The position numbers and the translations under genes were made by a program. From Lepisosteus oculatus (Eukaryota > Chordata > Actinopteri > Semionotiformes > Lepisosteidae): 64,000 nucleotides of DNA. Location of the stretch: assembly GCF_040954835.1 (NCBI RefSeq), contig NC_090703.1, positions 19,667,444 to 19,731,443 of the forward strand. The letters are read 5' to 3'. Shown piece after piece: positions 1 through 64,000 of this stretch; within the stretch, counting starts at the first letter, position 1, and each line of letters opens with the position of its first letter. The notes under the pieces are model-generated. The model saw nothing but the letters and a program-made list of their open reading frames with translations, did not search any database and was not told the DNA's origin.

Positions 1-195
1 TCTCAATTTGTAACGCAGTTCTGTAGAGTTTCTGCATAAATTATGTCCTCTGCTTTGTGTTTGAATGTCAATTTCCACTTAATGTATCTACTGTAGTAGT
101 TATTCTTTGAAATGAAAATAAAATATCAGCAATATTTTTGCCTTTAATTACTCCCCCATATAGTCTAGATGTAACTGATTTTTACATTCTCTAGA

Positions 196-390
196 TGTTA
201 CTTTCATGAGAAACTTCTTTGGGCTCTGTGTTTTCCATGCATAGTTTATGTTCATGTTTACTGCATATAGTGCAACACTCAGCACTTCTCTGCATTAGGT
301 CTGTGATAGAAAATAAAAGGAGCATAAAAACGTGAGTAGGAATAAGATTAGAAATCTGTGAAGTGTGACAATGACAGGGGTTGAGGAAAT
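196..390 (-). repeat. Duplicated ~200-bp segment, copy 1
   Basis: About 88% identical by eye to 1896-2085. Both copies start TCTAGATGTTACTTTCATGAG and share the block GCATAAAAACGTG. Read on the minus strand both stay open with a similar peptide (ending ENTEPKEVSHESN here). Could be a local duplication or a dispersed repeat. Confidence 0.7.
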
Positions 391-1895
391 ACAGTATGAT
401 GTGTGACAGTATCGTGCACAAGCTGAACTTCCTTCATCATGTTATTATCCTGCCTTGTTTTCTCCAAGACAATGGGGTATGAATGATAAAATGTCAATGA
501 TAAAATGTCTTTTATCATAATGCCTGTCTTTCCTTGTTCAGCCATGTTGAAATATTTGTCCTTGGTAAATAAAACTGGTACCCAGGAACACATTCAAGTC
601 TGATCAGCATCTGATGCATCGGTATTCTGGAAAAAAGACCAAATGCAGAGCTTCTTTTATATTGGCTGCTGGTATACAAAGCTAAGCATTACTTCTCTCA
701 AGCTTTACTGGAGCTAGTTATTAGGTTTTCAGTTAATAAAAAGTATCTGATTTCTGTTACCACACCCTTCTGATCTGATATGATTTATCCAAAACAATTC
801 AGGTTTTATTCATGTTTATTATTCACGATGCCTACACCTCTGTAACAGATCCATAGTCCACTGGTGACAGAAACTGACATCTTTCTGCAGTAAAGCCAAC
901 CTGTCTAGTGCCTGGACCTGATTAAGAACATAGTTCAGCTCAACACTCAAACGGCATCTCCAGTTCTTCTTCAATTTTTCCTTCATCTGGCCTTTCAAGC
1001 TCTTATTCTGGCATCGTTATATCCTTAATACCCTATGCACTGTAGCTGCTCCCTGAAGGTTACTGAAAGACCCCTGTAAGCACAGTTCTATAAATCAATT
1101 GGTTCCACTCAGTTATAAAAGGCCATTGTTTTAGCTGAGTTCAATGAGTGTAACTGATCCTAACATCCCAACATTACTGCGAGATGATGATATATATGAC
1201 ATAATTTGTATTGAGGAAGTTGTCTGGCCTTTTTTGCTCTAGTATGAGGCTGCCAACCACATGATGATGGTATTTTGTTCACTTACTTTTCTGTGATAAT
1301 GACAAGATATATAGGGTTCAACAAACAAGAGTGATGACAAGGGTCATTACACAGTATGTACTGATTAGATAATGAACACTGAGTTCATGAATTTCTAAAA
1401 TTGTAAAGGTAATGATGCCTGAAATAAACTGGAGGCAACCTGCAGATTTCTATGAAGAGAATGGATATGCATATCCAAATCACAGTAATTCAGCTGGGGT
1501 AAGCAATGATAACAGCCAAACTCAGATAATAAAGACAACAACAGAACTAAACCTTATCAGGATCCATATTCATTTCTTGCCTGCAAAATGTCCATCTTGA
1601 GACCAAGAAGTGACCAATTATTTATTAACTTTCCTAGTAAGGTGAGACAACATAAAATAAAGTTTAAATGATTAAAAATATGGTTTCCAGGGTGCAGTCA
1701 TAGATCTTTATCTATATCACATGCCAATGTGACCAGATGGTAATCTAATGTGTTATCTGTGAACACGGAAATGAACAGTATCAGGAACACTAGAATCAGC
1801 TGATCTCAAGATCCATATTCACTTTGACCTTGATCTTTTCTTACGCTGTTTATATGAACTGACATTCTAGTCCATAGTTCTAGTTTACATTGTCT

Positions 1896-2085
1896 AGATG
1901 TTACTTTCATGAGAAACTTCTTCAGGCTCAGTGTTTTCCACGCATAGTGTATGTTTTTGTTTACTGCATATAGGGCAACACTCTGCACTTCTCTGCATTA
2001 GGTCTGATAGAGAGAATAAAAGGAGCATAAAAACGTGGGTAGGAATAAGTTTAGAAATCGGTGAAGTGTGACAATGACGGGGCTT
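1896..2085 (-). repeat. Duplicated ~200-bp segment, copy 2
   Basis: Partner of 196-390, 1.7 kb apart in the same orientation. The minus-strand peptide ends ENTEPEEVSHESN. No terminal inverted repeats or target duplication were found around either copy. Confidence 0.7.
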
Positions 2086-2351
2086 CAAGCTCATCATGCT
2101 AGAGTCAGTCCCAGTTCCTGTAGCATTACATAGGCTAGTACAAGAGGCTGCCCTGAAGGGGATACTAGTACTGTACATTACACAGTGCTCCCACCAAAGC
2201 TGGTGCTCATTCATACAGTTAAGTAGACATGGGAAAAAGCAACTTGCTCCAGTGTCCATGGGAGGGCCAATCCAATGTTATATCCATTTTCCAATTACTC
2301 TTAAAAGCACTACTTTACACTGCCCCCAGTTCCCTTCCTAATGTATTGTAC

Positions 2352-5300
2352 CTGGAATTCGTGATTTAGTTCAACGAGCTCCTCCAGCTCAGGAGAACCT
2401 GTATCTGGCCTCACCAGGCAGGAACAGAAAGATCTGCAGAAAGAAAATAATGCTTGAAACAAAATAAAAAAGCTACAATGAAACACCCAGAACACAGTTT
2501 TAGGTTTGATAAAAGCTTAAATGTATCTGTGTGATATGTATAATTTGTATTATGGGAACATGTCATAAGTGCTAGTATATGGTAGATGATGATTAAATAA
2601 ATTCACATGCCTGTTTTATATGTCTTTTATTTTTATATATAATTATGTGAAGACTTCTGTGCTGAAAGATCTTAAGGATCTATAATTTCATCTTCATAAT
2701 GTACTGAAGATGACTGCTCACTCATATACTAAGTTGCAAGACTTGAAAAATTACTTTGAAACATCAAAGATTAAAACATCACTGAAAACTGGCATGAGAT
2801 ATTGGAGAGAGAGCAAGTGTTGAATAGAAATTAAATGGAAACATTTTTAATATTGAGTAATTGATTTGCTGATCTATCATTAGTACTAGTTAAATTATTA
2901 ATTCAAAATAGAAGGGTTCATTATTGTACAGTATATACTGGATATTTGCAATATTTATGGAATCCTGTAAGCCGTAATTCAATAAAAAAGTATAAAACAT
3001 TTGAATATAAAAAATGGATTATACACTGCAAAAAAAATATGGTTGTACTTTAACAAATATGTACTAATAAATACTAGTGCTTCTAATAAAAATAGTGCAA
3101 TCATTCTTAGAAAACAATATTATCTTCATTATATAATGTACTACATATTACCTGAACATGACAGGATGGCTGTCAGGGACCTTAGCACATGAATGCATGC
3201 TGACACAAGATGCAATACCATGATAAACTTTATTGTGTGGATTCAAACGCAAAAATGTACAGAAACAACACTAGACTCCATCAACGGTCTAACTACCCTG
3301 TCTACCCTGGGGACATCTTATTACATTCACTACTGTACATCGCAACTATCCAACCTCAACAAAGTCATGAAGGGCTGTGGGTGCTACCACCATTGTACTG
3401 TAGATGTGCTCACACTTGTCCACTTGACTTAACCTAACCAACACCTGGTTACAGGTGCTCATAACCTGGGATCGCACCACAGATTTTTTGCCAGTGGGTA
3501 TAATAGCAGTCTCCAATGGCTAGCCCCTTGTACTGTCATCCCTGAGTCCAGCCAACTAGAGGCATCCTTTACAGTTTTGTTTGATACTGAAGACCCTCTA
3601 AAAACCTGTGTGCTCTGCTTCATTAAACTGAAATTTACCTCTGAAGCAAACATCCAATGCTCCCATCATTCACTTCCCGGAGGCCCTCCATGTCCAGGAC
3701 CTCAACTAAATTCACGATCATCCTGGGTATCTGAGAGGAAACAGAGTGCCAGAGACTCCATAAAAAATTAAATATTAAAAAACATTTAAAAATTAGATAT
3801 CTTAAGATGTCTAAAACCTGACAGGGTTTCACTTTGATATGATTATCACATACTGTAGGAGTCATACTGATGGGCAGGAAAGAAAATAACATTTCCCAGG
3901 ATATTGCATTTATCCATTTTAAGAGCGGCTGTCCCTTTAACATGGAGGAAGTTAAAAAGGAGATGTGTGTTTCAGGGGTGTAGCCAGAGGGGTGGAATTT
4001 GGCTCCCCAGCTGCCACCCTCTTTATGACATTACCAAACATCCCATATAGTCTTACGTTTACCAACAAAAGAAAACAATTACAATGTCTCTTAAATTTTT
4101 TAAAAGAATACAGTACATGTAGCCTATATTGTACATGCTTGGTGTCAGCAAATATGCAGCAGATCATTACAGATTGTTCCCATGCAGCTAAGTTGCGAGA
4201 TTTTGGCTTTGGCTTGCGTTGCAGTTCAGTCTTGCCAGCAGTGTAAAACAGGGGTTACCAGTAAAACTGGAGTAGAACACCTTTTAGTAATACATTATTA
4301 GTATTAGTTATATTTTAGAAGGGAAATAATGTCATTTAAAAATGCCATCAGCATAGCTGTTCCTGCCACCTCTCTGCCATCACAAATACAAAAATCTGGG
4401 CTACACCACTGATGCGTTTTAATTCTTCTTTTTTCTATGCAAACCTTTTTACCGAGGAACCTGCACCTCAAAAAAAAAAAACCTGAAATTGTTGAGTTTG
4501 CTATGTACTGGGAGTCTTATTCAGTCTCAATCCCCATAATGGACTCAGGATCTATTTCTGTTCATTCTTCCACTGTGTGCTATTTTATACATGTTTACAT
4601 GCTGCAACAAATCAGATGAGGTTATGTTACTAACTGGAAACTTGAACGGTCTGAAGTTCAAACTCTAACATTACTGGTGCCATGAATAGTTCAACTGAAC
4701 AATAACAATAACAGTGATAACGCCTTACTGTACCTCATTATACAGCATATCCAAGGCAACAGTCAAGTTATGAATGAAACTGTCCGCTGAATAAAGGGTC
4801 TGGAGAAGCAAAAAGAAAAAGTTCTAAGTGGTAAAACGCCTTTTAAAGAAAAACAGTCAATTGATACTGGTTTACAATGTTTTTTTAAATGTAGGTAATT
4901 CTTGTTTGTTCTGGGAAACTTTGCTAGTGTTTATAAGCTGAATGATTCAATTTGTTGCTAACATTGGAGAAGAAACATTAATCATAGTAATATAGCATAA
5001 TTCAGATTCTGGAAAACTCTTTGGAACAAGAGTCTACCTATAAATCCCACAAATATGTTACCACCAATCTGGAAAGTGCTATACTCTTTTGATCATATAA
5101 ATACCAAAAAAAAGATTCACAATAGTGAAATTAATTCATCCTGTCTTGCAAAGAGATGTGTGTTCTGTCATAAGGTTAAGCACTTGATTAATTGAGGTAT
5201 CAGATCGACACTTTCAATTAGATTTTGTTTTTTATTTTAAGTGAGAGAAGTGATTTGGGAATGTCTGAAGCATGAATCAATGGCTCAGACATCTTTAAAT

Positions 5301-8300
5301 AAGCAATGAACCTGCCTTACCGCATGACCAAAACAATATTGAAAATAATTGCATATACAGCATACGAATAAGAATAAAGTTCGCATGAAATCTCTATATC
5401 AGTAGGTGATTGAGATTCAACTACTTCTGTGTTTTGTGGTTTTTGTTTTTGGCTGCTTATCTACAGTATATATGTAATGTGTATGGTCATATAATTCTCT
5501 AGAAAATAAAGAACAAATTAAATCCTTCTTAAAGTAAATCCAAGAGGAAATTTTATTCATCCATTTCCATCAACCACTTTATTCTTATAGGGTTGCAGTG
5601 AGACAGAGCCTAACCTGTCAATACTAATGTAGGTCCTGGATGAGACACCAGTCCATCAGGGTTCACACACATATAAAAGGGATCATTTGGAGATACCAGT
5701 TAAGCTGGACAGTAGGTTTTCTTAACTGTGAGAGGAAACCATTGCAGCTGGAGAAAAGTCTAAGGAGACACTGGGAGACAATGCAGCCACTTCACCCACA
5801 TGAGATTTCAACACACCAGAAACGGTCGCTCAGCACAAGGAAAAACGATATTTACAACAGACTGAGCCAGGCCTACCTTATTTTTACAGTAGTCGCAGAT
5901 ATCATTATTTCCAATAAGAATGGTCAGTAGCTTCCAGTCTTCTTCAAAACTGAGTCCCTAAACAAATAAATCGTGTATTTTATGCTGCATGTTGTTGCCC
6001 AATTGCCCAACACTCAAGAAATCACCATTCATCTTCTATGGTAACTGCTTTAGATGCCACAAGGTGCACGAGGCCCAAATGTGTTTGTGTCTGATCTATT
6101 TTGTGCAAGGCATTTGTTACAGGTGTTTGATCTCCATATCAGTACTGTTTGTTTTGGTATGAAATGGCTCAATGTATGTATTTTAGAGAAACATATGCAA
6201 AATCTTCAATCCACTCAAAACCTAGGAAAGTAAAATTGCAGTTTGACAGTAGCTACATTATATTTCTTTGATGTATGCATATATTCCTGTGGCATATTTT
6301 CGTAAGGCACAGTTTGATAAGAACAGACACCTACAGTGTTATTACAAAATATGTTGTTAAGTCAGAGCTCACTTGCTATTCTTCAAAAAGAGTGACAGAT
6401 TTGACAGTTTTTAAAAAAATGCAATTTTGGGAAATGCAAGCCTGTCATTTCATTTTATTAAAAGAGTGATGATCAAATACAGAATGTTACAGTTTTTGTA
6501 CAGCATGTATTATTCCTCTACATGAAGAGAAAGGTACTGTATTAATCAATATTAAACCCATTGAACTGAGTATATTTGTACACAACAATCTTGAAGGAGC
6601 AACATGAGAGACAATTGTTCAAGTTCCACCAGACAGCTCAATTACGAGCACTGGGAAGGACCACGCACATGGGAAAGTGGTGTAGCTCAGGAAGCTACTG
6701 GGTTTTTTTCAGTCATGTTAATGTTGAATTAACCAAGGACAAAGTACATATTACTTACCGGGTAGTTTTTCAAAGTATCAATCAGGTGCCTAGTCTGTTG
6801 TGTAAATTCACTAGAAAAAGAATAATTATCATCATGAATATGTTAATTGCTAGGGAGATCTTCACCTTGAGTCATCGACCATTAATTAACTGCTACAGGT
6901 ATAATTAAATTGTTTAAACTGTGCGCATCTTCATAATTTGCAAAAGCACTGCGTTGATTAATTAAAAATGGAACAGTGAAGAGCTTAGTCATATCTGTTC
7001 TGCCTTTCATTCTTGCTCGTTTTTGTAAATCCCAGTCTGTACTAATGCATTTTACATTAATGAAGTGCAATATATCAGATTTACCACAGGATTTTACATT
7101 TATCAGTGGAAATTGTCCTGTTAATTTTAGTTAAAAATAAAGAGTCTTCTGGCCTTGGTAAAAGAGCCTTGAAAAGGCTAATAAGTTCAGAGCAGCAACT
7201 GATTAAAGGCTGTTTGTGGCCATTACATAGCAATTTTATATCACGACATGTCATAAAACCTGTTAATAGCACCATCCACATGGTCCATTTCTTTAGAACA
7301 GTTGTTATATAATACTTATAATACATGCTTATCAGAAACAAAGTCATTGAATCCCAGTATGTAATTGGCTAATTAACTTTGACTCTTGAGGAACAAACAT
7401 TAATCTATATGTTCTGTGTCAACGACTTCTGATGGAAGACAGATAGAAATGAAGTTCTGGAACACTCAAGTCAGAAAAGTCTGATGCTTTTTTCATACAG
7501 TCATCGGAGTCAGCAGCAATCTCCCTAGCCCCCCTTGTATCTTTTTCTAATGGCTTTAAATAGCTTGGCTTGAATCCGCATTCATTGAACTATGAGAAAT
7601 AAAACCAATCTGTCAATCATCTTTATGAGCAAGGCAGGGTGAATGGTCGCCAAGGAAACCTGAATACAAACAACAGATTTTCATCTCAGCACACAGGGTG
7701 GGCACTCGGCCTTGGCTCCAAGTCCCAGATTAGCCACCCTTGCACCCTTGTCTGCTATACGCTCGCTTACTATGTGTTGTGTCCTGTGACTGCCAGGTTG
7801 AACCCAGTTTCCTTCAGTGTGGCAGGCTTTCCATTCACAGTCCTTTTAAGGGCTGGTGCAATGACATTGGGGTTGAAGAGTTTGACAATGTCTGCAAAAG
7901 TACAATATACAGACAGAGTACAAGTCACATACAGCGGGTGGAGATAAGGATGGCTATTCAGAAACCTCTGTTTAGATTTGACTTTTTTTTTTTTAGTGCA
8001 ACCAAAGCCAACATCTCCATTTTACAATCGAATGTACGCCCAGGGAAAATTACAATAAAAGCTCTTTGGAGAGAAGTGACAAGACTGAACTTCATCACAG
8101 CATGTTTCTGCAGTAATACACTTGTTTGGGACTGTTAAGACAACAGGGAAGCTACAAAAAAAAGTTTTTAAAATTGTATTATATTCATTTTGCTTAACAG
8201 AAAAATAATTTTGCTTTAAATGTTGAGAGGAATAAAACAAATGAGCTTACTTGCCAGGGTGATGACATCTTGGTAAGTCCCATATCCCCCAATACTGAAA

Positions 8301-11300
8301 GACAACAAATGAACAGTAAGTACACAAGTCTGAAAAGACATTTCCCCAAAAGTGTTTTAATTATGATGCAGCTAAGCTGTGCACTATTTTTGAAGATAAT
8401 GCCACTTTTTATCTATGAAAAAAAAAAAGGACCAACTACATCCTCAATGATAGCATACTTTATCAACTGTGAAGTGTGCTGTTTTTCTGGCTTGTTTTCA
8501 CATTATATATTTTTGTTTAGCATACGTCATTGCATTTCACCTTAATTATACTGGCCATAATGTCATTTATTCTTTTGCTTTTATTGGAATCAGTAAGTAG
8601 TTACACTTAACAGAAATTTTGCATTTACATTACACTTTGCTCCATATAAAGGTGTCTGCCAACCAAATACTGTAAATAATAATTGACTGCAGAAGAGGTA
8701 AAATGCAGTAACCTAATTCACAAAATGGCAGTCAGGATTCTACTGCATAGGGCGCAACATTTTGTAACTAAAATAAAAAGGCAATGTTCAAAACAAAATG
8801 AAATCTTGAACCAAGAGCCTATTATAAGCATTTAAAAACACACATACTAAGAGAAAAACTGAAGTGCCACAATTTTAGGTGTTGGTTATTAGAAGATAAA
8901 AAGTATTTGTCAATTAAAGCCTTGATACCTCCATGAAACTTGCCGATATTCGTTTGGTATTCCTAGGATACTTGATGCATTTGCACCTATTGCAGTCTAA
9001 AAAGAACAACAAATTAGAATAATGAAAACAAAAAAATCTGCATTACAACATATTTACAATAGATTAAAGAAAGAAGAAAATATTTGGTTTTACTTTCTAG
9101 CACAGAATGAACCTTTACTTCTTTGCAGCTGGAACACTGACACAGATTCCTTCTCTATTTCACCTTATTATTCTATTAATATTCATAAAGCAAATGGCAC
9201 AATTTAATTTGATTTTTTAGAATATATGTCAAGGAATACGGGGGTAGAAAAATGGGGGGTGATTTGCAACATTCCTTTATCTTGAAAAACCAAAGATGAG
9301 GTGAAAAGGGTATTTTTATAAGTGAGGAAAAAAAATGTAAACCTCAGAGACTGAAAGTTTCTCAGATTTAATGCAATGTCCAAAAAAGACACCTGTTTCC
9401 CTATTTTTGGCATTACAAATGAAAACTGAACTCACTGTCAGTGAATCCCCCAGAGCAGCAATAACTTTGATGTCTGCTGGCTTCACACGCTGAACTGCAA
9501 CAAATCACAAATTCTTCCGATGAGTAGTGTTAGTGAGCAAATTAAAATGCATTGAATTTAAAAGGCTATCAGAGATTGCTTTTTCATGGTTCATTTTTTA
9601 TTCTCTGTGTTACATGAAATATATTTGAAAAGCCTTTCAACTGATAAAGTGATTTATGTTTTAAACGTTTTGTGTATCCATTTTAATTTAAGTAGGACAA
9701 ACAAAACTTGAAAGACCTTTTATGATTCAGTCTAGTAACTCAGTAATACATTTGACTAGGCATCATTTATAACTGTGCTCGGAGGAAAACGGGAGTGAAA
9801 TAGAGGAGTTGATTATAACCAAATAAAAACGGGTTTAGGACTTCCTTGCAAACATTTTCTAACTGCTTCTTCCCAATCCGGGCAGCGGGGGAGCTGGACA
9901 CCCTGGACGGGACACACATCAGGATACTGGGCAGGTCCGTCACAGATGTGTGCACTCTAGCCAATGAACCTACCTGTATGTCTATGTACTTTAGGAGGAA
10001 ACCCCCACAAACACGGGGAGAACATTCAAACCCTACACAGATAGCATCTCAGTAACTGAACCCAGGGCCCCAACTCTGCAAGGCAGCAATGCTAACACTG
10101 TGCCCACCCTAGTTCAGAAACAGATTAGCCTTTGGATGTCTATGAGGATTACACATTAAACTAATATGCCCAGGTATGCGTGTGTTCCACTGTACAAGCT
10201 TATTGCATGTCCATCCACAGTTTATAATGGCCTTACTGCTCTGAAATTTAAATGAAAAACTATTACCATTTTCAGAAAGGTGGTTCTGATATGTTAAGCA
10301 TTACTCTCTTTTGAATCACTTGACTAATGTTAAAGCAAGCTTAGAAGCCAAATCACTGCCATGCCAGTGTTAATCTTTGCACGAAAGATGAAAACAACAT
10401 TTGCGCATTTCATTTCTCTTACCAGAGGTGGGAACGCTCGGTGAGGGGCTCATGTCTGGACACCGGAAAAGGGGATGCTTATAATTCTGGGGCCTTATTT
10501 TCTCTGGAAACTCCTGAGTAAGAGACCACAAAGGACAAGAAAGACTGAATCAAACATCAAAAAAGCTTGCAACCAAGAGTATTATTCCAAATATATTAGA
10601 AGTAAACAATCGTTTTAAAATCTGTTACATAGGTTTTACCTATTGCACATAAATTACATGACAGTGTCATTTATCAATGCCTAATCTAGAAAAATACTTT
10701 CAATACAGTTTCATCAGGTATGGGAATTATCAGAGCAAAACATCCTTTTCTATTTATCAAACTTTTTATGATGCAAAATCTATTATTAAAGGAAATGTTT
10801 TTTCACTTTGAAAGGATGTTGTAATTTAGCAAACAGTAAAATGAGACTACAGTGCAGAGAAAAGGTTTCTGTAGCCCCTATTAGAACTTTGGTAATTAAT
10901 TAAGAGTACAGGCAGTCCGTGTAGGAAGTCATCTGAACATTTTGATCACTAATTGTAAATGCATGAAATAGTGTGTGGAAAAAAAAATGGTCCTGAAGCA
11001 GTGAATGAATTTGCTGGTTTCAAAGTGATCACAATTTGAAAGAAATTGGGGGTGATATTTATCCATTTGTATTTTGTATCTATTTGCATTTGCTTTTATT
11101 GTTTTTATGGGTTATAAGTAAATTAAATGTATATACCTGTATATTGGGAATGTACCTCAAACTAATTACATTAATCCTTATGGATATTTTTTCCCTTTTC
11201 TAAGTGTTTTCACTATAAATTGTATTATTTAAGAACATAACCTGGTCTTTTAACAATACACTCTGTACCCAATTTAGTTAGCTACAAGTGAAATACGCAA

Positions 11301-13393
11301 TCTAATTTATAGTACCTAATTTATATGGGAGTTGCATAAAAGTTGCATGGGGCAAAGTTTATGCTCTTATGGTACCAAGCCCTGCATATTTACATTGTTC
11401 TTTATGTTTTTTCACTATTCCTCACAACTTTCTGGTCCCTAAGCTGGAGTTGATGCTGTTGATGTCTGGGGAGGATTACAAAATAATTTCTAAACATGTG
11501 GAGATCTATCCACCTGCTATCAAACAGTCTACAGATAGAAAATACTCAAGATCTCCTCAAGAGCAACTCAGAAAGTCTTCCAGTTACAAAAAAAAAACTC
11601 CAGAGTAACATCTAATGATCTCCAGGCCTCTCTAGCTACAGCTAATGTCACTGTTCATGCTTCAGTCGTCAGGAAAAGAATGTTTGCATGTGAGCATAAC
11701 CAACAAAGACTAAACCATTGTGTAAAAGGAACACTGCCACTCATCTCAGGTTTACCAAAGACCACCCGGACAATCCTGAGAAGTAGTAGAAGTTTCTCTG
11801 GAACGACAGGTCTGGAGTTCTTCTTAGCACTGAAACTCCCTTACAGATTAAGTCTGTGTACCTGAGCTAGAGACTCCTCGCTGTACCCTTTCAGGCCATC
11901 CTCATACTTCTTCATCCAGTTGCTCCCTTGGAGAAATGAGATGCATTCTTAAAATTTACATTTAGACCCATTCTACTCACCCCCAATCATAGCCATTCAA
12001 TGCAATTCTTTATCAGATCAAATCACTTTATTAGCCATATGCAATTCCTTGCATTAGGAATTTGTCTTTTCACATACCCCAGCTTGCTCTCCATGAGACA
12101 CACAGACAGGAAGAGAAGCTTGGGGTCAGAGCACAGGGCCAGCCATTGTACAGTACCACGGGAAGAATTGGGGTGAAGGGGCCTTGCTCAGGGGCCCAAC
12201 AGAGTAGGATTCTTCTGCCAGCCACAGGATTTGAACTGGCAACCTTCCAGCCACAGGCGCAGATCCTTAGCCACAGTGCCACCAGTGGAGACGGATACAA
12301 GCTGTTATCCTCCAGCAATGCACTTTTCAGTTTGGATTTTGAAGGACGTGTCTGGTGCTAGATATTTCAACAAATCCATCTAGGTCAGTCATCTCCAACA
12401 CCTGCTCCAACACCACAGTACAGATTCCCTGTTCCCATTCTTTGAACCCCTCGTCAGAAGGTCTGCATTCCTGTCTAGCTATTGGTCGCTTAAGTGAGCT
12501 TTCAAACTGAATTAAAAAACTGTTACATTTAAACCTGGCCAAGGGTTTCATCTATTGGAAAGTATGATAATCTATGTTGCTTATTAAAATTAATAAGCAG
12601 AGAGCCCACAATAATCAAAATATTAGGTCCATCATGTAACTGGGAGCTCAGCTGGTGAAATATCTAGCAGGGCTGGAGGTCATGAGTCTGAAGCCCTTAT
12701 AGGGAAATTAAAAACACAACAGCTTAACACCAGGAAATAAGTCAAATCAGTCACTGACTCAGTAAAATTCTAAGAAGCTCAGATGGGATGAAAAATATAA
12801 GTCATTCCATCCAAAGCCAGCATCGTCCTCACAGAGTGATTGCATCACAATAATAACACTCAGTTGCCAAACACCACCGTTCTTAAAAAGGGTGAACGGC
12901 TGAAAAGACAGCCTTTATTTTTCACGTTATAAGGCATAATTACCATATCATGGTTAGAAATTAACGCCTTGTCAAAGAGCCAAGCACAAAAAAACAATTC
13001 AGAAACAGAAATGTTTTCTCTAATTCGACAGTCTAGCCAATCTTAAGTTAAATTAATTTTGTGACCCCAACATATAAGAATTAACATTTCACAAATCATC
13101 GTATTTCTCTTTATAATTTTGTTCATTTTTTATGTTTGATGTACAGCAGTGAATTAAGATCTTAAAAGTTCAAAATCGAGTTTAATTATTAGTGATGATA
13201 CAGTAATTACTTCTCAGGAAACATCTGCCATGTCTGACTTTGTACTTTAAGAGCAGGTACGAATTGTGAAGAATCAGTCTCCAGTAAAACCATGCTGTTG
13301 TTATCATTTTGTTCAGCTGCTTTCATAGCTCATACCTTGAACGGAGGACGAACACACAACACATACAGCCAGGAGAAGAGAGAGGTGCCTCAT
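2352..13393 (-). CDS. Secreted single-repeat phospholipase B1-like GDSL lipase (3' end outside window)
   Basis: Predicted secreted or ectoenzyme lipase of the PLB1 (GDSL/SGNH) family, which hydrolyses acyl esters of phospholipids. Twelve coding exons, 5' to 3': 13336-13393, 11862-11926, 10423-10513, 9436-9494, 8929-8996, 8251-8294, 7771-7891, 6759-6810, 5877-5957, 4734-4799, 3639-3730, 2352-2433. All have GT-AG borders and phases join to 293 codons. The start was chosen because the first 19 codons form a signal peptide (MRHLSLLLAVCVVCSSSVQ). KPADIKVIAALGDSLT (to residue 91) is block I with the nucleophilic serine at about 89; IGNNDICDYC (about 201-210) is block III (GxND). Only one short linker separates signal and lipase unit, unlike the four-repeat mammalian PLB1. 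After GDSLT comes TAIGAN, not the usual TAGNG, as in the least conserved PLB1 repeat. The exon with the catalytic Asp/His was not found and should lie left of base 1. Family call is firm, orthology is not. Confidence 0.88.
3973..4411. mobile_element. Non-autonomous hAT-like MITE
   Basis: A 439-bp element inside a phospholipase-gene intron with terminal inverted repeats: CAGGGGTGTAGCCAGA at the left and, reverse-complemented, CAGTGGTGTAGCCCAGA at the right. The CAG start and imperfect 8-bp flanking repeats (GTGTGTTT and ATGCGTTT, 6 of 8 matching) are typical of hAT elements. It has no coding capacity. Confidence 0.6.
5558..5830 (-). repeat. Diverged SINE with L2-like tail
   Basis: Reverse-complement orientation of the common fish element with blocks such as GACTGGTGTC and GGAAACC. 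Fragments like GAGACACCAGTCCATCAGGG and AGAGGAAACC are seen, heavily mutated. It overlaps no coding exon; exon 9 of the lipase gene starts at 5877. Confidence 0.5.
9905..10112 (-). repeat. SINE with L2-like tail, reverse orientation
   Basis: Contains CCAATGAACCTACC, AGGAGGAAACCCCCACAAAC and ACGGGGAGAAC, the reverse complement of the shared 'gttctccccgtg...gggtttcctcc...ggtaggttcattgg' block of this repeat family. Confidence 0.6.
12016..12290 (-). mobile_element. tRNA-derived SINE, copy 1
   Basis: Same family as 32696-32968, 48570-48868 and 54208-54486, here in reverse. Diagnostic body blocks: CTCCATGAGACACACAGACAGG, AGAGAAGCTTGGGGTCAGAG and CAGGGCCAGCCAT. The tRNA-like head (reverse complement near 12230-12290) keeps box-B-like GTTCAAATCC, and the tail resembles AAAGTGATTTGATCTGAT. 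Confidence 0.8.
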
Positions 13394-13462
13394 GGTCGAC
13401 ACTGCAAACAAGGAAGGCTACTGCTTGGGTCTGCAGACTAGCTCTGAGACAGAGCCGCAGGC

Positions 13463-13468
13463 TTTATA
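13463..13468 (-). promoter_or_regulatory. TATA box of the phospholipase B-like gene
   Basis: Read on the minus strand this is TATAAA, 70 bp upstream of the predicted start codon at 13393, so a start site near 13435 would leave a 5' UTR of about 40 bases. An AGATAAGG (GATA-type) motif lies just upstream at about 13483-13490. The placement supports the chosen first exon. Promoter activity is inferred from position only. Confidence 0.5.
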
Positions 13469-13539
13469 CTGTGACAACAACACCTTATCTCTTTTTTCTT
13501 GATAACTACGTGACAGAAGTTCATATGGCTTATTAAGAA

Positions 13540-16439
13540 TGGGTCGGCCTTTGCAGGGATAAAAGAAGTAAAGCAAAGATCAACTTCATTATCAAAGCTT
13601 TTTTAAAAGCAGTCCATCGATCGACCACACGTGTCATGCTGAAATGCAAATTAAGAAAATGACAGGGGGCAGTAAGTTGATTCAATATTACCAACTATAA
13701 ATACCGTATATCTTACAAAAAATTACATCTTAAGGCAAAGGTAGTATAATAGCAATATAAAACATGATGTAAACAGAATGAGAACCTTATTTCACAAGGT
13801 AAAAGCAATATACCCTAAAAGTTATAAGCTAGCTTTCAGTCCTTTCAGTGAGTGGGGAGCTGGCACTGACTCAGTTCACTGACCAAAGTGATTTTTTGGA
13901 AGGGCAAAGATTAATCTTTGGATGGTAATAATGCAAAACCCAAACCAATTGAGGCAACTGGATATGTCATATGGCAGACCTTTTAAAATAGGGACTCTGC
14001 AGCACAGTTCCGCAGTCCAGTGTGCAAGGGCATCATGTGGGTTTTCTAGCTTTCCCTTAAACAGCACAAGAGCTCAAAAAATATTTCAGGTAAATCAGCT
14101 GAGCCTTAATTAGATCAATTCAACTATTCTGGACAGGTACCTTTGTGAAGCTTTGGGAACCCTGTGCTAAACAGAGATAGCTCATTTCACTCCAACAGCA
14201 AAGTAATGCCACACTGAAATCTCCAACTGGTTTTGTGCTCCTCTCAGTCCTGGACTGACTTGATGTTAAATTGGTATTCTTATCTTCATAGGTATTGCTG
14301 CTGCAGTGAAAATTACAGTCTGGGGGGACGCTGCCAATCAAGGCCGAGGGAATGGGTGTGCACCTTGTCTATCACGAGAGGGGCACGTGGTGCGACAGCC
14401 TTGTTTCTTCAGCAGACCCAGGACACTGACTGTTGTAGCAGTCTGCCTGCATGATAATTTAGGCTGAATCAGCTCATATTAATAGTAAATGTAGACCAAT
14501 TCAAGTAAGCAGATATTTCGCCGACAGCTACTACCAAAGACCACAGTGTGTAATTCTACATTAGATATCCAGAAGCTGGAAGGGAAGAGTCAATGGTTAT
14601 GTGCTTGCATCCAAGCACTGTCAGGACAACAAAAAAAGTATTTGGTAGAAATCAGACCCTTCTGACAGAAATTCCCAAAACAAGTAGCAAAAAATAAAAG
14701 AGAAGAGAGAGACAGGTCCAGTGTATAAGGGACTTGTTTATACTGAATCCAGTCACAGATACTGTCTGATAAATAGAATTTATATAAGGGATCGATATAG
14801 TGAAAGTTTGAAAGGTACCAGGTTATTTGCAAAAAAACAGTGCAAATACATGAATGTATTAATGAAATTAGATAAATTGTTTTTATTAATTGGAGTAGAA
14901 GATGGAACAGAACAGAACCAAAACCATTTTATAGAGTTTAGAAAACAAATTGGCATTGATGAGCACATTTCAAACCAAAATGAAAGTAAAACGTACACAG
15001 TAAATGTGTTAAACCACCTATTTACAAAATAGGTGAAAATCCCAGGTATGCTCAGCGCCATGGTCTGTGATTCAGAAAGAGGTAGCAAAACCTCCGGTGA
15101 CATGTGTGGCCATTAGACACCACAAAGAAGTATGCTTGTGAATACATCATCTCTTTTAATCCAATAGAAATATTGCTTTCCATTCGGAGACTGTTTTGGT
15201 GACGAATATTAGTTATTTGTTAACTGCATGCAGATCACCTTGGAACATTTATGTGGTGAATGGTCTGCTGCACAACCTGTACTTATTTGCTCATACATCA
15301 CATTACATCAGAGAGCAGGAAGGGCCGCATCATGTCACAATTCGTGGGAAATCATGCTCTCACCAGAGGCGGACCAGGGGTTTTGCACCAACATGACAAC
15401 TTACAGTACTTTCACAAAGTTCATGATTTTGCGTCTTTAATTTGGAATTTGCGAAATTTTGCGATACTGTCAATTAATTTATTTTCTTACCAAGATTTAA
15501 GACTTTAGAGTCTGAGATACTGGGACTACAGTTCCCCTTTAACAAGAACTAGATCCAAGAAGCCCTGTTTTACAGTAACCGTAACTATCGTGCACAGTGT
15601 CCTCGACCTTAAGATAACAGGAGACAGCTTGCAGACCCAATCAGATGGGACAAAGGTGTTAGCAATATTCTGGTCTTGGAGGGTTTCAAAACCACAGTAG
15701 TAACAAATTCCAAAAGGTCAAATATTCCTTTCTATACAGGTGAAGAGTTGCACATCTACACAACATAGAAACAGTGGTGTTATCAATGCCAAAACTCAAT
15801 GCCTGAGAAAATGTATATGTGTATGGCCCTGTGCACACACAAAGGTATCTGGTAATGCTTCAGGCGTTGGGTTGTGTCACAACAGGGATGTGAATCTGAA
15901 TGCCTGAAGCTGTACCATATACTTCTCCACAACAAGATTGTTTTAGTCCTTTTAGGCTAGCTGCAAGTGGATTTCACAACTTCGCTTACTCCTTTCTCAA
16001 CGTGCTAGAACATCTCATTTCTTTGAGCTACTTCCAGCCCTTTACTCCATCACCCAATAGTCTGAAACTCAATTGGAGAACTACAATTCTTTAGTGCAGA
16101 CTGGATTCAAAACGTGAAAAGGGAACGCGAGTACTGATGTTAATTGCAACCCATACAGTGGGCGTTTGTGAATACAATGAAACACGGATGCAGTCAGGCA
16201 TTGCAATACACAGATGACAACTCCTGCCATTTCTTTTAATGAACGTTTGCACTAGATGTAAATGTTTAAAATCATTTTTAATATTTATTGGTTCTATAAG
16301 TAGCAAGAGTGTGTGATGGCATTATTAGCCAAGCTCTCTCGATACAAAATCTGACCGTGTTCAAAACCAATTAAAAAAACTGAATCAAAGGCCAAACATT
16401 TTCAATTAAGACTCAAGGGTTATAAATGCAATGGTTTTC
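13540..16439. other. Intergenic region between the lipase promoter and the sel1l 3' UTR
   Basis: No exon with convincing similarity was seen on either strand. It contains one copy of a dispersed element (about 14940-15542) that also occurs at 24616-25187; the rest is AT-rich unique-looking sequence. Confidence 0.5.
14940..15542. mobile_element. Dispersed TTAA-ended element, copy 1
   Basis: Shares several blocks with 24616-25187, including TTCAAACCAAAATGAAAG, GCACAACCTGTACTTATTTGC and GCAGGAAGGGCCGC. The right end is ACAGTTCCCCTTTAA, like the GATCCCCTTTAA end of copy 2. The left end is too diverged to place. No open transposase frame. Confidence 0.6.
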
Positions 16440-19400
16440 TTTGATTGTTCACCTTTATTATTTTTGTTCTGATAAAGAAAACAAGATATAAATATACAAA
16501 TGTACAGCTATTCAGAGCAAAATGGAGGAGAATAACATCCCAGTGTTTAAATGAAAAAGAGCACTAAATTGCTCTATAATGATCATTTTAATCCCCAAAA
16601 AGAAGGCAACAGATTTAGGGCATTTAATTGATAATTATGCATTTCTAACAGTATAGCTTAATAAATCACTGGAATTCTTACATCCTTCTGAAGTATTAAC
16701 AGAACTTTTATATTGTACCTTCTTATATTGCTCTTATGTACAGATAAAAATACAGGTCACCACTCAATTTTCCTTCCTCCGCATTTTAAGCAACACTATA
16801 AAATAAACGTCTGCTTCCACTCCTTTGATTAGCCTTTCAAAAACAAACATGGCACACCTGAATGCTATTTACACTATGTAGTGATATACCAAGACTTGTC
16901 TTCAAGACCAAATCTTTTAACAACCAGGTAAACCAATGTTTTAATCCATGGAGGTTACTAATTACATTTTATAATTCATGAAGCTTGAGATGCATGTTGG
17001 ATTTAATGACATTTAATTTATAAAAACAGATTCATATATAGACAATCCCATTAACTGCTGTCATTCATGATTTTGCCTGGAAGTTTTTGAAAAGGCCCTT
17101 CATTTTCTTCTGGAGACTACAGAAATGCTAAAGTTCTCTAGTTACAAAATAAATTAAAAGTCGATTGAAAAGATCTAGTAATATCTAAGTAATCAAAAGG
17201 TATAACACCCCAACTCCACCCCTATATTCAAAGACAGTACATTTTGCAGATTCTGAAAAATAGGATGCATGCAGATATATCTGTGGCAAACCTTTTCATC
17301 TCCCAAAAAGGAACATTAACTTTCACTTAACATGTAAAGAATCAACATACTTTGGAAAAAACACAAGACTACTTAATTGCAGTTCAGAACTTCACCGTTT
17401 GCTGCTTCTTTTTGTATAACTCCAAGAGCAGAATGTAACTTGGCTCCATTTGTAGCTGGAGTGGTAGAAAGAAGCAAAAAAAAACAAAACAATTCATGAC
17501 AGAACCTGGCACCAAATTCTGCTTTAACACATTTATTAAGGAGTAACAGAGTCCTCAGATGTGGAGTCTTACCTCACTTTTAAACTAGAGATCTCTAATT
17601 CCCTGCCATTTCATTATGTTCTATATAGTGTTGCCCAAAGAGTAAATTTTTTTTCACAAAAGGTAAGGAAAGGTCACACTTTTTTAGCATAATAACCTTT
17701 GCAATTAGTTGTACATCATTTGAACCTGTAATGCTGGTTAAAAGGTGCTGCACAAAATGCAAAAAACATTAAACACTGCTCTCCTTTGTCTACAACTGCA
17801 CTTGTACTGCAAAAGCTCTTATCAGCATTAACAGAAAATTCGCTGTTCAGCAATGTAACTCATTCCTATGCTAGGACTGTGTATTTTTACCAGAAAGACT
17901 GAAGCACTGTGGAACCTCTAAAGTACCACTTCAAACCTCAGACACGGCTAAAGTACTGTAGAAGAATAGCCCAAGTATTAATTGTTCATTTCTTAGTAAA
18001 ATATATCACTTTTAAACTAAGGAATCCTATTCTAAACAGAGACCTTCAAAACTAAAACCATGAAAAATTTTCCAATGTTGCCTTCACCTTAACAATACAT
18101 GGCACAGCTCAGGACTTGTGAACTCCTTGTCCTTGTGTATTCCAACATTATTGATCATTAAAATCAAATTGCTCCAAGCACAGCAATCCCAAAATAGTCA
18201 AAGGAACACACCATCAGTCAGCATATTAAAAGTGTGTTCTGAGAAGTTCGAAATGTAAACCTTTAATTACTTACCTGCCTTCATCTTCCCTATTAGAAAT
18301 TAATTATACCAACACTCTCAGTGTTCCACCTGAAACTATACTGCCTTGTTAGTATTATTACAATGTCTACCATTCCTGTCTTCTATTAACTTATCAGTAC
18401 ATTAAAATCAGGAGGCCACCAAACTTGTCTTGTACACTGCTACAGTATGTGCCATTAAATGAAGTCTGCCTTACAAAGTTTCCAAAATCAAATCTTCCAC
18501 TAGAATTTTCCTGAAAGGTTTGCCACAAAGAAAAGACACAAATAGGAAAGAAACTGTGGTATTTGAGGGTATTTTATCAAAAGCAAAGAAGTGTGATTTC
18601 AGTCCAATCTTAAGAATTGCCTTACTAGAATTAAAAGTAACTTCCACTTGGAATCCAGTGCCTAGTCTCCAATAAAGGGACAATGTGCAAGCTGACCAAT
18701 GAATAATCAAGTCTATAATCCCCTTTCAAGAGTGGTAATAAAGCCCCACTTAAGGCTACAACATTAAATAATCTGACAATTTACATTCTGAAAATCTACA
18801 GTACACCTAGCCGAATCTTTTAAAAACTTTTCAGGATAAATGAATGAAATTTAATGGAGCTTAAGTCCACTAATGGGTTAATGGAATCCTATACTGAAGC
18901 TCATAAAATGTAGAACAAGGTTACTTTAATGACAGATGACAATTATTTTTCCTGCAGCACTCTTGTTACAAATAATGTCTTAACTTAGAAAATATGGACT
19001 TGAACTTTTGATTATCAATGTCTCTGATAAAGAGATTTCAGTAGAACACATGTGGAAATGCATTGCTAAATATTTTTAGAAAGGAAAAAATAAAAATCGG
19101 GGACCCACTGATGTGAACCAAACTATAACCAGTCCCCATAGACTGCAAAATTAATTAAAAAAAATGTAACCTTTCAACTATAGCTGTTAAACCAAATGCA
19201 ACAGCCTCAAGGGGTCTTTCTGGAAAATACATCAGACCCCCACTTGGGAAGCACATCTGCAGCAGGATGAAAAAAACCAAAAATAATACTAATAATGAAT
19301 TGATATCAACTGATGTCATCATCAATCGTCATAAGAGGAGAAAAGTTTACAGGCAAGTCAAAAACCCTGAACACGTCATTGTTCAAAGTCTTGTTGCAAC

Positions 19401-19544
19401 CCAGCCAGCTATAACAGTCTATTCAGGTCTCTGCAATCATAGCCAGTCTTTCACAGCGTCTTGACGGGAGCTCTCCAAGGCGAGAAACAGTTTCCCCATC
19501 AGTCCCAGCGGAACAGAAGGAGAAGGAAGAAAGAGGCCAGGTCC
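16440..19544 (-). other. sel1l: Probable long 3' UTR of sel1l
   Basis: About 3.1 kb directly downstream of the sel1l stop codon. It is AT-rich, has no recognisable exon and is conspicuously free of the SINEs and Tc1 remnants found elsewhere in the window, as expected for a long vertebrate 3' UTR; human SEL1L mRNA also has a multi-kilobase 3' UTR. A minus-strand AATAAA (plus-strand TTTATT at 16454-16459) is one possible distal polyadenylation signal; others occur closer to the stop. The true end cannot be fixed from sequence. Confidence 0.4.
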
Positions 19545-34614
<15,070 letters not shown>

Positions 34615-34959
34615 ATTAAACGCAGAAATGTAGGAAATATGTGATTTACACCGTTTCCAAAGGTATTAAAAAGACTGCCTTTTCACGAAGTTTCACTCGG
34701 TGCAACAATGAAACAGAATATTTAAGCTCTCTAGCGCTAACACGACAGTAAAACTGTTCCTCAGTTTTGCTATATCAAAGCAAGCCTTTCCCAGACAGTC
34801 TCCTGTTTGCCACTTCAGGCTGCATGTCAATCAGAAGCACTGTTTGAATATTTCAACATGCCGTGCTAGTTACTTAAACGATGTAGTTTTGTCAAGGCAA
34901 TAAAAATAATCGGCTTTACATTACTCGTTTCATCAGATATACCCCCTTACCCCTCGCAA

Positions 34960-35190
34960 TGCACTTCCTGACCTCTTCTATCTGACCAATCACCGCCAGG
35001 CTCGACAGGCTTCAGCCAATGGCTATTCACAGAGCTTGAGCCGGCCCAATGGAAAGCTCACACACAATGAGGTCGCGCTACCTGCACTGTCAAGCGATTG
35101 TGCGCAGGACAGCTCGACATGGCTCGCTGTCATTGGTTAATGGCAGACACACGGGCCAGTCGGCTTCAGCACAAGTACAGTATAAAATAT
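34960..35190 (-). promoter_or_regulatory. sel1l: sel1l promoter region, several CCAAT boxes
   Basis: Upstream of the sel1l start codon (34614) this stretch is more GC- and CpG-rich than its surroundings and carries CCAAT boxes in both orientations: GACCAATCACC near 34985, AGCCAATGGC near 35014, CCCAATGGAA near 35045 and ATTGG at 35132-35136. This is typical of an NF-Y-dependent housekeeping promoter. No TATA box is at a useful distance on the minus strand. The transcription start is not determined. Confidence 0.5.
35118..35136 (-). promoter_or_regulatory. sel1l: ERSE-like element upstream of sel1l
   Basis: On the minus strand this reads CCAAT, nine bases (GACAGCGAG), then CCATG. The ER stress response element bound by NF-Y plus ATF6/XBP1 is CCAAT-N9-CCACG, so spacing is exact with one mismatch in the second half-site. 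SEL1L is an unfolded-protein-response target in mammals, so the position about 0.5 kb upstream of the start codon is sensible. Function is inferred. Confidence 0.4.
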
Positions 35191-37168
35191 ACTAAACGCT
35201 ACACCGATACTTCCCCAGTTGGTTATTCTGACTGAACGAAGAAGTTTCTTTTTGGTGACCTGGATGCTTCTGTTTCGCGTTTCACTCTCAAAAGCTCTGG
35301 CTTTGCTTCTGTGTGCTCCTATATGAAACTGTTAGATACAGTATACCTTAAACACCATACAAATAGGTGGTTCACCCTGCAAAAATGTACTTTAAAATTA
35401 TCTCCTAACTCGTTTATACGTTCATGCACATGCTTTGTATCGCGAACTTGTTTTTATTTGCCTAAAATTATTTACCCGGTTGAATCAAAGATACCTTATG
35501 TTGCAAAACTCCAATTTGTTGAATTATATTGTGTATAGCTATCAAATATATACATATACAATATTTTTTCAAATATTTTTGGGATACAGTTATGGGATCG
35601 CTATAATTTATTAATACTGAGAGGTTTCAATTAACAATACATGACTCTAGTGGCATCCCATTCAGGGTGTAAAATTCTTAACGTTACCTTTTGCTTCTGG
35701 AATAGGTTTCCTGGACCCTCGAGTACGAGTGGGCGACTTAATGATGATGGGCAGGTGAATCGGAAGTGCCTTTGATCCGTACTTTATTCCTTTATTTATT
35801 AATGAATTAAATATATTTAAGCAGAGCTGTTCTATGTAATCTAAGGTAAATTCATTTAGGGGTGTAATTGATCACACATTCTTAATTTTACTGCCAAAAT
35901 AAAATATACTGTATAATTTGGTCTCTTTCATTCTACAGTTATGATATTTCTTAAGTCTGAAGAACTGACCTACTTCAAAGATTTGTAATCAGGTGTTCTA
36001 GGACACATTTTGAGAACCAAAACGTGAACTTAATGGTGATTGACAAGTAATCAAAAATCTGATGTAACACGGAAATATGTGATTTTATTGGCACTATTGC
36101 ATAGAAATAACATATGTTAGATTTTTATTTTTGCAGTTATTTTATAGCAGATGTTTTCAACCTTAAGCCTCTGACCCCTTGGGGCTGGAACAGATTCTCC
36201 AGAGCAGTCTCCATAAGCAGAAGGGAAACAGTTCACTCTATGTATGCAATTGTGTATGCAGTTAGCCAGGTGTCGTGGTGCACTCTCCCTTTTTCTCTTT
36301 TGCTTGTTCCAGGTCCAGTCCAGCCAGTTCAGTGCTCCCAATTAATGTGTCACCTCTTGTAATTGATGAGTGCCTGGGAAAACAGTGTGTCGCTCAATCT
36401 CTAGAGTGTCACTTACTGTACTGTATGCACTGCAAGGCAGGACTACCTCAAAAGGAGAGAAAAACAGACACACAAAACAGAGAGAAAAAACCTGGAAAAC
36501 ACATTTCCTCTAAAACATTTTTGTACGTACAAACTTCAGTACAGATTTATTTATGAAATGTAGTTCGTAATGTACGTGGCAATTTTGAAATGTATGACAA
36601 TATTTGGAGGAAACTCAAGCACAATGGAGTACAAAGAAAAAGTTTGTTTAAAAAACGTAAAATATTAATATAAAATGCGATTTATTTCAAATATCTTGGG
36701 GAACTCTGTTTTCTAAATTAATTTACTCGGTTTAATATTATTTGGAGATTATATGTTAATATAAGATGATGCGTACCCTTTGAATTAAGTCCTTTTCCAT
36801 TTTGTTTTACTTTTATTGGTTAATTGACAGTTTTGGGATGTGGTTGCCAGGCAATCAAAAGGCGTTAAGCTTATTAAACCCCAAAACGTCTACAGCTCTT
36901 ATTTACCTTCCATTTGTGTAAATATGTCAGCGATACACAGAGCAATACTTTGTAAGTGAACGATAAATAATCAGTGTAAAGCATTTAAACCTTTGTAAAA
37001 TACATTTCGATAAAACAATACGCTGTTGGTTGAACGTCTTTTTTGGTCCATTTTTAGCCCCCTCAACCCCACTTTACTTCCTGTGAAAGATAAACAAATG
37101 GCCGTGGACGCACAGAGCCCACAAATTACTCAGAAATGTAACCTTTTATGGGGATTACAACAAACGAA
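35191..37168. other. Intergenic region between sel1l and the DRAP1-like gene
   Basis: Divergent promoter interval. It contains the TATA-like AGTATAAAATATAC near 35179-35192 on the plus strand and an ETS-type ACTTCCTG near 37076-37083, about 90 bp before the DRAP1-like start codon. No other gene was recognised; 36110-36380 looks repeat-like but was not assigned. Confidence 0.4.
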
Positions 37169-40100
37169 ATGCCTGGAAAGAAAAGAAAATACAACTCGAG
37201 GTTTCCTCCGGTAAGAGAACCGATATCATTTTTGGAACTGCGTCTTCGGTAACGAGACGTAAAAAACCAACAAACGGGTAGATTTCAGTCGAGGCTGACA
37301 GCGCCGCTTTACTGAGTTAACGGTAATGTTATCTCATATGTTTCTTATTGAATAGTCCACAGATGTTACAATTCCAGCTTAATTTGTGTTTAAAACATAG
37401 GGTGATTCTCCTTTTTATTGAAAGTGGGCTACATCCATTACACATCCTAGGTACCATAGGTGTTGTGTACTTAGGACATTACCTAGGGGCGGGGAGCAAG
37501 CATCCATAGCTGGAGCACATCCCAATATCTTCGAGACACCTTTGACCTGCCAAAAAACTTAATTTGTCTTTTTATTGTATTTCTTGATGTTGCATCAATT
37601 GTTTCGATCTGATTTAGATTAATCTATATAATTAAAATAAAGAAAATGTAGCTTGATAACAGCGAACCTCCTCTTTTTTCCCCCAAATGTTCATTGCATT
37701 CTCCAAATGCATAACATAAGACGCATTTACTTTTCATTACTTAGAGCCTAATATGCACTTTGTGGAAAAAAAAAAACAGCAAATTGTGGTAGTGTGGTAG
37801 GTTAAAGCATGTCCTGAATCAGAATAGTAACACTAAAAAAATCCTCAAAATGTATCCATGTAAATAGTTTAAAAATGTTTAACGTGCTTTTTCCTTAACA
37901 GGCTCGCATCAAGAAAATCATGCAAACAGACAAGGAAGTGGGGAAGGTCGCAGCAGCTGTACCAGTTATTATATGTATCCTTTGTCCAGATATGTATAAT
38001 TTAATATAGTTTATACTACTGTCCTATTGATATTTTTTTATATCTACTTAGTACATTACCGTTTCTCTGCATTGCACTATTAGAGAATTGTGTCTTCCTC
38101 GCTCATTTCTAATAATACAAATTCCTTAGTCTAACAACATGGGATTGAAAAGGACCTCACTTCTGATCAGCATGTTAAATTGAAACTGGAAGCAATCCCT
38201 AGAAATTGAAGAAGCCTGTCTAGATTCTCTATGAAGATGCAGTTGTATATGTCCCTTATTTCCTTGTATTCCTTGTTGCATCTAACATATATAGAGTCCT
38301 ATACAGGATGATAGTCCTTTCAATGCAGCTCCTTAACAAAGCAATTTAGCAAGAGCCCTAGAGCTGTTTCTGAAATCTCTCTTGACGAAAAGCTGTCAGA
38401 TTACACAATCAAAACACAGCAGGACTATGACCCAAGCACATCTGTGAGACTCTTCTATTTTTTTTTCTTATAAAAGAATGGTTCCATATAGAGATATCTG
38501 ATTGGCAATCAATAGCTTTCTGTCCAAAATGTCTTAACAACTTGATTTTGTCCTCGCATTTAAGGTGAATAGGTTGTGCTTATGTTTAAAGCCATTGCTG
38601 TAAATCTTGAAGTGATGATGAAGAAAGATATGCTATACTTATTCATGTATATATGTATGTCTAAATGTATGGTGATTATTGCTTTTCTGTATAAATCCAC
38701 AAATGGCAGATTTGCTTATAACATAGCATGTAGCCAAATAAGTCCAAAATCAATTTGTCTTCAAAGCAGCAGATGAAATCAGTAAATAGTGTTTTGAAGT
38801 GATATGAGTTCTTTTTGAAGGAGGCAGTGCATCGAAACAGAGAAGCACTTTGAGTTCCTGAAGGACCTCATGAGCCGGGCTCCACCTGTCCCATCTCCCC
38901 AGGAAGACAATGGCGCCAAGGGAGTGCGAGCTGCACAGAGGTCAGGGAACCCAGATGGCTTTCTTTTTCACTCACCTCCAATACCAGACATGGTTAAAAT
39001 AGATAGCTGAGGGAAAAAAACTGAAGACAATACAGACTTTGAGGTGTGATGTTGACAATCTTTGTCTTCAATGATTCAGATTAGGTTGTTAAGTACTAGT
39101 TGTCAGTGAAAAATAAATATTTTTCTGGCTCATGGGCATGTAATGTTATCTTTGAATGGTGAACCCATTCAATTGTAAAAAAAAACATAGTGAGGTTTTT
39201 GGAAGGGTTAAATTAGTTGTTTTTTTGTTTTACAGGGTACTGTATTGTATTGTATCTTTCTGGGCTCCAAAGTAATGCATCTCATTCATACCTGGACAGG
39301 AAAAGGTGGCAGGATATTGGTCTGAAAGTGAAGCACCGGGGCACAGCAGAGAAGCCCAGGGGGCAGAATGAAGGTTCCCTGGACTCCATCACACACTCTG
39401 ACGTAGGTAGCCTTTAAAAGAAGGAATCCCGAGTTACATCTCATTATGTACCCATCCAGTTTGGAATTGCTAAGTGTTTTAAGGCTCGGCAATGACCATC
39501 CCCACAAATACACTCAAGGGAGAATGTACTGATACTGTATGTTCCTTCACTACACACACCTGTGGAGCCATGTGTAATCTGGCAAAGTGCAAGCACCACA
39601 GCAGCTGACAGGAAGGTAGTGCAGTTTGCATGTGTTTCAGACAGCCTTTTAACAGGCCTTCAGGGGCCTCAGCAATTCACAAGAGTCACTTTTTGCCCAA
39701 AAACTGAGAAAATGCCGTGTGGACAAATTCCACCCCTACCACAGCAGCATTCAGGCAACTTGTGCCACTGCTTGGAGAATCCCTGTTGACATCAGTTTTG
39801 TTTTTTGCAATGCACTGATATATTATTAAATAATTAAGACAAAGGTAAATTCATTATGCTGCTTAACATTTGTCATCAGCAGGGGGTCCACTAGGAAAGT
39901 GGAGACCACTAGGTTGTGTGGCCACCATTGGACGCAATACAAGCTCACAAGGTTGCAAATGTTGTCTTATGGGGTTCTGTCTCATTCCTGTCCCAGATCC
40001 TAGACATGCATGAGCTTGTACACTGGTTTCTGAGCCCTAGATGCCACACGTTGTCCCTAAATATTTGCCAGATGTTCAAAGGGGCTCAATTATTGCATGT

Positions 40101-41342
40101 AGGGCAAGGATGGCACAACCGTCGCATTCTCACCTTGCAAAGAATCCTTTTCTACATGGGCAGTGTGGGCACTTGTATTGTCCTGTTGGAGTGCAGTCAT
40201 AACTGATTGAGCCCACAGGAAGGCCAACAAAGTGAGGTCTTACTGATCAGTGTATTGATCCATGCTATCTGGATACCATCAATAACTACAAGTAGAGTTC
40301 TGTAGCTGTCAGACACTCTGGCCCAGAGCCCAGACCCTCACACTTGGACTTCCCTGCCGATTGGTTAATAACACACTGTTAGCATCTTGTTCTACACAGC
40401 AGCACCATACTCACTGACATTCACCAAGGTGGTCTAAAAACATTGAGTCACTCGTAAGAGGGTGTACTTGGCTTCAGTGCTGATGAGTCCATCTGAGATG
40501 ACTTAGTTCAGATTTCAGAATACTGATAGCATAAAGGTCTCACGTTGTGTGCGGAAATTGTTACCATTCTTGTTTTTCTTTCTTGATTTTCACAAAGCTT
40601 GCTATTTTACAGGTTAAATCACCTCTTCAATGGTATTCAATCAGTTTTTCTACCTCACTAATGACAGTTAAAGTCCCTTAAGTGAATCCTGTTCAGTCAT
40701 GAAAGATCCATTAATCATAAATAAAACAGAACCTTCTTTTTTCTAAAACAAATACACATATAAATCAAGTGATGATTTTCCTTTGATGCTCAGTATAGAT
40801 ATCTTCACATCCACTCCAGCTATAAATTTAAAAAGGGCACCTAATGTGTTCAATTTAGCAAACAGTTATCTCAATTAAGCAGAAACACATGATTTACCAC
40901 AGTAACTTTAAGTTCATGTAAGTAATCTAATCCTAATAGTAACTGTTATCGTTGTATTCTGGATCAAAGTGCTTTATCCCCACAGCTGTAGAAATTGGTG
41001 CTGAAGCCCCAGCCACAAAACTAACAATATATTTAGTGCTGTTTTTACTCTTGGGATCATAGTTTTTGCTTGTGTTCTGGCTTTTGAGTGTCTAAATAAG
41101 TTTGGCTCTTAAACAGAGAAGTGATGTGTGGTTTTCAGCAGGACTCGGAGCCAGAGATGCTGTTCTGCCTGGGAAAAGACATGCCTAAACACCCTTCAGC
41201 AAACAGAACACGCAGCTTCAAGGGTAGGCAGAGCTCTCATTCTCATCAGACCAAATCCTGCCTTCAGTCTCTGAGCTTGGCAGCACGACACACCCTGGTA
41301 CTTTTGAAACATGCTGAAATGTTATTAATGCGAAAGGCTTAA
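37169..41342 (+). CDS. DRAP1-like (NC2-alpha family) histone-fold transcriptional corepressor, divergent paralogue
   Basis: NC2-alpha/DRAP1 pairs with DR1 through a histone fold, and the dimer clamps TBP on promoters. Exons: 37169-37210, 37902-37974, 38350-38443, 38821-38940, 39300-39402, 41139-41342. They join in frame to about 211 codons, close to human DRAP1 (about 205). The N-terminus [14 protein letters not shown], then [20 protein letters not shown], is near-canonical. The second half of the fold drifts: [19 protein letters not shown] then [17 protein letters not shown], where DRAP1 has a very conserved KACQVTQSRNAKTM-type sequence. The C-terminal half lacks the Gly/Lys- and Pro-rich tail of DRAP1, keeping only a short acidic DSEPEM. 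The first four exons are firm. Exon 5 is supported by phase. The last exon may instead splice out at the GTAGGC after 41212, so the true C-terminus is uncertain. No premature stop is seen. Confidence 0.82.
39880..40460 (-). repeat. Probable degraded DNA-transposon fragment in a DRAP1-like intron
   Basis: The minus strand holds a broken stretch resembling the C-terminal part of a Tc1-family transposase (RIWDRNETP followed by stops). No terminal inverted repeats were identified, so the family is tentative. Confidence 0.35.
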
Positions 41343-44300
41343 CTGGTATTTTGCAGCTCAAGTTCTGTTGGGACATGAGGGCATCTGATTTTCTCTTGAT
41401 TTGAGCTATCTGCTGTCTTACTGAGCTAAGTGGTTTAATGCTTCTCTCCAAGTCTTAAAAAGTCCTTAAAACGATTTGAAAAGTCCCTAATGGACAGGGA
41501 GCAGGTCCCTCACAGGTTAACTTGCCAGGAATCCCGCAGTGCTGTTATCAATTTAGATGTCTTGATACAACAGTACCAAGCATTAAGATTTAAGCCCTAC
41601 TCCAAGCTTTATCACAGTAAGAGGTTAAAAGATCAAAATAATCCTTTAGTGTTGCAGTTTTTCACTCACAGGTTTTTGCTTTCTGGTGCTTGTGCCGCAG
41701 CCTTTGTATATATTGAGGTCAATAAAACAGAAAGTTGGCTTCCTTGTTTTAGTAAAATGCAGGTTAATTGGTATATTCACTGTGCAGGTCAAGATCCTTC
41801 TGCTTCTGCTGTCCTTGTCTGGTACCCCTGACATCTGACCAATCCCCAGCAGGACAGAATGTGGGGACTACAAAGCACAGCTGGGTTTTCTTATTTTTGA
41901 TTTTGAGACTGTTTCCTTGTTGTTTTAATTTTGTTTTCTATTTAAACTTTTACTGGTGTATCAATTTCAGCAGGATGCTTGGTAGTCAATGGAAATGTCT
42001 CCTGTGTAACTTCTGATATGGAAAGAATTGCTCCTTGAGGAATAATCTGACATCTGATTTATGTAGTAATATTGTTAATGTTTTAAAGTCAGTAATTAAA
42101 ATATTTTGTTTATTTTTGAATCATATTTGAATGTCAATACAGGCTATAATCAATATTAAGAAATTTTGTTTTGTAATATGCAATTTTAGAGGGATGTGTT
42201 TACAATGGTTCTCATTTTTTCTTGGGTGATTTTTGTTACTGGTATTCTTTAACTTTTGAGCTGTTATCATAAAGACTTTGATTCAAAAAAAATTTTAAGC
42301 ATTGCTGAGTTTAGTTAAACGTATATAACACTGTTAAGGGGAATCTAACATTGTGTTAATATGTACAGTAGGTCCTTTTATACATAACTGCTGTCCTTTT
42401 TTTAAAGACATGAAATCATTGTACAGTTCACGCACACCCTTCAGACATTGTGGTAAGATCTAGCACTATATTTCCTCCTTTAAGTAATCATTTTATGGAA
42501 ATTCTATTAGGAACAAAATGTTTTAAGGACTTTTCAACATACTGTATTTTGTACTGCAATTACTATGTGAATTTTGTGAAAATTTAACAAAAGTATAGGT
42601 TTCACAAAGCTGTTTTTTAAACAATTGAATTATACTGGTTTGGATGATACTGGAAATATGAATGACAAACATCTGGAATAGTACAAGTACATTTCTGTGC
42701 AAAAGTAGTTTTAAATTGATCCAAAATGCCTTAAGAATATACTTTATATAATCTCAGCAAGGCAAATGAACATCTCTCTAAAAAGATGTAAAAAATGTAA
42801 ATACATTTATAAAAATATATTTAAAATGAAGATGATTTTTTGTCAATGTTTGGTTAAGATATGTTGCTTTAAAATGGTCCTTGCAGGGTTTAAAAAAAAT
42901 CATCAGAATAAAGCTTTCCAGAAAGCACTTTGATTGCATCCACTTGTTTTATTGTGAACCTAAGGCTTTAACTTGTGAAGAGTAACGATGAAAATATAAT
43001 ACTGATGAAAGTAGTCAGACATTTGTTATGTCTACAATAAACTTAAGTACATTTCCTTATAGTAAAACAAATTTCACTTGCAACATACAGTGTAACATTC
43101 TAAAAGGTTAGTTAACGCAAAATTGCCAGTGAAACAAAATGTTTTATTCAAGGCAATGAGTGTCTCATTACAAAGAATGTTTAATGGAAAATGGTAAATA
43201 AATAATTGCAGCACTTCCACTGCTCTTATGTCATATTTATATATCTTATTCATGCTACCTTAATAATACAAAGCCATCAGATTTTGGATACTGTTAATGA
43301 ACTATTAACCCATCAATTTAAACAGTTGCTCATGCATAATACAGGCAGTTTAATTTAGTCACAATACCAAAAATTAAATCTGATTTGGAAATCTGGAAAC
43401 AAACTGTTGACGTTTATGTTATTATGTTCTAATCATAAGTTCTCAGTCTTAGTCCTGGAGTCTCATTGTGTCTGCTGATTTTTGTTCTAACTGGGCTTTC
43501 ATTACAAGGTTAATCTATGTCTACAACTGATCTACTTTCTGGTTTAAACTGTCTTCTGTACTCAAGCCTTGGTTTAAAAAATACCTAGGTCGCGGTGCTT
43601 TTTTTCCCCCCCCCAACAACTTCAGCAGCACATAAAATTTAACGCAGTCTCTCCTGAGCTTGCTAAAAATTAGCTCCCTTATTCCTCACCAAACAGCTGT
43701 TAAAGTGATCGAGTGATGACAGACAAGTGGGACACTTTATCAGTCAACCCTAGAGTGCTGTTTTTCCTGCAGCTGTAATCCAGTTGGTTCCGTTTCAAGT
43801 CACAACCCTGCATGAGTGTGGCCCTGAACCTCACTAACTAGCACAAGGTTCATACCAATTAAATTTTTAAGCACTAAAATTAAACATTTTTAAAGGTCAC
43901 CTAAAATAGATCATTGAAACAAATTAGCCTGTATTTGACAGTCCAATTGGAGCAAAAAACAGCATACAGAAAGGGATTCTAGGACCCTGATTAAAGAACC
44001 GCTACTAAAGATCAAGGCCTCAAACTGAATAGCTGGAGGTTCTAGTGTCTTCTTGTTTTTGTCCCAACTCATGTAATCAATTAACTTGATTATTTTGTTA
44101 GACATGTCTAAGCTGTTTTAAAGTCAGTTAATCAAAACAACCTAAATATGGGGTTAGCCCTGAAAGACCTTGGAGCCTGATTAGAAAAAATAGTCGTAGT
44201 GAATTAGAACAGCTACATTATGTAACTTAGGCACAGGCAGAACAATTACAGAAAACAGTACACTATTCAGCGATCCAGTCTGAGAGTCTCTTACTTTGTC

Positions 44301-44998
44301 ATATAGTCAAAGGGTCCCAAAGGTTTACAAACACTAACGTTCCCATCCTAAAAAAATAATTCACCTGCAGAAGAAGTACATCACAGTCTCCATTCACTTT
44401 CACAGGCCTCACCTGGTCTGTATACCTGCTGAATGCAAGACCACAGAAGTCAAAGTTGTTGCCATTCAAAAACGGCTCATAATATAAATTACCCTCGTGT
44501 TCCCAATGGGTCATATTAATGTTTTTACACTTTTACAGCATAGGCACATCACAAACTGGTTTCAAGCAAATCTGTACAGCAATCTTTTACAGTACTTTGT
44601 TTTGGAATAATATCTAAACCAGTTTTATTTGTGTTAAAGAGCTCTTTTACAAATCACAAGGGAGCTGAGTAAAAATCACATTTATTAACACCAGACATCT
44701 TGTGGACACGTATAAGCCAAGACATGGCAATCCTACCCATGTATGTTTTTACCATCAAAATGGACAGGTCAGTGGTTAACCAGTTTTATCATAATATATT
44801 CACACAATAAGCTCCAATTTACAACTCCTTAAAATGACTTCCTCTAAAAAGGCACAGTTCCTTCGTATTTGCCATATAGCAGCATGTGACTGAACAACTG
44901 TGCTAAAAATGAAAGCATGTACACACAAATGAACAGGTGACTGAAGCTTCTGTTTGAGTTCAAAAGTCATTATTACAATACTATACAGTACAGAGTCT
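41343..44998. other. Convergent intergenic/3' UTR interval between the DRAP1-like gene and ahsa1
   Basis: AT-rich with no convincing exon. It should contain the 3' UTR of the DRAP1-like gene from the left and of ahsa1 from the right (roughly 44630-44998). Minus-strand AATAAA signals occur at 44634-44639 and near 44672. A probable MITE lies at 43438-44008. Confidence 0.45.
43438..44008. repeat. Probable MITE with short inverted ends
   Basis: The left end GTTCTCAGTCTTAGTCCTGG and the reverse complement of the right end, GCGGTTCTTTAATCAGGGTCC, resemble the ends of a common fish repeat, and TGCTGATTTTTGTTCTAACTG is its usual internal block. Assignment is by resemblance only. Confidence 0.4.
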
Positions 44999-47900
44999 TC
45001 AATAAAGTCGTGCCCCATAACCAAAAGTCTGTTTTATGCCCTCAAAGTAGTATCGTTGCCAGCCCTGTTTGGTCCGTTCCTCTTCACTCACTGGTACTCC
45101 TTTACACTCCACCCTGAGTTCAGTCTCGCCGCTTCGATCAATGAAATTTACTGTGATCGTTGCATAATGCTCTAAAGGAAAAAAAAGAGGTGAAATTTTG
45201 TTATGTTTCATTATTTTCTTTCCTACAACTTTTAGGGCCCAATTATAATGTGCATTTCTCTCCATATAAATGCTTTTCCATTAGATTCCAAGATCTGCAG
45301 GGAACAGGTAGCAAATCAAATTATTCTGTGGTTTTTATTATAAATATTTGAATTCTCACCCTGTAAGAGTAAATAAATGATTTCAGGAAACTATATTTGA
45401 TTGCACAGCCAATATGTATCTATACAAAATTGGATTTAAAACAGAGAACAGGAGCCACTTCTTATATAAACGGTTGTGAGAGTCCAAACAAGCTACCCAG
45501 CCATGTTGTAAAAACCAATATGCTGGTTTCTTTCAATAAACAGTTGGATGAGATCCTTGGATCAAATGGCTACTAAAAGCCGAATGAGGAAGTGACCTTC
45601 ACTCATTTGCAAACTTTATGATTTTCTTAGATTTTGAAATCGCAAACATCATTCACGTTTCTTGACTTTCGTGAACAGGTAAAGAGTTGAAGACTTACCA
45701 CAAGGCCAGGTCTTATATCTCCATTTCATAACTATTTTTTCTTCTGGAACCTGCAATACAGAGCATACAATTTGTTTCCTACATTCTAGAATACAGACAA
45801 AAAGATTTTTAAGCTCTCATGAAATGTTCAGTACTCACCAGCTCTAAAAATTCACCACAGACATTACCCTCCAGAAGTTTGAACTTTCCACCTTTATCAG
45901 CATCAACAACAGCAGCTGAGTGGGTGAAAGCCTGCACCATCTAAACAATAAAAACAAATCAGAAAGGTTCGTTTTGTAGATGTTCATGCAAAACATTCCT
46001 TTTCCAAGCAGTCATAACATCTGCTTAACACAGCAGTCATAACACAGCACATCTTTGTACACTAATGGCCGTATGCGTTTCATTGTAGACACAGAGCACA
46101 TTTACCTCTTGAGTGAGGAAGACTCTGTAGAGCTCCTCTGGTGAAGTCAAGAAAGTCTCCTTTAAACTGAACTTGCAAGTGGGGATCTTCACTCCCGCAT
46201 TGGCTGAAGAAACAGAACTACCAGGGGCAATCTAATAATGAACAAAGAACGGGTTAGTTTTGAGAAGAAAAAAAGATGTGGTCAACTACAATTAACCTTC
46301 TGTACTATGAATTAAAAGAAAAGGCACTTCACCTTATTTCATACACAACCCTTTCCCAGCTGTTTTTTTAAATGAAACTGTTTGGTGTAGTATAAGCACT
46401 GCAGTGACAGATTCCATTACTTGGTTTGAGATGCATTATTTCATAAATATTTTTTCACAAACTCAATTTAAGCCAAATCAAGAAATCCCACTGATCAGTG
46501 ATCTAAACCTTCAGTCAGACGGTCAGATCACTTTTATACCAGACACTTAAGATGGCTGACAGTTTAAAAAGTTTTAAATATCACGTCTATACAAAAAAAA
46601 TCAGTAAGAAGTGCACTTGGCACAAAAAGACAATACCTGGGGCGTATCCAGCTTTGCTTTGGATTGTGATGCTGAAGATTTGTTCATGCCATTGGCAGTG
46701 GGCAAAATCATGCCTTGAGTGAACTCTGAAATAACAAAGACAACGACTATCAGTTTGCAAGAGTACTTGCAAAAAAATCAAAATAACACTGCCTAAACTA
46801 TTAGAAAAAAATCAGTATTAATTTAATATGTAACTTAACTATTTTCCCACCAAAATATTGAAATTTAAAAATGCTCAGTGTTCAATGTTTTTCATTAATT
46901 GTTCATCAGTGGTACACTTTGCTTCTACTTTTAAGCTACAAGAAACACACAACAAGCCAGAAATGCACAACAAGCCTGCATTCTTGGTGTTAAATGAGGA
47001 ACTTTAAGTAGTAAGAATATTAACACAGGAAAAAGGGGGTGCTGGCCAACAAACTGACTAAATTAATATCCTCATACCAGTTTTTAGTGATTGTACGTAA
47101 TCTCCCAGTGCCTGTCGCACTTTTCTTGCGCCTTCTGTCTTCATCAGTTCGGTCAAAGGTGTGTTTGGTTCATCTTTAGCAAGCGAGACAGATATCTATT
47201 AAAAAAAACAGACATTTTACAATTTTAAAAATTAAGTGGCAAACTCCTCAGCTATTCCACCCAGCATTAAAGTAACATTGTAAAATATGTCTTAAATGAC
47301 TGAAGTCAATACTAAGTAGTTACATTACTCCTGTTGATTGGATTATACTATTTATTTACTTTTTATTTTCCTACAACTTAAATGCATTTTTAAATGATTG
47401 GTACAGAAGTGTGTAGTGACCAACATTCTAAAGTATAGTAATATGCTAGATTTTAATTTCTGCAAAAACTAACTCAGCCCATTAAAAACCATCCCAGGCA
47501 TTGGATGTGCGAGATTAAATGCCTTCTGAAAACGGATTCATCATAAGTCTCTAAAAAATACATGAATAAAAATAAAATTGTAAAACTGCAGTCAATTTTA
47601 AAATGCTTACATCTAAGTCATCCATATCATTTTCATCAGACAGGTTTGGAACCTCTACACTTCCTTTATACTTTATTCCGGATTTTGATACACCTGTTGG
47701 CCGGGAGGAAAAAAAAACGTTACTCCTCTAGCATCAAGACATTTCATGGCAGCCTCCTCCCAAGCAGGAAGATCATTCACTAGCAAAAAAACAGCAAAGA
47801 GTAGTACAGTGAATAAAATCATGTCTGTAAGTACAGGTATATCTGACAACATGCTACAATATTAATATTACGATACTATCTCAAAGAGATGTGTCAATAA

Positions 47901-50766
47901 TTATTACTGCAATTAATATGTATATAGTACATTCAAGTGCTAACTCTATTCCAACAAGTGCTTTCATGTTTAGAGTGTTCTACAGGTCAGTTTTAACGGG
48001 CATTTATCAGTTCCAATGAGCTCGCAAAAAAAGCAAGTCTTCTCACCCTCTGGACAAGGATTTCAGAAAGAGATCTTGGAGGTGTCTAAGAAAATTTCCA
48101 ATTTACCATTTCAATTTCAGTAGTAAAGCTGAAAAAATATCTTACCAGACAGAAATTACTGCTGCACTGTGATCTCAACAGCAGCACAGGCATTTTAGTC
48201 TTTGTTGCCTTTACTCACCGGTCCAAGTCATTTTTAGATCCCACTCATAGAAGAAAATGAGTTTCCCTTTGCGGTTGTTGATGGAGGCTTCTCCTTCTAT
48301 TTTGCTCACTTCGGTCACCTCACATCTCCCCTCCTGGTTCTCCACCTGCACGGCCATCAGCAGGTCCTTCAGCTTGTCTGACGACCAGTTTGTGGCATCT
48401 CGCTCTGTCCTGAATAAATCAGAGGAAACAGGGGAGCCATTGGAACCACTGGATAACATGTAAACCCCTTACCTTAAGGTGAAGATGAGTTGTGTTTGTC
48501 AGTTTGTCCTACTACAATTGTATGTGTAAAAAGTCAACAGTATCCAAAATCAAATAATTCTGCTCAATGTGGAGTGATGGCTCTGTGGCTAAGGTGCTCC
48601 GCCTGTGGCTGGAAAGTTGCCGGTTCAAATCCTGCAGCCGCCAGAGGAATCCTAATCCGTTGGGCCCATGAGCAAGGCCTTTAACCCCCAGCTGCTCCAG
48701 GGGCAGCACCATATAAATGGCTGACCCTGCGCTCTGACCCCAAGCTTCTCTCTCCCTGTCCGTGTGCCTGTGTCTCATGGAGAGCAAGCTGGGGTATGGG
48801 AAAAGACAAATTCCTAATGCAAGAAATTGTATATGGTTAATAAAATGGTTGTATCTCTCTTTCATCTTATTATAGCATTAGGACAGCTATAATTTGCTAT
48901 GATGTTACATCAGCTGTATAACCTACTTCTGCTTAAGTGTAAGGTACAATATTTCAAGGAGTCTTGAAATAGCTCTGCCTGCCAAGGTGAAGTGATATAC
49001 AAATTCCAGAATGATCAAGGTTACTCCTTCACAACACTGTGATTAGATGCAACCCACCCTCATTTTGGGCTTTTATTGTTTAATGTTATGTACTGTGATT
49101 TGGCTAGCATGGTGGTGTGGAAGCTAGCACTGTTGTCTCACAGCTCTCGGTTCCTGGGTTCATGAACTGAGGCACCTTCTGTGTGGTGTTTGCACGTTAA
49201 TGCACTTTGCTTCCCTCCACCCTCTAAAAAGACCAAGTTAGACATGGCTTCTCTGAATTATCCCCATGTGTGTGCCCTGTGATGAACTGGTGTTTCTTTC
49301 AAGGCTTAGTTCCTCCTTGCACCAGGAGGCTTTGAGTTACAAGGAACAAGCAGTTTTCTGATAAAGAAGGGGATTATATTGCACTTAATGATCTAAACAC
49401 TAAAAGTGGTGCCTAAATCCTCAGCCAAAACATGAACACTGTGAAGCCTAAAAGCCAATGAAATAATAAGCATTGATGTGCCCGATTGTGGTGCACAGCA
49501 ATGGTTATTTCACCCCAAAATACAAATTTCAAATGGAATGCAGTTAAGAGTAATGAAACAATATTATCTTTCTGCCCTTTTCTTGGAGATGCCAAAATAC
49601 CCTTAAATGACATCTTGCTCCAGGTACAACGGCCTATGAAGAGGTTACTGTGAAAAAGTAAGGACTGGCGATAATGTCATAATTGTGCTTTACCACTTGA
49701 ATTGTCAGAACATAAGAAAGGTTCCAAATTAGTAGTTAATTAATTTGCGGGTCCCAACCAAACATTTTTTGAAAGACCTCAGGGTATGTAATATAATTAT
49801 TTGGCTGAGTAGTTTGTTCAGTCGCAGCTGTTTCCCTATAGTCTTAAACGTAACAAAGATTACCTTTGTAGTGGAAGCGTCAGGTTTTTAACAATCTTCA
49901 GACACTAACAATGCTAATCGTGTGAAGGAAACCGTTTACTGGCTCAGAAAATACTAAAATAAAACAATTTTTAAATACTTTTCAAGTTTGCCAGGAAGAC
50001 TTGAGGGAATATCAGAAGCAATAAGAAGACGACACGAACTAAAACCTACAATAACAGATCAATCCCATTTATGTCTATATCTGCAATTCAAACGCCAGCG
50101 TGATCGACAGAGCTTTCCAAATTAACTAGCTCCAGAGTTCGGCTATTTCAACTCAAGAAACCAGATACAGATGCTGAAAACCTTTTTCTCAACACTTTCA
50201 AGCACAAGTAAACTCGAGTTTTTGCGTCATGGTGCTTCGGTATAACCTATATTCGATACTGACGCGAATCTTCGATGCGTTTTCATTGGACTTCACTCAG
50301 CTATAGCTCACTGCAGTGAGACATCGTGTTATTAAAGTATACCGAAGGGGTCAATATTTCAATTGCATCTCTTTAGTTGTCAAGGCAGCGTGCCTGCAGT
50401 TCCAAAACCAACCATAAGTCAACCACGTTACTTTCCCTTTGACGAACGAAACTCAACGGCTCTCCTGCCGTGGCTCGGTTGTGTGCTGTTTCTAGACAAT
50501 CTGGCCATGTCCGATTTCTGCCTCTGTGATACGATATGTTAGCACCCGCGCCGCACATGAAATACCACACCAGGCCAGGCTAAGTATCCACGCGTTAGCT
50601 CCAAAAAAAGGCATTGATGTCACCGCTGCAGATATGCCTCTTCAAAAATAAAACCCTTGTCAATTCAGAGAGCTGTCATCATTTACCAGTGCCAGTTGTT
50701 AACGTTGGTGGCATCCGCTCTTTCCTCTACGATCCAACGAGGGTCTCCTTCTCCCCACTTGGCCAT
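44999..50766 (-). CDS. ahsa1: AHSA1, activator of HSP90 ATPase (complete)
   Basis: AHA1 binds the middle domain of HSP90 and stimulates its ATPase during client maturation in the cytosol. Nine coding exons, 5' to 3': 50687-50766, 48219-48409, 47611-47693, 47078-47195, 46637-46725, 46106-46231, 45839-45940, 45699-45750, 44999-45171. They join to 337 codons plus TGA (human 338). The N-terminal Aha1_N domain carries the family signature NVNNWHWTERDATNWS, whose NxNNWHW part is needed for HSP90 stimulation. A Ser/Lys-rich linker (about 165-205) follows, then the C-terminal START-like AHSA1 domain ending in GWQRYYFEGIKQTFGYGARL. The start is the only Met before the signature and matches the family N-terminus MAKWGEGDPRWIVEER. 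A candidate polyadenylation signal on the minus strand is at 44634-44639. It faces the DRAP1-like gene tail to tail and vipas39 head to head. Confidence 0.97.
48570..48868 (+). mobile_element. tRNA-derived SINE, copy 3
   Basis: Head GATGGCTCTGTGGCTAAGG and box-B-like GGTTCAAATCC; body TGCGCTCTGACCCCAAGCTT and CTCATGGAGAGCAAGCTGGG; tail GTTAATAAAATGG. It is in the first intron of ahsa1, upstream of exon 2. Confidence 0.85.
49100..49325 (+). repeat. Diverged SINE with L2-like tail
   Basis: Blocks such as GTCTCACAGCTCTCGGTTCC and CCTGTGATGAACTGGTGT mark a forward copy with internal losses, in ahsa1 intron 1. Confidence 0.55.
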
Positions 50767-50933
50767 GACAATTCAGACAGTACAGAAATCGATTCTGGTC
50801 ACAGCTAATATATATCTAAATGCGCTCTGGAAGAAGAAATAGGAGGGAAATGTTGCGTGACTAATGTTAGGGTACTGTCAATTCATCGACACTCTTTCAG
50901 CAACTCAGTCGCCTGGCGTGTCTCCCTGCTCTA

Positions 50934-50946
50934 TTCTAGAACACTC
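50934..50946 (-). promoter_or_regulatory. ahsa1: Heat-shock-element-like site in the ahsa1 promoter
   Basis: The plus strand reads TTCTAGAACACTC, which is TTC-nn-GAA-nn-CTC; a further GAG/CTC-type unit flanks it. HSF1 sites are alternating nGAAn/nTTCn pentamers, so two units are perfect and the neighbours are one base off. It lies about 170 bp upstream of the start codon, and mammalian AHSA1 is a heat-shock-inducible HSF1 target. A GGAA/TTCC pair (TTCCGGAAA) is at about 51043-51051. Binding is inferred. Confidence 0.42.
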
Positions 50947-51995
50947 GAGTCTCCCGTCTCGGACGCTTTTTAATCTCTCGCCGTAGAAATTACTGGAAAC
51001 GGAACAGCGCCTTGCGTCACCCTCACTGCTCCCCTCGGCTGCTTCCGGAAACACTCCGGCACTTCAGTTCCACTGCCCTCTGGTTACTGCTTCTCGATTC
51101 TTCCAAAAAGTTACACCGAATATTGATAACTACCGAAGATTTCGATGCATGTTTAATGCACATTTAGAGACATATTATGTGATTTGATTTGGTATGATCT
51201 TAAACATGGCGTTATCTTATTAATGGATAGAGACAGATCTCGAATACTACTATTATTGGCGTTTTATATAGCGCCTTCATATATCATCTCAAGGCACTAT
51301 GCAATAAAATGATCAAACAAGAGAAATGGGAACGGAATGAGAAGCATCCCAAAAAGTGGGTGTAATTTAATTATAAAGCAAGACAGAGCATAAATTAAAG
51401 TGTTTTAAAAACAGAGAATATGGGAATCATATCTTTTTTTAAATTGTGTTTCCCGGCTTAGAAATTAATACGTTCACGTCATTCATAAATGTAGCATTTG
51501 AACCAAAGAATAGATTTTGATTAATCTGTTCCATGAACTGACAATATGAGAAGTGACACCTTAAACGAACACAAAAGTAAAAGAAAAAACACAATATCCG
51601 TTATTCAATTCCAGTTTGAAAACTTACCAAAATTCTATAGAGATAGCATATAAATATTAGCCGAGTGTAACTTACTTTGCGGTAAATTAATTGTGCAGCC
51701 GTGTAGCACCAGTTATCTTAATCATGGATTTGTATTCAAGTGGTGGGAGTTTGCCTTATTATAAAAGGAATAAGCTAATAATTAATTTATAAAAACATGA
51801 AATATTACTTATCTTCATAAACCTACAAAGCAATGGCCGAGTTTCAGTTTTGACCAATTAAAAATACAACTCCCAAAACACCAACCTGCCCTGCTCTTTA
51901 ATTGCAAGAAACCTGGAAGCCACAAAGATCTAAGGTATTTGTAGTTTATTTTGTTTCCGGTGACGTTTGATGCAATGGCAGTTCCAGCATTAGGT

Positions 51996-52012
51996 ACTAC
52001 AACTCCCAGAGT
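51996..52012 (+). promoter_or_regulatory. vipas39: ZNF143/Staf-type motif in the vipas39 promoter
   Basis: ACTACAACTCCCAGAGT closely matches the vertebrate SBS/Staf consensus ACTACAATTCCCAGcatGC bound by ZNF143, common just upstream of housekeeping start sites. An imperfect second copy (ATACAACTCCCAAA) is near 51866. TTCCGGTGACG (ETS/CRE-like) at about 51955-51965 is in the same block. A probable non-coding first exon follows, ending at 52071 before GTAAGA. Confidence 0.5.
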
Positions 52013-52710
52013 AGGCCTCGCCTTGTGTCAGTAGATTTTCATCAGGCAGCCTTTTATTTTGATGTGCAAAGGTAAGAAGAGATATTTCATAGATAAAATT
52101 ATTACATATCTAATATCATTATAATCAAGATGAATTTAAATGAATTTGTTATCTGCCTTAACCATCAGCTGGCATACATCAGTCCTTTTTGTGTTGCTAT
52201 ATAAGGAATAACAATACTGCTTCTTATCCAGTCTAAGTTTGCTGTCACAATCTCGACAATCACTTTTACACGTTACATTAAGTAGAATATCGCTTTTATC
52301 TTTTAATCTGGTAGATCACATTTACTTACATCGAAATATGTCAATTCAATTTACGTATAAATTATTTAAGTTTAAATCAGAGATACCGATCTTGTTACGT
52401 CCATTTTAATTTTCGTTTTGTACTACAAATTAATCATTTGCACTTCTATTTGAAATGTGTGTTTACTACTACCTGTGTAATATATAGGTATTTTATACTA
52501 TGCACTTTATGATGTTATAGTCATATTGTAGATACTGTATGTGACGATAAGGACGTGAAGCCAGGGATTCCCCCTATACAGTAGATTTAAGAAGGGATTT
52601 CGCATATTTACTAGAATATTTAGCGATTATCCTGAAAAATGTGTGAAACTGTGAGCGAAATAGGCTACTACCGTTCGCTTTCCGGTAAAGACGATTACAT
52701 TTTCTTTCAG

Positions 52711-55700
52711 ATGATCAGAAGTAAACTTGATGAAGATGAGTATTGGAACAGTTCAAAGTTCAAAGCTTTCACGTTTGATGACGAAGATGACGAGTTTTCC
52801 AGGGTACTTCACTTTTTTGTTCACCTAGCCGTTTTTCCTGTATAAAGAGTGTGTTCAGCTATTTAACGCATCGGCAAAGATACACTGCCTTCCTAAAGCA
52901 TTTAGTCCCTTTCTACGGCGTCCCAATTTTTTTTTCATTTGAATATTTCATTGCAAATCCGATTGCTCAAACTGAACACATCAAAGGGTACGGTACAATA
53001 AATGTCAGCAGAAAAAAAAGAGAAAAAACAGAAATGCAATATGTTGATAGCGTAGGTGTTTAGACCTGTAAACCCCATGAAAGCACCTTTGGCCGCAGTT
53101 ACAGCTGCAGTTGTGTTTGGGTAAGTCTCTGCGAACTTGAACCAGTCTTTGCCTCTTCCTCCTGGCAGATTTGTTCAAGCTCTCTCAAGCTGCTTGGGGA
53201 TCATTTACAGACAGCAGTTTTTAGGTATACTCAGTAGGATTCAAGTCAGGGCTTTGACTGGGCCCTCCGGGGCCATTCGCTTTATTTTTAAGGCACGCCA
53301 GTCCATCTTGGACTTTCTGCTTTCATCCCAAACAAGTAACTTGTTCTCTTTTGTAAAACAGAGACTTTCATTTGCACAGGCACACAATTGGGTTATGTTA
53401 TGCATTTACTGTATAATCTTGTCCGGATCTAATCAAAATAGGATATTCTTAATCTTTATTTACCCCCCACTTATACTTAATATATATATTAATAACTTGT
53501 AAGGAGAGGCCAGTTTAGTGTGTGCAGTTTTTTTCCTTGGCCCAAGTTTTGAAGTGGCAGATAAAGATGCAAGGTACATGATTTTCCACCATGGACATTG
53601 TTATTTATTAATTGCTGAATTAATTCACCTGTTATTACTCTAGACTATAAATGCATTACTACTCTACTCTAGATATCCCATTTCAGAGGAATGTTATTTG
53701 CCTGACAGTTTTTTCAAAGGCATTTTAGATTTAAAAATTGTTTAGATGTTACTATGCTTATGTTTTAAATGAATATTTTAAGGAAAATACTGCCCTAGAA
53801 TTCATAAGTCTCTCTCTTTGTTTTGTGCCACCAATGCTTTCGTTTATTGTTAATCTCATTCCTAAGCAAATGCTTACCAAGATTGCTCTGAAATCAAGAC
53901 ACACCTTCACACAGAGGAAATGGAGGAGACAATCGCTGGAGCCCCTAGTTTCACTGTAGGAAAGATCCTGTATCCATGGCCTGTGTGACTGTTAGTGCAC
54001 GTGTGTGGCATTGCGCTGACACTGGCGTTGTTTCTTGCAGCTGAAAGAGTCGAAGCAAGCGGTGAACAGTATCCGAGGCCTGGTGGAGGAGGAGGAGGAT
54101 GAGGATGATGTGGAGAAGGTCACCTGGAGTGGAGAGCCAGTGGGAAGTATGTAAAAGCTCTTTGTGGGCTGTATTGAGGGGGAGGGATAAACCTGGAAGA
54201 AACTTATAAGATAAGATCACTTTATTAGCCAGATACAATTTCACTTGTTAGGAATTTGTCTTTTCACATACCCCAGCTTGCTCTCCATGAGACACACAGA
54301 CAGGGAGAGAAGCTTGGGGTCAGAGCACAGGGCCAGCCATTTCTAGGGTGGCCCTAGAGCAGTTGGAGTTAAAGGCCTTGCTCAGGGGCCCAATGCAGTA
54401 GGATTTCTCTGCTGGCCTGGGGATACGAACCGGCAACCTTCCAGCCACAGGCTCAGATCCTTCGCCACAGAGCCACTGCACCACCCCTTTTTTTACTTAT
54501 AAAACATACAGATATACCTTTTGTAAGGAGGGCATTTTCCCCACAGCAATTGTTCAGTTTTCAATTTTTTATATTCCGCTTTCTAGAATACTTACCTTTA
54601 GGGCACCTAAGGGTATTGTATTTTGAATATGTAAAAAGAATGGCCATTGTTTCTTTTACTGAATTGCTGTATGTGCTGTTCATTTTCCTTCAGTGGATAA
54701 GGTGACCCCAGATCCCTTGCCATTGTAAAATGTAGAAATTGTCTGCAGACCAAGAGAGTTGTGAATGCAGTTGACCACATTTTCCCAGACAGAAATGCCA
54801 AGGTATTTTGAATGCTAGATGTGTGTAGAGCTCTCAATTAATCAACTCAAGGTGTTTATTTCTGTCATTTCTATCAGAGTGAGACTTTATTAGAATCAAC
54901 ATGAATTAATTGTAATAAAGAACAGGGGGCCAGCATTTTGGATTCAGTCCCAGACTGGACACTTTCTATGTGTAATTTTCATCTTTCTCATTTTTGGCTT
55001 GTTTGCTTAGGGTGCACAGGCTTTCTTCTGCTTGCCCAAAACATGCTAACTGGCCTAAGTGGTACCTCTAAGTGGTCTTCTTGTGTGTGGGCCCTGAGAT
55101 GGACTGGTGTCCTGTCTAGGTCCTTCCATGAGCCCTATATCCATGACAGAAACTTGAGACATGGAAGAGAGCCTAACCAATTAAACAGATTTTCACATGG
55201 AAAATGGCGTCCAATCAATGGTGTACTTTGCCTTCCCCTATTCTAATACACAGAATATGCAGTATTCCGTGGTTCAATCTAAAATGTTAAGATAAATGAA
55301 TTCACAATTTAACATTTGTTAAGAGAAATGAAAAAGAATGAGTAATCTGTGTCTTGAGTTTCCTGTGCTTCTTGTATTGTTTGAGATTGAGAATTTCATG
55401 TGTTGCCTCTGTACTGCTTTTCATCCACAGGCATCTCCTGGTCCATCAAAGAGACAGCTTCCAGCTCTAGGGCAGCAGGAGAGATTCGGGATCAGGGCTT
55501 CCCAAAGATCGATACCACTCCCTCCTTACCCAAACAGGGCTCTAACTACTCCTTAAGCAGCTTTTTCAAAGGTGACAGACACTTCTCTAGCATAAAACCT
55601 ACACAGCACATCAGATAGCACCACACAGTGTGTTAATGTGTTAATGCAAGAAAGGTCACAGAGGAGGAGGACTTTTCTGCCGTGTTAGGTTAAGAAAGAG

Positions 55701-58700
55701 GAAGCTCACAGACTTCTTTCTTTTTCCATTGTGTTAAAAGTTAATAATTAATCCTCTTGCAAACATTTAATAAGAACAAAGACAGGTTGCAAATGACAGG
55801 CTGCAAATGTCAATACAAGAAGCACAGGAAACTCAATAATAATTCCTTACACTTATACAGCACTTTTCTGGACACTGCACTCAAAGCCCTTTACAGGTAA
55901 TGGGGACTCCCCTCCACCACCACCAATGAGCTGCACTGACCTGGATGATGTGATGGCAGCCATAATGCGCCACTATGGATTTTAATAACTACACAGTCAG
56001 GACCTCGGTTTTTTAAGTCTCATCTGATAGACGGCACCTTTTTACAGTATGGTGTCCCCGTCACTATATTGGGATATTAGGACACACAAAGACTGCAGGG
56101 TGAGCGCCCCTTGCTGGCCCCACTAACACCTCTTCCAGCAGGAACCTTAGTTTTTCCCAGAAGGTCTCCTATCCAGGCTTACACCTGCTTAGCTCCAGTG
56201 GGTTGTCAGTAGTTGCAGGGCCATATACAGTAGCTGCTGGCTAAAGTTTTTTCGGTAGCTAATTGATCCAAGATCCTCAGAGTGCCATTGAATCTCTGAG
56301 GGAGTCAGCGTCCACAGTGTTATCACAGGCAGCTTGTTCCAAATATCTACAGCTCTGTTTAAGTAAGATCCTTCACTTTTCAGCCTCAAACACATTTGGC
56401 TATCACTTGAAGGAGACTGAGAGTTTACTATTACTCAGCTGGGTTCCTGACCAGAACAGTCATTAGCATGTCAGTTCACCATTAGCTCAAGGTTGGAACC
56501 TAGAATAAACTGTTCAGCCATGTTGTTGGGGCTCATGCCTAAGGATCTTTTAAAAATGGGATGGATACGATCATCAGGAGCTACCAGCAGTTGTAAACTA
56601 GATGTGTTTAGTGGCCTCCTCTTAATTGTCACGTCTTATGTTGCCTTGCAATCCATATGATTTCTCAGTAGAGTTTGTGTTATAAAGTTGCTCCCCAGAT
56701 TTAGCTTACCCTGCGCAGAATCGGTAACATTTTAATTAACCACAGTTCACAATCTGAAAAATGTGTGAAACAGGAGTCAGAAATTCTAATTAGATTTTTT
56801 TGTGTTTTTCTAGTAAGAGGCAAAAGTGGGAGTTCTCAGTCATTTTCAGATAGTAAGTACCTCTCTTGGATTTCTGCAATCTCTTGGACTCCTGTTAAAG
56901 TAGACGGCTTGATATTTGTTCGTCAAATTTATGCATTACCCAAAAATAAAATTGAATATATTAGGTTATACCTTGAATTAATAATCACATGATCACAAAT
57001 ACATATTGCTAGATTGTATAGCAAAAATATTTTTTTTTCTGTTGCTGTCACAATTCTTTTGAAGGGCACTGCAAGAGGGTTATTGAAATTCAAATTTGTT
57101 TGAGAACAGAGCAGTTTGTGATAATGAATTCACCCCTATCAGAATTAAAAGTTGTGCATTAATATAATGAGCAGATATCTTAGTAATAAAAAAATAAAAT
57201 GTTCTTTTTAAAGATTGGAGTGATTCCACCACCAGAATATTTGCTCCAGAGCTACGAAAGCCAAAATCTGAGTACAAGGTAAGTGAAATAATTTGAGGAG
57301 TATTTATTAAGGCACAGTAGATCTAGAAACATGTTATATAAGGTAAATAAGGTAACAAACACCTTCAAATGTAAATACTTAACATTATTTTGAATACATG
57401 TTTAGGTGCATGGGTTATTTCTTCTAATGAAAATGTTAGGTTGAAATTAACGCTTGCAATCGTATTAATCTTTTTAAAGTAATGAATTAACAGGTCAGTC
57501 CATCATAAATAATATTATAATAGTATTTGAAATGCTTTTCAGTTAATATAGGCAGCTGGTGGTATGAATTTCTTTTGAATACTAATTGTACACAACACAA
57601 AATCAGATTAGCCTCATGTAAGTTTTATTTTAGTAGTAAATAAAAATATGCGTAACACATTAACCTTTTTGTATTGATCCTTTGTCTTACTTTTTCCACT
57701 AAGAAATTGAACAGTAATATTAAATGGTAAGACAGCAAGACATGTCACTATGTCCTAAAATCAGTTAATTCAATTATATAAATTAGGTGTTGGATTCTGA
57801 ATGTACTGGGGTTTTGTGTTGTTGTGCTTTTGTTGCAAGGACTACGTAAGTGACTGGAGCCCAGAAGAGACTGTGAGGAGGATGCACAGAGGAAAGGTAG
57901 GACCTTTATTCTCACTAGGCAGACTTTTTTCTACACAAGGCTATAACTAAATCAGAGAAATGGCTGCTCTTCCTGTACAAAGAGTAATGTGAATTAACAA
58001 ATTGGTATTTAATTAATGCTTAATTGAGTTGGAAACTGCCGCTCAAGCGAAAAGGTGGGATCCCACTCATTTCGCATATCTGATTTCTGTCCACCTCTAA
58101 GTACAAGAAGAGTTTTTGCTTCCTCGTTGGTTTATGCAGCTGGAGGGTGGCTTAAGGAGAAATTAGGAAGAAAAGAAGAGTAGTCATTTACATCTGAGTT
58201 ACGCTTGTTGTTGCAGGACCTGCTGCAGCTCTTCCAGTAAGGTTTTTATTCTGTTAATACAGTAGGTAAAGAGCTCAGGAGAAGGTGTCTCGTGATGAGA
58301 CATTTCCTGCTATTAGTCTGATATCACCGAGAGACTAGAGAGACCAGTCTGATGATGAGACCAGAATTTTGGTCAGGCTCATTTTAAAAGTCAGCACCAA
58401 AGTGAGCTCGCCCATCAGCTCAGTAATGGTGTTTCCCAGTGGTTAGGGAATAGGTGATTTTGAGATGTGTGAAGGGAGAAGCACAATTTGCTCTGCCAAC
58501 AAATAGGTCGGAAGCTGCTACTGCCTACTATATGAGCTCATTTTCTAAGGAGCCAGCTCTCTGGGGGAACAGAACAACCCATAGGTCTTAACAAACAGGG
58601 AAACTGGATAGCAAAGAGTGTCAGGGTTGGGGTAGGATGGTGACTTGACTACACCAGAATCGGGCCTGCCTCAGCCCCAGCTCTGTGATTCCCAATAGTT

Positions 58701-61169
58701 TGGGTGCTAAATGTGAGTAGGTCCTCCTACGCCATGCTACTGGTTAAGAGAGACCCTCCGCCCTCTCCTATCTCCACCCTCCTAGCTCCTTCTTGAATTA
58801 CTTCCTTTAGGGTGGTCTGCCTGCCATTTAATCTCCTTGACCAGGCTAATCTCAGTGAGACCCCTAAACTGAGGTCTCACTGAGTAACCAGCTGAGTAAT
58901 CAATGAATGTGAGCAACCAGAGCTACACTCACCTGCAAAACATTTCAACCCACATTTTCTTCTGTCTCATGGTCTCATCTCCCTGACGTGTGTATCAGTA
59001 TTGTCCAGTGCTTCTCAAGAGCTAATTGTTCCTCGTACTCATATTCCGGGTGTTCCTATGCAGCCCTATTCCCTGGAGAAGTTCCGCTGTCTGAAAGACA
59101 AGCTGCTGCTCCTGGACAAGGCTGTGGACAGTCACGATGGCAATGTCATCACAGCAGTAAGTGTCAGAATAACACAGTCCAGGAATGAATGATTAATTGT
59201 AGTTTCATGAATATACAGAGTGATCCAGTGATCAGGATTGCGCTAGAGACTTGATCATGTAAGAATGCATTTGAGTAGCAAACTGGGATCGCTAAAGCAC
59301 TAAGGTTGTAGCACTAGATGGGAGCTTTTTGAGAATATTCAGTCTTTAACTTGCCATTATTAGATGGTGAATTTTTTGTCCAAAGAAGAATAGGTAAGTA
59401 CTGTAAGGTCCCCTTTTCGGGCCATAAAGGCCCATGGGGAATAGGGGGCAAGGGTCACCATTTTCCGACATTGGAGGTGGAGGTAATGTGGTTAGCACAT
59501 AAAGCTAATAAAGCTTATATTGTAAAGCTGTTAATCGCCTATAACAAACTGTTGTAATATATTTTTCAGGTTTTGATCTTTCTGAAGAGGTCATTAAGTA
59601 AAGGTAAGAACGCATCATTTTTCTTTCTGTGATTTGTGTTTTTATCAATTTTAGATGTCTGATTTTCAATGTGATGAATCACAAATCTCTATGGAAATTG
59701 GAATCTGCAAATTTAGAAACTGACCAAGTATTTTTAAGGCATAAATGCATTTGTGTTTGTTGCCTTTCTTGTGCATTTCCTGTTTTGATACAATTTTATG
59801 TCTTCTTTTTTAAAAAAGAAATCTTGTTTCGAGAGTTAGTGTCCAGGCAGATAGCCTTGCAGCATTTTATCCACTTTCTAAAAGAAATGGGTGAACAAAA
59901 ACTACTACTGGAGCTCTTCAAGTAAGTGGGAAAACTATTGCAAATGTATTGAAATTCCTGTGCATCATTTTTTCCCCTTTTCATCACGGTTCTTTGTGTA
60001 ACATTAAATCTTCACCTGCTATGTTGTTGGGGAAACAATTATTTGAATAAATTATTTTGTAAAAGATACATTTAGAAATAAAGTATATAACTTTTCAACC
60101 CTACCTGTTGGTAGTACTGTAGCAATGGGCCACACATTAAAAGTAAGTAGCATGGAATGACATAATCAGATCAAAAGCTTAAAAAAACAAGTCTTTCTGT
60201 TTAACCACAGATCCCTAGGAAGAACTGAAGACATGGCAGTAAGTATTGCACTAGCTTGCCAACTACCATATTTTTAAGAGTTTGGAACTCTGATACTTGT
60301 ATCACCATTTTGTATTTTTTGTGTAACCTTACACTGTGACAAATTACTGAAATCACATTGACAGGTTACCACACAAGCACAGACAGGAGTTTTTGTTGCA
60401 ACTTCAACAGAAAATTAAAAATTTGCAGAGCTCTTTCAAAGAGTGAGGGGGCATAATATGTCATGCTTTTTCACATAATCACAGACCCCTGCAGTGTTTA
60501 ATGTGAAAATTTGACACAACGTTGCAGATAATTATGCTGAGACTCTGTTTATTTTCAAAATTACTACTTTGCACTTTACCAGATTGTAGTCTGGAGAGGT
60601 CTGTAAAGTTTACTTTAGAAACATTAATATATTCGTTTTCCCACAGTTGAAACACTTTTTAAATAAGTTCACGCTTCATTCTGAAAGAAGAATACAGATC
60701 TACCTGTTGTAAGGGCAGTGGAAAAAGCAAAACTCAGCAAAATAAAAGTCCAAAGTTTGTGTATAATTGTGTGATAAAACTATGATACCAGTATGATTTA
60801 GTTTGTATGCATACAAAAGAAATGTATCCAAGTTTTCCTTGCTTGTTTACAGTTCCTTCAGTACAAAGATCACCTGAATATAAAAGATGAAGTTCAAAGA
60901 CAAGAGTACTTGAAAAACTGTATCAGGTAAGACGTACCTTTTTATGATTTTATAATTTCCCACTCACTCTACCAGAATGTGTACTTTCTTGCTCACTCTT
61001 CGAGAAACAGCTGAACTTTTAAGTTGTTAGTCTTCATTCAAATAGCATAGAATAGGATGTGGTTTCTGTACTAATGTTTGGGGTTTGTTTTAGTCTTCCA
61101 TTTTCAGCAGATGATGCCAGTCATGTTCAGGACCACTATACACTGCTGGAGAGACAGATCATTATAGAG
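52711..61169 (+). CDS. vipas39: VIPAS39 (VIPAR/SPE-39), VPS33B-interacting endosomal sorting protein (5' part; continues past right edge)
   Basis: VIPAS39 pairs with VPS33B in a CHEVI/HOPS-like complex acting in endosome-lysosome and apical-membrane trafficking; loss in humans causes ARC syndrome. Exons in the window: 52711-52803, 54041-54146, 55431-55571, 56814-56852, 57214-57278, 57840-57896, 59064-59156, 59570-59603, 59819-59921, 60211-60238, 60853-60926, 61094-61169, joining to 303 codons (human full length 493). The N-terminus has the signature [20 protein letters not shown], then an acidic run, [14 protein letters not shown], the SLSSFFKG segment, [11 protein letters not shown] and [20 protein letters not shown], then [13 protein letters not shown]. 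The start follows a TTTCAG acceptor, so the 5' UTR is spliced from the non-coding exon ending at 52071. The donor after 52803 (GTACTT) is weak. The C-terminal exons were not found before base 64000. Confidence 0.95.
52880..53330 (-). mobile_element. Tc1-like element fragment in vipas39 intron 1
   Basis: Contains CACTGCCTTCCTAAAGCATT, GCACCTTTGGCCGCAGTTAC, GTTCAAGCTCTCTCAAGC and CAGGGCTTTGACTGGGCCCT, the reverse-strand 5' part of a fish Tc1-like element. The 3' half is missing. Confidence 0.75.
54208..54486 (-). mobile_element. tRNA-derived SINE, copy 4
   Basis: Reverse orientation: tail GATAAGATCACTTTATTAGC, body CTCCATGAGACACACAGACA and AAGCTTGGGGTCAGAG, head near 54425-54486 with GCCACAGAGCCACTGCACC. 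It follows vipas39 exon 54041-54146 by about 60 bp. Confidence 0.85.
54905..55170 (+). repeat. Strongly diverged SINE with L2-like tail
   Basis: Weak matches such as CTGAGATGGACTGGTGTCCTG and ACATGCTAACTGGCC place it in the same family; many differences. Confidence 0.45.
55838..56240 (-). mobile_element. 5S-rRNA-derived SINE, copy 2 (internally deleted)
   Basis: Contains the tail AATAATAATTCCTTACACTT, CTTTACAGGTAATGGGGACT and, at the high end, AAGGTCTCCTATCCAGGCTT, the reverse complement of the 5S-like internal control region. About 150 bp of the central domain present in copy 1 is absent. Confidence 0.75.
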
Positions 61170-61311
61170 GTGAGTCAACCTGCTCCCTGTCATTCTCGGC
61201 TGTCTGTTGTAGGAGACATTGGAAGTAATCCCTCCTAAAGGAATCACAGACTTTAATAAGGCTGCTGCTTTATTTTGATTACAGAACACAAACTGACACT
61301 GTGAGCAGCAG

Positions 61312-61602
61312 GATGCCACATGGTTCACATTGCTGCCTCGCAGAGCTGGGCTCTGGGTTCAATTCCTGGGGTTGCTGTATGTGTGGAGTTTAGATTTTCT
61401 CCCTGTGTTCGCATAGGGTTTGTTGGATTGGTTTCCTCCCACAGTTTAAAAGACATGCTGGTAGGTTAATTAAATTTGATAAACAGTTGACTGGTTTCCT
61501 GTCCAGGGTGTATTGCACCCTGTGCCTATTGCTTGCTGAGATAGGCGTCCCCCAACCCTGTACAGGATAAAGCAGTTAAAAATGGATGGATGCAAAGCTG
61601 AC
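61312..61602 (+). mobile_element. SINE with L2-like tail (well preserved)
   Basis: Has GCTGCCTCGCAGAGCTGGG, GGGTTCAATTCC (box-B-like), GTGTGGAGTTTAGATTTTCT, GACATGCTGGTAGGTTAATT, CCTGTCCAGGGTGTATTGC and a tail AAAAATGGATGGATG. This is the cleanest copy of its family in the window. Confidence 0.75.
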
Positions 61603-62311
61603 GATGCTAAATAATTACAGAAAATGTGAGAAATATATATTTGCTTAGACTTAAGTGAAAAATAGTTATTCTTGAAAACATACGTTTAGCTTTCAGCTTG
61701 TATCCTTGTAGTATTAGATTTCATAAGCTACAGGCACACCTGGATACCATATTCACCTGCTTTAAATGAATTGTTGGACCACAGGTGGTATTATTCCTTC
61801 TGGACAAGAATTTCTAAACCATTGCCTCTGTATCGTAGCACTGTGTTATAGAAAGCCTCATTATTTTGATGTTACCAGTTAACACTTCTGTATGATCTAT
61901 TGGGCTGTGACAGTGAAGTTTTACCCATGTCGATGTCAGTCAAAAGGATGGAAGAGCAACGTTAGTCTTCTGTGGAGAAGATGGATGATTGTTTTGATCA
62001 TTGTTTTCTGAAGTATATACTGTATATTGCTCTTGCAGTTAGCAAAGTACCTTCTAGAAGTCTCTAATCGAATAAAAAGCATGATTCATATAAATATGCT
62101 TAGCAAAGTCCTAGTTTAGAATCATTAATATGTTTGAACAATGCTTATATTCAAAGTATATAAGCATATGTGCACATTTCTAAAGCAGGGCATCCATTTA
62201 GAACTACAGAATTCTAGCCTAATCCTACTGCTGCCTTAAACTGCCTTATATAGTTTCTTAGACATTTCTCTTCTTAAAAAGTGAATGGTACCAAAAAAAA
62301 ATTCCAAAATG

Positions 62312-62695
62312 TATGGTGCCTTGCATCAGTATTCAGACTTGCGTAGATTTCGTGTTTTGTTGCTTTAAAGCTTCCTGTCATGACAAACATCCACCTTTCA
62401 GCAGGACAATAATCCAGTGTACAAGGCCATAACTACACTGGAGTGGCATAAGAATAAGAAAATTTAAGACCTGGCTCAAGTTCTGACTTGAATCCTGTTA
62501 AGAATCTGTCGAAAGACTTGAAAGCCACTGTCTATAAGAGTTCTACAAGTAGCTTGAGAGAGCTCGAACAAATGTGTCAAGATGAATGGTCAAACATTGC
62601 ACCAGGTTGGTGTGGAAAGTTGTTAAAGACTTATCCAAAACGAATTCAGTGCTCCATCACATATTTCAGAAGTTGAGTGCTTATTTAATCAACAT
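62312..62695 (+). mobile_element. Tc1-like transposase 3' fragment
   Basis: TTTCAGCAGGACAATAATCC encodes the QQDNN motif of Tc1-like transposases. It is followed by broken frames resembling the DLNPIE region and the C-terminus, ending near AGAAGTTGAGTGC. Deleted at the 5' side and inactivated by stops. Confidence 0.75.
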
Positions 62696-63277
62696 ATTTC
62701 AGTTTTTGTTCTTTAATTGTTGCTGTCATTAACTGTAACGTATCTTACCCTTAGACATCCAGGTTTTAAATATAACATTAAATTCATATAAAAAATGTGT
62801 AGCCATCATTTTCTGATTTCACACAGTGGGACACCACAGTACCTTTGCAAGGTGTTGTTGCATTCTAAGGGATATGCCTGTAATGCTAAAATCTACTCTT
62901 ACCAGTAGGTGGCATCTCTGCCACAGTTTTATTTAAAGGGACTCTGGTCTCTATGGACCTAATACCTGCCAGGTCTACCAGGAAAGAGCAACTGAGCTTT
63001 GTAAGTGCTCTAGTTGTTTGTAGGTATGATAGCTTAAAATAAGTTATTATACTTCTTGTTCAAACATCTAGTTCAGTTAAAGCATTCAGATCAGAGGCAG
63101 TTCCAGGCCTTCGGGAACTGGAATTGATTATCTCTGCTTTGCTCAGAAGGCTAAACACTTTTACATCTTGCGTCATGTATAAATATGTGAAAACATTTTC
63201 TTTTCTGAGGATTTGAAAAATACAAATAAAAAGAAAAGGTGTCACTTGTGAAACTACTGGAAGATGAGCACTTCCTG

Positions 63278-63304
63278 TGATGATGATGATGATGATGATG
63301 ATAA
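63278..63304. repeat. (GAT)n microsatellite
   Basis: About eight GAT units followed by AATAATAG; a simple repeat in a vipas39 intron. Confidence 0.9.
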
Positions 63305-63580
63305 TAGTTTAATAACCACAGTAGTGTAGCACACACCAGGGTGGCCTACAGCAGCAATTACTGTATGCATCATACCAATAGGTAAACCTGACTGAGCAAG
63401 CCCTAGGTGGAAATCAGTCAGAATAACAAAGTTAATATTCCTACACTTTCATAACTAAATAGTCAGCACTTTGGTTTAAACGTCTCTTATGAAGGAAAGT
63501 AATTCCTACAGCACAATTCATCCAGTCGCATTATTGGGGCGTAGAAAATTGTGGACCAGTGGGAATAGCACCACCTACTG

Positions 63581-64000
63581 ATATGGCCAGCAGCCATATC
63601 ACCCTGCAACTGAAGGGCAACTGAAGTGGCAACCCACTGAAGCTAAGCAGGTGTGAGCCTGGTCAGTACCTGGATGGGAGACCTCCTGGGATGGGAGACC
63701 TCCTGGGGGCGCTCACCCTGCGGTCCATGTGGGTCCTAATGCCCCAGTATAGTGATGGGGACACTATACTGTAAACAGGTGCCGTCCTTCGGATGAGACG
63801 TAAAACCGAGGTCCTGACTCTCTGTGGTCATTAAAAATCCCAGGGCGTTTCTCGAAAAGAGTAGGGGTGTAACCCCAGCGTCCTGGCCAAATTTCCCATT
63901 GGCCCTTACCAATCATGGCCTCCTAATAATCCCCATCTATGAATTGGCTTCATTACTCTGCTCTCCTCCCCGCTGATAGCTGTGGTGAGCGTTCTGGCGG
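63581..64000 (+). mobile_element. 5S-rRNA-derived Deu-type SINE, copy 3 (cut by right edge)
   Basis: The head CCACTGAAGCTAAGCAGGTG then GAGCCTGGTCAGTACCTGGA and TGGGAGACCTCCTGG reproduces the internal control region (box A, intermediate element, box C) of 5S rRNA genes. The central block CTTACCAATCATGGCCTCCT is shared with copy 1. The box-C segment ATGGGAGACCTCCTGGG is tandemly duplicated near 63674-63707. It is not a functional 5S gene because the 5' half is missing. Confidence 0.85.

Follow-up and report, generated by a model that had tools for sequence, protein, structure and literature searches.

A second, divergent NC2-alpha (DRAP1) gene in the gar and other ray-finned fishes, most likely a product of the early vertebrate genome duplications

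NC2-alpha (DRAP1) is one of the two subunits of NC2, a general factor that keeps the TATA-binding protein (TBP) on promoters and that, to our knowledge, is regarded as having a single alpha subunit in vertebrates. A locus on chromosome C8 of the gar Lepisosteus oculatus, included in the 64,000-nucleotide stretch of DNA analysed here (NC_090703.1, positions 19,667,444 to 19,731,443 of the forward strand; hereafter, the window), contains a gene that resembles DRAP1 and differs from it in several respects. Is this a second NC2-alpha gene and, if so, where did it come from? The explanation that we favour, with a probability of about 0.7, is that it is a DRAP1 duplicate from the early vertebrate (2R) genome duplications that was retained in ray-finned fishes, and whose product, with a more basic fold and a different tail, most likely pairs with DR1. 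The gene belongs to an ancient second NC2-alpha class that carries the same annotated name as the first and that is undescribed as far as the literature was searched; no paper on a second fish drap1 was found, in a search that covered titles and the opening of abstracts.

An intact gene of the NC2-alpha family

The gene comprises seven exons (window positions 37169-41831, forward strand) that are joined by GT-AG splice sites with compatible phases and encode a product of 185 amino acids (Table 1). The NCBI model P0001 (192 aa, 'dr1-associated corepressor isoform X2 [Lepisosteus oculatus]') is 100% identical to this product across its full length, and starts 21 bases upstream of position 37169. 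In the divergent proteins of eels, MGI (MGIFAFE/Q) precedes the MPR start, as it does in the MGITTNE encoded from the upstream ATG of the gar; the upstream start may be an old one, to judge from these sequences. An earlier note on this DNA had described in-frame exons with a full histone fold and a gene end at position 41342. The exons and the fold, which extends over exons 1-4, were upheld by the splice sites and phases; the proposed end was not, as it is the stop codon reached when the exon-6 frame is followed beyond its donor. The true end of the coding sequence is 489 bases further, because exon 6 splices to the last exon as in P0001. Hence, the window locus holds an intact second DRAP1 gene.

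Table 1. Features of the C8 locus and its neighbours, in window coordinates
Feature	Position	Strand	Basis or remark
sel1l exons	20453..32918	-	Pfam: Sel1 in 3 ORFs (one below cut-off), fn2 in 1
Possible promoter	36500..37500	.	CpG observed/expected 0.91-0.98, low G+C; weak
Upstream start, in frame, MGITTNE	37148..37168	+	Taken by NCBI model P0001
Exon 1	37169..37210	+	Joined-exon model; agrees with P0001
Exon 2, histone fold	37902..37974	+	Pfam PF00808
Exon 3, histone fold	38350..38443	+	Pfam PF00808
Exon 4, last part of histone fold, first part of tail	38821..38940	+	Joined-exon model
Exon 5, basic tail with KRWQD	39300..39402	+	Joined-exon model
Exon 6, S/E-rich ELxICL-type motif in its gar form	41142..41223	+	Joined-exon model, tail alignment
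Exon 7, C-terminal GQDPSASAVLVWYP and stop	41788..41831	+	Agrees with P0001; overlooked in the earlier note
ahsa1 exons	45002..48468	-	Pfam: AHSA1, Aha1_N

The 185-aa product matches the Pfam family CBFD_NFYB_HMF (PF00808) with an E value of 8.6e-17 and 61.6 bits, for a cut-off of 21.4. Among solved structures, the best match is human NC2-alpha (1jfi_A, E 9.2e-36, 127 bits), followed at a distance by a microsporidian protein (4wzs_A, 53.7 bits) and by NF-YC chains, with at most 43.9 bits. By these similarities, the protein of the C8 locus is classified as an NC2-alpha with a CBF/NF-Y-type histone fold. As a separate observation, 33 of the 35 matches to the histone-fold family are located in C26:1.68-6.13 Mb with near-equal low scores (29.8-30.9 bits), an arrangement suggestive of a core histone gene array.

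The canonical drap1 and the duplicated chromosomes

A genome search with the canonical bowfin protein P0015 gave 12 matches with E values up to 10, of which four are found at C18:20.179-20.183 Mb and three at the C8 locus; the other five, scattered elsewhere, are all weak (E 0.48 or worse). The matches on C18 define a canonical drap1 (C18:20178776-20183269), whose exons 4-7 have an open frame up to the stop and encode a typical tail ending in EDDDDDEDYDS. The suggestion that the window gene is the second of two was thus correct, and a single, fast-evolving drap1 is ruled out by the canonical copy. Canonical exons 1-3 were not found on C18 or elsewhere in this search; an assembly gap of 200 N (C18:20178544-20178743) lies directly upstream of exon 4. 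This gap may be the simplest reason why no canonical gar protein appears among the best 120 of 902 matches or the best 120 of 1182, where the top match is from the bowfin, a near relative of the gar. Among the matches listed, the only gar proteins named DRAP1 are P0001 and P0003, both of the divergent copy. Work on fishes that relies on the name 'drap1' may therefore confuse two genes, given that the named gar proteins are the divergent copy and that the canonical gene is interrupted by a gap. Around the canonical gene, a tandem repeat, translated as VCDLLSQPEEQTVSLSLNNNNT in one of its frames, was observed at C18:20096777-20097456, 20175545-20176548 and 20262283-20262546.

The C8 and C18 copies share the phase of introns 3/4, 4/5 and 5/6, and a retrocopy is ruled out by the seven exons and the phases common to both; intron 6/7 differs in phase between them, which counts against our preferred explanation.

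As to the surroundings of the C8 copy, a Pfam match was obtained for six of the ten neighbouring ORFs tested. It had been proposed that the gene is embedded in a sel1l-ahsa1-vipas39 block; sel1l, with ORFs that contain Sel1 repeats and fibronectin type II, and ahsa1 were recognized by Pfam, and the ORF near 52.6 kb, taken for vipas39 in the earlier note, gave no Pfam match. If the window gene is an early duplicate, as the note inferred from the gene families that human 11q13 and 14q share, it and the canonical drap1 should lie on duplicated partner chromosomes. This was addressed as a directed test with families picked for their human copies at 11q13 and 14q, and the three that gave an answer, Pecanex, Pacs-1 and a neurexin-like one, agree. 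Pecanex copies are present on C8 (22.5 Mb), C17 (1.8 Mb) and C18 (20.20 Mb), with a weaker extra match at C8:7.2 Mb. Pacs-1 copies are present on C8 (23.3 Mb), C17 (6.1 Mb) and C18 (22.6 Mb), with no others among 24 matches. Likewise, a tail labelled by Pfam as Syndecan domain, which we take to be that of neurexin, was detected on C18 (20.30 Mb), C17 (12.6 Mb) and C8 (2.7 Mb), and nowhere else. The predicted link between the host chromosomes was therefore seen in all three answered families.

On C18, the Pecanex gene is 20 kb and the neurexin-like gene 120 kb from the canonical drap1; the C8 copies of Pecanex, Pacs-1 and the neurexin-like tail are 2.8, 3.6 and 17 Mb from the window gene. Since none of these C8 copies is within 2.7 Mb of the window gene, the pairing of C8 (4.5% of the assembly) and C18 (2.0%) exists at the scale of chromosomes and not as a close block. 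The gene order on C18 was obtained with a codon-usage scan and Pfam, plain ORFs being too noisy, and includes BBS1, a nucleoside transporter, a calcineurin-like phosphoesterase (presumably of the PP1 type) and an SH3-kinase gene, whose SH3 piece is closest to MAP3K11 and its kinase piece to MAP3K9; we take this set to be the human 11q13.1-13.2 block. C17 appears to be a third member of this duplicated set, because it carries the third copy in each of the three families; it gave no drap1 match in the search with P0015. Given that each of these families has copies on C8, C17 and C18, the drap1 pair is most likely a 2R pair, an origin that we regard as well supported.

Breadth, phylogeny and sequence of the divergent class

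A profile made of 14 divergent sequences matched 1331 proteins, and in the best 120 of these the 119 that bear an organism name all belong to ray-finned fishes. The remaining one, P0196, is a 193-aa open frame on a contig of 1151 bases that, because of its size, is possibly a transcript assembly; if this is the case, the divergent type would be transcribed and spliced in some fish. Both types are present in at least 12 species among the matches listed, such as Amia (P0002, P0015), Polypterus (P0005, P0019), Anguilla rostrata (P0009, P0106) and Takifugu (P0281, P0187). In the best 120 of 902 matches, the rows from sharks (four), lamprey, Latimeria and Protopterus are all of the canonical type, and no divergent type was detected outside ray-finned fishes among the matches listed (best 120 of 902, of 1182 and of 1331).

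A tree of 48 rows chosen from 298, to be read with its long branches and unsettled bootstrap in mind, grouped 16 divergent-type sequences, from bichir to teleosts, in one clade (100/100). Within the clade the gar branches first and the bichir falls inside, at odds with the species tree, and the ray-finned canonical rows do not form one group. The window gene is not nested inside one fish species, so that a species-specific duplicate receives no support from the tree. Five placements of the clade were compared and none was rejected (p-AU 0.293-0.492): with lamprey (p-AU 0.492, log-likelihood cost 0.20), with lamprey and sharks (0.372, 2.75), with sharks (0.345, 3.21), with ray-finned canonical rows (0.327, 3.77) and with lobe-finned and tetrapod rows (0.293, 3.79). 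The protein tree alone does not date the split, and is compatible with a duplication confined to ray-finned fishes.

Such a duplication, on the ray-finned stem after the split from lobe-finned fishes and with the new copy on C8 by chance, would account for the absence of divergent-type shark, lobe-finned or tetrapod proteins among the matches listed, and would require fewer losses; for the same absence, a 2R origin needs at least two. Moreover, the placement that it implies, with the ray-finned canonical rows, is among those not rejected (p-AU 0.327). Nevertheless, we consider it unlikely: C8, C17 and C18 are duplicated partners in 3/3 answered families, and C8 makes up only 4.5% of the assembly; a retrocopy is incompatible with seven exons whose phases are shared; and this placement costs 3.77 log units versus 0.20 for a position outside the canonical rows of jawed vertebrates. 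The 2R origin put forward in the earlier note agrees with the presence of a canonical copy, with a tree that does not nest the gene inside one species and with the three families, although retention extends over the ray-finned fishes and not only to the gar. Loss in mammals and other lineages is suggested by the composition of the best 120 of 902, 1182 and 1331 matches.

The residues of the fold were compared in 14 divergent and 178 canonical-type rows, with the truncated gar row P0003 set aside. Four changes of the gar protein (E25>K, A53>S, A62>S and K63>R) affect residues kept in 178/178 canonical-type rows, and two others affect Q78 (Q78>K; Q in 177/178) and E47 (E47>K; E in 170/178), which bears out the changes at near-invariant DRAP1 positions noticed at first. 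Unlike canonical DRAP1, the gar protein has therefore lysine at 25, 47 and 78, and serine at 53 and 62. V27 and R63, which the gar has in common with the divergent proteins of other ray-finned fishes, are fixed in the 14 divergent rows, versus I (177/178) and K (178/178) in the canonical ones; K60 is also common to the 14 rows, yet it is present in five canonical rows. The charge of the fold is +12 in the divergent gar protein versus +6 in the canonical bowfin protein. The change of several surface positions fixed in the canonical class, together with the replacement of the tail, could mean that the divergent protein is no longer an NC2-alpha, and that it has another histone-fold partner or a role away from TBP. 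We hold this to be quite unlikely, given that 23 of the 24 columns invariant across 49 divergent sequences keep the canonical residue, and that the similarity to NC2-alpha (127 bits) is much higher than to NF-YC (43.9 bits).

The tail is where the two classes differ most visibly. A DYD[SC] end is present in 158/174 canonical-type rows, and it is for want of the long acidic tail with this end that the gar protein was not filed as the canonical gene; it ends in AVLVWYP, with a tail charge of +3. The claim of a C-terminus unlike that of DRAP1 was thus right, the acidic DYDS tail having been replaced by a short one. Mean tail charge is +1.7 in divergent rows (n = 118) versus -14.3 in canonical rows (n = 174), means that include at least one row with wrong charge figures, P0002, which was cut at a later MPS; six of the 298 proteins were in neither class. 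Median protein length is 150 aa in the divergent-type versus 226 aa in the canonical rows.

Two elements stand out in the divergent tail. The tryptophan of exon 5 is invariant in 14 divergent sequences, and the core of the ELxICL-type motif was found in 89/118 divergent versus 0/174 canonical rows; of the 29 divergent-type rows that lack it, many seem to be isoforms in which the last exon is a different one, and at least P0202 (MYICL) and P0275 (KLYICF) have a near form that is outside the pattern used. In 49 aligned divergent rows, the five positions of the motif are kept in 80-94%, versus a tail mean of 37%. The gar motif, EMLFCL, differs at two of these five positions, as would be expected if the gar copy were decaying and unused; this is highly improbable in view of the frame open across seven exons, the intact splice sites, the NCBI model and the relatives kept across ray-finned fishes. 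In the copies of both C8 and C18, the first residues of exon 6 are acidic and of the DSE type, so that the motif may be derived from the former acidic tail, as far as these sequences indicate.

SUMO-interacting motifs are described in PMC3395311 as a V/I/L-type core with an acidic or serine flank. A strict core of this kind with an S/D/E flank was found in 11/49 divergent rows, versus 3.9 by shuffling, and not in the gar, a result too weak for the strict SUMO motif to be accepted as the function of the tail. The motif core is the extreme C-terminus in 62/118 divergent-type rows; a PDZ ligand reading was not adopted, since in the gar the core is not C-terminal.

Possible function and relation to known NC2-alpha proteins

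According to PMC4565979, the alpha and beta subunits of NC2 are similar to H2A and H2B, the histone fold of NC2 lies under the DNA and helix H5 of NC2-beta extends around it as far as TBP, and NC2-alpha of E. cuniculi has 95 aa, from which it appears that the tail is not needed for the clamp. Given that the fold is kept and that the grip on TBP belongs to NC2-beta, the divergent NC2-alpha most likely dimerises with DR1 (NC2-beta), and the dimer would sit under promoter DNA held by TBP, by analogy with human NC2. The extra positive charge of its more basic fold could strengthen the contact with DNA. The exchange of the acidic tail for a short, near-neutral to basic one, which contains a tryptophan/arginine element as well as an S/E-rich ELxICL-type peptide, would bring in other partners. 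The likely outcome is that another NC2 complex, which differs in its affinity for DNA and in the partners that it recruits, works alongside the canonical one. It is possible, but in our opinion rather doubtful, that ray-finned fishes have two distinct NC2 complexes in which the ELxICL-type tail of the basic one recruits a different, possibly SUMO-dependent, silencing partner; if true, a step thought to be served in vertebrates by one general factor would be split between two.

PMC4736825 cites DRAP1 as a regulator of Nodal signalling and has a mouse gastrulation study among its references; on this basis, specialisation in early development or the germ line is at most a reasonable conjecture. 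CpG observed/expected, calculated in 500-base windows from 36500, 36750 and 37000, is high at the start of the gene, which weakly fits an active germ-line promoter. In any case, a second alpha class across ray-finned fishes represents a natural experiment on the role of the NC2-alpha tail and on the specialisation of a basal repressor.

In comparison with known systems, the divergent gar protein shares its histone fold and N-terminus with canonical vertebrate DRAP1 (human 1jfi_A and the C18 gene of the gar), which differs in its acidic tail and DYDS end; the gar tail is short, not acidic and without DYDS. NF-YC belongs to the same Pfam histone-fold family, with a far lower similarity. The NC2-alpha of E. 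cuniculi (4wzs_A) has the histone fold without a long tail, and its small size makes membership of the family acceptable for a protein that lacks this tail. The closest counterparts are the divergent drap1 genes of bowfin, bichir, sturgeons and teleosts (P0002, P0005, P0004, P0007, P0006 and others), which form one clade with the gar gene; those of teleosts encode shorter proteins than the 185 aa of the gar, and many of them end at the motif.
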